DNA of 64,000 bases from Streptosporangium sp. NBC_01756 (GTDB lineage Bacteria > Actinomycetota > Actinomycetes > Streptosporangiales > Streptosporangiaceae). Position 1 is the first letter of the stretch; each line of letters starts with the position of its first letter. The notes beneath the pieces are model-generated. The model ran no database searches. It had not been told where the DNA came from and worked only from the letters and a program-made list of their open reading frames with translations. Made by a program: the position numbers and the translations under genes. The DNA is taken from assembly GCF_035917975.1 (NCBI RefSeq), contig NZ_CP109130.1, positions 6,262,001 through 6,326,000 on the forward strand, written 5' to 3'. Of the stretch, positions 1 through 64,000 are shown piece after piece.

Positions 1-633
1 CTGCTCCTGGCGTTCCGTTCGCCGGTGGTGGCGATCAAGGCCGCGCTGATGAACCTGGTCTCTCTCGGAGCCGCGTTCGGGGCGCTCTCGATCGTCTTCT
101 CCCTCGGCCTGGGCAGCGGCCTGGTCGGCATGGACCCGCCGGTGAGCATGGACGACTCCTACCTGGCCACGCTGTTCTTCACGGTGCCGATCGACGGCTA
201 CATCCCGCTGATGCTGTTCGCGGTGCTGTTCGGCCTGTCGATGGACTACGAGGTTTTCCTGCTCACCGCGGTACGGCAGGCATACCTGAAGCACGGCGAC
301 AACCGCAGGGCGGTGGCCGAGGGGCTGGGCACGACCGGCCGGGTCATCACCTCCGCCGCTCTGATCATGGTCGCCGTCTTCGTGGCCTTCATTGCCTACC
401 CTGATCCCATGGTCAAGATCTTCGGTGTCGGCCTGGCGGTGGCGGTGGCGGTGGACGCCACCATCATCCGCGGCTTCCTGGTCCCCGCGACCATGGTCCT
501 GCTCGGCAGGTTTAACTGGTGGTGTCCCGGCTGGCTGGAACGGATCCTGCCCGATCTCTCCATCGAGGGGAGCGAGGAGGAGACCTTCACCGGCGAGGCT
601 CCTCGGGAACTCGCCGGAGCCGTCCACAACTGA
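1..633 (+). CDS. MMPL-family membrane exporter, C-terminal part (5' end outside window)
   Basis: The frame is open from the first base and ends at a TGA, giving about 210 residues. They match the C-terminal end of an RND-superfamily MMPL protein. The hallmark segment GLSMDYEVFLLTAVRQAY lies at about residues 78-95, between hydrophobic helices, and two further helices follow (ITSAALIMVAVFVAFIAY and a VDATIIRG segment). A charged cytoplasmic tail ends the protein. MMPL proteins use the proton gradient to export lipids or lipophilic compounds across the inner membrane; the substrate cannot be inferred from this end. The next gene is 340 bp away and unrelated, so this is probably the last gene of its transcript. 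The family call is secure. Confidence 0.9.
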   Translation: MLLAFRSPVVAIKAALMNLVSLGAAFGALSIVFSLGLGSGLVGMDPPVSMDDSYLATLFFTVPIDGYIPLMLFAVLFGLSMDYEVFLLTAVRQAYLKHGDNRRAVAEGLGTTGRVITSAALIMVAVFVAFIAYPDPMVKIFGVGLAVAVAVDATIIRGFLVPATMVLLGRFNWWCPGWLERILPDLSIEGSEEETFTGEAPRELAGAVHN

Positions 634-971
634 CCGCCGACCGGAGCCGCCTATCGCGGGGGCGGACGGTCTGCGTCGCCTGTCCGGGTGTCCGCCGGGG
701 AGGCACCGCCCCGCGTACGCTCCCACCTGAAAGAACTGTCGGATATGACGCTCAATGGCTAGTCCATTGAAGACTGTCGGTTCACCGTGCCTATGGATAC
801 AAATGACGTATTGATGGCGTTCCATAGCGAGTCGCCGTGAGACCTGCCGTCATAAGTTGATATAACGTCTTCAGAGTTCAGAGTTCAGAGTTCAGGGCGC
901 AGATCATCCCCCCGAGTAGTCGGAAGTCTCCCTTTCCGGCTATTTACACAAAACAACTCATTGGGGATTTC
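634..971. other. Intergenic region, AT-richer than its surroundings
   Basis: This 338 bp gap holds no credible coding frame. From about 740 to 960 it is clearly richer in A and T than the flanking genes, as expected for the promoter region of the secreted inhibitor gene at 972. It contains the short tandem repeat listed at 870-897. No clear -35/-10 pair could be assigned. Confidence 0.5.
870..897. repeat. 7-bp tandem repeat, about four copies
   Basis: The unit TTCAGAG is repeated three times without change (870-876, 877-883, 884-890). A fourth copy, TTCAGGG, differs at one base (891-897). It lies about 75 bp upstream of the ATG of the inhibitor gene, in its probable 5' regulatory or leader region. 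Heptamer repeats can change copy number by slippage. Confidence 0.85.
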
Positions 972-1598
972 ATGCGACGCCTCTTGTGTCTGACCACCGC
1001 GGGGCTCTTCCTTCTCGGAGGTACGGCCACCGCAGCCGCCCAGCCCTCGCCGTCCGAAGCCGACCAGCCCATCGCCCAGCCTCTTCCGCCGCCGCCCCAG
1101 CCGGGAGAGCCGGGAGAGCCGGGCTATCCCCCTCCGCCGGGTGGCTATTCCGGCTACCCGCCTCCCCGGCCTACGCCGGTTCCGCCGCAGCCCGGTTACC
1201 CCGGCTATCCGCCGCCGCGGCCCACGCTGCCTCCGCAGTGGCCCTACCCCGGCTACCCCGTTCCGCCGTGGCCGTATCCGACGGCACAGCACGAGGAGCT
1301 CAGGCTGACCGTCGTCAAGACGAGGGACCCGAGGTCCAGGCCGGAGTACGCCCTGCTCAGATGTAGCCCACCGGGAGGAACACACCCTCGCAGGCGTGAG
1401 GCGTGTGCCGTGCTGGCCCCGGCGTACGGGAATCCCGCCAGGGTTTCGTATCCGTCCGGAGTGTTCTGCGCGAAGGTGTACGACCCGGTCAAGGCGACCG
1501 CGACCGGCATCTGGAAGGGGCGCTATATCCGGTTCGAGCAGACCTACAGCAACCCCTGCGTGATGCGCAGGGCGACCGGCCCGGTCTTCTGGTTCTAG
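972..1598 (+). CDS. Secreted subtilisin-inhibitor-like (SSI family) protein with proline-rich N-domain
   Basis: A 208-residue protein with an N-terminal signal peptide (MRRLLCLTTAGLFLLGG, cleavage near the TAAAQ segment). Next is a Pro/Gly/Tyr-rich segment of about 80 residues with repeated PGYPGYPPP-type motifs, then a C-terminal domain of about 95 residues like Streptomyces subtilisin inhibitor. Four cysteines (131, 145, 166, 196) match the two SSI disulfides. The end of the domain (KVYDP, then EQTYSNPCVM and VFWF) follows the SSI pattern YDPV...GxWxG...SNxC...VFxF. By alignment with SSI the reactive-site P1 residue is Lys168 (CAK-VYDP), which would predict trypsin-like targets rather than subtilisin. 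The start ATG is preceded by GGGGA. The proline-rich domain is unusual for the family and may bind the cell wall. Confidence 0.75.
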   Translation: MRRLLCLTTAGLFLLGGTATAAAQPSPSEADQPIAQPLPPPPQPGEPGEPGYPPPPGGYSGYPPPRPTPVPPQPGYPGYPPPRPTLPPQWPYPGYPVPPWPYPTAQHEELRLTVVKTRDPRSRPEYALLRCSPPGGTHPRRREACAVLAPAYGNPARVSYPSGVFCAKVYDPVKATATGIWKGRYIRFEQTYSNPCVMRRATGPVFWF

Positions 1599-1611
1599 GA
1601 CGTGTTCTGTA

Positions 1612-1643
1612 CGCGTTCGGGCAATTCGCCTTGCCCGAACGCG
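1612..1643 (+). terminator. Hairpin terminator after the SSI-like gene
   Basis: A perfect 13-bp stem (1612-1624 pairs with 1631-1643) with a 6-nt loop starts 13 bp after the stop codon at 1598. No U-tract follows, as is common for actinomycete terminators. Confidence 0.8.
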
Positions 1644-1919
1644 CACGTCCGAGTGGGGTGCTTGCGATTCGGGCGACCGCTCGGGGTTTCGGATCTCCTG
1701 CGGTGTATATGCACGATGTTATTCGTATCTAAATCATGACATGTGAGGTGAAGCACACGAAGGGGCGGCGAAGGTTTTATGTCTATGGCATTTATTTGCT
1801 TCTTCTGAACTATGTCAATGAGGGATCTCCTGCGTTCTGAAGGTATTTTCTGGTTAATCGCCGCCGTGCGGCGTGATCGATAGAAATTTCCCGCCATTGA
1901 GAACGTCAGGGGAAGTTAA
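1644..1919. other. Intergenic region upstream of the collagen-like gene
   Basis: About 275 bp without a credible frame. The half nearest the collagen-like gene is AT-rich (about 1720-1910) and probably holds its promoter. No consensus hexamers could be assigned with confidence. Confidence 0.4.
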
Positions 1920-2918
1920 GTGCTCTATCAGGTAAATAAGTGGACATTAAGCACTACCTTTGGTAGGCGTCTCGGAGCAGCGGCCGTAGCGGCCATGACC
2001 GGTGTCCTCCTCGTCTCGTCGAACCCGATGCCGGTCAATGCGGACACCGGGCAGATGGAAGTGGCCGCCTCTTCGTCCGACGCCAATGACGGCATCCCCA
2101 TTCCGGTCCGTGCCCCCGCCCCCGCTACGCACGTCGTAGTGAAGAAAGCCCACTGTGGGGGCGGTCACTGCGGGTGCCGGAGAAGGCACTGCGGCTGCTG
2201 GCGCGGGCACCGCGGGTGCTGGCACGGGCACCGTGGCTGCCACGGCAGAAACGGCAGAGACGGCAGAGACGGCAGGGACGGCAGGGACGGCAAGGACGGT
2301 CTGGACGGCCGGCCGGGTCTTCCGTGCGGCGTGGGCCTCTCGGGTATAGACGGTGCCATAGGGCCTGCCGGTCCCGCCGGGCCTGCCGGGCCTGCCGGAC
2401 CCGCTGGTCCTGCCGGGCCTGTGGGTCCTGCCGGTCCTGAAGGCGCCGTCGGTCTTTCCGGGCCTGCCGGTCCTGAAGGCGCCGTCGGTCTTTCCGGGCC
2501 TGCCGGTCCTGTCGGGCCTGCCGGACCCACGGGTGCCACCGGTCCCACCGGGCCTTCCGGTCCCACCGGTCCCTCCGGACCTACTGGGCCTGCCGGTCCT
2601 ACGGGTGCCACCGGTCCCGTCGGGCCCGTCGGCACACCCCTGTCCGGACCCCCTGATTCGCCCGGGTCGCCTGGGCCCGCAGGTCCGACCGGTCCGACCG
2701 GTCCGACCGGTCCGGCGGGTCCCAGGGGTCCCGCCGGACCCACGGGGTCTTCCGGGCAGGTGTATCTCGGCAATCCCACCTCAAGTGCCGGGGGCTGTGT
2801 GACCTGCTGGACGTGCATGCCCGCGTCCTTCGGGTCCTCCGTGACCGCCTGGTCATCCCTGGCCTCCTCCTGGACCTATCAGTCTCCCGGAGTGTGTCTC
2901 ACCGGGCTCACGCCGTGA
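1920..2918 (+). CDS. Secreted collagen-like (Gly-X-Y) repeat protein with Cys/His-rich segment
   Basis: A 332-residue protein starting at GTG, 4 bp after AGGGGAAG. Residues 1-42 form a long signal peptide (hydrophobic core [13 protein letters not shown], then a VNAD cleavage region). Residues 76-109 are rich in Cys, His, Gly and Arg, with seven cysteines at 79, 84, 86, 91, 93, 100 and 107. Residues 108-280 are an almost unbroken collagen-like Gly-X-Y run. It begins with RDG repeats (113-124), continues with GPA, GPT and GPV triplets, and has one interruption near 239-250. The C-terminal 50 residues contain a [10 protein letters not shown] motif and hydrophobic/Ser-rich sequence. Triple-helix trimerisation is expected from the repeats. 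The Cys/His segment could bind metal or crosslink chains, which is inference. It is probably a surface or extracellular structural protein. Confidence 0.85.
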
Positions 2919-2939
2919 GCTGAGGAGAACGGAGAAGGC

Positions 2940-2978
2940 ACGACTGTCGTGCCCGGTCACACCGGGCGCGACAGTCGT
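2940..2978. terminator. Strong bidirectional hairpin between convergent genes
   Basis: An 18-bp stem (2940-2957 with 2961-2978) has a 3-nt loop and one G-T-type mismatch. It starts 22 bp after the collagen-like stop codon. The convergent CHAP gene ends at 3190, so it could serve both strands. Confidence 0.85.
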
Positions 2979-3189
2979 CGTTGCCGGCGGCCGTGCTGCC
3001 GCCGCCCGCACGCCCGGGTGTCCGTCCGCGACCGGCCTGCGGGGGCACCGCAGCGGAATCTCGGCTTGGGAACGACCACCCGGACCGCCGAGCTTGAGGC
3101 GGAACCGGAGCGATCGCGCCGCATCGTGCGGCGGCGCCCGCCTGACCGGCGCTGAGAGGCGTCCTCTTCCGGGCCATCGCCCTGTCCGG

Positions 3190-4647
3190 TCAGACCGGCA
3201 CCTTCGCCCGGCGCCTGCCCTGATAGCCACGGTGGACCAGGACGTCGGCGGGTTCGACGGCGAGCGGCATGGCCGGGATCGTCGTGCTGACCACGGGGTC
3301 GACCCGGCGGTGGCGCCGGCCGCGTAGGGGAGCGTCCGGGACGAAAGTGGAAGTCTCGACGGCCGGACGTTCCCGGAGGCGGCGTCTGCCCTGGTAGGGG
3401 GCGTGAGGGCCGTCATGGCGACGCAGGGCCGGGACGGTCCCCCCTGGCCGGGGGGAGTCGGTCCAGCCGATCTCCTCGACGAGGGGGAGCGAGGTCGTGG
3501 TGATCGAAAACGACTCGGGCACCGTGGTCGCCGGGAACGTTCTCTCGGAAACGATCTTCGCCGTGGGGCGGGCGGGAACACCCTTGGTGATCCGGCGACG
3601 GCCGGGGACCCGGTGCCCGGAAGCCCGGCGGCCGGGAGCCCGGCGGGACGGCCGAGCGGGGACGGTGCCCCCTTCGGCGAACGCGAGCCGTACCTTCGAC
3701 TGCCGGACCCTGGTGTGGGCGATGATCGCGACTGCGGCGAGCAGGACCGGGGCCAGTACGGCGGGAGTGCCGAACTGGGGGACGTGCGAGGGGAGGTCGT
3801 CACGGAGAGCCATGGGGGCCGCCGCGAGTGCGTTCGTGTCCGCGGCGGCGGGCTTGGCGTGCTTGCCGCCGGTGGTACCACGACCGGCTGCCGTCTGAGG
3901 GGGAACGGCGGACCGGCCGGCCTCCGGGGCGCTTACCGGGGTGCTCTTCCCGTCCTCGGGGGAGGGAGTGCTGCGCTCGGTGGCGGGTTTGGCAGGCTTG
4001 GCGGGCTTGGAGCCGGCCTTGACCTGATCGGGGCGGCTCTGGGAGGTGTCGTTCCCGGTCACGAGATCGGGTGCGGGGACCGTCGCGAGCAGGTTCGGCC
4101 CCGAGGTCAACGCAACAGAGTTGCCCGTCTGCGCGTCGGCGGGGGTGACGATCGTCTGCTTCTGGGACGCCTCCCTGTCCATCCGGGCCTTGATCTTCTC
4201 CGGATATCCGTAGCCGACGACCTTGCCGGTGTCGCGTTCCTTGCGCTTGGCGACGCCTCCGTCGATGTTCCCCTCGATCGTGTGGATCGTCCTGCCCGTC
4301 ACCTTGGTGACGATCCCCACGTGGTCGATGTTGTCGATCTTCTTCGTACCGCTCCAGTCGAAGAAGACGATGGCGCCGGGCTTGGGAGTGGTGCCCCAGG
4401 CGTCCTGCTCCTTGAACCACCTGGCGTGATGAACGGTATAGGCGAACTGCCCTACCCAGTCCTGGTAGCCGAGCTTGTCGGCCGCCCACGACAGGTACAT
4501 GTCACACCAGGGTGCCGCGGTGTAGTCGGCGTCGAACTCGACGTTGTCGCCGTACCAGTGGCCGAACTTGGTGTAACCGCCGCTCTTCTCGGAGTATCCG
4601 AGCTCGTTCTCCAGCAGCTCGATGAACTTCTGCATCTCAGGTGTCAT
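3190..4647 (-). CDS. CHAP-domain amidase/endopeptidase with transmembrane segment and basic tail
   Basis: A 485-residue protein counted from MTPEMQKFIE, where the family fold begins. An in-frame ATG at 4686 would add 13 residues. The CHAP domain (about 1-155) carries the catalytic Cys48 (APWCDMYLSW), His109 (DHVGIV) and acidic Glu125 with Asn127 (IEGN). CHAP enzymes cleave peptidoglycan stem peptides or amide bonds. Residues 190-290 are a Pro/Ala/Lys/Thr-rich linker and 294-311 are a single hydrophobic helix. The remaining 170 residues are Arg/Pro-rich with repeated GRRR and YQGRRR motifs. No signal peptide precedes the CHAP domain, so its route across the membrane is unclear. It may be a membrane-anchored wall remodelling enzyme. 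It is monocistronic and convergent with the collagen-like gene. Confidence 0.8.
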   Translation of the reverse strand: MTPEMQKFIELLENELGYSEKSGGYTKFGHWYGDNVEFDADYTAAPWCDMYLSWAADKLGYQDWVGQFAYTVHHARWFKEQDAWGTTPKPGAIVFFDWSGTKKIDNIDHVGIVTKVTGRTIHTIEGNIDGGVAKRKERDTGKVVGYGYPEKIKARMDREASQKQTIVTPADAQTGNSVALTSGPNLLATVPAPDLVTGNDTSQSRPDQVKAGSKPAKPAKPATERSTPSPEDGKSTPVSAPEAGRSAVPPQTAAGRGTTGGKHAKPAAADTNALAAAPMALRDDLPSHVPQFGTPAVLAPVLLAAVAIIAHTRVRQSKVRLAFAEGGTVPARPSRRAPGRRASGHRVPGRRRITKGVPARPTAKIVSERTFPATTVPESFSITTTSLPLVEEIGWTDSPRPGGTVPALRRHDGPHAPYQGRRRLRERPAVETSTFVPDAPLRGRRHRRVDPVVSTTIPAMPLAVEPADVLVHRGYQGRRRAKVPV

Positions 4648-4686
4648 AGATAGCTTCGAGGGGACCCCCGGCAGCCGTGGAGGCAT

Positions 4687-5191
4687 GGTCGCGCCGCCCT
4701 CGCAACCCGGCTACCGGGAGACGGGTTGAGCGATGGCGCGTGCACGCGGACCGTTCCCGGGGGGCGGGCGTGGCGTGTGTGGCGGCACCATTGACCGGTT
4801 GTCTTCCGTGACCAGGGAGGCTACCCGGACCCGGTCCAAGGTCAAGACACGATAAAGCGCACATCAAGCGGACGTAACGCTGTTTGCGCGACAAATGCCG
4901 ACGTCAGATGCGTTTCTAGGATTTTTGCACCTTCGGCTCGTCGGCCAAAAAATCTTCGGATCGCGTTGACGGCAGCTGCTCCAGAGGGTTGCCCGTGCCG
5001 TGTCCCGGGGTGGCGAAGTCACGAGGGGGCCTGGGGCACGTGCCCTGCCGTTCTCCTTCCCCAAGGGATCCCCTCAAGGAAGTAGGTACGGATGTGGGTA
5101 TTTCTCCCGTTATGTCCAAATCTTTGGTGAGAGATCCTGTTGGAGACGGTAAGGCTCCACCGTAGTCGGCAAGGAATCGAAGGTACGAGCC
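4687..5191. other. 505-bp divergent intergenic region
   Basis: This gap separates the CHAP gene (minus) from the DUF5999 gene (plus) and must contain both promoters. The part at 4850-4980 is AT-richer than average. A long untranslated leader upstream of a wall-hydrolase gene suggested a c-di-AMP (ydaO) riboswitch, but the conserved core could not be matched. No coding frame is convincing. Confidence 0.4.
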
Positions 5192-5386
5192 ATGTGTCAG
5201 CACCAACCTCCGTGTCCGCCCACGAGCGCGTCCGATCACGAGGCCGCCGCGCTGGTGGCCTTCCACCCGGAGCAGGGCTGGGGGCTGCTCTGCAACGGGG
5301 TGGTGGTCTTCGAGGACACCGGCGGGCTCATGCCCGACGGGCGCAGTATCCCGGTCCACTGTCAGCCCTGTGGGCAGGCGGCATGA
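5192..5386 (+). CDS. DUF5999 family small protein
   Basis: A 64-residue protein whose sequence follows the DUF5999 pattern common in Streptomyces and relatives: MCQHQPPCP at the start, then HPEQGWGLLCNGVVVFEDTG and LPDGR-like LMPDGRSIP. Its function is unknown. Cys and His near the N-terminus are conserved in the family. The start ATG has GAAGG 8 bp upstream. Its TGA overlaps the ATG of the next gene (ATGA), so the two are probably translationally coupled, which links it to the ATP-binding regulator downstream. Confidence 0.85.
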   Translation: MCQHQPPCPPTSASDHEAAALVAFHPEQGWGLLCNGVVVFEDTGGLMPDGRSIPVHCQPCGQAA

Positions 5387-5943
5387 CTCCCTGCAGCGCT
5401 CCCACCGGTCAGGCGAGCGTGCCGGCACAGAAGAACGGCCCGGCCGGTCCGGCGGTCGTCGCCTGCGCATGTGGTTGCGCCCACCTCCGGCGCCAGCTCG
5501 GGATCGACTCCGGCCATCTCCGTGTCGAGGTTGGCCGCACTTCCGAAGAGCCGAGCGGCCAGGAGGCGCCCTGGACGCTCCCGCCCGAACCGTGCTCCGT
5601 GCCCCGAGCCCGTCATCTGGTCCGCGACTGGCTGGCCGCCCGCGGACTGGACGGGCAGACCGAGGTCGCCGAGCTCCTCGCCAGCGAACTGGTCACCAAC
5701 GCCCTGCGCCACGCGCGAGGGACGATCCGGCTCGCCCTCTTCTTCGAGGACGGCCTGCTCCGCTGTGAGGTCGAGGACGGCAACCCGGCCCTTCCCCGGC
5801 CGGGCCGGGCCCACGAGGACGACGAGGGAGGACGCGGACTGCACCTGCTCGAACTGCTGTCCTGCTGCTGGGGGAGCGCCTGGACGCCCATGGGCAAGGC
5901 CGTCTGGTTCGAGCTGCCCACACATGCCATTTTCAAAGGCTGA
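5383..5943 (+). CDS. ATP-binding (HATPase_c, RsbW/SpoIIAB-like) regulatory protein
   Basis: A 186-residue protein. After a Cys-containing N-terminus (VACACGCAH), residues 70-183 form a histidine-kinase-like ATPase domain. It has the N-box SELVTNALRHA, a G1 region EVEDGNPALP and a G2 region GGRGLHLLELLS. Actinomycetes carry many such single-domain proteins, usually acting as anti-sigma factors or partners of phosphatases in stress and development. No sigma factor or anti-anti-sigma gene is adjacent here. The ATG overlaps the stop of the DUF5999 gene, so both are made from one transcript. It is not a sensor kinase, because no H-box or sensor domain is present. Confidence 0.85.
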   Translation: MTPCSAPTGQASVPAQKNGPAGPAVVACACGCAHLRRQLGIDSGHLRVEVGRTSEEPSGQEAPWTLPPEPCSVPRARHLVRDWLAARGLDGQTEVAELLASELVTNALRHARGTIRLALFFEDGLLRCEVEDGNPALPRPGRAHEDDEGGRGLHLLELLSCCWGSAWTPMGKAVWFELPTHAIFKG

Positions 5944-5952
5944 AGGGCCTTT
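5935..5952 (+). terminator. Short hairpin at the end of the ATPase gene
   Basis: A 6-bp AAAGGC/GCCTTT stem with a 6-nt loop overlaps the stop codon and is followed by a pyrimidine-rich stretch (TTTCTCCCC). It is a weak, plausible terminator. Confidence 0.35.
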
Positions 5953-6048
5953 CTCCCCTTTCCTCTCCCTTCGGCCGGGGCGCCGGAGGCGGCAGGGTCA
6001 CCACAAATGCCGGCTCCGGCGTCCCCCTCGGTGACATGTGACCTGTTG

Positions 6049-8427
6049 TCAGCGGCCGGGCAGGTGCTCGCCGTTTCCCGCCTGGGTCTGCTCGCCGATC
6101 CAGACGGCGACCTGGGCACGCGAGTGGAAACCGAGTTTGTTCAGAATGTGCTCGATATGTCCTTCGGCGGTGCGCTGGGAGATCACCAGCGCAGCCGCGA
6201 TGTCCTTGTTGCTCAGACCTTGGGCGACGAGCCGGGCTATCTCCGTCTCCCTGCGGGTCAGCGGCGACGGCTCTCCGTTCTCCTCGGAGGGGGTCCCCGC
6301 CGTGCTCGCCCTCTCTTCGAGGGCGAAGGAGAGCGCCTCCGGGTAAGGGATCGCGGCGCCCTGCCTGACGGCTGTGTCGAACGCCTGCTCCCCGAGGGCG
6401 CTACGGGTACGCGACTCGCATTCGTCGTGGTAGCCGATCAGATGCCCGTACCCGGACAGCGGTGCTTTGATCGTCCGCCAGACGGCGTCCAGGATTCCCA
6501 GCAGCTTCGCCGCCCGCTGGTACCGGTTCTGCGCGGCGGCGATCCAGGCCAGCACCTCCAGATTGATCCCCACGCCCAGCAGATCGTCGATCGAGCGGTT
6601 GAACCTCAAGCTCTCCTTCTCGAGTTCGACCGCGCGCCGGGCGTCGCCCTGCCGCCAGATCTCGATGCCGAGCGCCATCATCATGTACGCCCGGTGCCAG
6701 TTCTCCCCATGAGCGGCGCACAGGGCGAGGCACTCCTCCCCGGTTGCGACGGCGAGCGGAGAGTCGCCGCGGAAGGAGTGGGCCAGGGAGAGCCGGATGA
6801 GTCCCAGCGCCAGGCCCATCGGGTCACCGGCGGCGCGGTGCAGGGCCACGGCCTCCTCGTAGAGCGGAATCGCGGATTCGACGTCCCCCCGATACATGGC
6901 GACCATCCCCGAGTAGAGCGCGGCGTAGGCGACGATCGTCCGCTGTCCCAGCCGCTCTCCGAGCATCCGGGCCTCCTGCAGCATGACCGTGGCGGAGGTG
7001 ACGTCGGCCTGGATGACGGCCAGCCAGCTGCCGGCCCACAGCGCGCGGGCCCGTATCTCGCCCGGCTCGGTGTAGGCGAGGAGTCCCTTGTCCAGCCAGC
7101 CGCGTCCCTCGGCGAGGTAGTAGCTCGTGATCCAGTGATAGAGCAGGTCGGCCGTCATCTCCAGGCCGGCCGCGACGTCCTTCGGTTCGGTGAAACAGCA
7201 CTCCAGGGCGCCGCGCAGGTTGGCGTGCTCAAGCCGTAGCCGGTTGAACCAGGCAACCTGGGACGGGCCGAACCGCTGCGCGTACGCCTCGGCCGCGAGC
7301 TTGCGATAGTAGTCGCGGTGCCGCCGCCGCAGTGCGGCCTCCTGCCCGCGTGCCACCAGCCGCTCCCGGCCGTACTGCCGGACCGTCTCCAGCAGCCGGT
7401 ACCGGACCACCGAGTGATCGGACGGGCGGTCGTCCCTCACCAGGATGGACTTGTCCACCAGCCCGATCACCAGGTCGGCGACCTCCTCACGGTCGATCCC
7501 CTCCCCGGCGCAGACCTCCTCGGCGGCTTCCAGATCCAGGCCGTCGGCGAACACCGACACCCGTGCCCACAGCAGTTGCTCCTGTTCGGTGCAGAGGTCA
7601 TGGCTCCAGTCGATCAGCGCGCGCAGGGTCTGCTGGCGGGGCAGCGCCGTCCGTGGTCCCGAGGTGAGCAGCCGGAACCGGTCGTCCAACCTGGCCAGCA
7701 ACTGCTCGGCGGAGAGCGCCCGCAGCCGGACGGCCGCCAGTTCGATCGCGAGGGGAATGCCGTCCAGCCGGCGGCAGATCCCCTCCACGGTGTCCCGGTT
7801 CTCCTCGGTGAGGGCGAAATCTGGTAGGACGGCCCTCGCCCGTTCGACGAACAGCCGGATCGCGTCGCGCTGCGCGAGTGATTTGACGGAGGGGCGCAAG
7901 ATGCCGGGGGCCGACACCGAGAGTGTCGGCACGGCCATCGTCTGCTCGCCGGCGACGCCCAGCGGCTGGCGGCTGGTGGCGATGATCCGCACGACGGACG
8001 TGGAGCGTGTCAATGTTTCGGCCATCACGGCGCAGTCCGGTAACAGGTGTTCGCAGTTGTCCAGGATCAGCAGCGCCTGCTTGTCCCGCAGATGATCGGT
8101 GAGTATCTCCATGGGAGGCCGGGAGGAGTGGACCTGGATCTTCATGGCCTCGGTCACCGCCTGGACGAGGAGTTCCGGACCGCTGAGCCTGGAGAGTTCG
8201 ACCAGCCACACGCCGTCCCGGAAACTCCTGCCCACCTCGGCGGCGACCCGCAGGGCGAGCCTGGTCTTGCCGACTCCGCCGACACCGGTGAGGGTCACCA
8301 GACGCGCATCGCACAGCAGTCGTCTGGCCTCGGCCACCTCGTGCCGACGCCCTACGAAACTGGTCACCTCGGCGGGCAGGACCACGGCCTGCCTGCGCTT
8401 CGGGCCAGTCGATTCTTCCGTGTCCAT
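6049..8427 (-). CDS. LuxR-family transcriptional regulator with N-terminal NB-ARC/STAND ATPase
   Basis: A 792-residue protein. The N-terminal ATPase has a Walker A at 48-55 (GVGGVGKT) and a Walker B with ALLILDNCEHLL near 115-126. An NB-ARC winged-helix part follows, then TPR-like helices (about 400-690, with motifs such as ALYSGMVAMYRGDVESAIPL). A C-terminal LuxR HTH lies at about 725-785 (LTRRETEIARLVAQGLSNKDI). This is the large ATPase-LuxR architecture found in actinomycetes, where ATP binding controls oligomerisation and DNA binding. The target genes and signal are unknown. The ATG has GAGG 5 bp upstream. It is transcribed alone and faces away from the kinase gene by 224 bp without an obvious partner. 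Confidence 0.9.
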   Translation of the reverse strand: MDTEESTGPKRRQAVVLPAEVTSFVGRRHEVAEARRLLCDARLVTLTGVGGVGKTRLALRVAAEVGRSFRDGVWLVELSRLSGPELLVQAVTEAMKIQVHSSRPPMEILTDHLRDKQALLILDNCEHLLPDCAVMAETLTRSTSVVRIIATSRQPLGVAGEQTMAVPTLSVSAPGILRPSVKSLAQRDAIRLFVERARAVLPDFALTEENRDTVEGICRRLDGIPLAIELAAVRLRALSAEQLLARLDDRFRLLTSGPRTALPRQQTLRALIDWSHDLCTEQEQLLWARVSVFADGLDLEAAEEVCAGEGIDREEVADLVIGLVDKSILVRDDRPSDHSVVRYRLLETVRQYGRERLVARGQEAALRRRHRDYYRKLAAEAYAQRFGPSQVAWFNRLRLEHANLRGALECCFTEPKDVAAGLEMTADLLYHWITSYYLAEGRGWLDKGLLAYTEPGEIRARALWAGSWLAVIQADVTSATVMLQEARMLGERLGQRTIVAYAALYSGMVAMYRGDVESAIPLYEEAVALHRAAGDPMGLALGLIRLSLAHSFRGDSPLAVATGEECLALCAAHGENWHRAYMMMALGIEIWRQGDARRAVELEKESLRFNRSIDDLLGVGINLEVLAWIAAAQNRYQRAAKLLGILDAVWRTIKAPLSGYGHLIGYHDECESRTRSALGEQAFDTAVRQGAAIPYPEALSFALEERASTAGTPSEENGEPSPLTRRETEIARLVAQGLSNKDIAAALVISQRTAEGHIEHILNKLGFHSRAQVAVWIGEQTQAGNGEHLPGR

Positions 8428-8651
8428 CAGCGCCTCGCGCCGGCTCAGATCAGTGGGTCACCATGCACTGAAATCGGGCCGACAACATCCACATTATGTG
8501 TAGGCCCTTTATGCTCCGCTCGCCGTGCCGCGCTGAACGCCGTTCCCCGCCGCTCGCCTGGCCGTGAAGCCGCCGGGGACGGCGGCGCGGAAGACCGCGA
8601 CCGCCGACGGGACGGTCGGTGCGCCACTGCGGGCGGGGCACCTGCCGCCGG

Positions 8652-10697
8652 TCACCGAGCCGGCGTGGCCTGCCGGCTCACCGGGGCGTCGTTTCCGGTG
8701 GATCCGTCGGGGACGGCTCCGTCGTCGGTGGCCTGCTCCGAGCCGGCGAGGCCCGGGTCCGGGTCCGGTTGGCAGGGAGGCAGGCCGAGCCGTACGTCGC
8801 TGGACCGCATGTCGCCGCCGGGGACGGTAGTGATCGTCACGACCCGGTGGGCGTACTCGCCGCATTCAGGCAGTGCGGCGAACTTCACCGCGACCTCGCG
8901 GGTGTAGTCCGTCCGACCGGACAGCTCAAGCGCCTGGACGTCGCTGGTGAACCCGCCCTGGCCGCCGACGACCTTCTGGGCGGACCCCAGTTTCACGGTG
9001 ACCGCGGAGGTGTCGCCGGTCCGGACCCGGAAGCGGACCGTGCTGCCGTCGAAGGAGGTGATGTCCACGCTCTCGACCGAGGGGGTCGGACACGGGGCGC
9101 CCCGGACCTCGGTCGTACGGCTCCGCGGGCCGCCGACGGTCTGGGGAGAGGTGGAGACCGTGACCCGCCGGTAGAGGGTCTGCCCGCAGGCCGGCACGGT
9201 GAAGGCATGCGGGACGGTGGGTGCGTAGCCGGCGGCTCCGGCGAGCGTGAAGCTGCGCGAAGGAGCCTCGGTGAGCCGGTCGGGGGCCGGTCCCTCGGCG
9301 AACCCGACGGTGAGCACGACCTTCGCCGGAGTCGACGCCCGCAGACCGATCGTGGTGCCGTCCGTGCCGATGCCGGTGATCGTCAGGCCGCTGACCGCGT
9401 GCACGGGTGGCGGCGACCCGGTGAAGGTCGGACCGGGTGCCGTCGGGGGAGTCCTCGACGAGCTCGGGGCGGGCCGGGCGGAGCGGTTCGGACGGCCCGG
9501 GTCGGCGCTCTCCGAGGAGGGCGCGGCCCGGCCGGTGCGCCGCGACGGCCCGAGGGTGGTGACCGGTTCGGGGGGCGGGGATCCGGTCCTCTCTCCCGGA
9601 GGGGTCCTCGCCGGCGGCTTCGGCGTGCCGTCTTCCACCGGAGACCGTGGTGCCGGAGTGAAGACCGTGTCCGCGGAGAGCCTGTCGGGCGCCCGGCCGG
9701 CGGCGACCAGACCGACGGCGACCGCGACAGTGATCACCACCATCCCGGCCACGACCCGGGGGCCCGGCCGGGGACGGCGTATGCCGCCCGCGCGGCCCAC
9801 CACACTCCGCGCGAGCGAACCGCCCGCCTCCGGCGCGGAGCCGGCCAGCGGGAATTCCAGTGCCAGCAGGGTGGCGAGTTCGGCCAGGTGCCGCCGGCCG
9901 CGCTGCTCCCACTGGGGACCATAGGCCGACAGCGCCGCCGTCTCCAGTTCAGCGACGAACGCCCGGGCCGTCGGCGGCCGGTCCGCCGGATCCTTGGCCA
10001 TCCCCTGGGCGACCAGCCCGCGCACCGAGCCCGGCACCGCCTCCAGCGGGATCGGCGCCGTCCGGTGCCGGTGCATGAGCGTGGTGGGATGGTCCGCCCC
10101 GTACGGCCGGCGACCGGTGAGGCACTCGAAGAACACGCAGGTGGCCGCGTACACGTCGCTCGCGGGGCCGGCCGGCTCTCCGGCCGGGAGCTCGGGCGCC
10201 AGGTAGGACGGGGTGCCCGCGGGTGTGCCCGCGTCCCCGGACCGGGCGGCGATGCCCAGATCCGCCAGCTTGCCGGTGCCGTCCGCCTGGACCAGCATGT
10301 TCTCCGGCCTGTGGTCGCCGTGCACGACCCCCGCGGAGTGCGCGGAGGCCAGTCCCGCCAGCGAGTCCTTGAACACCGCCAGCGCCGCCTCGGGGCTCAT
10401 GGTGCCGGGGCCGTCCAGGATCTTCCTGAGCGCGACGCCGTCCACCAGCTCCATCACGATCGCGGCTTCGAGCACGTCCTCGTAGTACTCGTAGAACCGG
10501 ACCAGGTTCGGGTCGCGCAGCTCCACCATGACCCGCGCCTGCCCGCGGAGGCGCGTCATGGACGCATGGTCGTCCCGCAGAGCGGCGCTCAGGTATTTGA
10601 TGGCCACGTAGGCGCCGGTGGGGACATAAGTGGCCAGCACCACCCGGCCGCTTACTCCGGTGCCGAGCTCTCGTACCTCGCGGTATCCCGGAACCAT
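8652..10697 (-). CDS. Transmembrane Ser/Thr protein kinase with divergent catalytic loop
   Basis: A 681-residue protein. The start at 10697 is chosen because GGAGGGGG precedes it by 5 bp. The kinase domain (1-260) has a glycine loop at 12-20 and the ATP lysine at 34 (VAIKYL). The catalytic loop reads HGDHRPEN (126-133), with Asp128 and Asn133 kept but Arg130 where Lys is usual. DLG (146-148) replaces DFG. A single transmembrane helix spans about 314-333. The rest is predicted extracellular: a Pro/Thr/Ser-rich linker (about 350-430) and beta-rich sensor-like sequence to the end. Activity is plausible but should be tested given the changed loop. The BCCT transporter starts divergently 125 bp away, so a shared role in osmotic response is possible but unproven. 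Confidence 0.85.
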   Translation of the reverse strand: MVPGYREVRELGTGVSGRVVLATYVPTGAYVAIKYLSAALRDDHASMTRLRGQARVMVELRDPNLVRFYEYYEDVLEAAIVMELVDGVALRKILDGPGTMSPEAALAVFKDSLAGLASAHSAGVVHGDHRPENMLVQADGTGKLADLGIAARSGDAGTPAGTPSYLAPELPAGEPAGPASDVYAATCVFFECLTGRRPYGADHPTTLMHRHRTAPIPLEAVPGSVRGLVAQGMAKDPADRPPTARAFVAELETAALSAYGPQWEQRGRRHLAELATLLALEFPLAGSAPEAGGSLARSVVGRAGGIRRPRPGPRVVAGMVVITVAVAVGLVAAGRAPDRLSADTVFTPAPRSPVEDGTPKPPARTPPGERTGSPPPEPVTTLGPSRRTGRAAPSSESADPGRPNRSARPAPSSSRTPPTAPGPTFTGSPPPVHAVSGLTITGIGTDGTTIGLRASTPAKVVLTVGFAEGPAPDRLTEAPSRSFTLAGAAGYAPTVPHAFTVPACGQTLYRRVTVSTSPQTVGGPRSRTTEVRGAPCPTPSVESVDITSFDGSTVRFRVRTGDTSAVTVKLGSAQKVVGGQGGFTSDVQALELSGRTDYTREVAVKFAALPECGEYAHRVVTITTVPGGDMRSSDVRLGLPPCQPDPDPGLAGSEQATDDGAVPDGSTGNDAPVSRQATPAR

Positions 10698-10822
10698 CAA
10701 GTCCCCCTCCGAGCGCCGTCGCTTGTTCGACGATCTCACCCCCGCGGTCGGTTGTCATGGTTCGCGAACTTTCGCGGAGGGCAGTAAGGCAGTTACTCTC
10801 TGTGATTCGTTTCGGGGGCCTG

Positions 10823-12391
10823 ATGCGCACGCGAAAGCCCGACATCCCACTGGTGACCGTCGCTGTGGGATTGCTGCTCGCCGTGGTGCTGTGGGGGGCG
10901 TTCTTCACCGACTCGCTGAACTCGACCGGGGCGGGCGCACTCGCCTGGGTGCTGGCCGATTTCGGCTGGCTGTTCGTGGTGGCCGCCGACCTCTTCCTGA
11001 TCCTGGCGGTCGTGCTCGCGTTCGGCCGGTTCGGCGGGATCCGCCTCGGGAAGGACGACGACACCCCCGAATTCTCCAACCTGGCCTGGATCGCGATGAT
11101 GTTCAGCGCCGGCATGGGCATCGGACTCATGTTCTACGGCGTCGCCGAGCCGATCACGCACCTGCTCAGGCCGCCGCCCAGCCTGGGCATCACGCCCGAC
11201 TCGGCGCAGGCCGCGCGCACCGCGATGGAGTACTCGCTGTTCCACTGGACTCTGCATCCGTGGGCCATCTACGCGATCACGGGTCTGGCCCTGGCCTACT
11301 CCACCTTCCGGATGGGCCGGGGCAACCAGTTCAGTGCCGCGTTCACCCCGCTGTTCGGCGGCAGGCCCCGGCCGTACGTGGGGCGGGCGCTGGACCTGCT
11401 GGCCGTCCTCGCCACGGTCTTCGGCACCGCCACCAGCCTGGGCCTGGGAGCGCTTCAGGTGGAGTACGGGCTCAACGAGCTGTTCGGGTTCAGCGGGCGG
11501 AGGCTGGAGGTGATCGTCATCATCGTGCTGACCGCCGCGTTCATCGTCTCGGCGGCGACCGGGGTGCACCGGGGCGTGCAGTGGCTCAGCACCGCCAACA
11601 TCTACCTGGCCGCCGTACTCGCCCTGCTCATCTTCGCCTTCGGCCCGACCGTCGCCGTCCTCGACCTGATCCCCGCCTCGATCGGCGGCTACCTGAACGA
11701 CCTGATCCCGATGGCCTCGCGGACGGGCGCGTTCGTCGACAAGCGGTGGCTCGGTGCCTGGACCATCTTCTACTGGGCGTGGTGGATGTCCTGGGCGCCG
11801 TTCGTGGGCGCCTTCATCGCCCGGATCTCCCGGGGGCGGACCATCCGCGAGTTCGTCATCGGCGTCCTGCTCGTCCCGTCCGGTGTCAGCGTGCTCTGGT
11901 TCGCGGTCAGCGGCGGTAGCGCCGTATGGCTCCAGCGCACGGGCAGAGCGGATTTCACCGGATCGGTCGCCAAGGGCCCGGAGGCGGCGATGTTCACGCT
12001 GCTCGGCCAGCTCCCGCTGACCACGCTCACCACCGTGATCACCGTGGTCCTCGTCGCGCTCTACTTCGTCAGCGGCGCGGACGCGGCCTCGCTGGTGCTC
12101 GGCTCGCTGTGCAGCGGGGGCTCGCTCCACCCGTCCCGGCTGCTGGTGACGATGTGGGGCGTGCTGGTCGGCGCGATCGCCCTGGTGCTCCTGCTGGCCG
12201 GCGGACTGGAAGGACTGCAGCAGGCCACGATCCTGGTCGCGCTGCCATTCGTGGTCGTCATGCTCCTGCTCTGCGTGGCGCTCGTGAAAGAGCTGCGTCA
12301 GGATCCCGGGGGGAGACCGGGACCCCGTGCCCACCCCGCCGGCCTGTCGGGGGCCATCCGCCGGGTTTACGGCGGGGACGACACCGAGTGA
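10823..12391 (+). CDS. BCCT-family betaine/choline/carnitine-type transporter
   Basis: A 522-residue protein from the ATG at 10823, which has GGGGG 5 bp upstream; an in-frame ATG at 10757 would add 22 residues. It has about 12 hydrophobic helices. The family motif GMGIGLMFYGVAEP lies near residue 90, and the signature region WTIFYWAWWMSWAPFVG is in the centre, including the tryptophan box that binds the trimethylammonium head group. BCCT proteins import compatible solutes with sodium or protons at the cytoplasmic membrane. The N- and C-tails are short, so strong osmosensing like that of BetP is less likely. Substrate cannot be assigned from sequence alone. It is divergent from the Ser/Thr kinase gene and followed only by a weak hairpin. 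Confidence 0.92.
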   Translation: MRTRKPDIPLVTVAVGLLLAVVLWGAFFTDSLNSTGAGALAWVLADFGWLFVVAADLFLILAVVLAFGRFGGIRLGKDDDTPEFSNLAWIAMMFSAGMGIGLMFYGVAEPITHLLRPPPSLGITPDSAQAARTAMEYSLFHWTLHPWAIYAITGLALAYSTFRMGRGNQFSAAFTPLFGGRPRPYVGRALDLLAVLATVFGTATSLGLGALQVEYGLNELFGFSGRRLEVIVIIVLTAAFIVSAATGVHRGVQWLSTANIYLAAVLALLIFAFGPTVAVLDLIPASIGGYLNDLIPMASRTGAFVDKRWLGAWTIFYWAWWMSWAPFVGAFIARISRGRTIREFVIGVLLVPSGVSVLWFAVSGGSAVWLQRTGRADFTGSVAKGPEAAMFTLLGQLPLTTLTTVITVVLVALYFVSGADAASLVLGSLCSGGSLHPSRLLVTMWGVLVGAIALVLLLAGGLEGLQQATILVALPFVVVMLLLCVALVKELRQDPGGRPGPRAHPAGLSGAIRRVYGGDDTE

Positions 12392-12410
12392 GCCACGCCG
12401 GGTCCGTGGC
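12392..12410 (+). terminator. Weak hairpin after the BCCT gene
   Basis: A 6-bp stem (GCCACG with CGTGGC) and 7-nt loop lie directly after the stop codon. It is short, so it is only a tentative terminator. Confidence 0.3.
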
Positions 12411-12593
12411 AGGGCTCGGCGGCCCTGGCCGGCGCCGTTCCTCCTGAGCCGGGGTGCCCACGACCCGGCCGGCAGAGACCCCGGGGAAATTCGCCTAAAA
12501 CCGGCATAACGCGGCAAGATGCCCTCTGGTCGGTTGCAGGAGCGGCGGGCCTCGCGACGGCTCCGGGCGGGCCGTGCCGGAAGGGAGCGGCTG

Positions 12594-13331
12594 ATGCCCG
12601 TCCTCGACGTGTCGCAGTGGGCGGTGGTCCTGCTCTCCCTGTTCCTCGTCGGCTTCTCCAAGACGGGTGTCTCCGGTGCGGGAACGGTGGCGGTGGCCAT
12701 GTTCGCGATCGTCCTGCCCGCCAAACAGTCCACCGGTGTCCTGCTGCCGCTGCTGCTCGTCGGTGACGTGGTCGCCGTGGCCGTCTACCGCAGCCACGCG
12801 GACTGGCCGAAGCTGATCAGGCTCTTCCCCTGGGTGGCCGGCGGCGTGGTCGTCGGCGCCCTCGTCGTCCGCTGGGTCGACGACACGCAGATGAAACGGC
12901 TCATCGGCGGGATCCTGCTGACGATCCTCGCCGTCCATCTGTGGAACCGGCGCCGCGGCCCCGAGGCCTCGCTCGCCCATCACCGGCCGGTGGCCGCCCT
13001 GGCGGGGGTCTCCGCCGGCTTCGCCACCATGGCGGCCAACGCGGCAGGGCCCATCATGGCCCTGTACCTGCTGGCGGCCGGCCTGCCCGTCCTGGGATTC
13101 CTCGGGACCAGCGCCTGGTTCTTCCTCATCCTCAACGCGTTCAAGGTGCCCTTCAGTGTCGCGCTGGGCCTCATCACCCCCGCCACGCTGGCGTTCGGCG
13201 CCCTGGTCTTCCCGGCCGTCCTGGCCGGGGCGGCGGCTGGCCGGGTCGTCGTGCGCCGCATCGACCGCAAGCGCTTCGAGCAGGTCACGGTGGCGCTCAC
13301 GGTTCTCGCGGCGGTGCGCCTGCTCGTCTGA
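12594..13331 (+). CDS. TauE/SafE-family sulfite/organosulfonate-type permease
   Basis: A 245-residue integral membrane protein of the TSUP/TauE family. It has eight or so hydrophobic helices in two related halves. The first begins VVLLSLFLVGFSKTGVSGAG, and the second, after the charged loop HLWNRRRGPEASLAHHRP, carries GVSAGFATMAANAAGPIM, the typical family repeat. Family members move sulfite, sulfoacetate or related anions, often outward, at the cytoplasmic membrane. The start ATG has AAGGGAG 6 bp upstream. No sulfur gene is adjacent, so the substrate is open. The gene ends before a strong hairpin shared with the convergent F5/8 gene. Confidence 0.88.
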   Translation: MPVLDVSQWAVVLLSLFLVGFSKTGVSGAGTVAVAMFAIVLPAKQSTGVLLPLLLVGDVVAVAVYRSHADWPKLIRLFPWVAGGVVVGALVVRWVDDTQMKRLIGGILLTILAVHLWNRRRGPEASLAHHRPVAALAGVSAGFATMAANAAGPIMALYLLAAGLPVLGFLGTSAWFFLILNAFKVPFSVALGLITPATLAFGALVFPAVLAGAAAGRVVVRRIDRKRFEQVTVALTVLAAVRLLV

Positions 13332-13415
13332 GGCCCCGGGGCCGGACCGGCGGGCGCCGGCCGGGTATGTGCGGTCTTTCGCGGTGAGAGCCGGTCCCGG
13401 TGGGTGCACGGCGGA

Positions 13416-13446
13416 GCCGCGGACCTCCCTCCGGGAGGTCCGCGGC
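13416..13446. terminator. Strong bidirectional hairpin between convergent genes
   Basis: A perfect 14-bp GC-rich stem (13416-13429 with 13433-13446) has a 3-nt loop. It lies between the permease stop (13331) and the convergent beta-helix gene end (13508). Confidence 0.85.
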
Positions 13447-13507
13447 GTGTGGTGCGGCGCCTGACCGGCGGGGACCGACCCCGCGCCGATCAGGCGGGTT
13501 CAGGACC

Positions 13508-16054
13508 TCACGGGTAGGAGACGATCTTGGACGGGATCGTCGCCGTACCGGAGGCGGGGCCGCCGGTGCCGTTGATCACATGGTTGACCCGGCCGTTGCC
13601 TCCGAGGGAGACGGTGAGCAGGCTGTGGAACTTGACGCCCGGTTTCACCGGAGTCTCGAACCCGTTCTCCACCTCGATCGTCGGGTCGACGTTGAAGTAG
13701 ACGTAACTGCCGAGCCCCCAGCCCTCGTGGGTGTTGACCGCGGGACCGACCTTGTAGGCCGCCCATCCCTTGGTGCTGCCGTTCATGTAGGCCGCCTGGT
13801 TCGGCGGGTCGTACGCCTTCTCGTTCTGGAAGAAGATCGTCCGGCCACGCTCGCCGTACCACTCGACGTCGTACTTGCGGTAGTGCTCGACGAACAGGCC
13901 GGTGGCCAGGACGTCGTCGCCGTTGACGACCAGGCCGGTCTCGGCGGTGTTGACGTTCCAGCCGATGCCGTCGCCGTGGTCGCCGCGCCACAGCCAGGTG
14001 TGGTCGATGATCACGTCGTCGCTGTTGACCACGACGCTGGTGGTGGCGTTGCCGGCGAAGGCGCCGCCGATCCGGACGAACACGTCCTGCAGCGTGGTCG
14101 GGTTGGCGGCATGGTCGGCGCTCGACCCCTGCGGGCCGACCTCGATGAGCACGTCGGACTTCTGGGTGCCCGCGTCGACCAGGAACCCGGCGAGCTTCAC
14201 GCCGTCCACGTCGGCCACCTTGACCGCGCCGGCGCCGCCGCCCGGGATGATCGTCGCCAGGCCGAGGCCCAGGACCACGGTGTTGGCCCGGGTCACGTTG
14301 ATCGGCTGGCTGAGGTTGTAGATGCCGGGGGTGAGCAGCAGGTGCAGACCCTGGGCGAGCGCGGCGTTGATGGTCGCGGCCGAGTCGCCGGGCTTGGCGA
14401 CGAAGAACTGGCCGAGCGGGAGCGAGGTGCCGGGGGTGGCGCCGTTGGCCCAGCTCACACCGCGCGCATCGGTCCGCTTGGACGGGACGAACACGCGGTA
14501 CTCGTTGCCGGCGAAGTAGAGGTACGGCTTCTCGCGGCTGATCGGGGTGGTGTCCAGCGTGGTGTAGGACTGGTCCAGGAAGTTCGTGGCGGGAGCGCCC
14601 TGGACTCCGGAGAAGACCATGTTCCACACGCCGTTGACCCAGCCGCCGACGGAGCTGTCCCGGGTGTACCACTGCTGCTGCGAGTACGGCCCGACGGCAC
14701 CGTCGATCTTGCTGTCGGCGATGTAGCCGCCGCTGGCCCAGCCGTAGCCGGTGGGGGCCAGGTTGAGCGCGCCCTTGATGTGCATGCGGCGGAACGGCGC
14801 GGCCTGCGAGACGGCCCACTGGTTGGTGCCGCCGGGGGGCTGCACCGACAGGTTCTCCGTGGAGCGCCAGAAGTTCTGGGTGGCGTTGCCGCCGAACCAG
14901 CCCGCGTCGACGGTCACGCCGTTGAGGGTGACGTCGTCGGGGTTCTGGCCCAGGCCGATGATCGAGGTGTAGAACCCGACCTTGGCGTTGACGTTGTAGG
15001 TGCCCGGCTTGAACAGGAAGGCGTGCCGCCCGGTGCCGAACTGGGCCGACTCCTGCTGGGCGAAGACCGCGTCGAGCTGGCTCTGGATGGTGGCGCTCGA
15101 CATCGACGGGTCGAAGACGTGGACGTTCGGGCCCAGCGGCCCGCCGCCGGGGATCACCGGACCGTCCGACGTCGTCTGCACGCTGAACTCCCACAGTGAG
15201 TATCCGTAACCGGTGGCCCGCGTGACGCCCTGCATTCGGACATACCGGGCGGTGCCGCTCACGTCATGCGACTGGACGCCGCCGGTGGAGCCGGTGACCG
15301 ACTTCAGGTCGTTCCAGGTGGTGCCATTGACCGACCCCTGGAGCTTGAAGGCGCTCGCGTACGCGGCCTCCCACCTCAGACCGATCTTGCAGACGGTCTG
15401 CTCCGAGCCGAGGTCCACCTGTACCCACTGCGCGTCGCCGGTCGCGCTGGCCCAGCGGGTCCCGTTGTCGCCGTCGAAGGCGGCGCTCGCCGGGGTTCCG
15501 CCGTTCTCGGTCGACGACGCGCCGGCGGGCTTGTTCAGCGCGGCGTTGGTGGTTCCGCACTGTCCCCCGGTTCCCCCGGTGGTACCGAAGACCTGGAACT
15601 CCCAGAGGGAGTAGCCGTAGCCGGTGGCCCGCGTGGTTCCGAGCATCCGGACGTACCGGCCGTTGCCGGTGACGTCCCAGGTGTCGGCCCCGCCGTCACC
15701 GCCGGTGACGGTCTTCAGGTCCGTCCACGTGATCCCGTTCTCGGACGCCTGGATCTTGTACGCACTGCCGTAGGCGGCCTCCCAGGTGAGCACGACCCTG
15801 CTGATGCCGGCTGAGGCTCCCAGATCGACCTGAAGCCATTGGGAGTCGGTGCTCGCGCTGGACCAGCGGGTGCCGGTGTTGCCGTCGACCGCGTTGGCCG
15901 GGCCGGTGCCGCCGTTCTCGGAGGATGAGGCCGTCGCGGTCTTGCCCTGCGACAGCAACGTGTCCGCCAGGGCCGGACTGGACGGTACGGCGATCAGAGC
16001 CGCTACGACCGCCGAGGCGACCCATAAAGCGGCAGGACGGAACAGACCTCTCAT
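13508..16054 (-). CDS. Secreted protein with two F5/8-type C (discoidin/CBM32-like) domains and a beta-helix domain
   Basis: An 848-residue protein from the ATG at 16054, which has GGAG 6 bp upstream. The signal peptide is about 1-30 (VASAVVAALIAVPSSPALAD). Two discoidin-like domains follow (about 31-160 and 170-290). They share motifs such as TRWSSASTDSQWLQVDLG, NGRYVRMLGTTRATGYGYSL and LWEF. From about 300 to the end the sequence looks like a right-handed parallel beta-helix of the pectate-lyase/GH55-like kind, with short repeated strands (for example FKPGTYNVNAKVGF, LLTPGIYNLSQPINV, FVEHYRKYDVEWYG). It probably binds polysaccharide through the discoidin domains and cleaves it with the helix. 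The glycan and reaction are not identifiable here, and no sugar genes are adjacent. Confidence 0.8.
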   Translation of the reverse strand: MRGLFRPAALWVASAVVAALIAVPSSPALADTLLSQGKTATASSSENGGTGPANAVDGNTGTRWSSASTDSQWLQVDLGASAGISRVVLTWEAAYGSAYKIQASENGITWTDLKTVTGGDGGADTWDVTGNGRYVRMLGTTRATGYGYSLWEFQVFGTTGGTGGQCGTTNAALNKPAGASSTENGGTPASAAFDGDNGTRWASATGDAQWVQVDLGSEQTVCKIGLRWEAAYASAFKLQGSVNGTTWNDLKSVTGSTGGVQSHDVSGTARYVRMQGVTRATGYGYSLWEFSVQTTSDGPVIPGGGPLGPNVHVFDPSMSSATIQSQLDAVFAQQESAQFGTGRHAFLFKPGTYNVNAKVGFYTSIIGLGQNPDDVTLNGVTVDAGWFGGNATQNFWRSTENLSVQPPGGTNQWAVSQAAPFRRMHIKGALNLAPTGYGWASGGYIADSKIDGAVGPYSQQQWYTRDSSVGGWVNGVWNMVFSGVQGAPATNFLDQSYTTLDTTPISREKPYLYFAGNEYRVFVPSKRTDARGVSWANGATPGTSLPLGQFFVAKPGDSAATINAALAQGLHLLLTPGIYNLSQPINVTRANTVVLGLGLATIIPGGGAGAVKVADVDGVKLAGFLVDAGTQKSDVLIEVGPQGSSADHAANPTTLQDVFVRIGGAFAGNATTSVVVNSDDVIIDHTWLWRGDHGDGIGWNVNTAETGLVVNGDDVLATGLFVEHYRKYDVEWYGERGRTIFFQNEKAYDPPNQAAYMNGSTKGWAAYKVGPAVNTHEGWGLGSYVYFNVDPTIEVENGFETPVKPGVKFHSLLTVSLGGNGRVNHVINGTGGPASGTATIPSKIVSYP

Positions 16055-16322
16055 GCGTGTCTCCACAGGGGATCGGGGGGTGGAAGGTCCAACGTCAGGC
16101 AGGCGCGACCGGTGGCAGGACGTAAATCAACGCCTTATTTCTTTACTTGATTTAACTTATTGGAAAGATGGCCGTCAAGAGGCGGGGCTCCACTCCTGAG
16201 TCGGCCCGGGAGAGCGCCCTCACGTCGGGCGACCCGTCCGAGTGCGACGGTGTTCCGCACGGGACCTTACGGCCGGTCGCGCTTCTTCCGGGACGGCATG
16301 GCCGGAGGCGTCGGGCCGGAGG
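16055..16322. other. Promoter region of the F5/8-domain gene
   Basis: About 270 bp between two minus-strand genes. Positions 16120-16170 form a very AT-rich block, exceptional in this window, and probably hold the promoter or an operator of the gene starting at 16054. The part right of about 16236 belongs to the left end of the 1.8-kb duplication. Confidence 0.45.
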
Positions 16323-17660
16323 TCACTTGGGCGGGAGCGTCCACGTCACGGTGCGGGTCAACGTCCCGTAGGTGTCGTAGGACCTGGCCCATCCCAGGGT
16401 TTCGAACCGCCCGTTCTCCTGGTTGATCCACTTGTCTTCCCGGTTGAAGTTGTAGCGGTCATAGGCGTGGACGGTGACCTCCATGGTCGCCTGATCGCCG
16501 TTGACCTTGACGTCGGAACTGCCCCAGATCGAGTGGCGGCCGAGTGCGAACTCCCAGTTCTTGGTCGCGCTGTCGGTGACCTTCACCGGCTCACCCGTCA
16601 TCTGGAAGTCCCGGTGGCCGGTCTCCCGGTAGAGGCGCTCGGCGTTCTCCTGGGCTCGGCGTATCTCCGCGTCGACGGCCTCACGGACCGCCTTGTCCTC
16701 GTGGTAGGCCTTGTCGTAGTCGATCCGGTAGTCGCTGCCGGAGCCGTCCAGGTAATGCTTGAAGGTGGCCGCCGCCTCGTCGTAACCGGGCATCGCCTCC
16801 TCGCCCTGCAGCAGCGCCTGCCATTTGTACCAGAGCGCGTAGTCCCCGGAAGAGGGCCGCGCGTCGGGATCGTACGGCCAGGGATCGTCGTAGGGAATGC
16901 CGGGATCCCGGGGCGGGCCGAGGTCGTACTTCCCGTCTCGCGGGCCCTCCTCCGGAGGCTGCGGCGGTGGATGCGGGTGCGCTGCCGGCCGATGTTCCAT
17001 CATCCAGGTGACACCCGAAGCCGTCGCGGCCACGCCTGCGGGCCCGAGCGCCCCGCCGAGACGTGAGCCTTTCGCGGCGGTTGCGAAGGTGGGGGCTTTG
17101 GCGCCGAGCAGGCGGCGCAGGCGGGTCTCCACGGCGCGGATCAGTTTTTGGCCGAAGTATCGTTCGAGTTTGTGGCGCAGGGTCGCCATGGCTTTCCTGG
17201 CGAAGAGGCGCAGGGCCGCGATGAAGCTCCGGGCCTGGAGTGCGGCGAGGCCGCCGGAGATCAGGGCCGTGGTCATGGCCCAGGCGACGGCGAGCAGGGC
17301 GTAGGTCGCGAGGAGTTTCAGCAGGAGCTTGACGACTGTGATGACCTTGGCGAACAGGTTGTGGCCGTCGGCCAGGGCGTGCAGGGAGGTCGCGAGGTTC
17401 TGTAGGTGGCCGGTCTGCTGGTCGTCGCCTTGGTAGTCGGTCCAGTGGTCGTTGAGCTCGTCGATGTGGTCGCCGGAGTTCTTCGCGCTGGCGTGTGCGA
17501 CGGCGCCGTTGGCCGTGGGGTTCACCTCGCCCTCGAGGGCGGTGGCGCAGGCGTGGAGGGCTGCCCCGCACGCGTGGAGGTGGTCTTCGTCTTCCTTGGG
17601 CCATTCCACGCCGAGCAGGCCGAACGAGGCCTTCAGCTCAGCCGGGAGGGTCACTGCCAT
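16323..17660 (-). CDS. CpnT-N-like (WXG100-like domain) secreted protein, paralogue A
   Basis: A 445-residue protein. Residues 1-105 resemble the helical WXG100-like N-domain of CpnT-type toxins (LPAELKASFGLLGVEWPKEDED at the start). Residues 106-141 are strongly hydrophobic and may insert in a membrane. A basic helical region runs to 197, then a Pro-rich linker (about 222-240). The C-terminal domain (about 245-445) is unrelated to any toxin fold I can name; it carries the motifs WYKW, VHAYDRYNFN, GRFETLGWARSYDTYG and TRTVTW. The architecture suggests an ESX-secreted polymorphic effector with a variable end. Residues 1-197 are identical to the paralogue at 18155-19507, while the C-domains are only about half identical. 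The partner ESX gene upstream is broken. Confidence 0.7.
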   Translation of the reverse strand: MAVTLPAELKASFGLLGVEWPKEDEDHLHACGAALHACATALEGEVNPTANGAVAHASAKNSGDHIDELNDHWTDYQGDDQQTGHLQNLATSLHALADGHNLFAKVITVVKLLLKLLATYALLAVAWAMTTALISGGLAALQARSFIAALRLFARKAMATLRHKLERYFGQKLIRAVETRLRRLLGAKAPTFATAAKGSRLGGALGPAGVAATASGVTWMMEHRPAAHPHPPPQPPEEGPRDGKYDLGPPRDPGIPYDDPWPYDPDARPSSGDYALWYKWQALLQGEEAMPGYDEAAATFKHYLDGSGSDYRIDYDKAYHEDKAVREAVDAEIRRAQENAERLYRETGHRDFQMTGEPVKVTDSATKNWEFALGRHSIWGSSDVKVNGDQATMEVTVHAYDRYNFNREDKWINQENGRFETLGWARSYDTYGTLTRTVTWTLPPK

Positions 17661-17664
17661 CGCG

Positions 17665-17857
17665 TCAGGCCGTACGGGGGGTGCTTGCCGGGACGATGGC
17701 CTGGACAGGGGCGCTGCCGCCTTGTGCTGTTTCCCCGGTGCTGTGGACGACTGCGAGCAGGTTGCCGGTGTGCTGCCGAAACAGCGCAGCAGTGTTCAGC
17801 AGGTGGCGCCCCCACCTCGCTCGGCGATGAGTGGTCGAACCGGAGTTCCGCACTCAC
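17665..17857 (-). pseudogene. Broken ESX-like (WXG100-size) partner gene
   Basis: The sequence aligns with the intact ESX-like gene at 19512-19841. It starts at the same GTG (SAELRFDH) and ends with the same VQAIVPA-TPRTA tail. It has one extra base in the run near 17815 (GGTGGCGCC against GGTGCCGTC), which shifts the frame after about 14 codons. About 47 codons of the middle are also deleted, joining GGSA directly to PVQAI. No full-length product can be made. It sits directly upstream of toxin-like paralogue A, as its intact counterpart does for paralogue B. Confidence 0.8.
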
Positions 17858-18154
17858 CGGCCATCTTCTGTGGCAATGATCCGTCTTTACGGATAGGACT
17901 TTATCGGATTTTGGTATTCGACGGTGAACGTCTGTTCGGGTACCGGGCAGAAGGAACGGGGTCAATTTGGTGATCTTGCGGCGATGGCGCCTCGATGCCA
18001 CCCCGGTGCCGATGTCCTGGAACCAGGATCGAGGAGGCCGGCGGTTCGATCGCGCGAGTGGTCCGAGGGCCGGGTGCGACGGTGTTCCGCACACGACCTT
18101 GCGGCCGGTTGCGCTTCTTCCGGGACAGCGTGGCCGGAGGTGTCGGGCCGGGGG

Positions 18155-19507
18155 TCACTTGGGCGGGATTGTCCACGTCACGGTACGTGTCAACGCTCCG
18201 TGCGTATTGTAGGACCTGGCCCATCCCAGGGTTTCGAAACGTCCGTTCTCGTCGTCGGGCTTGCCCGTCGCGATGTCGGCTGCGCCTCGGTTGAAGTTGT
18301 ACCTGTCTTCGGCGTGAACGGTGATCTTCATAGTCGCCTGATCGCCCTCGACCTTGACGTCGGCACTGCCCCAGATTGTGTGCGAGCCGATTGTCTTCTG
18401 CCAGTTCTCCGTACTGGAGTCCCCACCGGTCGGCGCTCCCGTCATCTGGAATTCGCGACGGCCGCTCTCCTTGTAGAGACGCTCGGCCTCAAGTTGCGCA
18501 TCCATGACCGCAGAGTCGACGGAATTACGGATCATGTCGTCTTCCTTGTACGCCCTCTCGTAGTCGACCTCGAAATCAGTGCCGGAGCCCTCCATGTAGT
18601 GCTCGTATGCGGCGAGCCCATCCTTCAGATCGTCCCGCTTCAGCTGGCCGCCCCGCATCATCGCCCGCCACTTGTACCAGCTCTCGTAGTCGCCCAGAGA
18701 CGGCTTCTCGTTGGAGTCATAGGGGAAATCATGGTCGTAGCCGAGGTTGGGCGTCTGGGAGGGGCCGAGGTGGTATCTCCCTGTTTTTTGATCACCTTTC
18801 GGGCGATCCAGTGGGGGAGGTGAGTGCTGATCCGGTTTTTCTTTCATCAAGGCCTGGTAGCCTCCGGCGCCCGCCAGCATGGTCGTACGTCCGGCCACCC
18901 TGCCGAAGCGTGAGGCTTTCGCGGCGGTTGCGAAGGTGGGGGCTTTGGCGCCGAGCAGGCGGCGCAGGCGGGTCTCCACGGCGCGGATCAGTTTTTGGCC
19001 GAAGTATCGTTCGAGTTTGTGGCGCAGGGTCGCCATGGCTTTCCTGGCGAAGAGGCGCAGGGCCGCGATGAAGCTCCGGGCCTGGAGTGCGGCGAGGCCG
19101 CCGGAGATCAGGGCCGTGGTCATGGCCCAGGCGACGGCGAGCAGGGCGTAGGTCGCGAGGAGTTTCAGCAGGAGCTTGACGACTGTGATGACCTTGGCGA
19201 ACAGGTTGTGGCCGTCGGCCAGGGCGTGCAGGGAGGTCGCGAGGTTCTGTAGGTGGCCGGTCTGCTGGTCGTCGCCTTGGTAGTCGGTCCAGTGGTCGTT
19301 GAGCTCGTCGATGTGGTCGCCGGAGTTCTTCGCGCTGGCGTGTGCGACGGCGCCGTTGGCCGTGGGGTTCACCTCGCCCTCGAGGGCGGTGGCGCAGGCG
19401 TGGAGGGCTGCCCCGCACGCGTGGAGGTGGTCTTCGTCTTCCTTGGGCCATTCCACGCCGAGCAGGCCGAACGAGGCCTTCAGCTCAGCCGGGAGGGTCA
19501 CTGCCAT
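18155..19507 (-). CDS. CpnT-N-like (WXG100-like domain) secreted protein, paralogue B
   Basis: A 450-residue protein with the same layout as its neighbour: a WXG100-like helical N-domain (1-105), a hydrophobic stretch (106-141), a basic helical region to 197, a linker, and a C-terminal domain. The C-domain motifs are WYKWRAMMRGG, VHAEDRYNFN, GRFETLGWARSYNTHG and TRTVTWTIPPK. The linker differs completely (DRPKGDQKTGRYHLGP), and a short IATGKPDD insertion follows the DRYNFN motif. The complete ESX-like gene ends 4 bp upstream, so they are probably co-transcribed and co-secreted. I cannot name the C-domain activity. No separate immunity gene is evident nearby. Confidence 0.7.
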   Translation of the reverse strand: MAVTLPAELKASFGLLGVEWPKEDEDHLHACGAALHACATALEGEVNPTANGAVAHASAKNSGDHIDELNDHWTDYQGDDQQTGHLQNLATSLHALADGHNLFAKVITVVKLLLKLLATYALLAVAWAMTTALISGGLAALQARSFIAALRLFARKAMATLRHKLERYFGQKLIRAVETRLRRLLGAKAPTFATAAKASRFGRVAGRTTMLAGAGGYQALMKEKPDQHSPPPLDRPKGDQKTGRYHLGPSQTPNLGYDHDFPYDSNEKPSLGDYESWYKWRAMMRGGQLKRDDLKDGLAAYEHYMEGSGTDFEVDYERAYKEDDMIRNSVDSAVMDAQLEAERLYKESGRREFQMTGAPTGGDSSTENWQKTIGSHTIWGSADVKVEGDQATMKITVHAEDRYNFNRGAADIATGKPDDENGRFETLGWARSYNTHGALTRTVTWTIPPK

Positions 19508-19511
19508 CGCG

Positions 19512-19841
19512 TCAGGCCGTACGGGGGGTGTTTGCCGGGACGATGGCCTGGACGGTGTCCTGGACGTCGAGCTCGTTCACGCGCATGTTGTGCGCCATCA
19601 TCTGGACGCCTTCCCCGGTCAGGTGGAGGTTGCCGTGAAGCTGTCCACAGGCCTGATGGAGCAGTTCGGTGAGCTGGTCCATGGCCTGGCCGGTGGCGCT
19701 GCCGCCCCATGCCGTTCCCCCGGTGCCGTGGACGACCGCGAGCAGGTTGCCGGTGTGCCGCTGAAACAGGGCGGCGGTGTCCAGCAGGTGCCGTCCCGCC
19801 TCGTTCAGCGATGTGTGGTCGAACCGGAGTTCCGCACTCAC
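19512..19841 (-). CDS. ESX-like small helical protein (WXG100-size), partner of paralogue B
   Basis: A 109-residue protein starting at GTG, with AGGAG 7 bp upstream. It is mainly helical, lacks a signal peptide and has the size and spacing of an ESX/WXG100 substrate. A central Gly-rich turn (GTGGTAWGGSATG, residues about 40-52) provides the W-x-G motif as AWGG between two helices. Typically such proteins pair with the N-domain of a larger effector and direct it to the type VII machine. It ends 4 bp before the start of the toxin-like gene at 19507, which supports co-translation. The C-terminal end (DTVQAIVPANTPRTA) may carry the export signal. No ESX secretion genes are in the window. Confidence 0.7.
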   Translation of the reverse strand: MSAELRFDHTSLNEAGRHLLDTAALFQRHTGNLLAVVHGTGGTAWGGSATGQAMDQLTELLHQACGQLHGNLHLTGEGVQMMAHNMRVNELDVQDTVQAIVPANTPRTA

Positions 19842-20202
19842 TGTCCATCTCCTGCGGCAATGATCCATCTTTACGGATGGGACTTTATCGGACCTTGGTA
19901 TTCGGCGGTATGTATTCAGATCGAGCTCGTCCGGAATGTGATCGCTGTACGGGACGCCGCCGGGTGTGACATGTCGGGCCGTCGCCGTTTCCTCTCGTCC
20001 GCCGTGGTGATCGCGCTCACTGCGACCGCCCTGCGGATCGCCGACGTCGACCGTCCGGGATCGCGGCTGTCCGGTCGTGTCCTGGCTCGATGGTGAGCCT
20101 GTATCCGGATGCCGGATGCCGGCGACGGCAAGAATGGTGATCTTGCGGACGATGCCTTTTGATGTAACCCTGTACCGATATCTGGAACCAAGGAAGGCAC
20201 TC
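19842..20202. other. Divergent promoter region of the ESX-like and split-nuclease genes
   Basis: A 361-bp gap between the minus-strand ESX gene and the plus-strand gene at 20203. The block TTTACGGATGGGACTTTATCGG (split as TTTACGGAT near 19869 and GGACTTTATCGG near 19880) is conserved in copy A near 17890, so it is likely part of the ESX promoter. No coding frame was credible. Confidence 0.4.
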
Positions 20203-21234
20203 ATGGCCCGGGAACCTGACGGCCGGACGAGGCCCGCACCGATCAGCAGCTCCGACCTGTGGGATCTGAGGTCTGATCCGGCACGGCTGGAGATGCTCGC
20301 CGGCACCTGGCGGAGTCTGGGGGCCAAGGCGGGCGCCGCGGAGGGCAGGGTCAACACCGCCGCGCAGAACGTGTTCTCCAACGAACACTGGACGGGCGAG
20401 ACCGCCGACGCGTTCAACGACTACCGCAAGAAGCTGACCGCCGATGTCGAGCTGTTCGGCAAGTGGGCGACCAACATCGCCGACACGCTCGACATCACGG
20501 CCACCACGCTGCGCGTGCAGCAAGGACTCCTCGACGAGGAGCGCCGGAAACTCAGCGCGGTGCCGGTGACCACGGATCTCGCGGGTGTGACCTTCCGCCC
20601 GAAGGACGCCGAGCAGTCGAGCCTGGTCAGCGGGGCGATCTCCGCGGCGACGGAGATCCGCACACGGGTGGACGGGGTGCTTGAGGAGAAGCGGCAGGAC
20701 CTCACGTTCTTCCAGGAGCAGTTCGACCTGATAGCCAAGCAGTGGAAGCCCCGTACGGTGCGCCTGCTGAATCTCAACGTCGGCCAGGGGGCCGGCAACT
20801 CTCCGGGCGACTCCGTCGGCACGGACTCCGGCGGGGACATCTCCAGGATCGCGCAGGTGGTCGCCGACCAGGACGCGGACATCGCCACCGTGCAGGAGGT
20901 CTTCAAGCACGACATGTTCGACCTCGAGGAGGAGCTCGAAAGCCGCACCGGGGACAACTGGGACGTCAAGTTCGAAGAGGCGAGCAAGAAGTACCACGCC
21001 AGCGACGACTGGCCCATCCTCGGGGACGTCATCAACGCGCCGTTCGGCAATGCCGTGCTCGTCCGCGAAGGCGACGTCATCGAGGGCACGGGGGACAGCG
21101 AGCGGATCAAGCTCGACGTCGACGGCGGAGACATCACCCTTCCGGCCAACACGCCGGGGGCGGGCGACACGAAGATCGACGACGGCGAGGGACGGTCCGC
21201 GGCCATGGCGGAGGTCAACATCAGGCCGAGGTGA
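20203..21234 (+). CDS. WXG-type secreted protein carrying the N-terminal half of an EEP-family nuclease
   Basis: A 343-residue protein; the ATG has GGAAGG 5 bp upstream. Residues 18-120 are an ESX-like helical hairpin with the WTG motif at 63-65 (NEHWTGETADAF). Residues 150-182 are a helical linker. From 184 on the sequence is the first half of an endonuclease/exonuclease/phosphatase fold: TVRLLNLNVGQG with the metal-site Asn192, DADIATVQEV with the catalytic Glu232, and GNAVLVR (282-288). It ends after the strand GRSAAMAEVNI with only three more residues. The second half of the fold, with the catalytic His, Asp-Asn and Asp-His motifs, is absent. That half is encoded by the convergent gene ending 4 bp away. 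Alone it should be inactive. Confidence 0.75.
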   Translation: MAREPDGRTRPAPISSSDLWDLRSDPARLEMLAGTWRSLGAKAGAAEGRVNTAAQNVFSNEHWTGETADAFNDYRKKLTADVELFGKWATNIADTLDITATTLRVQQGLLDEERRKLSAVPVTTDLAGVTFRPKDAEQSSLVSGAISAATEIRTRVDGVLEEKRQDLTFFQEQFDLIAKQWKPRTVRLLNLNVGQGAGNSPGDSVGTDSGGDISRIAQVVADQDADIATVQEVFKHDMFDLEEELESRTGDNWDVKFEEASKKYHASDDWPILGDVINAPFGNAVLVREGDVIEGTGDSERIKLDVDGGDITLPANTPGAGDTKIDDGEGRSAAMAEVNIRPR

Positions 21235-21238
21235 GCGG

Positions 21239-21982
21239 CTACCAGTTCGGGATCTCCACGTCGACCTGCTGGCCGTCGTGGTCGGAGGTGGCCCCGTCCA
21301 CCAGGACGGGCTGCCCGTTCATGGTGAGGCCCGGTGAGCCGGTCACGTGGTCGATGCGGGTGCCCGAGGGTGAGGTGCCGACGACCTTCCCGTCCTCGTT
21401 GGCCGCGCCCGAGTAGACCGTGTAGCCCTCTTCCTTGAGGTCGTGGATGGCATCGGCGGAGGAGGTGTTCTTCGGGTTGTCGCCGTTGTTCGTCACGATG
21501 TTGAGGTCGGCGCCCAGCAGCGACGGGCCGCGGTTCATGGCATCGTGGAGCTTGTCGATCTGACCGGTCCGCACGAAGTCGTCGTATTTGTGCAGGCCAT
21601 GACTGTGCACGTGGGCGCTGTAGACGTCGAAGCCCTTGGCGGCGCCGGCGAAGAGACGGTCGGCGATATCGTCGTCCAGCTCCCTGAAAGCGGTGACGAC
21701 CTTGCGGAGCCGTCCCTGGTCCGCGTCGAGCACTCCGATGAGGATCTCCGCCAGGCCGTCGGCCGCCGCCTGCAGATCCGCGTGCGCGGACCCCGCCGCA
21801 GTGGCCTTGCCGGTGTTGCCGAACGCGTTGGAGCCGGGCACGCTCGGCACCGGCACGTAGGTGACGGCTCCGGGGCCTCCCGCAAGGGCGGTGCGGCCCT
21901 GCTCCACGGCCTTGCGGGCCTCGTCCACCTGGTCGGCCAGCTCGCTGACCGCGCTGAACTTCATGCTTGGCTCGACGTCCAT
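21239..21982 (-). CDS. ESX-like protein carrying the C-terminal half of an EEP-family nuclease
   Basis: A 247-residue protein from the ATG at 21982 (MDVEPSMKFS); an in-frame ATG at 22027 would add 15 residues, and neither start has an ideal ribosome site. Residues 1-112 are an ESX/WXG100-size helical domain (helices around 8-33 and 65-110, with a Gly/Pro-rich turn). The rest is the second half of an EEP nuclease: FDVYSAHVHS with His124, SLLGADLNIV with Asp159 and Asn161, GTRIDHVTG with Asp211, and ATSDHDGQQVDVEI with Asp234-His235. The N-terminal Asn and Glu motifs are missing and lie in the convergent gene at 20203. The two proteins together carry every motif once. Confidence 0.75.
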   Translation of the reverse strand: MDVEPSMKFSAVSELADQVDEARKAVEQGRTALAGGPGAVTYVPVPSVPGSNAFGNTGKATAAGSAHADLQAAADGLAEILIGVLDADQGRLRKVVTAFRELDDDIADRLFAGAAKGFDVYSAHVHSHGLHKYDDFVRTGQIDKLHDAMNRGPSLLGADLNIVTNNGDNPKNTSSADAIHDLKEEGYTVYSGAANEDGKVVGTSPSGTRIDHVTGSPGLTMNGQPVLVDGATSDHDGQQVDVEIPNW

Positions 21983-22130
21983 GGTCGCCGAGCCTAGCCC
22001 TGTCTCAGCGGCCTCATCAAGGGACATCCCCTCCAAAGGATCTTGTTTCACGAAGGGGTTCTTCGGGCGGCGCGGTCGAGAGGCAGGTGGCCGGCGGTCC
22101 GCGGCCGGAACGCGGGTGTAGCGTTTCCGG

Positions 22131-23390
22131 ATGACCGTGCTGCTCCCCGGTGTCGCGCTCACCGACCACGTCTTCACCGTCCCCCTCGACCACGCCGATC
22201 CCGGCGGCCGGACGATGGAGGTCTTCGCGCGCGAGGCGGTGGACCCGGCCAAGCAGGACCGGGAGCTGCCGTGGCTGCTCTTCCTGCAAGGCGGCCCCGG
22301 AGACAAGTCGCCGAGGCCGAAGGCGGCCGACGGCTGGCTGGGGCACGCGCTCAGGACGCACCGGGTGCTCCTGCTCGACCAGCGGGGAACCGGCCGGAGC
22401 ACCCCCGTCACCGCCGGGACGCCGACCGATACGGACGCGGAACTGGCCGCCTACCTCCGGCACTTCCGCGCCGACTCGATCGTGGCCGACGCCGAGCTGA
22501 TCCGGCGCGAGCTCTGCGGCGACCGGCCCTGGGAGACGCTCGGTCAGAGCTACGGCGGGTTCATCACGCTGACCTATCTGTCCCGGGCCGCCGAAGGGCT
22601 CAGGGCCTGCTACGTGACGGGTGGCCTGCCGGGGCTGGACGCCTCCGCCGACGAGGTCTACTCCCGCACCTACCCCCGGGTCCGCGGCAAGGTGGACCGC
22701 TACTTCGCCCGCTATCCCGGTGACGACGCCCGTCTGAACGCGGTGGCCGAGCGGCTGCGCCGCGAGGAGACCCCGCTGCCCGACGGCGACACGCTGACCG
22801 TCCGGCGCCTGCAGACGCTGGGCCGGTGCCTGGGTATGAGCGACGGCGCGGAGTATCTGCACTGGCTGCTGGAGACCGCCTGGAGCGGGGAGCGACTCTC
22901 CGACCTGTTCCTGTACGAGGTCATGATGGCCACCGGATTCGTCGGCAACCCGCTCTATGCGGTGCTGCACGAGTCGATCTACGCCCAGGGCGGGCCCACC
23001 GGGTGGGCCGCCGACCGGCTGCTGCCCGAGGAGTTCGACCCCGACGCGGACCCGCTGCTCCCCGTCGGGGAGATGATCTACCCCTGGATGTTCGACGAGA
23101 TCGCGGCCCTGCGCCCCTTCAAGGGCGCCGCCGAGATCCTCGCCGCCGATGACACCTGGCCCGACCTCTACGACCCGGTACGGCTGGCCGCCAACCGGGT
23201 CCCGGTCGCCGCCGCCGTCTACTACGACGACATGTACGTCGACGAGGACCTGTCCACCCGGACCGCGCGCACGGTCGGCAACGTGCGGACCTGGGTGACC
23301 AACGAGTGGGAGCACGACGGCGTCCGCGTCTCCGGCGGGCAGGTGCTGGCCCGCCTGATGGACACGGTCGGCGGGGCGCACGGCTCCTGA
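22131..23390 (+). CDS. Peptidase S33 family alpha/beta hydrolase (proline iminopeptidase-like)
   Basis: A 419-residue cytoplasmic enzyme with no signal peptide. The oxyanion region reads FLQGGPGDKSPRP (QGGP in place of the usual HGGP). LLDQRGTGRS follows, and the nucleophile elbow is GQSYGGF with Ser140. The C-terminal third supplies a candidate Asp (YYDDMYVDEDLS) and His (EWEHDGVRVSG). This pattern and length fit S33 prolyl or tripeptidyl aminopeptidases, which remove N-terminal residues, often proline, from peptides. It stands alone: the upstream gene is divergent and the downstream gene is convergent, 41 bp away. Exact specificity is uncertain. Confidence 0.88.
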   Translation: MTVLLPGVALTDHVFTVPLDHADPGGRTMEVFAREAVDPAKQDRELPWLLFLQGGPGDKSPRPKAADGWLGHALRTHRVLLLDQRGTGRSTPVTAGTPTDTDAELAAYLRHFRADSIVADAELIRRELCGDRPWETLGQSYGGFITLTYLSRAAEGLRACYVTGGLPGLDASADEVYSRTYPRVRGKVDRYFARYPGDDARLNAVAERLRREETPLPDGDTLTVRRLQTLGRCLGMSDGAEYLHWLLETAWSGERLSDLFLYEVMMATGFVGNPLYAVLHESIYAQGGPTGWAADRLLPEEFDPDADPLLPVGEMIYPWMFDEIAALRPFKGAAEILAADDTWPDLYDPVRLAANRVPVAAAVYYDDMYVDEDLSTRTARTVGNVRTWVTNEWEHDGVRVSGGQVLARLMDTVGGAHGS

Positions 23391-23431
23391 ACGCCCCCGC
23401 TCCTACCCGGATGATCGGACGTGGGGGTGGT

Positions 23432-24916
23432 TCAGGGGGCGGGGATCTCGGTCAGCGGCAGCCGTACCTGGAAGCGGGTGTCGCCGGGCGCCGACTCCAC
23501 GCGCAGGTCGCCGCCGTGCCGGCCGGCGACGATGCGGAAGGAGATGTCCAGGCCCAGGCCGGTGCCCTCACCGACGGCCTTCGTGGTGAAGAACGGTTCG
23601 AAGATCCGCTCGCGTAGCTGCTCGGGGACGCCGGGACCGGTGTCGCAGATCTCGATCAGAGCCGTGGTGTCGTGTTCCAGGCGGGTGCGGACGGTCAGTA
23701 TGCCGGTGCCCTCCATCGCGTCCAGCGCGTTGTGGATCAGGTTGGTCCACACCTGGTTGAGCTCTCCGGCGTAGCCGGGGATCGGCGGCAGCTCGGGGTC
23801 GTAGTCGGTGGCCAGGCTGATCCCGGGCGGGATCTTGCCCCGGAACATGGTGAGCGTGCTGTCCAGCAGCTCCCGGACGTCCACCGTCTGGTACGGCGCG
23901 CGGTCCATCTGGGAGTACTGCTTGGCGGAGGCGAGCAGCGAGGAGATCCGCTCGGTCGCGTCGGTCACCTCGTTCAGCATCTGGTTGATCTCGATGGCCG
24001 CGGCGAGCCAGTGCGTGGCCCCGGACAGGTGCTCCTCGCCGACGGCCTCGCGGACCTTCTCCATCCCGGTGGCCGTGAACCCGGCGGCCACCAGCGGCGG
24101 CGCGAGCTCCCAGCCGTCGTCCACCCCGGCCTCCTCCAACGCGTCGCCCAGCTCGTCCTCGGCGTCGGAGATCTCCAGCGGGGACCGCGAGGGCAGGGCC
24201 GCGGTCTTGTCCGTGCAGCCCTCCTGCAGATCGATCAGCGCGCGCAGCTGTCCGGCCGAGATGCCGTCCTCGGCCAGCGCGGCGAGCTGCCGTCGGGCCG
24301 TCCGGATCTTGTCCCGCAGCTCGCCCACGGCCCGTACGGCGGACGCGGCCGGATTGTTCAGCTCGTGGGTGAGCCCCGCGGTGATCGTGCCGAGCGCGGT
24401 CAGCCGCTGCCGCCGGTCGATGAGCTCACGCTGGGCCAGCCCGCCGAGCCGCACCCCGTCGAGCAGGTGCACCGCCATCGGGAACCACTCGCCGACCATC
24501 ATCCCGTACTTCTTGGCGGGGAGCACGAAGAGCCGCGAGGGCTTGGTCGCGCGCAGCGAGTGGCCGTAGGTCTCCGGGGCGCGGTCGCCCAGGTACGCGG
24601 AGGTCGCCCCGGCGTAGACCCCGCGCTGGGCGGTGGGGCTCATGGCGACCGGCCCGGAGGGGGTCTCGGTGATCATGACGATCTCACCGTCGATGAGCAC
24701 GAAGAAGCACGCGGCCGGGTCGCCCTGGCGCAGGATCAGCTCGCCCGCGTCGAAGTCGCGCTCCTCGCCGTGGGCGGCCAGCCATTCCAGCTGCCCCTCG
24801 TCGAGCTTCTCGAAGAGGAACAGCTCACGAAGAACATCCGTACTGATCACACGGCCTCCTCCGTCTCTCGGGGTCCAGGCGCGGTGCCCGGCGGGGCGCC
24901 GGCTCGGCTCGGTCAT
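23432..24916 (-). CDS. Histidine kinase with N-terminal cyclic-nucleotide-binding-type domain
   Basis: A 494-residue soluble kinase. Residues 25-140 are a cNMP-binding-like domain (FLFEKLDEGQLEWLAAHG, then LILRQGDPAACFFVLIDGEI). The H-box is GTITAGLTHELNNPA with His184. The N-box (VWTNLIHNALDAMEG), G1 (DTGPGVPEQL), F-box (EPFFTTKAVG) and G2 (GTGLGLDIS) follow in order. No transmembrane segment is present, so it senses a cytoplasmic signal. Its ATG overlaps the TGA of the receiver/thioredoxin-reductase gene (ATGA at 24913-24916). The two are therefore translationally coupled and almost certainly form one two-component pair. The ligand of the cNMP-type domain is unknown. Confidence 0.92.
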   Translation of the reverse strand: MTEPSRRPAGHRAWTPRDGGGRVISTDVLRELFLFEKLDEGQLEWLAAHGEERDFDAGELILRQGDPAACFFVLIDGEIVMITETPSGPVAMSPTAQRGVYAGATSAYLGDRAPETYGHSLRATKPSRLFVLPAKKYGMMVGEWFPMAVHLLDGVRLGGLAQRELIDRRQRLTALGTITAGLTHELNNPAASAVRAVGELRDKIRTARRQLAALAEDGISAGQLRALIDLQEGCTDKTAALPSRSPLEISDAEDELGDALEEAGVDDGWELAPPLVAAGFTATGMEKVREAVGEEHLSGATHWLAAAIEINQMLNEVTDATERISSLLASAKQYSQMDRAPYQTVDVRELLDSTLTMFRGKIPPGISLATDYDPELPPIPGYAGELNQVWTNLIHNALDAMEGTGILTVRTRLEHDTTALIEICDTGPGVPEQLRERIFEPFFTTKAVGEGTGLGLDISFRIVAGRHGGDLRVESAPGDTRFQVRLPLTEIPAP

Positions 24917-26577
24917 GCCTTCTCCAGGTAGCGGTGGACGAGTGCCACGGCCATCGCCCCCTCGCCGACCGCGGAGGCGACCCGCTTGATCGAGTCGGCA
25001 CGCACGTCCCCGGCGGCGAAGACCCCGGGCACGTTGGTCTCCAGGTGGTACGGCTCGCGGCGGAGCGGCCAGTTACGGGGGCGGTTCTCGGTGGCGGTCA
25101 GATCGGGGCCGGTGATGACGAAGCCCTTGGCGTCACGCTCGATCGTGTCACCGAGCCAGTCGGTGAACGGTTCGGCGCCGATGAAGACGAACACCCACTC
25201 GGTGTCGACCGTCCGCTCGCCGTCCGGTCCCTTCAGGGTGAGCCGGTTCAGGTGGTCGTCGCCCTCCGCGCCGACCACCTGGGTGCCGGTGTGCAGCTCG
25301 ATGTTCGGAATGTTCGAGATCTGCTCGATCAGGTAGTGCGACATGGACTTCTCCAGCCCGTCGCTCCGGACGATCAGATGGACCTTGCTGGCGAAGCCGG
25401 AGAGGTAGACCGCGCCCTGCCCGGCGGAGTTGGCGGCGCCGATGATGTAGACCTCGCAGCCCCTGCACTCGGGCGCCTCGGTCACGGCGGCACCGTAGTA
25501 GGTCCCCCGGCCCACGAAGTCGTCCAGGCCGGGAGCGGACAGCCGCCGATAGGAGACACCGGTGGCGATGATCACGGTGTGCGCGGCGATGCTGCCGCCG
25601 TCGGCGAAACCGACCACCCGGGCCTGACCCCTGACCTCCAGGCTGGTGACCTTGCGGGTGGTGAGCAGCTCGGCGCCGAATTTCAGCGCCTGGCGGCGGG
25701 CGCGGTCGGCGAGCTGGGAGCCGGAGACGCCGTCGGGGAAGCCCAAGTAGTTCTCGATGCGGGAGCTCTGGCCGGCCTGCCCGCCGGAGGCGTGCTGCTC
25801 GACCATCACGGTGCGCAGCCCCTCCGATGCTCCGTAGACCGCCGCGCCCAGCCCGCCGGGGCCGCCGCCGATGACGATCAGGTCGTAGAAGTCGGTGGCC
25901 GGGGCGGTGGACAGGCCGACGGCGCCCGCGAGTTCGGAGGTGCTGGGGGCGGTGAGCATCGTGCCGTCGGCGGTGATGACCAGCGGCAGCCTGGCCGGGC
26001 TGATCTCGCCTTCCTCGCCGGCGGCGGCGAGGAGCTGCGCACCCTCGGGGTCCTCGGCCAGCATCCAGCGGTAGGGCACCTGGTTGCGGGACAGGAAGTC
26101 GCGGATCTTGTAGGACCTGGCCGACCAGCGTGCTCCCACCACGCGCAGCTCGTCGGATTCGCGCCGCTCGACCCGGTGCCAGGCGTCGAGCAGGTCGTCC
26201 AGGACCGGGTAGAACTTCTCCTCCGGAGGGTCCCACGGCTTGAGCATGTAGTGGTCGAGGTCGACCACGTTGATCGCCTGGATCGCCGCGTCGGTGTCGG
26301 CGTAGGCGGTGAGCAGCACCCGGCGGGCGTACGGATACAGATCCATGGCCTGCTCCAGGAACTCCACGCCGTTCATCTGGGGCATCCGGTAGTCGGCGAG
26401 GATGGCCGCGACGTCGTCGCCGCGCAGCCGGAGCTGACGGACGCTGTCCATCCCCTCGACCGCGGTGTCGGCCCGGACGATGCGGTAGGCGTGGCCGTAA
26501 CGGCGTCGTAGGTCGCGCGCCACGGAGCGTGAGACGCCCGGGTCGTCGTCGACCGTCATGATGACCGGCTTGTCCAT
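24913..26577 (-). CDS. Response-regulator receiver fused to a thioredoxin-reductase-like flavoprotein
   Basis: A 554-residue fusion. The receiver domain (1-125) keeps the acidic pair (VDDDPG), phospho-acceptor Asp62 (LADYRMPQ) and Lys113 (MLKPWDP). Residues 145-222 look like a glutaredoxin/thioredoxin-fold insert, but the active-site position reads WSARS without cysteines. From 228 the protein is a thioredoxin reductase: FAD Rossmann motif VIGGGPGGLGAAVYG (235-249), a C-x-x-C at 371-374 (ECRGCE) shifted toward the second nucleotide motif IIGAANSAGQGA, and the C-terminal GVFAAGDVRADS. FAD and NAD(P)H binding are expected. The output is enzymatic, not DNA binding. Start: ATG after AGGTC with GGGGGAAG further upstream. 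Confidence 0.93.
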   Translation of the reverse strand: MDKPVIMTVDDDPGVSRSVARDLRRRYGHAYRIVRADTAVEGMDSVRQLRLRGDDVAAILADYRMPQMNGVEFLEQAMDLYPYARRVLLTAYADTDAAIQAINVVDLDHYMLKPWDPPEEKFYPVLDDLLDAWHRVERRESDELRVVGARWSARSYKIRDFLSRNQVPYRWMLAEDPEGAQLLAAAGEEGEISPARLPLVITADGTMLTAPSTSELAGAVGLSTAPATDFYDLIVIGGGPGGLGAAVYGASEGLRTVMVEQHASGGQAGQSSRIENYLGFPDGVSGSQLADRARRQALKFGAELLTTRKVTSLEVRGQARVVGFADGGSIAAHTVIIATGVSYRRLSAPGLDDFVGRGTYYGAAVTEAPECRGCEVYIIGAANSAGQGAVYLSGFASKVHLIVRSDGLEKSMSHYLIEQISNIPNIELHTGTQVVGAEGDDHLNRLTLKGPDGERTVDTEWVFVFIGAEPFTDWLGDTIERDAKGFVITGPDLTATENRPRNWPLRREPYHLETNVPGVFAAGDVRADSIKRVASAVGEGAMAVALVHRYLEKA

Positions 26578-26645
26578 GACCTGCTTCCCCCTGGTATGGA
26601 GACAACCTCTCTCGAAGGATGTCACATCAGCTCAAATGTCTCGGA

Positions 26646-27521
26646 TCACCCTGCTGGAAGGACCGGGGCAGGGCACCCGGCGGCGCGGAGCAGGGCGGCC
26701 GGGCGGCCGTGGCCGGCGCGCAGCCGGGTGAACTCCGGATCGCTGGTCCAGAATTCACGCAGCGACTCGTGTCCCACCCGGTCGGCGATGATCTGCAGGG
26801 CGATGTCGTGCCTGATGTACTCCACCGCCATCAGGACCACGGCCGGGTCCTCGGTGTAGACGCCCCAGGCCGATCCGCCCACGAAGCCGCCGATCAGCGC
26901 CTCGCGCCGGTCGCCGGCGACGACCAGGAGGCGGCAGCCCAGGTCCTCCATGATCACATCGGGGGTGGAGAACCGGTGCTCGTACAGGTGCCCCACCACT
27001 TCCTGGGCAGGGCCGAAGTGCATCATGGAAGCGTCGACACCGCGCTCGACCGCCTGTCTGACCAGCGGTGAGAGCCGTCTCATCTCCTCGGGCCAGATCG
27101 ACAGGAACAGGTCGGTACGCGAGGCGGCCACCACGTCCTCGGCCCGGGCGAGCAGCGCCTCGGCGTCCTTGAGGTTGTGGATCAGATGAGCCTCGGGCGG
27201 CGCCACGATCGTGGGCAGCGAGGCCTGCAGCGACTCGATCGAGTCGTCGAACTCCCGGCGCATCCGCTCCAGCAGCGACCGGGGCGGCAGCGGCAGATAG
27301 TCGGTGGCGTCTTCGATTCCCCGCACCTCGTAGGCCGCGCCCTTGGCGACCAGCTTGCCCAGCGTCTCGTAGACCGTGCTGCGCGGCACTCCCGAGCGCT
27401 TGGCGACCTCGTATCCGTTGAGCGGCTGCCCGGAGCCGACCAGCGTGACATAGGCCTTGGCCTCGTAACCTGACATGCCCAGGCGCTGCAACTGTTCCAC
27501 TACGTCCTGCATCGCAGTCAT
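26646..27521 (-). CDS. TrmB-type (sugar-specific) transcriptional regulator
   Basis: A 291-residue protein. The N-terminal winged helix (about 4-75: LGMSGYEAKAYVTLVGSG, then YEVAKRSGVPRSTVYETLGKL) is typical of the TrmB family. A dimerisation coil follows (LLERMRREFDDSIESLQASL). The C-terminal half (about 105-270) resembles the effector/phospholipase-D-like domain of these regulators (VAASRTDLFLSIWPEEM and HFSTP-like motifs). TrmB proteins bind sugars or other small ligands and repress or activate transport and metabolic genes. The target here is unknown; glnII upstream is separated by a strong terminator. An in-frame start 3 codons later (MQDVVEQ) is also possible. Confidence 0.82.
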   Translation of the reverse strand: MTAMQDVVEQLQRLGMSGYEAKAYVTLVGSGQPLNGYEVAKRSGVPRSTVYETLGKLVAKGAAYEVRGIEDATDYLPLPPRSLLERMRREFDDSIESLQASLPTIVAPPEAHLIHNLKDAEALLARAEDVVAASRTDLFLSIWPEEMRRLSPLVRQAVERGVDASMMHFGPAQEVVGHLYEHRFSTPDVIMEDLGCRLLVVAGDRREALIGGFVGGSAWGVYTEDPAVVLMAVEYIRHDIALQIIADRVGHESLREFWTSDPEFTRLRAGHGRPAALLRAAGCPAPVLPAG

Positions 27522-27714
27522 CGTACGGCGCGCGACGGCATATTTGTGTTGTCCTAAAGCGCCTAATTTATGTTTGTATTTACCGGCCTGAAGTTGAGCC
27601 GGTGATCCGGCCGCCATGGACCGGCCCGCCCGGTGTCGGGCGCTTTCCGCCGGTCTCCGTGGAAACCGGATCGGATCCGTCGCGCACGACCGGGCGGTCG
27701 GAGTGAAACCGCAT

Positions 27715-27760
27715 GACGGAGGCCGTGACCACCCCCGGCAGGGTGGTCACGGCCTCCGTC
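27715..27760 (-). terminator. Strong hairpin terminator of glnII
   Basis: A perfect 20-bp stem (27715-27734 with 27741-27760) has a 6-nt loop, 8 bp past the glnII stop codon. It isolates glnII from the regulator gene downstream. Confidence 0.9.
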
Positions 27761-27768
27761 GTACCGGA

Positions 27769-28782
27769 TCAGACCTGGCCGGCCTTCTCCAGGGCGGCGC
27801 AGCAGGTGCCCACGATGAGGCGGGTCACCTGGTAAGGGTCGACGTTGGCGTTGGGGCGACGGTCCTCGATGTAGCCCTTCTTCTCCACCTCGACCTGCCA
27901 CGGGATGCGGACCGAGGCGCCGCGGTCGGAGACGCCGTAGCTGAACTCGTTCCACGGGGCGGTCTCGTGGTGACCGGTGAGACGGTCCTCGATGTCGGCG
28001 CCGTAGTACTTGACGTGCTCCGCGGCGTTCGTGGCGAGGGCCTCGCAGGCGGTGATGATCGGGTCGTAGCCCTCGCGCATCGCCTTGGTGGAGAAGTTGG
28101 TGTGCGCGCCGGCGCCGTTCCAGTCGCCCTTGACCGGCTTGGCGTCAAGCGTGGCGGCGACGTTGAAGTCCTCGGCGACGCGGTAGAGCAGCCAGCGGGC
28201 GACCCACATGTGGTCGGAGACCTCCACCGGGCCCGCCGGGCCAACCTGGAACTCCCACTGACCGGGCATGACCTCGGCGTTGATGCCGGAGATCGCCAGG
28301 CCGGCCTCAAGGCAGAGGTCGAGGTGCTTTTCGACGATCTCGCGGCCGAAGACCTCGTCGGCGCCGACGCCGCAGTAGTAGCCACCCTGCGGGGCGGGGA
28401 AGCCGCCGAGCGGGAAGCCCAGCGGGCGGCCCTCCTTGAAGAAGGTGTACTCCTGCTCGATGCCGAACCACGACTCCTGGTCGGCGAACTTCTCGGCCAC
28501 CTCGACGAGCGCGGCGCGGGTGTTGCTGGCGTGCGGGGTCATGTCGATGTCGAGGACCTCGCAGAGCACCAGCACGTTGCTGCCGCCGCGGATCGGGTCC
28601 GGGCAGGTGAACACCGGCTTGAGCACGCGGTCGGAGGAGGAGCCGTCGGCCTGGTTGGTGCTGGATCCGTCGAAACCCCAGACCGGGAGTTCGGCGCCGT
28701 CGGCCAGGACCCTGGTCTTCGAACGGAGCTTGGCGGTCGGCTTGGTGCCGTCGATCCAGATGTATTCAGCCTTGAAGGTCAT
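27769..28782 (-). CDS. glnII: Glutamine synthetase, type II (eukaryotic-like)
   Basis: A 337-residue enzyme that makes glutamine from glutamate, ammonia and ATP in the cytoplasm. Length and motifs fit GSII, not the longer GSI (about 470 residues). Evidence includes VWGFDGSSTNQADG near the start, the ATP/metal segments WFGIEQEYTFF and GINAEVMPGQWEFQVGP, DWNGAGAHTNFSTKAMR, and RGASVRIPWQVEV near the end. Actinomycetes usually carry both GSI and GSII. GSII genes in Streptomyces are controlled by GlnR, and a possible GlnR-like site lies about 80 bp upstream. The ATG has AAGGA 8 bp before it. Monocistronic. Confidence 0.97.
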   Translation of the reverse strand: MTFKAEYIWIDGTKPTAKLRSKTRVLADGAELPVWGFDGSSTNQADGSSSDRVLKPVFTCPDPIRGGSNVLVLCEVLDIDMTPHASNTRAALVEVAEKFADQESWFGIEQEYTFFKEGRPLGFPLGGFPAPQGGYYCGVGADEVFGREIVEKHLDLCLEAGLAISGINAEVMPGQWEFQVGPAGPVEVSDHMWVARWLLYRVAEDFNVAATLDAKPVKGDWNGAGAHTNFSTKAMREGYDPIITACEALATNAAEHVKYYGADIEDRLTGHHETAPWNEFSYGVSDRGASVRIPWQVEVEKKGYIEDRRPNANVDPYQVTRLIVGTCCAALEKAGQV

Positions 28783-28859
28783 CGGCGGAGTCCTTGAGAG
28801 GGAGAGGTTCGCTGCTCCTCCAGAGTCGCAAGTCGCGATTTCGCATCTGTTGCCCGAAT

Positions 28860-28875
28860 GTGAACAGGACGTTAC
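28860..28875 (-). promoter_or_regulatory. Possible GlnR-like site upstream of glnII
   Basis: On the minus strand the sequence reads GTAAC, six bases, TTCAC. The first half matches the GlnR half-site GTnAC; the second fits GAAAC poorly. The position, about 80 bp before the start codon, suits regulation. The match is suggestive only. Confidence 0.3.
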
Positions 28876-28968
28876 CCGTGCCCGTTTGGCCAGGCAGGGA
28901 TGGCGGAAAAGTTCGCACATCTCTTTTCCGCAGGTGTGAGCCGCCCGGCCGGCCTCGGTTCGGCGAGG

Positions 28969-29607
28969 TCACTCCCCGGAGTCGTCGAGGAGGTGCGCCG
29001 AGGCGGATTCGTGGGCGAGGCGGCGCAGGATGTCGAGGATTCGGCCCCTCACCACGGTGCCGATGACCAGGGCCTCGACCGCGGCCTCGCGGGGGCCCCG
29101 CAGCGGGATGGTGCCGATCTCGTGCTCGACGAGGTCGACGGCGGTCTGCACGTAGGGGCGCAGGGACTCGCCGGAGGCGGGCATGCCGAGCCGGTCGAGG
29201 GTGAGGAGGGCCTGGGCCAGCTCGTCGCGGGTGGGGGCGTCGGGGTGTATCCGCCAGCCGAGGTCGGCGATCAGGTCGTCGGCCTTGACGCGGGCGCGCC
29301 GCCAGTCCTCGTCGCCGGGGTGGGGTTCGACCGCCGGGGCGATGGCGTAGTGGGCGGTGCCGAGCACCTCGTGCATGCCCAGGCTCTCGTCGTCCACGGC
29401 GGCGATCACCTGCTGGATGGCCGCGATGGGCAGCCGGCCGACCTCCAGCAGTGCGCGGATCAGCCGCAGCCGGCGCACATGGCTCTCGCCGTACTCCGCC
29501 CGGGTGGCCGACGTCTGCTCCCCCGCGGGGAGCAGGCCTTCGCGCAGGTAGTACTTGATCGTGGGGATGGGGACGCCCGACGCGGTGCTGAGCTGGGATA
29601 TCCGCAT
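28969..29607 (-). CDS. MerR-family transcriptional regulator
   Basis: A 212-residue protein. The N-terminal HTH is of MerR type (MRISQLSTASGVPIPTIKYYLREGLLPAGE), with the wing residues RAEYGESHVRRLRLI and the start of a coiled coil after it. The C-terminal 130 residues are helical and carry no metal-binding cysteine cluster, so a metal sensor is unlikely; ligand and target are unknown. The start codon lies 6 nt after TACTAT, so the mRNA may be leaderless. The methyltransferase gene ends 49 bp upstream on the same strand, so read-through is possible. Confidence 0.88.
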   Translation of the reverse strand: MRISQLSTASGVPIPTIKYYLREGLLPAGEQTSATRAEYGESHVRRLRLIRALLEVGRLPIAAIQQVIAAVDDESLGMHEVLGTAHYAIAPAVEPHPGDEDWRRARVKADDLIADLGWRIHPDAPTRDELAQALLTLDRLGMPASGESLRPYVQTAVDLVEHEIGTIPLRGPREAAVEALVIGTVVRGRILDILRRLAHESASAHLLDDSGE

Positions 29608-29655
29608 CCTTAGATAGTACAACTAGCCAATAGGGGGCCGGTGCGAGCCCGCCGG

Positions 29656-30465
29656 TCAGGGCACTCGGGCGACGGCGCCGAGAATGCTGGGCAGGGTGAA
29701 GTCGATCGTGACGTCCTCCTCGGGCTCCGGGCGCCAGGCCTCGACCGGGACGATCCCGGGAGTCAGGACCTCCAGACCTTCCAGATAGGCGGCGAGTTCG
29801 GCGGGCCCGCGCGAGGTGATCGATCCGGCGGTGGTGGAGCGGTAGACCCTGTCGGCCCTGGCGTGCGCCTCCTCGCTGACCTGGCCGGCGAAGGCATGGG
29901 AGATCACCAGATGGCTGCCGGAGGGCAGCACCTCCCGCACCGAGGCGACGATCTGGTCGGCGACGGCGTCGTCCGGGACGAAGTGCAGCATCGCCAGCAG
30001 GATCAGGGCCACCGGTTCGTCGAAGTCGATGCTCGCGCGGACCTCGGGGCTGTCGAGCAGGGCCTTGGGTTCCCGCATGTCTCCCGGGACCACGGTGGTG
30101 TACGGGTTGTCGCTCAGCAGGGCCCGGCCGTGGGCCAGGACGATCGGATCGTTGTCCACGTAGGTGACCCGGGCGTCGGGGATGATCCGGTGGGCCACCT
30201 GGTGGACGTTCTCCTGCGTGGGCAGTCCGGAGCCGATGTCGAGGAACTGGCGGATGCCCTGGCCGGCGAGCTCGGTCACCGCCCGGCGCAGGAAGACACG
30301 GTTGGCCTGGGCCATCATCCGGATACCCGGGACGATCTCGATGAACTTCTCGGCGGCCGCACGGTCGGAGGCGAAATTGTCCTTGCCGCCGAGGTAGTAG
30401 TCGTACATGCGCGCCACGCTCGGAATCGTCGGATCGACTCCCTGCGGTGCCTGCTCCTCGGCCAT
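29656..30465 (-). CDS. SAM-dependent methyltransferase-like protein (PF04672 family)
   Basis: A 269-residue cytoplasmic protein of the actinomycete PF04672 family, of which genomes often carry dozens. Family marks: PSVARMYDYYLGGKDNFASDR at the start, the SAM-site motif RQFLDIGSGLPTQENVH, VTYVDNDPIVLAHGRALL with the acidic ribose-binding residues, and ALILLAMLHFVPDD. The substrate is unknown for nearly all members. The ATG has AAAGGAG 7 bp upstream. It is divergent from the amino-sugar operon starting at 30831. Confidence 0.92.
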   Translation of the reverse strand: MAEEQAPQGVDPTIPSVARMYDYYLGGKDNFASDRAAAEKFIEIVPGIRMMAQANRVFLRRAVTELAGQGIRQFLDIGSGLPTQENVHQVAHRIIPDARVTYVDNDPIVLAHGRALLSDNPYTTVVPGDMREPKALLDSPEVRASIDFDEPVALILLAMLHFVPDDAVADQIVASVREVLPSGSHLVISHAFAGQVSEEAHARADRVYRSTTAGSITSRGPAELAAYLEGLEVLTPGIVPVEAWRPEPEEDVTIDFTLPSILGAVARVP

Positions 30466-30682
30466 CGATTCTCCTTTGCCCCGATTCGATGAGATTTATA
30501 GAGAATGCTAGAGGATCATGACTGATGTCGGACCTTGCTCGTGCTGCACGGTCCGTTTCCCTGCCGGCCCGTCGTGTGGCGAGCCGGATCCCGCCCGCCG
30601 GACCGGTGGCCTCGCGTCGCACGCTCGTGTTCCCGGGGCTCGAACGGCGCGTTCGGCGACGGATCATTGCCAAAAGGGGATG

Positions 30683-30701
30683 AATGTCAATAACTGACAT
30701 T
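30683..30701. promoter_or_regulatory. 19-bp palindrome, candidate operator
   Basis: AATGTCA, a 5-bp spacer, and TGACATT form a perfect inverted repeat with 7-bp arms. It lies about 65 bp upstream of the -35 of the amino-sugar operon in an AT-rich stretch. The binding protein is unknown; RpiR itself is one option. Confidence 0.5.
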
Positions 30702-30766
30702 AAGCGGCTGTTGAACGACGTTTCTCGCCGATGATCCAACGATTCGGGAGAGAATCGTGCCGGGGG

Positions 30767-30798
30767 TTGACCGAGAGGGCTCGCTAAGAATAATTTTC
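30767..30798 (+). promoter_or_regulatory. Candidate promoter of the amino-sugar operon with overlapping operator
   Basis: TTGACC (30767-30772), 16 bp, then AATAAT (30789-30794) resembles a housekeeping promoter. A near-palindrome GAATAATTTTC (30788-30798) covers the -10, where repressor binding would block transcription. The GTG start of the regulator is 33 bp further on. Confidence 0.5.
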
Positions 30799-30830
30799 AT
30801 CCAATCATCCAGTGGGTGAAAGGAATACTT

Positions 30831-31700
30831 GTGGCGGCAGGGGCCCTCGGACGCATCCAGACCGAGACGCCCGCGCTGCCCGAGGCGCTGCGCCGGGTCG
30901 GTGAGGCCATCTTGGCCGACCCGGCCGGGGCCGCCCGATCCACGATCATCGCGCTGGCCGAGCGGAGCGGCAGCTCACCCGCCACCGTCACGCGGTTCTG
31001 CCGGTTGTTCGGTTTCACCGGATACGCCGGGCTGCGGGTCGCGCTGGCCACCGAGACCGGCCGCGCCTCGCAGGCCAACTGGGACACCAGCGTCGGTCAC
31101 GAGATCGGCCCGACCGACCCGCTCGACGCGGCGATCGGCGTGATGGCCGCCGCCGACTCCCGGCTCATCAGGGAGACCGCGGCCCAGCTCGACGCGGGGA
31201 CCGTCGCCAAGGTCGCCGACGCGATCGTCGCGGCCCGTCGAGTGCTGATCTTCGGGGTCTCCATCAGCGGGGGAGTGGCCGGCATGATCGGCGGACGGCT
31301 CCGCAGGATCCGGGTGCCCTGCTGGAGCCACGCCGACGCCCATGAGGCGCTCGCCGACGCGGCACTGCTGGCCGAGGGCGACGTCGCGATCGGGATCTCC
31401 CACCAGGGCCGCACCCGCGAGGTGCTGGAGTCGCTCGCCGAGGCCGGGGACCGGGGGGCGCTGACGGTCGCCGTCACCTCCTTCGCCCGGTCGCCGCTGG
31501 CCGACCTGGCCGACCTGGTGCTGACCACCGCGAGCCGGGAGACCACCTTCAGGCTGGGTGGCCTGGCCGCCGTCCACTCCCAGCTGTTCGTTCTCGACAC
31601 CGTCTACGTGGCGGTCGCACAGCGCACCTACGGGCAGACCAACGAGGCGTTCGAGCTGACCATGCGTGCTCTGGAGAGCCACCGCGTAGAGAGGAACTGA
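30831..31700 (+). CDS. MurR/RpiR-family transcriptional regulator
   Basis: A 289-residue protein from the GTG at 30831, which has AAAGGA 6 bp upstream. The N-terminal HTH_6 domain (about 15-85: ARSTIIALAERSGSSPATVTRFCRLFGF) precedes a SIS phosphosugar-binding domain (about 125-265: RRVLIFGVSISGGVAGMI, then DVAIGISHQGRTREVLESL). Family members sense phosphosugars such as MurNAc-6P or GlcNAc-6P and usually repress neighbouring genes. It heads an operon with a SIS protein (2 bp apart) and an Ngc-like importer. Amino-sugar control is therefore the likely role, with autorepression through the palindrome over its promoter. Confidence 0.92.
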   Translation: MAAGALGRIQTETPALPEALRRVGEAILADPAGAARSTIIALAERSGSSPATVTRFCRLFGFTGYAGLRVALATETGRASQANWDTSVGHEIGPTDPLDAAIGVMAAADSRLIRETAAQLDAGTVAKVADAIVAARRVLIFGVSISGGVAGMIGGRLRRIRVPCWSHADAHEALADAALLAEGDVAIGISHQGRTREVLESLAEAGDRGALTVAVTSFARSPLADLADLVLTTASRETTFRLGGLAAVHSQLFVLDTVYVAVAQRTYGQTNEAFELTMRALESHRVERN

Positions 31701-31702
31701 CC

Positions 31703-32461
31703 GTGAACATCGGCGCCGCCGACTACGTCCACGAAGTGAAGGCCCTGGTGGACGAGGTCTCCCACACCCAGGGGGCCGCCGTCAGGAAGGCGGCCGGCCT
31801 GCTGGTCGGGTCGCTGATGGGCGGCGGGATCATCCAGGCGTTCGGTTCCGGTCACTCCGAGGCGATCGCCATGGAGATCGCCGGCCGTGCGGGCGGGCTG
31901 GTCCCCAGCAACCGGCTCGCGCTGCGCGACGTCGTCCTGTACGGCGACGCCCCGGTGGACGTGCTCCTGGGCGCCCCGGGCGAACTGGAGCGCGACCCGT
32001 CGATCGCCCAGCGGATCTACGATCTCGCCCCCGTCCAGCCGCAGGACGTCTTCGTGCTCATCTCCAGCTCCGGGGTGAACGGCTCGGTGGTGGAACTGGC
32101 CTCCATCGTCAAGGACAGAGGGCACGGCCTGGTCGCCCTGACCTCCGTGCAGCACAGCACCGCGATGGCCTCCCGCCACCCCTCGGGCCGCAAGCTGCTC
32201 GACCTCGCCGACGTGGTGCTGGACAACGGGGCGCCGTACGGCGACGCGGTTCTGCCGCTCCCGGACGGCGGCGCGTTCGGCGCCGTCTCCACGATCACCT
32301 CGGCGCTGCTGGCCCAGATGGTGGTGACCGAGGTGGTGCGCGGCCTGATCGAGGCAGGCCGCACCCCGCCGGTCTACCGGTCCGCGAACGTGGTCGGCGG
32401 GGACGAGCACAACCGGGCTCTCGATGATCGCTACGCCGGAAGGATCCGGCGAGGTGCCTGA
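31703..32461 (+). CDS. SIS-domain sugar isomerase-like protein
   Basis: A 252-residue protein, GTG start 2 bp after the regulator's stop, with GAGGAA upstream. It is a single SIS domain of the UPF0309-like type: IIQAFGSGHSEAIAMEIAGR near residue 40, then VFVLISSSGVNGSVVELA, and a C-terminal TITSALLAQMVVTEVVRGLI. SIS proteins isomerise or bind phosphosugars. In this operon the substrate is likely to be a phosphorylated amino sugar imported by the adjacent transporter, which is inference from context. It is not MurQ, lacking that family's length and motifs. Confidence 0.85.
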   Translation: MNIGAADYVHEVKALVDEVSHTQGAAVRKAAGLLVGSLMGGGIIQAFGSGHSEAIAMEIAGRAGGLVPSNRLALRDVVLYGDAPVDVLLGAPGELERDPSIAQRIYDLAPVQPQDVFVLISSSGVNGSVVELASIVKDRGHGLVALTSVQHSTAMASRHPSGRKLLDLADVVLDNGAPYGDAVLPLPDGGAFGAVSTITSALLAQMVVTEVVRGLIEAGRTPPVYRSANVVGGDEHNRALDDRYAGRIRRGA

Positions 32462-32483
32462 AACACCCCCTGCAGGAGGAAGC

Positions 32484-33890
32484 ATGACCCACCTGTCCCG
32501 GCGCGAGCTTCTGCGCAGTGCGGTCCTGGCAGGGATCGCCCTGCCGGTCCTGTCCGCGTGCGCCACCCCCTCCGGCGGCGGCGCCTCTCCGGCGGCGCCG
32601 GCCGCCGGAGCCACCAGCGCGGCCAACCCGCTCGGCCTCGTCGACGGCAAGCCCCTGGAAATCTGGATCTTCGACGGCGGCTTCGGTGACGGCTACGCGA
32701 CGGACGTGCACGAGCCGCTGCTCAAGGCCAAATTCCCCAAACTGGAGATCAAGCACAACACGACCAAGGAGATTGCCAAGACCCTCCAGCCGCGCTTCGC
32801 CGGCGGCAACCCTCCCGAGTTCGTCAACAACTCGGGAGCCAACGCGATGGACTTCGGTGCCTTGATCCAGGACGGCCAGCTCGCCGACCTCACCCCCCTC
32901 TACGCCGCGCCGAGCTGGGACGACCCCGCCGTCACGGTGCGCGACACGATCGACCCCGCCGCGATCGAGCTGGGCAGCTACGACGGCAAACCGTACGTCC
33001 TGCCCTACGCCAACACCGTCTGGGGCATCTGGTACTCGCGGAAACTCTTCGAAGCGGAGGGCTGGCAGCCGCCCAAGACCTGGCAGGAGTTCCTGGACCT
33101 CTGCGAGACGATCAAGAAGTCGGGCAAGACCGCACCGTTCACCTACGCGGGCAAGCATCCCTTCTACATCTACGAGACCATCCTCACGCTCGCCGCGAAG
33201 ATCGGCGGCAAGGACGTGCTGAAGAACATCGACAACCTGGAGGACGGCGCCTGGAAGGCCGAGCCGGTCATCCAGGCCGCGACCGCCTTCGCCGAGATCG
33301 GGGCCAAATACCTGCTCCAGGGCACCGCCGGCCTGGACCACGTGCAGACCCAGACGGCGCACAACAAGGGCCAGGTCGCCATGCTGCCCTGCGGCTCCTG
33401 GCTGGAGAACGAGCAGAAGGACTCCACCCCGGCCGACTTCGGCTACGCCATGTTCCCGCTGCCGGACTTCGGATCCGCCGACGCCCTGCCGTACGGCACG
33501 CTGCACGCCCAGCCGGGCGAGGAGTACGTCGTGCCGGCCAAGTCGGCCAATCCCCAGGCAGGCCTGGAGTACATGCGGGCCATGCTCTCCAAGGAGGGCG
33601 CCGGGAAGTTCATGGAGCTGGTCTCCACGCTGACCATCGTCAAGGGCGCGGGCGAGGGCCGCACGCTCAAGCCTGGCCTGGAGAGCGCCTCGACCGCGCT
33701 GGCCGCCGCGGGCGACAACGCCGTCTGGTTCCTGCTCCGCAAGTGGTACGTCGAGATGCACGACGAGGTGGCCGCGGCGACCGGGCAGCTCATGAACGGC
33801 AAGCTGACCGTCGACCAGTGGGCGGGCCGCGTGCAGAAGAAGGCCGACTCGATCAAGAACGACTCCTCCGTGAAGAAGTTCAAGAGGTAG
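32484..33890 (+). CDS. ngcE: NgcE-like extracellular sugar-binding lipoprotein
   Basis: A 468-residue substrate-binding protein with a strong ribosome site (GCAGGAGGAAGC before ATG). The signal peptide has twin arginines (SRRELLRS) and a lipobox LSAC with Cys26, so it is probably a Tat-exported lipoprotein. The mature part is a family 1 solute-binding protein with motifs FAGGNPPEFVNNSG, YVLPYANTVWGIWYSRKLFEAEGW and MLPCGSWLENEQ. It most resembles NgcE of streptomycetes, which binds N-acetylglucosamine and chitobiose. The assignment to amino sugars rests on that resemblance and on the RpiR and SIS genes upstream. Two permease genes follow. Confidence 0.85.
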   Translation: MTHLSRRELLRSAVLAGIALPVLSACATPSGGGASPAAPAAGATSAANPLGLVDGKPLEIWIFDGGFGDGYATDVHEPLLKAKFPKLEIKHNTTKEIAKTLQPRFAGGNPPEFVNNSGANAMDFGALIQDGQLADLTPLYAAPSWDDPAVTVRDTIDPAAIELGSYDGKPYVLPYANTVWGIWYSRKLFEAEGWQPPKTWQEFLDLCETIKKSGKTAPFTYAGKHPFYIYETILTLAAKIGGKDVLKNIDNLEDGAWKAEPVIQAATAFAEIGAKYLLQGTAGLDHVQTQTAHNKGQVAMLPCGSWLENEQKDSTPADFGYAMFPLPDFGSADALPYGTLHAQPGEEYVVPAKSANPQAGLEYMRAMLSKEGAGKFMELVSTLTIVKGAGEGRTLKPGLESASTALAAAGDNAVWFLLRKWYVEMHDEVAAATGQLMNGKLTVDQWAGRVQKKADSIKNDSSVKKFKR

Positions 33891-33981
33891 TCGAGGTGGG
33901 CGGCGGCGCCGGGCGACCGGCAGGGAGCGGAGGCGGATCCGGCGTGGCGGACGGAGCAGGCGCAGAAGGGGCGGGCGACCG

Positions 33982-34884
33982 ATGAACCACGGCAGGACGA
34001 GGTTCGTCACCGGGTTCCTCGCGATCCCGGTGGCGCTCTACCTGATCTACGTGATCTCCCCCTATGCGCAGGCGTTCTACATCGCGCTCACCGACTGGCG
34101 CGGGGTGAGCGCCACCCCGCGGTTCGTGGGCCTGGAGAACTTCCGGAGGCTCCTCGACGACGACGTCTTCTGGAGAGCGGTCGGTCACAACCTGCTGCTG
34201 CTGGTCCTGATGCCGCTGCTCACCGTCGCCGTCGCCCTCTTCTTCGCCTTCCTGCTCAACGCGGGCGGGCGGGGCGGCACCGGGGGCATCTGGGGGTCGA
34301 AGTTCTACCGGGTGGTGTTCTTCTTCCCCCAGGTTCTCGCCGTCGCCGTGGTCGCGGTCCTGTTCCAGCAGATCTTCCGGCCCGACCGGAGCGGCATGCT
34401 CAACGCGCCGCTGATGGCTCTCGGGTTCGAGCCGGTCGGGTTCCTGTCCGACACCGACGTGGCGCTGTGGGCGATCCTCGGCGTGCTCGTCTGGCAGGCG
34501 GTCGGCTTCTATGTGGTGCTGTTCTCGGCGGGCATCGCCTCCATCCCGCGTGACATGTTCGAGGCGGCGGCGATCGACGGCGCCGGAGGGGTGCAGCTCT
34601 TCTTCCGGATCACGTTGCCCCTGCTCTGGGACACCATCCAGGTCGGCTGGGTCTATCTCGGCATCGCGGCGCTGGACGTCTTCGCCGTCGTGTGGGTGAT
34701 GACGGCCGAGCACGGCGGGCCCGACCACTCCACGACCGTGATGGCGGCGGAGGTCTACCGCACCGCCTTCCAGTACTTCAAGTTCGGCTACGCCTCCGCG
34801 ATGGGCGTGGTGCTGTTCTTCTTCACCATCGGGTTCGCGGCGCTGGCCCTGCGCCTGTCGCGGCGTGAGCGGATCGAGTTCTAG
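33982..34884 (+). CDS. ngcF: NgcF-like ABC sugar permease
   Basis: A 300-residue inner-membrane permease with six hydrophobic segments. It has the ABC EAA loop EAAAIDGAGGVQLFFRITLP at about residues 194-213, which docks to the ATPase. It pairs with the next gene as the heterodimeric channel of a carbohydrate importer. A 91-bp gap after the binding-protein gene contains no hairpin, so co-transcription is likely. Its TAG overlaps the GTG of the following permease by one base. Confidence 0.88.
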   Translation: MNHGRTRFVTGFLAIPVALYLIYVISPYAQAFYIALTDWRGVSATPRFVGLENFRRLLDDDVFWRAVGHNLLLLVLMPLLTVAVALFFAFLLNAGGRGGTGGIWGSKFYRVVFFFPQVLAVAVVAVLFQQIFRPDRSGMLNAPLMALGFEPVGFLSDTDVALWAILGVLVWQAVGFYVVLFSAGIASIPRDMFEAAAIDGAGGVQLFFRITLPLLWDTIQVGWVYLGIAALDVFAVVWVMTAEHGGPDHSTTVMAAEVYRTAFQYFKFGYASAMGVVLFFFTIGFAALALRLSRRERIEF

Positions 34885-35795
34885 TGGCAGACGCGGCGAT
34901 TCCCCGGAGCCGGGCCTATGCCCGGGAAGAGCGCAGGAGGCGGCTCGGGCCCCTTTCGGTCCTGACGCACGTCACACTTCTGGTGTGGACGGCCCTGGTC
35001 GCGATCCCGATCGTGTGGACGTTCCTGGCGTCGATCAAGAGCGAGGACGAGATCTTCGGCGACGCCTGGTCGCTGCCGGCCTCGTTGCGCCTCGACAACT
35101 GGGCGCGGGCCTGGGAGCAGGCCCACATCGGCCAGTACATGATCAACAGCCTCGTCGTCGTGGCGTTCGGCACGTTCGGCACGATGCTGTTCGGCTCGAT
35201 GGCCGCCTACGTGCTGGCCCGTTATCCCTTCCGCGGCAACCGGGCCGTCTACCTGCTGTTCGTCTCGGGCCTGGCCTTCCCGGTCTACCTTGCGCTGTCC
35301 CCGCTGTTCTTCGTCGTGCAGAACATGGGCGCGATCCCGGTGATCGGCCAGTTCATCGGCCTGAACACGCACGGCGGGCTCGTGCTGGTCTACATCGCCT
35401 ACTCGCTGCCGTTCACCGTGTTCTTCCTCGCCGCGTTCTTCCGGACGCTGCCGGGTGCGGTGGCCGAGGCCGCGTTCGTGGACGGGGCCTCGCATGCCCG
35501 GGTGTTCTTCCAGATCATGCTCCCGATGGCCAAGCCGGGCATCGTCAGCGTGACCATCTTCAACGTGCTGGGGCAGTGGAACCAGTACCAGCTTCCACTG
35601 GTCCTGCTCACCTCCGACCGGCAGAAGTGGGTGCTCACCCAGGGCATCGCGGAGATCTCCACCGCCGCCGGCTACGACGCCGACTGGTCGGCGCTGTTCG
35701 CCGCGCTCAGCATGGCCATCCTCCCGATGCTGGTCGTCTACACGATCTTCCAGAGCCAGATCCAGAAGGGCCTCACCGCCGGAGCGCTCAAGTAA
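34884..35795 (+). CDS. ngcG: NgcG-like ABC sugar permease
   Basis: A 303-residue permease starting at GTG in a TAGTG overlap with the previous gene, so translation is coupled. It has six membrane segments and the EAA loop EAAFVDGASHARVFFQIMLP. The start carries a typical basic cytoplasmic tail (REERRRRLG). No ATPase gene follows. Streptomycete sugar importers of this class borrow the shared ATPase MsiK, so the same is expected here. The operon ends here; the next sequence is a toxin-like fragment and an IS remnant. Confidence 0.88.
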   Translation: MADAAIPRSRAYAREERRRRLGPLSVLTHVTLLVWTALVAIPIVWTFLASIKSEDEIFGDAWSLPASLRLDNWARAWEQAHIGQYMINSLVVVAFGTFGTMLFGSMAAYVLARYPFRGNRAVYLLFVSGLAFPVYLALSPLFFVVQNMGAIPVIGQFIGLNTHGGLVLVYIAYSLPFTVFFLAAFFRTLPGAVAEAAFVDGASHARVFFQIMLPMAKPGIVSVTIFNVLGQWNQYQLPLVLLTSDRQKWVLTQGIAEISTAAGYDADWSALFAALSMAILPMLVVYTIFQSQIQKGLTAGALK

Positions 35796-35937
35796 CCTGG
35801 AAGATCGTATTCGACTCTCGGGAGAGCAGGCCAGCTCAGGGGAATCTTCTGGAGATCGTTGTCCTGTTCACGGATGACGGTCGGCCATTGGTCAGCCATG
35901 CGATGCGGATGAGGCCCAAATATCGAGATCTGCTTTC
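35795..35937 (+). pseudogene. Remnant resembling the C-terminal part of a small toxin
   Basis: Directly after ngcG an open frame reads KIVFDSRES, then LEIVVLFTDDGRPLVSHAMR and MRPKYRDLL. The pattern (beta strands ending in HAMRMRPKY) recalls small toxins encoded before RHH antitoxins, BrnT-like in my recollection. It lacks a start codon and its end runs into the IS-like element at 35938, after which an intact RHH antitoxin follows. The identification is tentative. Confidence 0.3.
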
Positions 35938-36205
35938 TTGGCATCCTCCCTTCCTGAAGGAAAGGGATTCCCATGGTCACCCGTGGGGTTTCCTGCTTCA
36001 CCGCCGGTCGCCCGCCCGGAAGGATCTCCGTTGAGGTCTTACACCAGCTCCACAGGCGTTTCACCTCTCCGCAGGCCCTGCGGCGAGGATATTGCCGATC
36101 ACGCAAGCAGCGGCTTGGTTATCGCCGCTGCCGAACACGATATCGAATCATGCGGGACCGCGCGGCATTTTCTCCCCTCCCTGAAGGCGGGGATCTCCAC
36201 ACTCA
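35938..36205 (-). mobile_element. IS200/IS605-type remnant: tnpB 3' end with terminal hairpins
   Basis: Read on the minus strand, the left part contains a peptide like the C-terminus of actinomycete TnpB proteins (ACGEVKRLW, then RPAVKQETP and MGIPFLQEG). It is followed at about 35947-35968 by the hairpin CCTTCAGGAAGG and GAGGATGCC, the usual right end of these elements. A second similar hairpin (CCCCGCCTTCAGGGAGGGG) lies at 36173-36198, near the other boundary. The transposase itself is missing. It is thus a short internally deleted or decayed element, about 270 bp, and its right end overlaps where a TnpB guide (omega) RNA would be encoded. Ends are approximate. Confidence 0.55.
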
Positions 36206-36215
36206 AGGAGATTTG

Positions 36216-36494
36216 ATGAACGACAAGGATTTCAGCACTCCGACGTCGGGAGGAGTGCCGATCACCGACGATCTCGTCGGACGCTTGGCGGACGAGGCCG
36301 AGGAGGGCTACGAGGTCACCGATCTCCGTCGTCGGGGAGGGAGACGCCCTATGGGCTCCGCGGCGGCGGATGTGGTCCCGGTTCGGCTGGATCCAGAGCT
36401 CAGGGCCGCGCTTGTACGGCGTGCCGAGCATGAGCACATCAGTGCCAGCGAAGTCATCCGCAGCGCTCTGCGCGCCTGGCTGGACGTCGCCTGA
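36216..36494 (+). CDS. RHH (CopG-type) antitoxin-like protein
   Basis: A 92-residue protein; its ATG has AAGGAG 5 bp upstream. The N-terminal half (VPITDDLVGRLADEAEEGYE, then DLRRRGGRRPMG) is the usual toxin-binding arm of this antitoxin family. The C-terminal half is a ribbon-helix-helix DNA-binding motif (VPVRLDPELRAALVRRAEHE and ISASEVIRSALRAWL). A toxin gene would be expected beside it, but only a fragment lies upstream, cut off by the IS-like element. It may now be an orphan antitoxin. Confidence 0.78.
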   Translation: MNDKDFSTPTSGGVPITDDLVGRLADEAEEGYEVTDLRRRGGRRPMGSAAADVVPVRLDPELRAALVRRAEHEHISASEVIRSALRAWLDVA

Positions 36495-36532
36495 CAAGAA
36501 GGACGAGGGTGAACGGGAGCCGTACCGGAAGG

Positions 36533-37216
36533 TCAGCCGGTGGGGAGGTTCTTCAGGGCCTCGCGCCTGCTGAGGCCGCTGAGGCCGACATGCTCGACGT
36601 AGCGCAGGACGGCCCGCGGGTCGGTCTTGGCGTATTCGCGCAGGGCCCAGCCGATCGCCTTGCGCGCGAAGAAGTCGTTGTCCGACAGGCTCGGCTCGAT
36701 GCAGGCGTAGAGCAGGCCGGTGTCCGTGGCGGTCCTGAACCTGTTCTGGCAGAGGATGGCGGTGCGCCGCATCCACAGGTCGCCGTCGCGGGCCCACTCC
36801 AGCATGAGCGGGCGCATCGTGTCGGGGAAGGCCGCCAGGAGGCCGCCGACGCGATGGACGGCGAGCTCGTCGACGTAGTCCCACCAGGCTCCGGTGACGA
36901 TCATCTCCTCGTACATCGGGAGGGTGGCGAGCGTCTGGAACCCCTGGTACCGCCGGAGGCCGGTCAGCGTGATCGCGGCGTAGCGCTCTTCACGGTATTC
37001 GGCGTCCCGCCACAGGGAGAGCACCATCGCGCGCCACTCGGTCTCGCTCTCCGCCGTGTGCTCGGAGAAGACCCTTCTCAGCACCGTACGGCGGGGCGCG
37101 GCCTGGACCCCGAGGAACGGCATGTCCGACTTCATGTAGGCCTGCATCATCGGGGCCTTGCCGACGTCCGCCACCTCGGTGAGGGCCAGTCGCACGGCTT
37201 TGTGCAGGGTGTCCAC
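36533..37216 (-). CDS. AlkD-like DNA alkylation repair protein
   Basis: A 227-residue HEAT-like-repeat protein of the DNA alkylation repair (AlkC/AlkD) family, starting at GTG. Matching segments are MKSDMPFLGVQAAPRR at the start, VTGAWWDYVDELAVHRVG in the middle and FFARKAIGWALREYAKTDP near the end. The tryptophans and Asp in the middle segment fit the AlkD site that flips out alkylated bases. AlkD removes N3- and N7-alkylpurines by base excision. It ends 38 bp from the antitoxin gene, convergent. Confidence 0.9.
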   Translation of the reverse strand: MDTLHKAVRLALTEVADVGKAPMMQAYMKSDMPFLGVQAAPRRTVLRRVFSEHTAESETEWRAMVLSLWRDAEYREERYAAITLTGLRRYQGFQTLATLPMYEEMIVTGAWWDYVDELAVHRVGGLLAAFPDTMRPLMLEWARDGDLWMRRTAILCQNRFRTATDTGLLYACIEPSLSDNDFFARKAIGWALREYAKTDPRAVLRYVEHVGLSGLSRREALKNLPTG

Positions 37217-37279
37217 GCTCGCCCACCACTCCTCGTCCGTTTCGCGGACGGCTCGTCTCTGCCAGATCCCTCGCGGACG

Positions 37280-37966
37280 TCACACCTGGTGACTGCTCCG
37301 CTCCCCGGTGGCCAGGCCGTCGAACAGGACGGTGATGTAGTGCTCGGCGAGGCCGGTGGTGTCGAGGCGGCCTCCCGGGCGGAACCAGCGGACCGTGACC
37401 CAGATGGTGTCGCGGATCATGCGGTAGGTGAGCTTGGGGTCCACGTCGGCGCGGACCTGACCCGCCGCCTGGCCGAGCCTGATCTGCTCGACCCACATGC
37501 GCTCGACCTCGTCCTCGGCCTTGACCAGGTAGTCGAAACGGCCGCCGGGCAGGGAGCGCAGGTAGTTCCAGTCGTTCTGCATGACGGTGATCGCCGCGCG
37601 GTGCGGTTCGAGGGTGCCGAACCCGATGCGCACCATCTCTGAGAGGATGGCGACCGGCTCGCCCTGCTGCTCCAGCGCGACGCGGTAGCGGCCGACGAGG
37701 TCGTCGAGGAAGGTGGTCAGCACCTCGTCGACGATCGACTCCTTGGAGTCGAAGTGGTGGTAGAGGCTTCCGGACAGGATGCCCGCCTCCTCCGCGATCT
37801 CGCGGACGGTGGTCGCCTGGAAGCCCTTACGGGCGAAAAGCTCGGCGGCGAGCCTGACGAGATGGTCGCGGCGCTCGGAGGCGGAGCCCGATGCGGCGGC
37901 GCGCTTCGTCACCTGGCGCCTGACCGGGGTGGTGGTCGCGCCGCCGGAGTTCTTTCGCGTGTTCAC
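37280..37966 (-). CDS. TetR-family regulator, KstR2-like
   Basis: A 228-residue protein starting at GTG. The HTH is FQATTVREIAEEAGILSGSLYHHFDSK (residues about 48-75), after a basic Ser/Ala-rich arm. The C-domain has the segments MQNDWNYLRSLPGGRFDYL, EDEVERMWVEQIRLGQAAGQ and RDTIWVTVRWFRPGGRLDTT. These recall the KstR2 group, which controls steroid-ring or acyl-CoA catabolism in actinobacteria. The palindrome CAAGCGCTTG, close to the KstR2 site core, lies 75 bp upstream. No catabolic genes are adjacent, so the target is open. Confidence 0.82.
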   Translation of the reverse strand: MNTRKNSGGATTTPVRRQVTKRAAASGSASERRDHLVRLAAELFARKGFQATTVREIAEEAGILSGSLYHHFDSKESIVDEVLTTFLDDLVGRYRVALEQQGEPVAILSEMVRIGFGTLEPHRAAITVMQNDWNYLRSLPGGRFDYLVKAEDEVERMWVEQIRLGQAAGQVRADVDPKLTYRMIRDTIWVTVRWFRPGGRLDTTGLAEHYITVLFDGLATGERSSHQV

Positions 37967-38039
37967 GCCCCCATTATGAGCCCTTGCTCAATCGCTTGTT
38001 CACGTGAATGTGCCAGCTCACCCCGGCCTTTCGGCACGG

Positions 38040-38053
38040 CCAAGCGCTTGGTT
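38040..38053. promoter_or_regulatory. CAAGCGCTTG palindrome, candidate TetR/KstR2-type operator
   Basis: CCAAGCGCTTGG is a perfect 12-bp palindrome at 38040-38051. It matches the KstR2 motif core CAAG-2-CTTG with the downstream T at 38053. A degenerate pair of CTTG-type half-sites (CTTGCTCA and CTTGTTCA) lies nearer the regulator at 37983-38002. The site sits between the regulator and the divergent kinase gene and could serve either. Confidence 0.5.
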
Positions 38054-38124
38054 GATCCCGGTCGGCCGGAAACTCCGGCCTTCGGCGGTGAGATCACGGC
38101 CGGCGCGTGGATAACGTGGCTCGG

Positions 38125-39690
38125 ATGAGGCGGAAGGCGGTAGTGGCCAAGGACGTCCTGCTGTGGGCGGTCCTGTGCCTGCCCCTGCTCTGGGGTGCCC
38201 TCACCTCCTTTCTCGCCGACGGATACACCTGGTGGGAGGTGGGCGCGGGGGCGGCCGTCATCGGAGTGGCGGTGACGCTCGGCCGGTCCCGTCCGCTGCC
38301 GGCGATGCTCGTCACCGCGGCACTGTGGCTGCTCGCGGTCGTCATCGGCAAGGCGACGGCGTTCTTCCCGGTGATGGCGGCCATGAGCTACCTGGCGGGA
38401 GTCCGGACGGTGCGGGTCCGGCCCGCGGTGTCCGCGCTGGGCGCGACCGCCGCCGCGGCCGTGGTCGCCGTTCCGCTGCTGCGCTGGGACGCCGGGAGCT
38501 GGTTCGTCGCGGTCGCGGGGATCGTACTGTTCGAGGTCGTCCCCTGGCTGGCCGGACGTGCCCGGCACCAGCACCTGGAGCTGGTCCGTGCGGGCTGGGA
38601 GCGCGCCGAGCACCTGGAGCGCGAGCAGCGCATCCTCACCGAGCAGGTCCGGCTGCGGGAACGGGCCCGTATCGCGGGGGACATGCACGACCTGCTCGGC
38701 CACGAGCTGAGCCTGGTCGCGCTCCGGATCGGCGGGCTGGAGGTGGCCCCCGGCCTTGACGAGCGCTACCGCGAGGCCGCCGGTGAGGCCCGCTCGGCGG
38801 TCACCGCCGCGTCCGACCGCCTCCGGGAGATCGTCGAGGTGCTCCGTGACGACTCCGATCCCGAGCCGGACCGGCGAGACGTCGCGGAGTTGGTGGGACG
38901 TGCCCGGGCCGCCGGGATGCGGGTCGAGTTGCACGGCGGGGAGGACGACGTACGGCTTCCGCCGATGGCGGAGCGGGCGCTCAGGCGGGTGGTGCAGGAG
39001 GGGCTGACCAATGCCGCGAAGCACGCGCCGGGCGTCCCGGTGGTGATCCGGTTCGGCCGTTCGGCGGGCGAGACCGTGGTGACCGTGTCCAACGGCGCGC
39101 CGCCCGCGGCCCCGGCGGGCGACCACGGCCCGGAGCCCGCCCGGCCTCCGGCCGGAGGGTACGGCCTGGCCGGGCTGACCGAGCGGGTACGCCTGTGCGG
39201 CGGGTCCCTCCACACGGTTCGTCAGGATGGGGGATTCGAACTGACGGCCACGCTGCCCCACACCCCGGGCCCCGCCAGGCAGGCCCCGCTCCCGTCCTCG
39301 TCCGCCGTCCACCTGCGGGAGGCGCGGCGGCGGGTACGCCGTACGCGCGTGACCGCGATCGCCGTGGCCCTGATCGCCGGTGCGGGGGCGACGGCGACCG
39401 TACTCGGCTTCATGACGTACGACGCCGTCACCTCCGTCCTGTCGCCGGCCGACTTCGGGCGGCTGCGGGTGGGCCAGCCGGAGCCCGCGGCCGGGGCGGT
39501 GCTGCCGGCCAGGACCCGGATCGACGGGCCGGCGGTGGGAGAGCCTCCGGTGCCCGCCGGGGCCGGCTGCCGTTACTACGGCACGCGCCCGGACCCCTTC
39601 GACGCGCTGAGCCGCGAGCTGTACCGGCTGTGCTTCGCGGACGGCCGGTTGGTGAGCAAGGATTTCCTGCCGGCGGACCGGGTTCCGTAG
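38125..39690 (+). CDS. NarL-type sensor histidine kinase with extra C-terminal membrane segment
   Basis: A 521-residue kinase from the ATG at 38125; a GTG at 38107 is an alternative. About five hydrophobic helices occupy residues 8-145. The HisKA_3 box is RIAGDMHDLLGHELS with His188, and a short HATPase domain follows (RRVVQEGLTNAAKHAPG, then GGYGLAGLTERV). Unlike most of the family, the protein continues past the ATPase. A Pro-rich, basic linker leads to another helix (ITAIAVALIAG-like, about 412-432) and about 90 residues with two cysteines, probably outside the cell. It is paired with the response regulator 30 bp downstream. Confidence 0.88.
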   Translation: MRRKAVVAKDVLLWAVLCLPLLWGALTSFLADGYTWWEVGAGAAVIGVAVTLGRSRPLPAMLVTAALWLLAVVIGKATAFFPVMAAMSYLAGVRTVRVRPAVSALGATAAAAVVAVPLLRWDAGSWFVAVAGIVLFEVVPWLAGRARHQHLELVRAGWERAEHLEREQRILTEQVRLRERARIAGDMHDLLGHELSLVALRIGGLEVAPGLDERYREAAGEARSAVTAASDRLREIVEVLRDDSDPEPDRRDVAELVGRARAAGMRVELHGGEDDVRLPPMAERALRRVVQEGLTNAAKHAPGVPVVIRFGRSAGETVVTVSNGAPPAAPAGDHGPEPARPPAGGYGLAGLTERVRLCGGSLHTVRQDGGFELTATLPHTPGPARQAPLPSSSAVHLREARRRVRRTRVTAIAVALIAGAGATATVLGFMTYDAVTSVLSPADFGRLRVGQPEPAAGAVLPARTRIDGPAVGEPPVPAGAGCRYYGTRPDPFDALSRELYRLCFADGRLVSKDFLPADRVP

Positions 39691-39720
39691 AGTCGGGCGA
39701 CAGCTCAGGGGGAGGACATC

Positions 39721-40377
39721 GTGGTCCGTGTCGTACTGGCCGATGACGAGGCCGTGGTCCGCGCGGGAGTGCGGGCGATCCTGTCGGCCGACCCGGAGAT
39801 CGAGGTGGTGGCCGAGGCCGCGGACGGACGGATCCTGGTCGAGCTGGTCCGCGCGCACCGGCCGGACGTCGCGCTGGTCGACATCCGGATGCCGGAGCTC
39901 GACGGGCTGGCCGCGGTGCCCGAGCTCCGCCGCGTCGCCCCCGGCACCGCGGTGCTGATCATGACCACCTTCGGCGCGGACGCCCACATCGCCCGGGCGC
40001 TCGGCGACGGCGCCGCCGGGTTCCTGCTCAAGACCGGGGATCCGCGCGAGTTCCTGCTGGGGGTGCGGGCGGTGGCCGACGGGGCGGCGTACCTGTCGCC
40101 CCGGGTGGCCGCACGGGTGATCGACGAGCTCACCGGCGACCGGCTCGGCAGAAGGACCGTCGCCCTCGACCGGATCGGCGTGCTCACCAAGCGCGAGCGG
40201 GAGGTCCTCGGCCTGGTCGGCGCGGGCCTGTCCAATGCGGAGATCGCCCGCTCCCTGCACCTCGTCGAGGGCAGCGTCAAAACGTACGTGAGCACGATCC
40301 TGGGGCGGCTCGGGGTGCGCAACCGCGTGCAGGCGGCCGTCCTCGCCCATGAGGCCGGGCTGGCCGTACGGCCCTGA
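39721..40377 (+). CDS. NarL/FixJ-type response regulator
   Basis: A 218-residue regulator starting at GTG, with GGGGGAGG 4 bp upstream. The receiver has the DDE triad (LADDEAVV), phospho-acceptor Asp near residue 54 (VALVDIRMPE), and the conserved Lys (FLLKTGDP). The C-terminal LuxR-type HTH (LTKREREVLGLVGAGLSNAEI) binds DNA. It is co-transcribed with the sensor kinase upstream, and the pair forms one two-component system. No target gene is obvious next to it. Confidence 0.94.
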   Translation: MVRVVLADDEAVVRAGVRAILSADPEIEVVAEAADGRILVELVRAHRPDVALVDIRMPELDGLAAVPELRRVAPGTAVLIMTTFGADAHIARALGDGAAGFLLKTGDPREFLLGVRAVADGAAYLSPRVAARVIDELTGDRLGRRTVALDRIGVLTKREREVLGLVGAGLSNAEIARSLHLVEGSVKTYVSTILGRLGVRNRVQAAVLAHEAGLAVRP

Positions 40378-40434
40378 CGGGCCGTGTCCCGGGGCGGGCG
40401 CCCGTCACCGCCTGTTCCGGTCCCGCCTCTCGCC

Positions 40435-41064
40435 TTACCGCCGGTCGCCGCCGGTGTCGGCCACCAGCGGCCGCAGGGCGGCGTGCTCCCGCACTCTCCG
40501 CACCAGCCAGGTCGCCGGTGCGACCAGGGTCAGGACGGCCGGCGGCGCCACGACCGCACCGAGCAGCAGGCCCGCCAGGACGTCGTGCGGGAAGTGGACG
40601 CCGACGAAGACGCGGGAGAAGGCTCCCAGCGCCGCCAGGACCGGCACGTAGAGCAGCGTGCGGCGCCAGGCGATGGCCAGCGCCACCGCCGTGGCGCCGG
40701 CGAGGGTCGCGTGGTTGCTGGGCAGTGACCAGTCCCCGTACTCCGGGCACCCGGCGATGGTGACGACGCCGTGGACCAGGCGGCAGGGCCGGTCGATCCG
40801 CAGCGTGTTCTTGACGATCTCACTGACCAGGTAGGACATCACCATCGCGACGGGCGCGAGGAGCGCCAGCGCCATCGTCCGGTCATCTCCGCGCCGGGCC
40901 CGCCACCACGCGCCCAGGAAGAGGGCAGCGAAGATCAGCAGCACGGCCTCCGTGCCGATCTCGGCCAGATCCTGGAACCAGGGCGGGGTGGTCCGGGCGA
41001 ACTCGGTGATCTCCCGGTACCACTCGGCGCTGATGTCGGGGACGTCCTCTATCTCGTTGTGCAC
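40435..41064 (-). CDS. PAP2-family membrane phosphatase
   Basis: A 209-residue membrane protein. The three PAP2 phosphatase motifs are KNTLRIDRP (motif 1), LPSNHA (motif 2) and SRVFVGVHFPHDV (motif 3). They lie between predicted helices, as in undecaprenyl-pyrophosphate or phosphatidic-acid phosphatases. The catalytic His of motif 3 and the His of motif 2 are present. It could recycle the wall carrier lipid or dephosphorylate another lipid; the substrate is not shown. It is convergent with the response regulator, with a 7-bp GACGGGC/GCCCGTC stem near 40374. Confidence 0.9.
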   Translation of the reverse strand: MHNEIEDVPDISAEWYREITEFARTTPPWFQDLAEIGTEAVLLIFAALFLGAWWRARRGDDRTMALALLAPVAMVMSYLVSEIVKNTLRIDRPCRLVHGVVTIAGCPEYGDWSLPSNHATLAGATAVALAIAWRRTLLYVPVLAALGAFSRVFVGVHFPHDVLAGLLLGAVVAPPAVLTLVAPATWLVRRVREHAALRPLVADTGGDRR

Positions 41065-41418
41065 GCTTCCTCCGCGTTGTTCCAGGTATGTCCTACGACC
41101 GTAGGGAGCGGGGGACCTGGCGAACCGTCACCGAACGTCGTCGGCCGCCATTGACTTTCGTCAATGTCCTCCGGCCCTCCGGCGGGTCGGTGAAGGGGCC
41201 GGGGAGGACCCGCAACCTCGCCCTCGTGCCGTGAATCGCGTCAGTGCGGGGACGCCGCCTCGAAGACCCATGGTCAGCCCACTAGCAATTAGGAAACTTT
41301 CCTATTAGATTTGCGCCAAGCCTCAGGGAGAGCGCTTTCTCCCGAGGAGCCCACACAACGTTGTTGTCTGCGTGTCTTCGGCAAGGGATGCCGGTCGGCT
41401 GTCAGGCGAGGAGGGTGC
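41065..41418. other. 354-bp divergent region upstream of the GH3 gene
   Basis: No coding frame was credible. The PAP2 promoter should be near 41070-41150, on the minus strand. The AT-rich block at 41280-41310 carries the palindromic operator listed next, and the 100-bp leader to the GH3 start may be transcribed. No riboswitch was recognised. Confidence 0.5.
41290..41304. promoter_or_regulatory. TAGGAAACTTTCCTA palindrome, candidate ROK/repressor operator
   Basis: This perfect 7+1+7 palindrome lies 115 bp upstream of the GH3 start in an AT-rich block. Palindromes of this TTAGGAAA/TTTCCTAA type precede chitosanase and other carbohydrate genes of streptomycetes and are bound by ROK-family repressors, from memory of the CsnR work. 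The match suggests carbohydrate control of the GH3 gene. Confidence 0.55.
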
Positions 41419-42927
41419 ATGAAGCGCGACCCAGAGCTGCTCCGCCTGGCGGACACGGTCGTCCTGCCGGGGTTCGAGGGAAAGGCGCCACCTGACTGGC
41501 TCCGCCGGCGCCTGGCCGACGGCCTGACCGGAGTCGTGCTCTTCTCCAGGAATATCGCCGGCCCGTCCCAGGTGGCCGACCTGACGGCCGCGCTCCGGGC
41601 GGAGAACCCCCAGGTCCTCGTCGGCATCGACGAGGAGTCGGGAGAGGTCACGCGCCTGGAGGCCGTGGCGGGGAGCACCCGGCCGGGGAGTTACGCCCTC
41701 GGGATCGTCGACGACCCCGAACTGACCGAGGGGATCGCCCGCGACCTCGGCCGCGACCTCGCCATGGCTGGGGTCAACCTCGACTTCGCCCCCTCCGCGG
41801 ACGTGAACTCCAACCCGGACAACCCGGTCATCGGCCTGCGTTCCTTCGGCGCCGACCCGGAACTGGTCGCCCGGCACACCGCCGCCTGGATCCGGGGGCT
41901 GCAGTCGGCCGGTGTCGCGGCGTGCGCCAAGCACTTCCCCGGCCACGGCGACACCTCCGTCGACTCCCACCACGGTGTCCCGCTGGTCGCCGCGGGCGTC
42001 GAGGAGCTCCACGAGGTGGCGCTGCGCCCCTTCCGCGCGGCCATCGCCGAAGGCGTGCGCACGGTCATGACCGGACACCTCCTGGTCCCCGCCTACGACG
42101 CCGTCCTGCCCGCCACACTCAGCGGCCGGGTGCTGCACGACCTGCTCCGGGTCGAGCTGGGCTTCGAGGGCGTCATCGTCACCGACGGCATCGAGATGAC
42201 GGCCGTCTCCGGCCCCTACGGCATCGGCGGTGCCTCGGCGCTGGCCGTCGCCGGCGGCGCCGACGCGATCTGCGTGGGCGGTGAGCACGCCGACGAGCAC
42301 ACCGCGACCGCGGTCCGCGACGCCATCGTGGACGCCGTGATCGAGGGCCGCCTCCCCGAGGAGCGGCTGGCCGACGCGGCCGGCCGGGTCCGCGAGCTCG
42401 CCCGCTGGGGCGCGTCCGCCGCGCACCGCCGCCCGGCGCCCGGTCACGACGACGACGTCGCGATCGGCATGGCCGCGGCCCGGCGGGCCCTGCGGATCAC
42501 CCGCCGTTCCGCGACGGCGATCCTTCCGCTGCCCGCTCCGCCGCACGTCGTCGAGCTGGCTCCCGAGATGAACCTCGCGATCGAGAAGGACACCCCCTGG
42601 GGCGTGGGAGAGCCGCTCGGCAAGCTCCTCCCCGGCACCACGGTGACCCGGCTGGACGCCTCGACCGCCACCGGCGGCGCGGTCGAGTCCGCCCTGGCCG
42701 CCGCCGCCGACCGCCCCCTGGTCACCGTCGTCCGCGACGCGCACCGCCACCCCTGGCAGACCGACGCCCTGAACCACCTCCTGGCCGCCCGCCCGGACGC
42801 CGTCGTGGTCGAGATGGGGCTGCCCGGCCGCTCCGACCTCGGTGCCGTCCACATCGCCACCCATGGCTCCGCCCGGGTCTGCGGCCAGGCCGCCGCCGAG
42901 CTCCTCGCCGGAGACACCCGGATCTGA
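41419..42927 (+). CDS. GH3 beta-N-acetylhexosaminidase-like (NagZ-type)
   Basis: A 502-residue cytoplasmic enzyme with no signal peptide; the ATG has GAGGAGG 5 bp upstream. The GH3 barrel carries the NagZ mark KHFPGHGDTSVDSHHG (171-186), which contains the Asp182-His184 acid/base dyad, and the nucleophile Asp256 in IVTDGIEM. NagZ-type enzymes remove beta-GlcNAc from chitin or wall fragments. A C-terminal alpha/beta domain (about 345-500) completes the two-domain form. The palindromic operator upstream suggests amino-sugar control, in keeping with the Ngc-like importer 6 kb away. Confidence 0.88.
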   Translation: MKRDPELLRLADTVVLPGFEGKAPPDWLRRRLADGLTGVVLFSRNIAGPSQVADLTAALRAENPQVLVGIDEESGEVTRLEAVAGSTRPGSYALGIVDDPELTEGIARDLGRDLAMAGVNLDFAPSADVNSNPDNPVIGLRSFGADPELVARHTAAWIRGLQSAGVAACAKHFPGHGDTSVDSHHGVPLVAAGVEELHEVALRPFRAAIAEGVRTVMTGHLLVPAYDAVLPATLSGRVLHDLLRVELGFEGVIVTDGIEMTAVSGPYGIGGASALAVAGGADAICVGGEHADEHTATAVRDAIVDAVIEGRLPEERLADAAGRVRELARWGASAAHRRPAPGHDDDVAIGMAAARRALRITRRSATAILPLPAPPHVVELAPEMNLAIEKDTPWGVGEPLGKLLPGTTVTRLDASTATGGAVESALAAAADRPLVTVVRDAHRHPWQTDALNHLLAARPDAVVVEMGLPGRSDLGAVHIATHGSARVCGQAAAELLAGDTRI

Positions 42928-43059
42928 ACGCCGTCCGGTCCCCGCCCGCGCCGCCTGGTCCGGGCCGTACGCCCCCCGGCTCCGCCCGGGGCTGGGCGGC
43001 CGGGCGGCCCGAGGTCGCGGCCGGACGGTTCTGTCGGCCGGGACTGGTTGAATCGCGTG

Positions 43060-43764
43060 ATGGATGTGGCGCGGCTGCTCGCGGACGAGCGGGAGATCAC
43101 CGGGGTGGACCTCGCCGAGGTCTCGATCACGGAGCACCTCGTCGAGGACGGCCCTCCCTACGTCTTCAGAGACTGCGATCTCTCCAGGGCGGGATTCGCC
43201 GAGGCGAGCCTGGTGCGGGCCTCGTTCGAGGGATGCGTGCTGGAGGGGGCCGACTTTCGGCACGCCGACCTGGACGGAGCGGCCTTCTCCGGAGGCGGGG
43301 GAGCGGGGATGCGCTTCGGTCACGCGGAGATGATCGACACGGCCTTCACCGACGTCGACCTCGCCGGGGCGGTCTTCGAGGGCGCGCTGCTCACCGACGC
43401 GTCCTTCACCGGCTGCCGCATGGTCGGCGCGGTGCTGTCCGGGTGCCGGGGCACCGGATACCGGTTCACCGGCTGCAACCTCATGCTGGCCGACATGGTC
43501 GGCTGCTCGCTGCGCGGTGCCCGGCTCGAAGGTGTGCGCCTGGACGAGGCCAACCTCTCCGGCGTCGACTTCACCAAGGCGGTGTTCACCGAGTGCCGCA
43601 TGATCGGCGCCCGGACCGTCGAGACGGTCTTCGCCAAGGCCGACCTCCGCGGAGCCGGCCTCGGCACGGTCGACGACACCCGGCTCCGCTCGCTCCGCGG
43701 AGCGATCCTCAGCTCCACCCAGGCGGCCGCGATCCTCGCCGAGAGAGGACTGACCGTTGTTTAG
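43060..43764 (+). CDS. Pentapeptide-repeat protein
   Basis: A 234-residue protein from the ATG at 43060; the in-frame TTG at 43048 is a less likely start. From about residue 30 to 215 it is built of pentapeptides with L or F at the centre, for example ADFRHADLDGAAFSG and ANLSGVDFTKAVF, forming a right-handed quadrilateral helix. Such proteins may mimic DNA (Qnr, MfpA) or act as scaffolds; no Qnr-like signature is evident. Cysteines occur at several repeat centres (GCVLEG, GCRMVG, GCRGTG, GCNLML). It stands alone on the chromosome side of the Tn3 remnant. Confidence 0.88.
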   Translation: MDVARLLADEREITGVDLAEVSITEHLVEDGPPYVFRDCDLSRAGFAEASLVRASFEGCVLEGADFRHADLDGAAFSGGGGAGMRFGHAEMIDTAFTDVDLAGAVFEGALLTDASFTGCRMVGAVLSGCRGTGYRFTGCNLMLADMVGCSLRGARLEGVRLDEANLSGVDFTKAVFTECRMIGARTVETVFAKADLRGAGLGTVDDTRLRSLRGAILSSTQAAAILAERGLTVV

Positions 43765-43803
43765 CCTCACCATTCATCTGAAAAACGGACATACTTCGTA
43801 AAG

Positions 43804-44226
43804 GCGCGGCTGACGGATCGCGGGCTCCGGCATGGAGATTTGTCCTACAGATACATCTCCAATACTTATGTGGCGCTTTTCTCCCATTTAATCCCATGCG
43901 GCGTGTGGAAGGCGGTCTACATCATCGAAGGGCTGTTGAAGAACGCCTCGGAGATCCAGCCCGACACCATCCATGCGGACACTCAAGGCCAGTCGCTGCC
44001 GGTCTTCGGACTCGCCGCGCTCATGGGCTTCGACGTGTCAGGACATCACGGACGCGGCCAACGCCGTCGCCGCCGACGGCCACCCCGTCGACCTCGATGA
44101 CCTGGCCACCATCTCGCCCTACATCACCCACGTCATCCGCCGGTTCGGCAACTGGATCCTCAACCTGGCCCTGCCGGCCGCACCACCCGACTCGACCTTG
44201 AGTCCCAAGTCCTCTTCGCCCCGTGA
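43804..44226 (+). pseudogene. Decayed Tn3-family transposase, 3' part
   Basis: Two pieces of a Tn3-type transposase lie in different frames. Piece 1 (43804-44035) reads RHGDLSYRYIS, NTYVALFSHLIPCGVWKAV, IEGLLKNASEIQPDTIHADT and GLAALMGFD, the conserved catalytic core region. Piece 2 (44036-44190) is DITDAANAVAADGHPVDLDD, then ISPYITHVIRRFGNWILNL, the C-terminal part. A further shift gives the true tail LDLESQVLFAP and stop at 44226. About 125 residues between the pieces are lost, as is the whole 5' part. It is a non-functional remnant. It borders the MFS/TetR cassette. Confidence 0.8.
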
Positions 44227-44305
44227 CCGGCGGCTCGCTCGCCGCTGCGGGTGTTCTTCGGCACCGAAGGGCTGCGGATGACCCAGCAGGCCTGGGCCGA
44301 GCGGC

Positions 44306-45739
44306 TCAAGACGTGGGCCGACTGGAAAGAGCTGTCAGCGGCGGCTCACTGACTGCTCGGCCTCCTGACTGCTCGGCCCGGACGCCCCTCGGTGTTCGGG
44401 CCGCGGTCAGCCACAGGCCGGTGAACACGGCGCAGGCCAGCGTCACGGCCCCCGCCGCGAGGAAAGCGCTGTTGAGGCCGGACTCGAAGGAGGCGCCGCC
44501 GGACTCCCGCGTGTGGACGATCGCCCCGAGCACCGCCACGCCGAGCACCGCGCCGATCTGCCGGGTGGTGCTGCTGACGCCCGAGGCGAGGCCGCCCTCC
44601 TGCGGGCTGACCGCCTGGATGGCGGCGCCGGTCAGCGGCGACATGGTCAGAGCGAACCCGATGCCGGCGACCGCCAGCCGCCACCACACGTTCCCGTAGC
44701 CGGTATCGGCGTGGACGAAGCCCAGCGCCAGCAGTCCCAGCCCGGCCAGCGCCAGGCCGATGCTGACGATGACACGGAAGCCGTACCTGGCCGCGAACCG
44801 GCCCGCGTACGGGCTGACGATCACCATGGCCAGCGAGACGGGCAGGGTCCGCAGCCCGGCGACCAGGATCGAAGTGCCCTGGACGTAGACGAAGAACTGG
44901 GAGAAGAAGAACGACGACCCCATCAGCGCGGACCCGACCACGACCATCGCCGTGTTGGACACCGTGAACAGCCGCTGACGGAACAGCCGCAGCGGCAGCA
45001 TCGGCGTCGACACACGACCCTCGACCACGACGAACGCGGCCAGGAGCACCAGTCCGGCGGCGAAGCTGCCCAGGATCACCGGCGAGGTCCAGCCTCGGGA
45101 ACCGCCCTCGATCAGGCCGTAGGTCACAACGCCCACGCCTGCGGCGGACAGGACCGTGCCGGGGACGTCGATCGGCGGCGCGCTCGGGTTGCGGGACTCT
45201 CCCAGCACGCGCAGCCCGGCCAGCAGCAGGACCGCCCCGATGGGCACGTTGACCAGGAAGATGGCGGGCCAGCCGAAGGACTCCACCAGGACCCCGCCCG
45301 CCAGCGGTCCGGCGGCCAGGCCGATGCCGCTGAACCCGGCCCACAACCCGATCGCTCTGACGCGCTCTCTCGGGGCGGGATACGCGGCGACGAGCAGTGC
45401 CAGTGAGGCGGGGCTCAGCGCCGCGGCCCCGACGCCCTGCAGCACCCGCCCGGCGATCAGCCAGCCGATCGAGGGCGCGAGCGAACACACCACCGACGCG
45501 GCCGTGAACACCACCACCCCGGCCAGGAACACCCGCCTGCGGCCGAACCGGTCGGCGAAGACGCCGCCCGACAGCAGCAGCATGGCCACCAGCAGCACGT
45601 AGGCGTCGACGATCCACTGCAGGCCGGTCAGCCCGGTGTGGAGCCGCTGCTGCATGTCGGGCAGGGCGGCGCCGACGATCGTGTTGTCGAGCAGCACCAT
45701 GAACTGACCTGCGCAGGTCAGGGTGAGCAACGCTTTCAC
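44306..45739 (-). CDS. MFS drug exporter, DHA2 (14-TM, EmrB/QacA-type) family
   Basis: A 477-residue protein from the GTG at 45739, which has AGGAAGG 6 bp upstream; the ATG two codons earlier lies too close to that site. About 14 hydrophobic helices are present. Motifs are LDNTIVGAALPDM (helix 1), WIVDAYVLLVAMLLLSGG, ADRFGRRRVFLAG (motif A) and the helix-5 motif GPLAGGVLVESFGWPAIFLVN. Proton-driven export of hydrophobic drugs is expected. The last 30 codons (from about AEQSGGRAVSEPP) extend into the Tn3-remnant side and include a near-duplicate GAGCAGTCAG, so the tail may be altered. A TetR gene is divergent and likely controls it. Confidence 0.88.
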   Translation of the reverse strand: MKALLTLTCAGQFMVLLDNTIVGAALPDMQQRLHTGLTGLQWIVDAYVLLVAMLLLSGGVFADRFGRRRVFLAGVVVFTAASVVCSLAPSIGWLIAGRVLQGVGAAALSPASLALLVAAYPAPRERVRAIGLWAGFSGIGLAAGPLAGGVLVESFGWPAIFLVNVPIGAVLLLAGLRVLGESRNPSAPPIDVPGTVLSAAGVGVVTYGLIEGGSRGWTSPVILGSFAAGLVLLAAFVVVEGRVSTPMLPLRLFRQRLFTVSNTAMVVVGSALMGSSFFFSQFFVYVQGTSILVAGLRTLPVSLAMVIVSPYAGRFAARYGFRVIVSIGLALAGLGLLALGFVHADTGYGNVWWRLAVAGIGFALTMSPLTGAAIQAVSPQEGGLASGVSSTTRQIGAVLGVAVLGAIVHTRESGGASFESGLNSAFLAAGAVTLACAVFTGLWLTAARTPRGVRAEQSGGRAVSEPPLTALSSRPTS

Positions 45740-45768
45740 GTACATCCTTCCTAAAAGCAGTTATTGAC

Positions 45769-45776
45769 TGCGTTAA
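45769..45776. promoter_or_regulatory. Additional TGCGTTAA half-site
   Basis: TTGACTGCGTTAACA repeats the half-site TGCGTTAA of the main operator 27 bp to the right. It lies within the intergenic region nearer to the MFS start, so a second repressor dimer could bind here. Confidence 0.4.
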
Positions 45777-45795
45777 CATAGATCCTCATAGGTCC

Positions 45796-45818
45796 TAACG
45801 CAAGTCTCAACTGCGTTA
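45796..45818. promoter_or_regulatory. Inverted-repeat operator between MFS and TetR genes
   Basis: TAACGCA (45796-45802), 9 bp, TGCGTTA (45812-45818) form a perfect 7-bp inverted repeat directly upstream of the TetR start (12 bp) and within 60 bp of the MFS start. This is the expected place for TetR binding and repression of both genes. Confidence 0.65.
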
Positions 45819-45829
45819 AGGTGGGGGGT

Positions 45830-46399
45830 ATGGATGAGCAGGGGCGGGCCAGGCGGCCCGGCGGGCGCAGCGCCCGGGTCCGCGCGGCAGTGCACCAGGC
45901 CGTTGCCGAGCTGGTCAGGGAGCGCGGCTACGGAAACTTCACAGTCGGCGACATCGCGGCCCGCGCGGGCGTGGCCGACACCAGCCTCTACCGCCGGTGG
46001 GGCAACCTCCAAGCCCTGCTCAGCGATGTGCTGCTGGCCCGGCTCAACGCGCAGTCGCCGATGCCTGACACCGGCAGCCTGGCCGGTGACCTGCGGGCCC
46101 ACGCCGCCAATGTGGCCCGCGAGGTCACCGGACCCGACGGCCTGGCGCTGGTTCGGCTGACCGTCGCGCTGTCCGGCGAGGGTCAGCAGGGCCTTCAGGC
46201 GCGCGACGAGCTCCTGGCCGACCGCACCAGGCAGTTGCAGGCCATGCTCGACCGCGGCCGTGGGCGCGGGGAGGATCCGCCTGACGTACTGGAGGTGCTG
46301 GACCATCTCCTGGCGCCGATCTACATGCGCGTCCTGTTCGGCGCGGACCCGCTCACCCCTGACTACCTCGACGGGTTGGTCGACCGGTTGCTCGCCTGA
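45830..46399 (+). CDS. TetR-family repressor of the divergent MFS exporter
   Basis: A 189-residue protein with a purine-rich GTGGGGGG just upstream of its ATG. After a basic arm (RARRPGGRSARVR) the HTH is NFTVGDIAARAGVADTSLYRRWG (residues about 37-59). The ligand domain is of TetR_C_11/16-like form: helical, with EVTGPDGLALVRLTVALSG and LDHLLAPIYMRVLFGADPLT. By analogy with TetR/QacR it probably represses the exporter gene across the shared intergenic operator until a drug binds. The cassette appears acquired, being flanked by Tn3 and integrase remnants. Confidence 0.88.
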   Translation: MDEQGRARRPGGRSARVRAAVHQAVAELVRERGYGNFTVGDIAARAGVADTSLYRRWGNLQALLSDVLLARLNAQSPMPDTGSLAGDLRAHAANVAREVTGPDGLALVRLTVALSGEGQQGLQARDELLADRTRQLQAMLDRGRGRGEDPPDVLEVLDHLLAPIYMRVLFGADPLTPDYLDGLVDRLLA

Positions 46400-46761
46400 T
46401 CCAGTCCGTCACGCTGTGGAACAGCCGCTACCCGTCGCCCGCCGTCGGCGAGCTACGCCCCCATCACTACTTATCGCTTTTGCCGCCCACCACGGCGAGG
46501 AGATCGGCGAGCTGACCGCGACGCCGATCCGCGCCTACCTGGCCGAGCTCGCAGAGCTGTCGTCGGCCAGCCGCAAGCGCAAGCGCGCCGCGATCGCCTC
46601 CTTCACCAGACGGGCGGGTCGCCACGACTGGCACCCGTACCGGGTGGGCGGACCGTCACGGCGTGGCGTGCTGCCCGCTGCGCCCTCGGGCGCGCACTGC
46701 GTGAGCACTGAAATGTGTAATGTGCACAGAGTTCTGTTGCTACTTACGTATAGGACATCGA
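46400..46761. other. 362-bp region between TetR and the ATP-grasp gene
   Basis: It holds the integrase fragment at 46482-46641 and then an AT-richer stretch at 46690-46760 that probably includes the promoter of the ATP-grasp gene. The first 80 bp show nothing recognisable. Confidence 0.5.
46482..46641 (+). pseudogene. Fragment of a tyrosine recombinase/integrase N-terminal domain
   Basis: The frame reads EEIGELTATPIRAYLAELAE, then LSSASRKRKRAAIASFTRRA and GRHDWHPYR. This is the core-binding (SAM-like) N-terminal domain of phage-type integrases, as in XerC/D-like recombinases of actinomycetes. The catalytic domain is absent and no start codon is in place. It marks the right side of the MFS/TetR segment, opposite the Tn3 remnant. 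Confidence 0.6.
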
Positions 46762-47595
46762 GTGAGCACTTCCGTGGCGTATGTGACTTTCGTCGACCCG
46801 AACGGGTTCGACGACGAGAAGGAGATCGCCCTCGCGGCCTGGGCCGGGGCCGGGATCACCGGGCGCGTCGTGCGCTGGGACGACCCCGAGGTCGACTGGG
46901 CCGCGTTCGACTCCGTCGTGGTCCGTTCCGCCTGGGACTACGTCGACCGCCGGGCGGAGTTCCTCGACTGGGCCCGCCGGGTCGAGTCCGTCACCCGGCT
47001 GCTCAACCCGGCCGCCGTGCTGGCGCGCAACACCGACAAGACCTACCTGCGCTCCCTCGGCGACCTGGCCATCCCCACCCACTGGGTCGCGCCGGGCGAG
47101 GCCGTCGACTTCCCGGACCTCGACGAGTACGTGGTCAAGCCCTCGGTGTCGTCCGGCGCGCGCGACACGATCAGGACCGGTGACCGGAAGAAGGCCGAGA
47201 CCCATGCGGCCCAGCTGGCCGCCGATGGACGGACCGCGATGATCCAGCCGTATCTGGACATGGTCGAGACTGAGGGGGAGACCTCGCTGCTCTACTTCGG
47301 CGGACGGTTCAGCCATGCCGTACGGCGCAACCCGGCGCTGACCGGCGGAGCGCTCGGATCGGAGCGGCAGAACGGCCGGGCCGAGCTCCGCAGCCCCGAG
47401 TCCGACCAGCTCGCCCTGGCCGAGCGGGTGCTGGCCGAGTTCCCCGAGGTCCTCTACGCCCGTGTCGACCTGGTCCGTCTGTCCGATGGCGCCCCCGTCC
47501 TCATCGAACTGGAGCTCACCGAGCCCTACCTGTTCCTGCGCTACGCGCCCGGTGCGGCGGCCAACCTGGCCCGCGCGCTGGCCGAGGTGCTCTGA
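46762..47595 (+). CDS. ATP-grasp-like protein of unknown role
   Basis: A 277-residue protein from the GTG at 46762, with AGGA 6 bp upstream. The N-terminal domain (SVAYVTFVDPNGF, then VVVRSAWDYVDRRAEFLDW) is the preATP-grasp type seen in RimK-like hypothetical proteins. The centre carries the grasp strands DLDEYVVKPSVSSGARDTIR and IQPYLDMVETEGETSLLYFG. The C-terminus has the metal-binding VLYARVDLVRL and VLIELELTEPYLFL. It probably ligates a carboxylate to an amine or thiol using ATP; substrates are unknown. It is convergent with a LysR gene and stands alone. Confidence 0.85.
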   Translation: MSTSVAYVTFVDPNGFDDEKEIALAAWAGAGITGRVVRWDDPEVDWAAFDSVVVRSAWDYVDRRAEFLDWARRVESVTRLLNPAAVLARNTDKTYLRSLGDLAIPTHWVAPGEAVDFPDLDEYVVKPSVSSGARDTIRTGDRKKAETHAAQLAADGRTAMIQPYLDMVETEGETSLLYFGGRFSHAVRRNPALTGGALGSERQNGRAELRSPESDQLALAERVLAEFPEVLYARVDLVRLSDGAPVLIELELTEPYLFLRYAPGAAANLARALAEVL

Positions 47596-47602
47596 CGTCT
47601 CG

Positions 47603-47654
47603 CCCGGCGAGCGCGGCGCGCGCCCGGAGCGGGGCGTGCGCCATGCTCGCCGGG
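47603..47654. terminator. Long-loop hairpin between convergent genes
   Basis: CCCGGCGAGC (47603-47612) pairs with GCTCGCCGGG (47645-47654), a perfect 10-bp stem. The 32-nt insert can itself fold (GGCGCGCGCC and partner). It lies between the ATP-grasp stop and the LysR end. Confidence 0.45.
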
Positions 47655-47688
47655 GGTGTTCCGCCGGAAGCCTGTTCCGTGGATCAGC

Positions 47689-48597
47689 TCAGTCAGGGCT
47701 GTGATCGTTGATGGGGCGAGGGCCGATCTGGCGCGCTGTTCGGGCGAAGGCGCGAATGAGCGGGCTCTCCGCTCCGGTGCGCCAGACGAGCACCCATTCG
47801 GTCGGCGGGGCGTCCCGGATCGGCAGCAAGACGATGCCGGGATGGGTGTAGTAGCGCGCCACATGAGCGTTGAGCGGGCACATGCCCTGCCCAGAGGCGA
47901 CGAGGCCGAGAACCTCGTGAAAGGTCCTGGCGGCGGGGCCGCGAGGCACGGGGCGTCCGCTCGGCGTGTGACCGGGCGCCATGGCCTCGATCCAGTAGTC
48001 CGGCGGCCCCGCTGCGGGAGCGAGGGTGGGATGGTCGCCGAAATCCTCCATCGAGGCCGCCTCCTTGACGGCCATCGGATGGTCGGCCGCGATCGCGAGC
48101 ACACGGCCCTCGGTCAGCGTGACGGGGCCGACGGTCATGCCGGGTTCGCGGACGGGCGACCACATCAGTTGCACGTCGACGGCATTTTCGCGCAGTGGGG
48201 TGAAGGCGTCGGCGAAATGGAACTCCTGGAGCTGGACGTCGCAGTCGGGGTGGCGGGCGCGGAACGCGTCGATCACCGGGCGCAGCTCGTTTCCCAGCGC
48301 GCCCATGACACCCAGTCGGAGTGTCCCACTCGCTCCGAGGCCCGCGGCGGTCGCGCGGGCGAGCCCGGCCTGGATCAGGTCGTATCCCTGCCGGAGGTCA
48401 TCGCGTAGCCGGCAGCCGATCGGCGTCAGGGTCACCGTACGGCTGGTGCGGTCGAACAGGGCGGCGCCGATGCGTCGCTCCTGTCTTTTGATCGACTGGC
48501 TGACCCGCGCCGAGGACACGTGCAACCGCTCGGCGGTCCGGCCGAAGTGCAGCTCCTCGGCCAAAGTCAGGAAGATCTCGATGTCCCGAAGCTCCAT
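47689..48597 (-). CDS. LysR-family transcriptional regulator
   Basis: A 302-residue protein from the ATG MELRDIEIFL. The winged HTH (1-60) reads FLTLAEELHFGRTAERLHVS, then SARVSQSIKRQERRIGAALFDR. A ligand-binding domain of periplasmic-protein fold follows (about 90-290: LRLGVMGALGNELRPVIDAF). It is divergent from a VOC-family gene 130 bp away. LysR proteins commonly control the divergent neighbour, so the VOC gene is a probable target; the ligand is unknown. Confidence 0.93.
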   Translation of the reverse strand: MELRDIEIFLTLAEELHFGRTAERLHVSSARVSQSIKRQERRIGAALFDRTSRTVTLTPIGCRLRDDLRQGYDLIQAGLARATAAGLGASGTLRLGVMGALGNELRPVIDAFRARHPDCDVQLQEFHFADAFTPLRENAVDVQLMWSPVREPGMTVGPVTLTEGRVLAIAADHPMAVKEAASMEDFGDHPTLAPAAGPPDYWIEAMAPGHTPSGRPVPRGPAARTFHEVLGLVASGQGMCPLNAHVARYYTHPGIVLLPIRDAPPTEWVLVWRTGAESPLIRAFARTARQIGPRPINDHSPD

Positions 48598-48727
48598 AAA
48601 CACCCATATTTCGTTAAGTGTCAGGTTACGGAACGCTATCCGATCTGGCGTTGATCCCGATCAGGGTGCTGCCCGAGGCTGGGGACTGCCTGAAAACACC
48701 TTTTCGGCTTGCTTCGTAAGGGGATCA

Positions 48728-49117
48728 GTGAACATCACCACCACCACCGTCTCGCTGAACGTCGAGGATGTGGCTGCCTCGAGTGAGTTCTTCACCACCC
48801 ACCTGGGGTTTCGGGAATCTGTCGCGGCCGAGGGGTTCGTTTCTCTCGTCCGCGACGACGCGGCGGCCGACATCGTGCTGCTGAGCCGCGGCACCGAGGT
48901 GCTGCCGCCCGAGCAGAGGGGCCAGCACGCGAGCGGCGTCATCGTGGCCTTCACCGTCACCGGTATCGCCGCCGAGCAGGAACGGCTCCGCCGGGAAGGC
49001 GCCGCCATCACCATGCCGCTGCGCACCGAGCCCTGGGGCGAGCGGCTGTTCCAGCTCACCGACCCCAACGGCATCGTGGTCCAGCTGGTCGAATGGGTCG
49101 CCCCGAGCGAGGGGTGA
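48728..49117 (+). CDS. VOC-family (glyoxalase/bleomycin-resistance fold) protein
   Basis: A 129-residue protein with one beta-alpha-beta-beta-beta repeat pair: TTTVSLNVEDVAASSEFFTT at the start and PWGERLFQLTDPNGIVVQLV near the end, the typical closing VOC strand with a Glu or Gln metal ligand. Start GTG has GGGG 5 bp upstream. Members include glyoxalases, dioxygenases and drug-binding proteins; the lack of a complete metal triad by eye leaves the function open. It lies divergent from the LysR gene that probably regulates it. Confidence 0.87.
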   Translation: MNITTTTVSLNVEDVAASSEFFTTHLGFRESVAAEGFVSLVRDDAAADIVLLSRGTEVLPPEQRGQHASGVIVAFTVTGIAAEQERLRREGAAITMPLRTEPWGERLFQLTDPNGIVVQLVEWVAPSEG

Positions 49118-49305
49118 ACCGAGGTCTGACAGGTGGGTCGTCCGCCAGGGGCCGCCTGACCCCGGACGGCTGCCGCCCTGCCCAGATCCGGATGATCCAC
49201 TCGACGCCGGGACCCCGAGGCCGTAAGCGGGCGCGACCGGACTCCTGGTCCTCAGCGAAACACGCAACCAGCCCTGACAGCCCCCACCCCGTAAGGAAAG
49301 CGCAG

Positions 49306-49803
49306 ATGTCCCTGATCGTGCCGGACTTCGACGAGTCCGTGATCGTCCGTTCTGCCGAGGCCGAAGTGATCGGCCGGGCTCCGACCACCATCCGGCTGCT
49401 GGCCGACAGCGGCTCCACCGGCGGCGCCCTGTCCGCGCAGCGGGTCACCCTGATCAACGGCGCCGACGGAGCCAAGCCGCACCACCACGCGGGCTCCGCC
49501 GAGCTGTTCTACATGCTGGAGGGCGCCGCCCAGCTGCTGTCCGGTGACCAGGTCGTCACCGCGGAACGCGGCGACCTGGTCATCGTGCCGCCCGGCCTGG
49601 CGCACGCCTTCGCGGCCGCCCCGGGTGAGGACGCCGACATCCTCATCGTCATCACCCCCGGCGTCGAACGGTTCGAATACTTCCGCCACCTGGAGCGTGT
49701 CGCCTACGGCAAGGTGCCACCGGAGAGCCTGCTGGAGGTCCAGGAGCTCTACGACACCTACTTCCGTGACAGCACCGCATGGAAGGACCGTCCTTCGGCA
49801 TGA
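49306..49803 (+). CDS. Cupin-domain protein
   Basis: A 165-residue protein, ATG with AAGGA 10 bp upstream. The cupin core runs through residues 40-115, with GAKPHHHAGSAELFYMLEGA supplying the metal ligands (His-His-His, Glu) and GDLVIVPPGLAHAFAAAP the second motif. The C-terminal tail (FRHLERVAYGKVPPESLLEV) fits small actinomycete cupins of unknown substrate. Its TGA overlaps the ATG of the DUF2871 gene (ATGA), so the two are translationally coupled and likely act together. Confidence 0.9.
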   Translation: MSLIVPDFDESVIVRSAEAEVIGRAPTTIRLLADSGSTGGALSAQRVTLINGADGAKPHHHAGSAELFYMLEGAAQLLSGDQVVTAERGDLVIVPPGLAHAFAAAPGEDADILIVITPGVERFEYFRHLERVAYGKVPPESLLEVQELYDTYFRDSTAWKDRPSA

Positions 49804-50210
49804 GGAAGATCCTCCACACGGCTCACATCTACATGATCGTCGGTGTGGTCAGCGGCCTGTACTACCGCGAGATCACCAAGCTGAACGACTTCACCGGCGA
49901 CACTCAGCTCGGGGTCGTGCACACGCACCTGCTCGCGCTCGGGATGTTGTTCTTCCTCATCGTGCTGATGCTGGAAAAGACCTTCACCCTGACCGCCAGC
50001 AGGCTCTTCACCTGGTTCTTCTGGGTCTACAACGCGGGCCTGGCGCTGACCGTGCTCATGATGACCGTCCACGGCACCCAGACCGTGCTCGGCGCTCAGA
50101 CGAGTCCGGTGATCTCCGGTATCGCCGGACTCGGCCACATCCTGCTGACCGTCGGCCTGATCCTGCTGTTCACCAACCTCGGCAAGCGACTCCCGGCCAA
50201 GACCGGCTGA
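49800..50210 (+). CDS. DUF2871 family membrane protein
   Basis: A 136-residue integral membrane protein with four helices. The first segment (ILHTAHIYMIVGVVSGLYYR), the motif GVVHTHLLALGMLFFLIVLM and the final segment GLGHILLTVGLILLFTNLGK match the DUF2871 pattern. His residues in helices 1, 2 and 4 could bind metal or heme, which is inference. Its function is unknown. It starts inside the stop codon of the cupin gene. A hairpin follows at 50258. Confidence 0.85.
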   Translation: MRKILHTAHIYMIVGVVSGLYYREITKLNDFTGDTQLGVVHTHLLALGMLFFLIVLMLEKTFTLTASRLFTWFFWVYNAGLALTVLMMTVHGTQTVLGAQTSPVISGIAGLGHILLTVGLILLFTNLGKRLPAKTG

Positions 50211-50257
50211 CCGGGATCCATGGGGCCCGCCTGCGGTCCGGGCCGGCCGGCTCGCGC

Positions 50258-50284
50258 GGGGACGGCACCCGGGTGACCGTCCCT
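50258..50284. terminator. Hairpin after DUF2871
   Basis: A GGGACGG/CCGTCCC outer stem encloses a CACCC/GGGTG inner stem, with one bulged A between. It is between two convergent genes (50210 and 50362). Confidence 0.5.
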
Positions 50285-50361
50285 TCCAGCATGTGGCGAT
50301 GAGGGGCGTCCCAGTCGAGACACCCCTCCATCGGCAAGGTTCTCAGCGGTCTTCCACGGGG

Positions 50362-51132
50362 CTAGGACGTCGCCCCGTGGGCGGAGATGCCGCCGTCCAC
50401 CGGGATGACCGTCCCGGTCAGATAGGCGCCGGCCCGCGACGACAGGAAGATCGCGGTCCCGGCCATGTCCTCGGGGCGCCCGATCCGGCCCAGCGGCACA
50501 TGGGACTCGATCGCCGCGCGGCTCGCCGGGTCGTCGAGTGCGAAGGCCATCATCTTCGACTCGAACGGGCCGGGCGCGATGGCGTTGACCGTGATCGACT
50601 CCTTGGCCAGCCGCTGGGACAGGTGCCGGGTCAGCATGTGCACGGCCGCCTTGGTCGCCGAGTAGGCGTAGCTCTCCATCGCGGGCACCCGGATGCCGTC
50701 GATCGATCCGATGGTGATCACCCTGGCCGGGTCGTCGGGGCTCGCGGCGGCGCGCAGCAGCGGCAGGAACCGCTGGGTCAGGAAGAACACACCCTTGACG
50801 TTGACCCCCCAGAGCTTGTCGAAGGCGTGCTCCGGATACTCCGCGAGCGGCGCGCCCCAGGCCGCCCCGGCGTTGTTGACCAGCACGTCCAGCCGTGACT
50901 CCCGCGCCGAGACCGCCTCCACGAGCGTGCGGACGCCGTCCTCGGTTGACAGGTCGGCCGGTACGGCGGAGCAACCCAGTTCGGCCGCCGTCTTCTCCAC
51001 CTCGGCGGTTTTGCGCGAGGAGATGTAGACCGTCGCGCCGGCGTCCACAAACCCCGCCGCGATCATCCGGCCGATCCCCCGTGAGCCTCCGGTGACGACG
51101 ACCGTCTTGCCTTCCACCGAGAACAGAGTCAT
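50362..51132 (-). CDS. Short-chain dehydrogenase/reductase
   Basis: A 256-residue enzyme (start ATG at 51132; an in-frame ATG 12 bp earlier is possible). The NAD(P)-binding motif is TGGSRGIGRMI (14-24), NNAG (about residue 90) follows, and the catalytic Ser and YSATK (about 142-160) are present. The C-terminal end has GRIGRPEDMAGTAIFL and PVDGG. The class is the classical SDR, close to 3-oxoacyl-ACP-reductase-like proteins, but the substrate is unknown. It is divergent from the peptide transporter operon. Confidence 0.93.
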   Translation of the reverse strand: MTLFSVEGKTVVVTGGSRGIGRMIAAGFVDAGATVYISSRKTAEVEKTAAELGCSAVPADLSTEDGVRTLVEAVSARESRLDVLVNNAGAAWGAPLAEYPEHAFDKLWGVNVKGVFFLTQRFLPLLRAAASPDDPARVITIGSIDGIRVPAMESYAYSATKAAVHMLTRHLSQRLAKESITVNAIAPGPFESKMMAFALDDPASRAAIESHVPLGRIGRPEDMAGTAIFLSSRAGAYLTGTVIPVDGGISAHGATS

Positions 51133-51307
51133 GTTCCGCAGCATGCCGCACCATGGGAGAGTTCGTCCATACCGGGCGGTCGGTTGAAGAATAATGCCGA
51201 TTAAGAAAACGGGAATGAAACAATCCTCCACCGCTCGTTGACATGCGGTATCTCTATGGTGTGCCTTCGTCTACAACGGTTCATCGGTATGGAGATGGGG
51301 CACCACG

Positions 51308-53122
51308 ATGACGAGAATGGGCGCGCGGCTGGCCGCGCTCGGCCTGACACTGTTATTGGCGACGCTCCCGGCCACTCAGGCAATGGCCGGGCAGGCGCCC
51401 GAGCCGGGGAAGAAGATCGTGCGGCTGGGCGTGACGCAGGCCGTGGACTCGATGAGCCCGTTCCTCGCGGTCCGCCTGATCGCGTCGTCGATCCACCGCT
51501 GGACGTACGGCTACCTGACGGTGCCCGACCCCAAGACCCTGCAGCCGAGCCCCGACCTGGCCGAGTCGTGGACGACGTCGGACGACAAGCTCACCTGGAC
51601 CTTCAAGATCCGCGACACCACGTGGTCGGACGGCCGTCCCGTCACCGCGCAGGACGCCGTGTGGACCTTCAACACGGTCATGACCGTCGACGCGGCCAAG
51701 CAGGCCAACGGCCCCGCGGTCGAGAACTTCGAGAGCGTCACGGCGACCGACGACCGGACCCTGGTCATCAAGACCAAGAAGCCGCAGGCCTCGATGCTGG
51801 AGAACCCGATCCCGATCGTGCCCAAGCACGTCTGGGAGAAGGTCGGTGACATCGGCACGTTCGAGAACGACGTCTACCCGGTCGTCGGCAGCGGCCCGTT
51901 CGTCGTGGTCGACCACAAGAAGGACGCCTACGTCAAGCTCAAGGCCAACCCCGGCTACTGGCAGGGCGCTCCCAAGATCGACGAGCTGCACGTCATCTTC
52001 TACGAGAACCCCGAGGCCGCCATCGCCGGCCTGAAGAAGGGCGACATCGACCTGATCGGCCGCCTGGACGCCGCCCAGTTCCAGTCGCTCGCCGGCAACC
52101 CGGACATCGTTCAGTGGAACACCCCCGGCCGCCGGGCCGCCTACCTGCAGATCAACCACGGCGCGCAGACGATCGACAACAAGCCGGTCGGCGACGGCCA
52201 CCCCGCCCTGAAGGACCCGAAGGTCCGTCAGGCCATCCACTACGCGATCGACAAGCAGGCCCTGGTCGACCAGGTGCAGAACGGCCTGGCCGTACCGGCC
52301 GACGGGTCCATCGTCCCGCCGATGTACAAGGACTTCTTCTGGCAGGCCGAGGGCGACGACCTCGTCACCCACGACGCCGCCAGGGCCAACCGGATCCTCG
52401 ACGAGGCCGGCTACAAGAAGGGCCCCGACGGCGTCCGCACGATGCCCGACGGCAAGCGCAAGCTGGAGATGCGGTTCAGCATCCACACCGACACCCCGGT
52501 GGAGGACAAGCTCGCGCAGTACCTGACCGGCTGGTTCAAGGACATCGGCATCGCGCTGTCGACCAAGAAGCTCGAACCCAGCAAGTTCACCGAGGAGACC
52601 GGGTTCACCGGCCTGTTCGACATCGCGATCAGCGGCTGGTCGGTCAACCCCGACCCCGAGGAGGTCCTGGCCACCCACCTGTGCAGCCGCAGGCCCACGG
52701 CCGGCGGCGAGGGCGGCGGCACCGAGTCGTTCTACTGCGACCCCGCCTACGAGAAGCTCTACCAGGAGCAGCTGAGCGAGCTCGACCGCACCAAGCGCGC
52801 CGACATCATCAAGCAGATGCAGAAGCGTCTCTACACCGACGCGCCGGTCATCGCCCTCTACTACCCGAACAACCTCGAGGGCTACCGCAAGGACCAGATC
52901 ACCAGCATCACGTCGATGCCCGAGGAGAAGGGCCTCCTGTACGGCGCGAGCGGCTACTGGCCCGTCTACTCCCTCGACGCGGTGGCCACGCCGGCCGCCG
53001 GCTCGGCCGGCGGTGCCAGCACGGGTCTCGTCGTGGGCGGCGTCGCGGCCGTCGTGATCCTGGTCGCCGGCGGGTTCTTCCTGGCCAGGCGGCGCCGCTC
53101 CGTCGCGGACGATCGCGAGTAG
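51308..53122 (+). CDS. Peptide-type ABC transporter substrate-binding protein with C-terminal membrane anchor
   Basis: A 604-residue SBP_bac_5 protein. A signal peptide (1-27, LLLATLPATQAMAG) precedes the mature domain. Motifs include YGYLTVPDPKTLQPSPDLAE, VTAQDAVWTFN, PVVGSGPFVVVDHKK and DPKVRQAIHYAIDKQALVD. There is no lipobox. Instead the C-terminus has a Gly/Ala-rich stretch (GSAGGASTGLVVGGV), one helix and RRRRS, so the protein is probably held in the membrane by its C-terminal end. It heads a five-gene peptide importer. The substrate is probably a peptide or other oligomer; nickel or opine types cannot be excluded. Confidence 0.9.
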   Translation: MTRMGARLAALGLTLLLATLPATQAMAGQAPEPGKKIVRLGVTQAVDSMSPFLAVRLIASSIHRWTYGYLTVPDPKTLQPSPDLAESWTTSDDKLTWTFKIRDTTWSDGRPVTAQDAVWTFNTVMTVDAAKQANGPAVENFESVTATDDRTLVIKTKKPQASMLENPIPIVPKHVWEKVGDIGTFENDVYPVVGSGPFVVVDHKKDAYVKLKANPGYWQGAPKIDELHVIFYENPEAAIAGLKKGDIDLIGRLDAAQFQSLAGNPDIVQWNTPGRRAAYLQINHGAQTIDNKPVGDGHPALKDPKVRQAIHYAIDKQALVDQVQNGLAVPADGSIVPPMYKDFFWQAEGDDLVTHDAARANRILDEAGYKKGPDGVRTMPDGKRKLEMRFSIHTDTPVEDKLAQYLTGWFKDIGIALSTKKLEPSKFTEETGFTGLFDIAISGWSVNPDPEEVLATHLCSRRPTAGGEGGGTESFYCDPAYEKLYQEQLSELDRTKRADIIKQMQKRLYTDAPVIALYYPNNLEGYRKDQITSITSMPEEKGLLYGASGYWPVYSLDAVATPAAGSAGGASTGLVVGGVAAVVILVAGGFFLARRRRSVADDRE

Positions 53123-53128
53123 CGCCTG

Positions 53129-54181
53129 ATGACAGCTCCTCTCGACACCGAGCCCGCCGCCGCAGCGGCGGCGGGCCCCGGGAAGGACCGCGACTCCCAT
53201 CGGGGGGTGCCGCGCTACGCGCTGGCGAAGGCCGGCGGGGCCGTGCTCAGCATCGCCATGGTCATCGTCGCGACGTTCTTCGTGTTCCGGTTGATCCCCG
53301 GCGACCCGGCGATCGCCTACACACGGGACGTGCCGCTCAGCCCGGAGCAGCTCGACCTGCTCCGCCGCCAGATGGGGCTCGACAAGCCCCTGATGCAGCA
53401 GTTCCTCGACTTCGTGCTGCGGACCGTCCGGCTGGACCTCGGCACCTCCTACGAGTACAAGCGCCCGGTCATCGACCTCATCGGAGAGCGGGTGGGCCCC
53501 ACGGCGGTGCTGGTGGGCACCGGCCTGGTCGTCTCCGTCAGCCTGGGTCTGTGGCAGGGCACGAGGGCGGCGTGGAAGCACGGCAGCCGGTTCGACCGCC
53601 TCTCCACCGGGATCTCGCTCGTCCTGTGGTCGGTGCCGACGTTCTGGCTCGGCCTGCTGCTCCTGATGGTCTTCGCCGCCGGAGTGGGGCCGATCCCGGG
53701 AATCTTCCCCACCCGGGGCATGGAGGACATCGACGCGCCCGACGGGCCGCTCTACCTCCTGCACGTCGCCCACCATCTGGTGCTGCCGTGCCTCACCCTG
53801 GTCGCCGTGGTCTACGCCCAGTACCTGCTGGTGATGCGCTCCTCGCTGCTGGACGAGATCGGCCAGGACTACGTGACCACCGCCCGGGCCAAGGGGCTGC
53901 GCGACGACGAGGTACGGCGGCGCCACGCCGTCCCCAACGCGCTGCTGCCGACCGTGACGCTGGTGTTCATCAACATCGGCTTCGTCGTGGGCGGGGCGGT
54001 GTCGGTGGAGACCGTCTACTCCTGGCCGGGGCTCGGCCTGCTGTTCTACGAGGCGATCAAGGGACCGGACTTCGCGGTCATGCAGGGGACGTTCATCGTG
54101 GTGTGCACCGCCGTGATCATCATGAACACACTGGCCGACGTGGTCTACCGCGTCCTGGACCCGAGGGTGAGGTCGGTATGA
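53129..54181 (+). CDS. DppB-type ABC permease
   Basis: A 350-residue membrane protein starting 6 bp after the binding-protein gene. The N-terminus has an Ala/Pro-rich cytoplasmic tail; then helices, with the periplasmic segment VPLSPEQLDLLRRQMGLDKP and the EAA-loop region DYVTTARAKGLRDDEVRRRH (about 249-268). The final segment has VSVETVYSWPGLGLLFYEAI. This is the standard DppB/OppB form, which makes one half of the channel for peptide import. Its TGA overlaps the ATG of the next permease gene (ATGA). Confidence 0.93.
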   Translation: MTAPLDTEPAAAAAAGPGKDRDSHRGVPRYALAKAGGAVLSIAMVIVATFFVFRLIPGDPAIAYTRDVPLSPEQLDLLRRQMGLDKPLMQQFLDFVLRTVRLDLGTSYEYKRPVIDLIGERVGPTAVLVGTGLVVSVSLGLWQGTRAAWKHGSRFDRLSTGISLVLWSVPTFWLGLLLLMVFAAGVGPIPGIFPTRGMEDIDAPDGPLYLLHVAHHLVLPCLTLVAVVYAQYLLVMRSSLLDEIGQDYVTTARAKGLRDDEVRRRHAVPNALLPTVTLVFINIGFVVGGAVSVETVYSWPGLGLLFYEAIKGPDFAVMQGTFIVVCTAVIIMNTLADVVYRVLDPRVRSV

Positions 54182-55068
54182 GCACCACCGGCATCGCCCG
54201 GACCCGGCGCAGGCTCGCACTGGCGCGCTTCTGGCGCGACTACCGCCGCCAGCGCGCCGGGCTGTACGGCGCCGCGATCCTGGTCGCGGCGGTCATCCTG
54301 GCCCTCCTCACCCCGCTGGTCACCGACCCGCTCGGCCTGGACGTCACCAAGGCGACCGGTGCCAAGATGAGTGCCCCCGACCTGGACTTCCCCCTGGGCA
54401 CCGACGAGTCGGGCCGGTCCGTCCTGCTCATGGTCCTGTGGGGCTCGCGCGTCTCGCTGCTCATCGGCTTCATGGCGGCCCTGCTCAGCATGGGCATCGG
54501 CACGGTCGTCGGCATCGCGGCCGGCCACTTCCGGGGCTGGACGTCGGCCGTGCTGATGCGGATCACCGACTGGTTCCTGGTCCTGCCGTCGCTCGTGCTG
54601 GCCCTGGTGCTCGCCGCCATCCTCGGCGGCGGCACCACCACGATCGTCGTGGCGATCGGGGTGACCTCCTGGGCGTCCACGGCCCGGATGATCAGGTCGC
54701 AGACGCTGTCGGTCGAGACCAGACCGTATATCGAGCGCTCCCGGGCGCTCGGCGCCGGGCACTGGCACGTCATGACCCGCCACGTGCTGCCGAACGTCGC
54801 CCCGCTGGTGCTGGCCAACACGACCCTGCAGGTGGCCCACGCCATCGTCGCCGAGTCGACCCTGGCCTTCCTCGGAGCCGACTCCGGCCAGGTGTCGTGG
54901 GGCGGCCTGCTGCGCGGCTCCTATGACTGGGGCGCCGCCACCTCCGGCGCGTGGTGGTACATCCTCGCGCCCGGCCTGTGCATCGTCGTGGTCGTCATGG
55001 CGTTCACGCTGTGCGGCCGGGCGCTGGAGGCCGTACTCAACCCACGCCTGCGGGGAGTCTCCCGATGA
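54178..55068 (+). CDS. DppC-type ABC permease
   Basis: A 296-residue permease with the OppC N-terminal helix (GLYGAAILVAAVILALLTPL), the loop DFPLGTDESGRSV typical of DppC, and the EAA-like segment PYIERSRALGAGHWHVMTRH. Its ATG lies in the ATGA overlap with DppB and its own TGA overlaps the ATG of the first ATPase, so the operon is tightly coupled. It forms the second half of the peptide channel. Confidence 0.93.
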   Translation: MSTTGIARTRRRLALARFWRDYRRQRAGLYGAAILVAAVILALLTPLVTDPLGLDVTKATGAKMSAPDLDFPLGTDESGRSVLLMVLWGSRVSLLIGFMAALLSMGIGTVVGIAAGHFRGWTSAVLMRITDWFLVLPSLVLALVLAAILGGGTTTIVVAIGVTSWASTARMIRSQTLSVETRPYIERSRALGAGHWHVMTRHVLPNVAPLVLANTTLQVAHAIVAESTLAFLGADSGQVSWGGLLRGSYDWGAATSGAWWYILAPGLCIVVVVMAFTLCGRALEAVLNPRLRGVSR

Positions 55069-56084
55069 GCCTGCTGCATCTGCGCGACGTCGCGGTGACC
55101 TACCGGGTCGCCGCGGGCGAGGTGCCCGCCGTGCGCGGGGTCTCGCTGGAACTGGAGGCGGGCCGGGCGCTCGGTGTGGCGGGGGAGTCGGGGTCGGGCA
55201 AGTCGACCCTGGCCATGGCCCTGCTGCGGCTGCTTCCCCGGGACGCCCGGGTGACCGGCGAGATCCTGCTGGACGGCGAGGACGTCCTGACGATGAAGTG
55301 GGGACGGCTGCGCGCGGTGCGCTGGGCCTCGGCCTCGGTGGTCTTCCAGGGCGCCCAGCACGCCCTCAACCCGGTGCGCCGGGTCGGGGACCAGATCGCG
55401 GAGCCGCTGCTGGTCCACGGGCCGGCCACCCCCGCCGAGGCGCGCCGGAAGACGGCGGAGCTGCTGGAGCAGGTCGGCCTGCCCGCCTGGCGGGCCCGCA
55501 GCCACCCGCACGAGCTGTCCGGCGGACAGCGCCAGCGGGTGATGATCGCCATGGCGCTGGCCTGCTCACCGCGCCTGATCATCGCCGACGAGCCGACGAC
55601 CGCCCTGGACGTGATGATCCAGGCGCAGGTGCTCACGCTGATCCGCTCGCTCATCGCCGAGCAGGGCATCAGCCTGATCATGATCTCTCACGACCTGTCG
55701 GTCCTGGCCTCCATGTGCGACCGGCTGGCGGTCATGTACGCGGGCCGGGTGGTCGAGTCGGGGCCCGCGCACGAGGTCTTCCAGGACGCGCGCCATCCCT
55801 ACGGCAAGGCGCTGGCCGCGGCCTTCCCCACGGTCGGGGACCCCGCCTCCCGGCTGGCGCCCCGGGGTCTGGGCGGCGACCCGCCCGACCCGATGCGCCT
55901 GCCGGGAGGCTGCTCCTTCCACCCCCGGTGCCCGGTGTCGCTGCCGTCGTGCGCGTCGGCGGACGTCGAGCTGTGGCCCGCGGGCGAGAGCCGTACCGCC
56001 GCCTGCGTGCACGTCCGGCCGGCGGACGGGAAGACCGAAATCCCCGGCACCTCGGTCATGCGACCGGCGAAGGAGGACGCATGA
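55065..56084 (+). CDS. DppD-type ABC ATPase
   Basis: A 339-residue ATPase: Walker A GESGSGKST (about 40-48), Q-loop VVFQGAQHALNP, signature LSGGQRQRVMIAMAL, Walker B LIIADEPTTALD, and H-loop MISHD. The C-terminal extension with GGCSFHPRCP, four cysteines in total (CSFHPRCP, SLPSCA, AACVH), is typical of oligopeptide ABC ATPases and can hold an iron-sulfur cluster. It powers peptide uptake with the second ATPase. Its stop overlaps the next ATG. Confidence 0.94.
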   Translation: MSLLHLRDVAVTYRVAAGEVPAVRGVSLELEAGRALGVAGESGSGKSTLAMALLRLLPRDARVTGEILLDGEDVLTMKWGRLRAVRWASASVVFQGAQHALNPVRRVGDQIAEPLLVHGPATPAEARRKTAELLEQVGLPAWRARSHPHELSGGQRQRVMIAMALACSPRLIIADEPTTALDVMIQAQVLTLIRSLIAEQGISLIMISHDLSVLASMCDRLAVMYAGRVVESGPAHEVFQDARHPYGKALAAAFPTVGDPASRLAPRGLGGDPPDPMRLPGGCSFHPRCPVSLPSCASADVELWPAGESRTAACVHVRPADGKTEIPGTSVMRPAKEDA

Positions 56085-57043
56085 CCCTGCTCGAAGCCCG
56101 GGACCTGCAGGTGGAGTTCGCCTCGCGCGGGCGGCGCGCCCGCGCGGTCGACGGGGTGAACCTCCAGGTGGGCGAAGGAGAGATCGTCGCGCTGGTCGGC
56201 GAGTCCGGCTGCGGCAAGACGACGCTGGCCCGCACCCTGCTCGGCCTGGAGCGGCCCACCTCCGGTTCGGTCCGCTACGGCGGAGCCCCGCTGTCCTACT
56301 CCTCGCGCGCGCTGAAGGCCTACCGCCGCGAGGTGCAGCTCGTGCTGCAGGACCCGACCGGGTCGCTCAACCCCCGGCACACCGTCTACGAGGCGGTGGC
56401 CGAGGGGCCGCGCATCCACGGTCTGCCCGACGAGGAGGAGCGGGTCACCTCGGCGCTGTCACGTGCCGGCCTCCGCCCGCCGGAGCGATTCCTGCACTCC
56501 TACCCGCACGAGCTCTCCGGCGGGCAGCGGCAGCGCGTCGTCATCGCCGGAGCCCTCGCGCTGGACCCCCGGGTCCTGGTCGCCGACGAGCCGGTGGCCT
56601 CGCTGGACGCCTCGGTCCGCGGTGAGATCCTGGCCCTGATTCTCCGGCTCCGCGCCGAGCTGGGGCTGTCCGCCCTGGTCGTCACCCACGACCTCGGCCT
56701 GGCCTGGAACATCGCCGACCGTGTCGCGGTGATGTATCTCGGCAGGATCGTCGAGTCGGGGCCCGTCGAGCAGGTCCTGACGGCGCCGTCACACCCCTAC
56801 ACGCAGGCGCTGCTGTCGGTCCTGCCGGAGTCGCCGTCGCCCGTGGTGCTGGGCGGTGAGCCGCCGGACCCGACCCGGATCCCCCAGGGCTGCCGCTTTC
56901 ACCCGCGCTGTCAGGTCCTCGCCGCCGGTGTGGCGGCCGAGGCCGGGGTCGACGGGCCGTGCAGGTCGCAGCGGCTTCCGGTGCTGCCCGCCGCGGCCGG
57001 CCCCCAGGTCGCCTGCCACTACGCCGCGGTACGCCAGGGGTAA
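56081..57043 (+). CDS. DppF-type ABC ATPase
   Basis: A 320-residue ATPase: Walker A GESGCGKTT, Q-loop LVLQDPTGSLNP, signature LSGGQRQRVVIAGAL, Walker B LVADEPVASLD, H-loop VVTHDLG. The C-terminal oligopeptide extension is reduced to GCRFHPRCQ, with later cysteines (PCRSQ and ACHY). It completes the importer with the upstream DppD-type ATPase and is the last gene of the operon. The kinase gene starts 125 bp downstream with its own promoter region. Confidence 0.93.
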   Translation: MTLLEARDLQVEFASRGRRARAVDGVNLQVGEGEIVALVGESGCGKTTLARTLLGLERPTSGSVRYGGAPLSYSSRALKAYRREVQLVLQDPTGSLNPRHTVYEAVAEGPRIHGLPDEEERVTSALSRAGLRPPERFLHSYPHELSGGQRQRVVIAGALALDPRVLVADEPVASLDASVRGEILALILRLRAELGLSALVVTHDLGLAWNIADRVAVMYLGRIVESGPVEQVLTAPSHPYTQALLSVLPESPSPVVLGGEPPDPTRIPQGCRFHPRCQVLAAGVAAEAGVDGPCRSQRLPVLPAAAGPQVACHYAAVRQG

Positions 57044-57168
57044 CCGTCGTCCGGCGTCCGTCCCGGTGCCCGGACCCATGGGCGCGATGGGTGGTTCATC
57101 CGCACATCACAACTTTGTCGTCACGTCGTGCATCCAAGAGGGGAAGATCGCACTACGGGGAGGACGAC

Positions 57169-60100
57169 GTGGCGACGGCGTTGATCGATGGGGACCCTCA
57201 GCGGCTGGGGAAATACTGGCTGGCCGGCCGGCTCGGCGCGGGAGGTCAGGGGGTCGTCTACGAGGCCTACGGCGAGGACGGCCTCCGGGTGGCGGTCAAA
57301 GTGCTGCACGGGGACCCGGCGAACGATCCTGAGCTGCGGGAGCGGTTCGGCAAGGAGGCCACGGCGGCGCAGCGGGTGGCCTCGTTCTGCACGGCCGGTG
57401 TGATCGCGGCCGATCTGGACGGGGACAGGCCGTACATCGTCAGCGAGTACGTCGAGGGGGGGAGCCTGCGCCAGGCCGTCGCCGGCGGACGCAGGTTCGC
57501 CGGAGACGACCTGCACCGCCTGGGCACGGCGATCGCCACCGCGCTGACCGCGATCCACGACGCCGGGGTGATCCACCGGGACATGAAGCCGGACAACGTG
57601 CTGCTCGGCCCGGACGGTCCCCGGGTGATCGACTTCGGGGTGGCCCGCACGCTGGAGATGTCGCTGACCGCCACCGGACTGGTGACGGGCACGCCGACCT
57701 ACATGGCGCCCGAGGTGTTCACCGGGCAGCGGGCCGGCACCCCGGCGGACGTGTTCGCCTGGGGTGGCATCATGCTGTTCGCCGCGACCGGCCAGGACCC
57801 GTTCGAGGGGGAGAGCCTGGGCGGGGTGATGCACCGGGTGCTGTCGTCGGATCCCGACCTGAGCCCGCTGCCCGGCTCGCTGCGCGGCCTGGTCGGCGCC
57901 GCACTGGACAAGGACCCGGCGGCCAGACCGACGGCGAGGCAACTGCTGCTCGCGCTGATCAGCGGCGACGGACGGCTGGACACGGTCCGGCTGCTCGCCG
58001 AGGGCAGCCGGGAGGGCGGCCGCGTCCACGTGACCGTCGACGACCCGGGAATGGGCATCCTCGCGGAGGAGTCCTACGCGATGCTCGACCCTGCGGAGCA
58101 GGCCCTGGCCCCCGAGGTGTTCCTGCGGCTGATCACCGTCGACGACGACGGCGGGCTGCGGGCCCGGCGGGCAGGGCGGGCCGAGTTCCCCGACGGGGCC
58201 CGGCGGCTGCTGGAGGTGTTCGCCTACCTGATCACCGGCGACGGCCGGGAGGTCTGGCTGACCAGGATCGCGCTGCTGCACGCCTGGCCCCGGCTGCGCT
58301 CGTGGGTGGAGGCCAACCGGGACGGCCTGGCCGCGCACCGGGAGATCTGGACCGCCATGCGACGCTGGGAGACCCGCGGACACAGGGACGCCGACCTGCT
58401 GCAGGGCCACAGCCTGCGGGCCGCCGTCCGGTGGGCCGCCACCGGGCGCCGCGACATCGCACTCAGCCCGGCCGAACGCGACTTCCTCGACGAGGGGACG
58501 GCTCTTGCCCGGCGCCGGTCCAGGCGGGCCCGCCTGCTGACTGTCGCGCTGGCCGGACTGCTGGTCGTCGCGCTGGCCGCGGGGGCGCTCGCCGTACGGC
58601 AGAGCGGGGTCGCCGACGAGCGCAGCGCCACGATCGCGGTCCAGCACGACCGGTCCGAGGCCAGGCGGCTCGCGACGCTCGCCGACACCCTGCGGGTCAC
58701 CGAGCCGGTGAAGGCGATGCTGCTCAGCGTGGCGTCCTGGCGGATCGCGCGGGTCCCGGAGGCCAGGGCGGCGCTGAGCGGCTCGCTGACCCAGCAGGAG
58801 ACGGCGGCCTTCCACGATCCGGCGACGGCCGCCCAGACCCTCAGGGTGCTCAGCCGCGACGGTCGCACGCTGGTCAGCGTCGGCGAGGACTCCGTCCGGA
58901 TGTGGGACATCCGGACCGGCCGGAAGACCGGCGGTTTCACCGGCATCGGGAAGAACGTGCGCGCCGTCGCGCTCAGCCCGAGCGGACGGACCCTCGCCGT
59001 GCTGGGCGGCGGAGGGGTGCGGGTCTGGGACGTGCGGACCGGCAGGGCGAGGGGTGCGCGCCTGCCCCTGCGGGCCCCGGAGATCGAGACGGTCCAGCCC
59101 GGTCTCCTGTTCGGGCAGGCCGAGGAGCTCCTCGTCGTCACCCACGACGAGGAGCAGACGGTCTGGAACCTCAGGACGGGAGAGCGGCGGAAACCGCCCG
59201 TCCAGGTGCTCGACACCGCACCGGACGGGCGGCACATCGTGGGTGACGGCCCGGCCCGGGAGATGGAGATCCGGGACCTCTCCGGCCCGGGGAGGATCTC
59301 GCTCGACAGGGTCTGCGACGCCTGCGGGTTCACCGCCGCCTACAGCGCCGACGGGAAGCTCGTCGCGGTCGCCAAGGGCGGCTCCGTCGAGGTCAAGGAG
59401 ACCGCCACCGGCAGGACGGCCGCCGACACGCTCAGTGACGGCAGCCGCGGTGGGCTGCTCTTCAGCCCCGATGGACGGCACCTGGCCTCATATACCGGCA
59501 GTTCCATCACGATCTGGTCGGATTTCAACCTCGTCCCCGTCCTGGTCCGCAAGATCGACTCGATCACGCCGTCGCTCGCCTTCGACCCGGACGGGCGCAC
59601 GGTCCGCTATCTCGACGAGGACACGGTCGTCACCCTCGACCTCGGCGCCCTGCTCAGACCCGCCCGGCTCAAGGGGACGGACGGCGGGGCGGTGCTCAGC
59701 CCCGACGGCCGCCTGCTCGCCGCCCGCCGGGAGGGGACCCACCGGGTCACGCTCTGGGACGTACGGCGCCGCAGGCCGGTCGGTGCGCCGCTGGACGTCG
59801 GCCGGGGTTCCTTCTTCCAGATGGCCTTCACCCCCGACGGCCGGAGGCTCGCCGTGAGCAGACAGGGCGGCGGCGAGGACGTCTCCACCATCGGGATCTG
59901 GGACACCTCGTCCCGCAAGCGGGTCGCCACCGTCTCCGCCAGAGGGCAGGGCGGGGTGACCGCGATGGCGTTCAGCCCGGACGGCACGGCGCTGGCCGCC
60001 TCCGTGGAGGAGGCCGCCGCGACCTCGGACAGCACCGTCCACCTGTGGGACCTGCCCGGTGGCAGACCGCGCTGGGTGCTCCGCCAGGATGCCGTGACCG

Positions 60101-60699
60101 GCCTCGCCTTCCATCCCGACGGCAGGTCCCTCGGGGTCGCCGGCGGCGAGAACAGACTGGTGGACGTCGCCACCGGCAAGGCCGCCGGCCGTCCCTACGG
60201 CGCGTCGGCGTCCAACGTCCGGGTCGCCGGCCTGGCGTTCAGCAAGGACGGTTCCCGCATCGCGGTCGGCGCCGGCATCGGCTCCGGCGGCGATGTCGAC
60301 GCGGGACGGCTCTCGGTCTGGGACACGGCCACCCGGAGCAGCCGGGGCGCTCAGCTCCGCGCGGGTACGGCCGGGGTCTTCCTGCTGGCCTACTCGCCGC
60401 GTGGTGACGTGGTCGCCGCCGTCGTGGACGACAAGAAGGTGCTGCTGTGGGACGTGCACTCCGGGATGCGCCTAGGCCAGCCGATCGCCGTGCACACGGA
60501 TCACATCGAGTCGCTGGCCTTCGTCGCCGACGGCTCGCGGCTGCTCAGCGTCGACGCGACCGGCACGCTGGCCGAGCATGTCGTCGACCCCGACCAGGCG
60601 GCCTCCGCCGTCTGCGCCCGCGCGGGCAGGACGCTGACCGAGGCCGAGTGGCACGGCTACCTGCCGTCCCTGGCCTACCGGGATGTCTGCCGGCGGTGA
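57169..60699 (+). CDS. Ser/Thr protein kinase fused to nSTAND-type region and WD40 propeller
   Basis: A 1176-residue protein starting at GTG, with GGGGAGG 6 bp upstream. The kinase domain (about 14-275) is canonical: Lys44, HRDMKPDN with Asp138, and DFG at 155-157. A helical region (about 305-450) matches the end of nSTAND regulators (SYAMLDPAEQALAPEVFLRL, then LLEVFAYLITGD), but no P-loop is present. A basic strip and one helix (ARLLTVALAGLLVVALAAGA) cross the membrane at about 455-480. The rest holds many WD40-type repeats ending in motifs such as VRMWDIRTGR and VLLWDVHSG, probably one or two propellers. It may act as a sensor kinase with an extracytoplasmic propeller. Confidence 0.9.
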   Translation: MATALIDGDPQRLGKYWLAGRLGAGGQGVVYEAYGEDGLRVAVKVLHGDPANDPELRERFGKEATAAQRVASFCTAGVIAADLDGDRPYIVSEYVEGGSLRQAVAGGRRFAGDDLHRLGTAIATALTAIHDAGVIHRDMKPDNVLLGPDGPRVIDFGVARTLEMSLTATGLVTGTPTYMAPEVFTGQRAGTPADVFAWGGIMLFAATGQDPFEGESLGGVMHRVLSSDPDLSPLPGSLRGLVGAALDKDPAARPTARQLLLALISGDGRLDTVRLLAEGSREGGRVHVTVDDPGMGILAEESYAMLDPAEQALAPEVFLRLITVDDDGGLRARRAGRAEFPDGARRLLEVFAYLITGDGREVWLTRIALLHAWPRLRSWVEANRDGLAAHREIWTAMRRWETRGHRDADLLQGHSLRAAVRWAATGRRDIALSPAERDFLDEGTALARRRSRRARLLTVALAGLLVVALAAGALAVRQSGVADERSATIAVQHDRSEARRLATLADTLRVTEPVKAMLLSVASWRIARVPEARAALSGSLTQQETAAFHDPATAAQTLRVLSRDGRTLVSVGEDSVRMWDIRTGRKTGGFTGIGKNVRAVALSPSGRTLAVLGGGGVRVWDVRTGRARGARLPLRAPEIETVQPGLLFGQAEELLVVTHDEEQTVWNLRTGERRKPPVQVLDTAPDGRHIVGDGPAREMEIRDLSGPGRISLDRVCDACGFTAAYSADGKLVAVAKGGSVEVKETATGRTAADTLSDGSRGGLLFSPDGRHLASYTGSSITIWSDFNLVPVLVRKIDSITPSLAFDPDGRTVRYLDEDTVVTLDLGALLRPARLKGTDGGAVLSPDGRLLAARREGTHRVTLWDVRRRRPVGAPLDVGRGSFFQMAFTPDGRRLAVSRQGGGEDVSTIGIWDTSSRKRVATVSARGQGGVTAMAFSPDGTALAASVEEAAATSDSTVHLWDLPGGRPRWVLRQDAVTGLAFHPDGRSLGVAGGENRLVDVATGKAAGRPYGASASNVRVAGLAFSKDGSRIAVGAGIGSGGDVDAGRLSVWDTATRSSRGAQLRAGTAGVFLLAYSPRGDVVAAVVDDKKVLLWDVHSGMRLGQPIAVHTDHIESLAFVADGSRLLSVDATGTLAEHVVDPDQAASAVCARAGRTLTEAEWHGYLPSLAYRDVCRR

Positions 60700-60703
60700 C
60701 GGC

Positions 60704-60730
60704 GGGAGGCGCGGGTACGGCCCGCCTCCC
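60704..60730 (+). terminator. Hairpin after the kinase-WD40 gene
   Basis: An 8-bp stem (GGGAGGCG with CGCCTCCC) continues after a one-base bulge by 2 bp. It starts 5 bp past the stop codon. Confidence 0.65.
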
Positions 60731-60816
60731 CACGGGACATCAGGTGGTCCGGTCCATGGCGCCTCGGCCTGCGAGAACCCCGGGCCGGGCGGTCCCTGCG
60801 GGACGGAGCGGCCCGT

Positions 60817-60844
60817 CGCCTCGCCGAGAGCTCTCGGCGAGGCG
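60817..60844. terminator. 28-bp perfect palindrome, hairpin on the DUF2252 side
   Basis: Two 14-bp arms meet at GAGCTC without a spacer. It lies 27 bp beyond the end of the DUF2252 gene (minus strand), so it is a likely terminator for that gene and a cruciform candidate. Confidence 0.6.
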
Positions 60845-60870
60845 CGGCCGGCCGGGTCTCCGGGCCTTTC

Positions 60871-62169
60871 TCAGAGGCCGGGGAGGCGGCCGTTGCGGAA
60901 CAGGTCGACGAAGAGCTGGTGGTCGGTCCTGGCCTGCGCGCCGTAGGCGTGGGCGAAGTCGACGAGCATGCCGGTGAAACCGCCGAGGTCATCGCCGATC
61001 ACGGCCGTGATCGCGTCCTCGGTGGAGAAGTCGACCAGGTCGTGGCTGGACTCGTCGTCGGCGACCGAGTGCATGCGGGCCACGGCCCGGCCGAGGTCGC
61101 GGATCACCGAGGCCAGCTCGTCCGGTTCGTTGACATCCCCCCAGTCCAGGTCGGAGGAGTAGGGGGAGACCTCCGCGACGAGCTGGCCGACGCCGTTCAG
61201 CGTGGTGTAGCCGAGCCAGGGGTCGGCGTAGGCCTGCAGGGCGCGTTGCGACTCGGCGGTGCGGTGGCCCTGGTGTTTGAAGTAGCCGTGCACCTTCTCG
61301 TCGGTGATGTGCCGGGCCACGGCCGGGACCTGGGCCTGCTTCATGTAGAGGATGACGTCGTTCTCCAGAGCCTGGGTGTGGCCCTCCAGCAGCATGTTGT
61401 AGGAGGGCAACCCCGCCGAGCCGATGCCGACTCCGGTGCGGAGCGCGAAGTCCTTGATCGTGTGCTCGACCTCGGAGGTCGTGGGGAGCGTGGTCAGGTA
61501 GTCCCGGAAGGCCGCCTCCACCGCCTGCCTGGTCTCCTCGTCGATCGGGTGACGGCCGTCCATGGCGGCGAACCTGCGGTCGAAGCCGTCGATCGTGGTC
61601 TCCGCGTCCAGCAACGCCACCCGGGTGTTCAGCCGGGCCACCTGCAGCACCCGGTGGAGCACGCCGGTGGTGGTCTCCAGGGTCAGCGAGCCGATCGCGT
61701 CGTCCCCGCCCGCCGAGATGCCGGTCAGTTCGGCGAGGTAGGCCTGGGCGAACCCGGTCACCAGCTCGGTGATCACATCGTCCGACAGGGCCTTGGCGTA
61801 CCCGATGAGCGCGACGCTGGCCACGAACCGTTTGAGGTCCCAGACGTAAGGACCGACGTAGGCCTCGTCGAAGTCGTTGACGTTGAAGACCAGGACACCC
61901 GAGGCGTTCATGTAGGTGCCGAAGTTCTCGGCGTGCAGGTCGCCGTGGATCCACACCCGGCGGGTCTGGTCGTCGAGGAAGGAGTCGTCGGCGAACGTCC
62001 CCGTCATGTCCGCGTAGAAGAGGGAGGCACTGCCCCGGTAGAAGGCGAACGGGGTGGCCGCCATCTTCCGGAACTTGCGCCGGAAGGCGGCGGGGTCACG
62101 CCTGATGGAGTCGCCGAACTCGGTGATCAGGACGTCGAGAATGTGCGCCGAGCGCCCATCGGTGGTCAT
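60871..62169 (-). CDS. DUF2252 family protein
   Basis: A 432-residue protein of the DUF2252 family. The phosphotransferase-like catalytic motif is VWIHGDLHAENFG (HGD-x-H-x-x-N type), with a second acidic motif VFNVNDFDEAYVG where a DFG-like Asp would bind metal. Distinct family segments are PFAFYRGSASLFYADMTGTF and the C-terminal HAYGAQARTDHQLFVDLFRN. The fold resembles aminoglycoside/choline-type kinases; the substrate is unknown. It is monocistronic between two strong hairpins. Confidence 0.88.
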   Translation of the reverse strand: MTTDGRSAHILDVLITEFGDSIRRDPAAFRRKFRKMAATPFAFYRGSASLFYADMTGTFADDSFLDDQTRRVWIHGDLHAENFGTYMNASGVLVFNVNDFDEAYVGPYVWDLKRFVASVALIGYAKALSDDVITELVTGFAQAYLAELTGISAGGDDAIGSLTLETTTGVLHRVLQVARLNTRVALLDAETTIDGFDRRFAAMDGRHPIDEETRQAVEAAFRDYLTTLPTTSEVEHTIKDFALRTGVGIGSAGLPSYNMLLEGHTQALENDVILYMKQAQVPAVARHITDEKVHGYFKHQGHRTAESQRALQAYADPWLGYTTLNGVGQLVAEVSPYSSDLDWGDVNEPDELASVIRDLGRAVARMHSVADDESSHDLVDFSTEDAITAVIGDDLGGFTGMLVDFAHAYGAQARTDHQLFVDLFRNGRLPGL

Positions 62170-62272
62170 GAGGGGCAGGGTAGGGGGAAGAGCCGGACTT
62201 CGCCAGGCGGCAGGTCGGCGGTGTGCACCCCGGACGGCCGTCCGACGCCGGGCGACGGTCCGAGGACCCGGC

Positions 62273-62310
62273 CGGCCGCCGCCGTCCCCGCGCGGGGACG
62301 GCGGCGGCCG
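62273..62310 (-). terminator. Strong hairpin after the Kelch protein gene
   Basis: A perfect 17-bp stem (62273-62289 with 62294-62310) has a 4-nt loop GCGC. It starts 13 bp past the stop of the minus-strand Kelch gene. Confidence 0.9.
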
Positions 62311-62322
62311 TGCCGCACGGTG

Positions 62323-64000
62323 TCAGCAGTCCCGGCGCGGCAGGGTGACGTCGCGCCGCACGTCGCTGTGCGGCAGCGGACGCACGGTGAACGTCGAGGA
62401 ACGGTGCCCGTCGGCCGTGACCGTCACCTCGGCCCGCAGCAGCCCGCCCTGGATCCAGCCGGCGTACCGCCCGTCGGCATCGGTGCCCAGGGTCCACGAA
62501 TCCCGGCCTCGCCTGATGGTCACCGTCGCCCCTGCCAGGGGCGTCGCCTTCCCGTCACAGGCTTCCGACAGCACCTGGCCGGACAGCCGTGCCCAGGACC
62601 ACGGCGCCTCGGCTTTGAGCGTCACGCCGACACTCGGGGCCTTGTAGGGGGTGTCCTCGCGTACGGTCAGCATCGCTTCGTACGTGCCCGGCTGGGTGAC
62701 CTGCCGGGCATCGAGAGTGAGGGTGATCTTTACGCTGCGGCCGGGGGCGAGCGTGCCCCGCTGCGGGTGCACGCTGAGCCACGGCACGCCGGTGCCCGCC
62801 GGGTCGCAGCCGCCATAGCCGGGCAGCATCTCGTTGAACGGCAGCACACGCGGGCCGTCGCCACCGCCGATCTTGTAGAAGCCGCAGGCGGCGGCGCCTC
62901 GCCAGAGGGCGTAGCCGGAGTTCGGCAGCGCCGTCCAGGTGTCGGTGTCGGCGTCGTACGCGAACGTCTCGTTGGTCACCGTGCTCCCGGCTTTCGCCAC
63001 CCCGCCCGCGACGACCAGCGTCCCGTTGGCCACCGCGTAGCTGCTCGCCCACAGGTCGAGCGGCAGATCGGCGGCGCGGGTCCAGCTGTTCCGACCGGGA
63101 TCGTAGGCGTAGGCGTGTTGCGTGCCGTGCGGACCGGCGGCCAGCCCACCGGCGCAGACGACCTTGCCGTCGACCCCGCCGCAGGACGGCCAGGAGACCG
63201 GCTCGGGGTACGGCGCGGCGGCGGTGAAGCTGTCGCTCGCCACGTCGTACACCGTGACCTGGTCCGTGGCACTCTGGCACTCACCGGCACAGCCCCCGAC
63301 GGAGTAGATCTTTCCGTCGAGTACGGCGGAGCCGACCGCCCCCCAGGGGTGCGGATTGTCCGCGCCGGTGCTCCAGCCGTCGGTCTCGGGGTCGTAGACG
63401 AGGGTGGTGGCGGCTGGGGTGCCCTGGGAGCCCCAGCCGGCGACGACGTAGAACCGGCCGTCGACGAACGCCGATGCGGGCTTCTGGCGGGCGTCCGGCA
63501 TGTCGGCGAGCCGCGTCCACGACGTCGCGATCGGGTCGTAGACGTACGACGCGGGCGTCGCGGCCTCTCCGCGGAGCGAACCCCCGAAGGAGTACACCCG
63601 GCCGTCGTGGTAGCCGGCGGCGTTGTCCCTGATCGTGGTCGGGTAGTCGGCGATCGTGGTCCACGGGGCGGCGGCCGCGCCGGAGCGCGGTCCGGTCTCC
63701 TCGCCGGCGGCGGGCCTGGTGACCGGACCGGGCGAGATACCGGTCACCTCGACCCTGCGTGGGGGCGCTCCCTGCGAACGTGTCGCCGACGCGGAGAGGC
63801 CGATGCCGTCTGCGCGCCGGATCGCGGAGTCGCGCGCCGACTCCGCGAAGTCGTAGGTGAGCGGGGCGGTGCCCCGATTGGTGATGGTCAGTTGCCTCTT
63901 CACCTCCGTTCCGAGCGGGGTCTTCTCCGACATGTCGCCCGACTTGAGGGCGAGCAGGCCCGCGGTGAGGGAGAAGTCGATCCTGGACACCTTGTCCGCT
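62323..64000 (-). CDS. Secreted Kelch-repeat protein with C-terminal beta domains, 3' part (5' end outside window)
   Basis: The frame is open to the right edge, giving about 559 residues. A beta-rich N-terminal part (LGTEVKRQLTITNRGTAPLT) suggests an Ig-like, choice-of-anchor-type domain. Five or more Kelch motifs follow from about residue 145 to 395 (YHDGRVYSFGGS, then VDGRFYVVAGWG and DGKIYSVGG), forming a beta-propeller. Next comes a second Ig-like strand set (WLSVHPQRGTLAPGRSVKIT). The last 90 residues are a carboxypeptidase-regulatory-like domain (TPLAGATVTIRRGRDSW, then TDADGRYAGW). In actinomycetes such ends occur on S8 peptidases, so the missing 5' part may encode a protease. That is inference. 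Confidence 0.8.
   Translation of the reverse strand, partial: ADKVSRIDFSLTAGLLALKSGDMSEKTPLGTEVKRQLTITNRGTAPLTYDFAESARDSAIRRADGIGLSASATRSQGAPPRRVEVTGISPGPVTRPAAGEETGPRSGAAAAPWTTIADYPTTIRDNAAGYHDGRVYSFGGSLRGEAATPASYVYDPIATSWTRLADMPDARQKPASAFVDGRFYVVAGWGSQGTPAATTLVYDPETDGWSTGADNPHPWGAVGSAVLDGKIYSVGGCAGECQSATDQVTVYDVASDSFTAAAPYPEPVSWPSCGGVDGKVVCAGGLAAGPHGTQHAYAYDPGRNSWTRAADLPLDLWASSYAVANGTLVVAGGVAKAGSTVTNETFAYDADTDTWTALPNSGYALWRGAAACGFYKIGGGDGPRVLPFNEMLPGYGGCDPAGTGVPWLSVHPQRGTLAPGRSVKITLTLDARQVTQPGTYEAMLTVREDTPYKAPSVGVTLKAEAPWSWARLSGQVLSEACDGKATPLAGATVTIRRGRDSWTLGTDADGRYAGWIQGGLLRAEVTVTADGHRSSTFTVRPLPHSDVRRDVTLPRRDC

What the first reader, a model, noticed from the sequence alone, without database searches (positions are those of the whole stretch)
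20203..21982. A single EEP nuclease fold split between two convergent ESX-type genes
The plus gene joins a WXG-type helical domain (WTG at residues 63-65) to the first half of an endonuclease/exonuclease/phosphatase fold (Asn192, Glu232). The minus gene joins a different ESX-like helical domain to the second half (His124, Asp159/Asn161, Asp211, Asp234-His235). The cut falls cleanly between two strands: one protein ends at AEVNIRPR, the other resumes at GFDVYSAHV. Every catalytic motif occurs once across both, none twice, and the genes end 4 bp apart. Each half carries its own putative type VII export domain, so the toxin may be made as two harmless halves that assemble outside the producer or in the target. 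The alternative is an inversion that broke one gene, but then the second half would not be expected to own an intact export domain.
Basis: partly seen in the sequence, partly recalled or inferred. Interest (0 to 1): 0.92.

Follow-up and report, generated by a model that had tools for sequence, protein, structure and literature searches.

The report
Secreted enzyme split across two genes
Two neighbouring soil-bacterium genes that point at each other each carry one export-type domain and one half of the same phosphodiester-cutting enzyme fold, and the same split recurs in distant relatives, so the enzyme appears to be naturally made as two proteins that must pair to work.

Summary
P1 (20203-21234, +) and P2 (21239-21982, -) end 4 bp apart. 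Against a profile of five continuous EEP proteins (265 columns), P1's C-terminal half covers columns 11-140 and P2's covers 144-263 (hhalign 97.8% and 97.6%). The halves do not resemble each other. Eight recalled DNase I-type catalytic positions are invariant in the aligned sequences.

It is not a recent break: the convergent pair occurs in 19 genomes of two orders, down to 33% (P1) and 26% (P2) identity, with 3-28 bp gaps. No WXG-EEP fusion was seen among the frames examined.

New here: the type VII export signal is split too, WxG in P1 (14 of 14), [YF]xxxD in P2 (15 of 15). Stand-alone relatives of P2's N-domain sit upstream of P1-type WXG proteins in four other loci, so the N-domains look like export partners.

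Best reading: one heterodimeric type VII effector whose catalytic domain is shared between toxin and export partner, probably paired before export rather than outside. Pairing, export, activity and substrate are untested; structure models were too poor to use.

The parts
20203..21234 (+). P1 gene, 343 aa: WXG-type N-domain plus N-terminal half of an EEP domain
   Evidence: homologues
20272..20514 (+). WXG100-like helical region of P1 (residues 24-104)
   Evidence: PF25547 E 5.7e-4, under the cut-off; profile of P1 N-domains matches S. aureus EsxA 2vrz, E 6e-4
20389..20397 (+). WTG motif (residues 63-65)
   Evidence: WxG in 14 of 14 aligned P1 proteins
20749..21231 (+). EEP N-terminal half (residues 183-343), with N190, N192, Q231, E232 and the FGNAV and R331 strands
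   Evidence: hhalign to the continuous EEP profile, columns 11-140 of 265, prob 97.8, E 1.3e-12; invariant residues
21235..21238 (.). 4-bp gap between the two stop codons
   Evidence: 3-28 bp in the 19 split loci (18, L158)
21239..21982 (-). P2 gene, 247 aa: export-partner-type N-domain plus C-terminal half of the EEP domain
   Evidence: homologues
21638..21982 (-). P2 N-domain (residues 1-115), probable helical hairpin, type VII export-partner family
   Evidence: hhalign to four stand-alone partners, 99 columns, prob 98.4, E 8.9e-15; low-confidence model with helices 10-35 and 57-115
21812..21823 (-). FGNT turn motif (residues 54-57)
   Evidence: FG in 14 of 15 aligned P2 proteins; the exception, L072, lacks an open N-terminal frame
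21674..21688 (-). FxxxD export-arm-like motif (residues 99-103, FRELD)
   Evidence: [YF]xxxD in 15 of 15 aligned P2 proteins
21242..21637 (-). EEP C-terminal half (residues 116-247), with S122, H124, D159, N161, D211, S233, D234, H235
   Evidence: hhalign to the continuous EEP profile, columns 144-263 of 265, prob 97.6, E 2.9e-12; PDB 4ruw 196-329, E 1.1e-7; invariant residues

Best explanation
P1 and P2 are the two subunits of one type VII (ESX) secreted effector. Shown by sequence: each has an ESX-type N-domain of a different family, and each ends in one complementary half of a single EEP (DNase I-like) hydrolase domain; the pair is conserved, convergent and under purifying selection. Inferred: P1's WXG hairpin and P2's partner hairpin bind each other, as their tandem relatives are placed to do. 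This brings the WxG motif (P1) and the [YF]xxxD motif (P2) together as one bipartite export signal and holds the two EEP half-domains side by side. The halves then close into one fold with a shared active site: N192 and E232 from P1; H124, D159, N161, D211, D234 and H235 from P2. The exported heterodimer cleaves phosphodiesters in a competitor or outside the cell. Neither chain has a full active site, so activity is tied to forming the export-competent pair.
For: The halves tile one continuous EEP domain with three columns between them. Both match the same continuous proteins L162 and L168 in the right order, and both are placed in complementary parts of PDB 3g6s, weakly for P1 (E 0.15 at 28-64; E 4.6e-4 at 134-260). 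Catalytic positions are invariant in 14 P1 and 15 P2 sequences. There are 19 convergent split loci. P1 and P2 distances run together (r 0.99, 0 of 5000 permutations as high), as joint inheritance predicts. The export motifs are divided between the proteins. P2-N relatives stand alone directly upstream of P1-N-type WXG proteins in L073, L159, L160 and L161. An EccB gene is present in the window's genome (E 1.8e-92). In G198, P2 is broken and no P1 was found in the 20 kb fetched. Type VIIa effectors are described as obligate heterodimers, and WXG plus YxxxD/E on partner proteins as a bipartite signal (PMC9600955, passages).
Against: No complex was modelled: the structure tool takes one chain, and the two models of P2 were poor (mean pLDDT 35.9 and 46.3); P1 was not modelled. 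No export, binding or activity data exist. The tandem relatives are same-strand neighbours, whereas this pair is convergent, so co-expression is not given by an operon. No neighbour other than the pair recurs as an immunity candidate, which is odd for an intracellular toxin. The window's own Pfam matches to the WXG and EEP families lie below the curated cut-offs, and no PDB match to the P1 half is significant. One of the four stand-alone partners (L160) lacks the [YF]xxxD motif (by eye). A fifth P2-N-like protein (L133) is followed by a frame that the P1 profile does not match at E <= 0.1.
Confidence: 0.75

Rival explanations
1. One reading: the two halves are exported separately, are harmless in the producer, and assemble only outside it or in the target cell.
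For: Each half has its own ESX-type domain; the genes are convergent, so could be expressed apart; no conserved neighbour that could be an immunity gene was found in 18 loci.
Against: The export motifs are divided between the two proteins, and type VIIa effectors are described as pairing before export (PMC9600955). P2-N relatives lie next to P1-N proteins as if partners.
Confidence: 0.15
2. The pair is a broken gene: an inversion cut one EEP toxin in two and both pieces are decaying.
For: A single inversion across the 3' ends of a convergent toxin/partner pair would give this anatomy (inference); G198 carries a broken P2, and G822 (P1) and G802 (P2) lack an open N-terminal frame.
Against: 19 genomes keep the split down to 33% (P1) and 26% (P2) identity, with catalytic residues invariant in the aligned sequences; NG86 dN/dS against the window 0.32-0.58 for P1 and 0.26-0.52 for P2 at 65% identity or more; both frames are open at full length in 17 of 19 pairs.
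Confidence: 0.02
3. The half-domains have separate jobs: one is a toxin or binding module and the other inhibits or mimics it, so no joint active site forms.
For: Neighbouring genes of opposite orientation could be an effector and its antagonist; no other immunity candidate recurs.
Against: Metal and catalytic positions are kept on both sides, which an inhibitor would not need; the two halves tile one domain without overlap; P2 carries an export-type motif.
Confidence: 0.06

Closest known systems
EEP / DNase I-like superfamily (Pfam PF03372), including bacterial sphingomyelinase C and continuous EEPs such as L162 and L168
   Same: Catalytic positions and strand order; both halves match continuous members (P2 half also 86)
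   Different: Domain cut between two strands and carried on two proteins; substrate class not determined
Type VIIa heterodimer substrates (EsxA/EsxB, PE/PPE)
   Same: Two helical-type N-domains with WxG on one and [YF]xxxD on the other; six of 14 P1 proteins match PPE at E <= 0.1
   Different: Convergent genes; each partner is extended by half an enzyme
LXG toxins with Lap1/Lap2 targeting partners (type VIIb)
   Same: Toxin-bearing protein plus WXG100-like partner with an FxxxD motif (PMC9600955, abstract and passages)
   Different: In what I saw of that paper the toxin domain is on the LXG protein and LapC1 itself appears not to be secreted; another phylum
EsxE/EsxF with CpnT in mycobacteria
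   Same: WXG100 heterodimer tied to export of a toxin (PMC7810871, start of abstract in the search listing)
   Different: The toxin is a separate protein; nothing about a split catalytic domain in the part seen
Tandem WXG proteins with P2-N-like partners found here (L073, L159, L160, L161)
   Same: Same two N-domain families side by side
   Different: Same-strand order; the partner carries no EEP half, and in L073 and L159 the WXG protein carries RTX-like repeats plus a metallopeptidase-like region (by eye)

Membership tests
EEP / DNase I-like (PF03372) | Conserved Asn, Glu, His, Asp-x-Asn, Asp, Asp-His catalytic set (recalled from DNase I) | tested here: met
   All invariant over 14 P1 and 15 P2 sequences
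EEP / DNase I-like (PF03372) | Score above the family's gathering cut-off | tested here: not met
   Window proteins 14.7 and 21.1 bits against 24.5
EEP / DNase I-like (PF03372) | One continuous domain in one chain | tested here: not met
   Halves on P1 and P2
EEP / DNase I-like (PF03372) | Hydrolytic activity | not testable with these tools
   No assay
WXG100-type type VII substrate (P1) | WxG motif in the N-domain | tested here: met
   14 of 14; EsxA profile match E 6e-4
WXG100-type type VII substrate (P1) | Pfam or NCBIfam curated cut-off | tested here: not met
   PF25547 20.3 against 27 bits; TIGR03930 16.2 against 44.85
Type VIIa heterodimer substrate pair | Bipartite signal: WxG on one protein, YxxxD/E-type arm on the partner | tested here: met
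   Tyr in 6 of 15 P2 proteins, Phe in 9 of 15, so the strict Tyr form is a minority
Type VIIa heterodimer substrate pair | Partner genes in tandem in one operon (recalled) | tested here: not met
   19 of 19 split pairs convergent
Type VIIa heterodimer substrate pair | ESX machinery in the genome | tested here: met
   EccB at E 1.8e-92; other components not searched
Type VIIa heterodimer substrate pair | Complex formation and co-secretion | not testable with these tools
   Needs bench work or a two-chain prediction
Polymorphic toxin | Same trafficking domain with other C-terminal domains elsewhere | tested here: met
   P1-type N-domain with different C-termini in L073, L159, L160
Polymorphic toxin | Adjacent conserved immunity gene | tested here: not met
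   No neighbour cluster is present in more than 7 of 18 loci, and that one holds WXG100_2 proteins (simple gene caller, BLASTP E <= 1e-8)

The most novel reading that the evidence does not exclude
A class of obligately two-gene secreted effectors in which the export partner carries half of the catalytic domain, so that the secretion signal and the active site are completed by one and the same pairing event. Enzymatic activity is thereby licensed by assembly of the export-competent heterodimer.
Probability: 0.6. Interest if true: 0.92.

Novelty: new variant of a known kind. Interest (0 to 1): 0.86.

Why it matters
Effectors of secretion systems are thought of as a toxin domain hung on a trafficking domain, with helpers beside it. 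Here the helper owns half of the enzyme, so pairing for export and building the active site would be one step. If true, it is a new way of keeping an enzyme harmless until it is packed for export; it makes the pairing rules of actinobacterial type VII substrates testable by an enzyme read-out; and it offers a natural split enzyme with a known cut point.

Tried and rejected
Recent inversion or pseudogene: rejected by conservation and dN/dS. Inverted repeats that could flip the segment: none convincing at the junction; the longest fully complementary pair listed in 19500-22300 is 14 nt, at 20225-20238 and 21913-21926, inside the two N-terminal regions. Internal duplication of one half into the other: rejected.

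A fused WXG-EEP relative: not seen among the frames examined. Class scan with A2: 16 of 394 genomes matched, namely 3 split loci, 12 continuous EEP proteins with no match to P1's profile and one coiled-coil frame judged spurious (L056). Family of G694 with A4: 26 of 401 matched, 3 of them split, one a stand-alone partner (L084); none of the other 22 matches P1's N-domain (L097 matches only P1 positions 172-222). Order of the window with A4: 59 of 345 matched, namely 12 split, G198, and 46 weak ones, of which 17 came with loci and were checked and 29 were not. Order of G694 with A3: 11 of 328 matched at E <= 1e-6, two of them split. These scans score only the best few candidates of each genome and overlap in genomes. 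Plasmid records gave no match to P1 or P2, viral contigs none to A4.

Structure prediction of P2: alone 35.9, with four sequences 46.3 mean pLDDT; no fold search was run because the confidence was too low. Single-sequence PDB searches gave no convincing match: for P1 mostly Outer surface protein A, best E 0.0039, which I take as chance; for P2 best E 0.22. P2's N-domain profile has no convincing PDB match; the best, a designed protein, has E 0.0067. One motif against a clean split of signals: P1 has an FxxxD at residue 131 in 9 of 14 sequences, past its WXG region and not kept in all. An earlier comparison with ten continuous EEP proteins (A5) placed P1 at columns 114-178 (90.7%) and P2 at 238-360 (98.3%) of 380: right order, no overlap, but with a gap that the later profile A10 closes.

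Print: no split type VII effector was seen in the listings of searches (15 of 16 papers listed; no paper each; 15 of 8,115 listed; 5 listed; 12 of 28 listed); only free-licence PubMed Central papers are held. Papers opened: PMC9600955 (abstract and passages) and PMC3482391 (a word search, one passage; 300,000 of 357,715 characters held; EEP, DNase I and exonuclease do not occur there). This is no proof of absence in print.

Full report
What is in the window. Two open frames face each other: P1 at 20203-21234 (+, 343 aa) and P2 at 21239-21982 (-, 247 aa), with 4 bp between the stops. Pfam sees weak WXG100-like and EEP N-terminal matches in P1 and an EEP C-terminal match in P2, at complementary ranges of the same profile (9-78 and 94-225), all below the curated cut-offs.

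The two halves make one domain. With homologues added, 12 of 14 P1 proteins and 15 of 15 P2 proteins match PF03372 at E <= 0.1, best 1.1e-6 and 1.6e-8. A profile of five continuous EEP proteins (A10) was compared with the P1 half (A8) and the P2 half (A9): columns 11-140 and 144-263 of 265, probabilities 97.8 and 97.6, E 1.3e-12 and 2.9e-12. So the halves tile the domain, without overlap and with three columns between them. An earlier, looser comparison with ten continuous proteins gave the same order with a wider gap, 114-178 and 238-360 of 380. Controls: A8 against A9 0.2%; the P2 and P1 N-domains against A10 0.3% and 0.2%. The continuous proteins came from hits of the P1 and P2 profiles themselves, so they test placing, not discovery.

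The nearest continuous relatives fetched are two proteins of genome G1294 with lipoprotein-like starts (L162, L168). Over 8998 open frames of the window and all fetched loci (duplicates included) the P1 half finds L162 at E 1.4e-13 and the P2 half at 1e-6; in L162 they lie at residues 375-489 and 529-649. Seven continuous frames outside the split loci match both halves at E <= 0.05. In L162 the chain runs GRSFLGTEITTERHGVVDVYNTHLAR where P1 ends at GRSAAMAEVNIRPR and P2 resumes at GFDVYSAHVHSHG. In the PDB the P2 half matches 4ruw 196-329 (E 1.1e-7), 3g6s 134-260 (4.6e-4) and sphingomyelinase C 2ddr (0.0023); the P1 half reaches 3g6s only weakly, 28-64 at E 0.15, behind three terpene synthase entries at 0.067. 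N190, N192, Q231, E232 and R331 of P1 (14 of 14) and S122, H124, D159, N161, D211, S233, D234 and H235 of P2 (15 of 15) do not vary. The mapping to DNase I catalysis is recalled. A sphingomyelinase-type activity is not excluded.

The split is old. P2 was found in 4 of 16 genomes of the window's genus and 13 of 341 of its family. Of these 13, 11 have the pair open and convergent. One (G198) has only pieces matching P2 residues 1-123 and 121-150, 1.9 kb apart, and no P1 in the 20 kb fetched. One (G283) matched only part of the N-domain in what looks like a non-coding frame, and the P2 profiles do not find it again at E <= 0.1. Another family of the same order has the pair (G1193). In the genus of G694, the genome of the Nocardia farcinica locus, 7 of 150 genomes matched: six carry the convergent pair, two of them with an N-terminal frame not open (P1 in G822, P2 in G802), and the seventh (G823) is a different effector. 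One more lies in that genus's order (G1437). Total 19 genomes, 19 of 19 convergent, gaps 3-28 bp (18, one).

Identity to the window falls to 33% (P1) and 26% (P2). NG86 dN/dS against the window is 0.32-0.58 (P1) and 0.26-0.52 (P2) for relatives of at least 65% identity, and 0.61-0.84 for the two distant ones where counts saturate. P1 and P2 distances run together: r 0.99 over 14 loci, 0 of 5000 permutations as high; within eight close relatives 0.92 (0 of 5000), within five Nocardia-group loci 0.87 (91 of 5000). Vertical descent alone would also give this. Distribution is patchy and gene neighbourhoods differ, which suggests movement of the pair as a unit (inference).

The export signal is split as well. 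Every aligned P1 has WxG (14 of 14); the only [YF]xxx[DE] kept in 60% or more of them is at residue 131 (9 of 14). Every aligned P2 has [YF]xxxD at residue 99, near the end of its N-domain (15 of 15; Phe in 9, Tyr in 6). [quoted passage not shown] abstract, passages).

P2's N-domain has stand-alone relatives. In L073, L159, L160 and L161 a 107-120 aa protein of that family lies directly upstream, on the same strand, of a WXG protein whose N-terminal part matches P1 positions 2-8 to 156-172 (A3 E 3.2e-25 to 3.7e-29; positions). hhalign of P2 N-domains against these four gives probability 98.4, E 8.9e-15 over 99 columns; the four were found by a search with the same family, so that figure is not independent. 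Three of the four carry the [YF]xxxD motif, L160 does not (by eye). The five weaker WXG matches (L163-L167) had no such neighbour at E <= 0.01 in the 1.5 kb flanks fetched, and a fifth stand-alone relative (L133) is followed by a frame the P1 profile does not match at E <= 0.1. P1-N and P2-N are therefore families that occur together without the EEP halves, which is the main reason to think P1 and P2 pair through them. The window's genome has an EccB gene and 22 WXG100_2 matches at E <= 0.01, 17 of them over the curated cut-off.

How it most likely works. Shown: complementary halves, conserved catalytic residues, conserved split, divided export motifs, co-occurring N-domain families. Inferred: heterodimer through the N-domains, export through the ESX machine, closure of the EEP fold across the two chains, phosphodiester cleavage.

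Origin. If a toxin and its partner gene were convergent, one inversion with breakpoints between the two strands of the EEP domain and near the partner's stop codon would create the anatomy in one step. The partner pairs found here are tandem, not convergent, so this ancestor was not observed.

Limits. No two-chain model could be made; two single-chain models of P2 were too poor to use. Genome samples are 1995 genome searches in all, with overlaps between scans and only the best candidates of each genome scored in the larger scans. The literature search covers free-licence papers only and mostly listings.

Noticed in passing
window 16323-17660 and 18155-19507 (-): Two tandem WXG100_2 proteins share a nearly identical N-terminal stretch of about 200 aa and differ in their C-terminal part, as in polymorphic toxin arrays; their cluster is present near the split pair in 7 of 18 loci.
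   Followed up: partly
L043 (G198): Only pieces of P2 (residues 1-123 and 121-150, about 1.9 kb apart) and no P1 were found in 20 kb: the one locus without P1 has a broken P2.
   Followed up: partly
L073 8322-10085 (+) and L159 1-1998 (-): P1-type WXG domain followed by RTX-like repeats and a YHEMAH metallopeptidase-like motif (by eye), with a P2-N-like partner gene just upstream.
   Followed up: partly
L160 1139-1462 and 1459-2820; L161 2046-2387 and 2052 downwards: The partner's stop codon overlaps the likely start codon of the WXG protein, which suggests translational coupling in the tandem pairs.
   Followed up: no
L162, L168 (G1294): Two continuous EEP proteins with lipoprotein-like starts, 55% identical, are the closest unsplit relatives fetched.
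   Followed up: partly
L069 (G757): Four related genes of about 420 aa flank the split pair on both sides (cluster c30).
   Followed up: no
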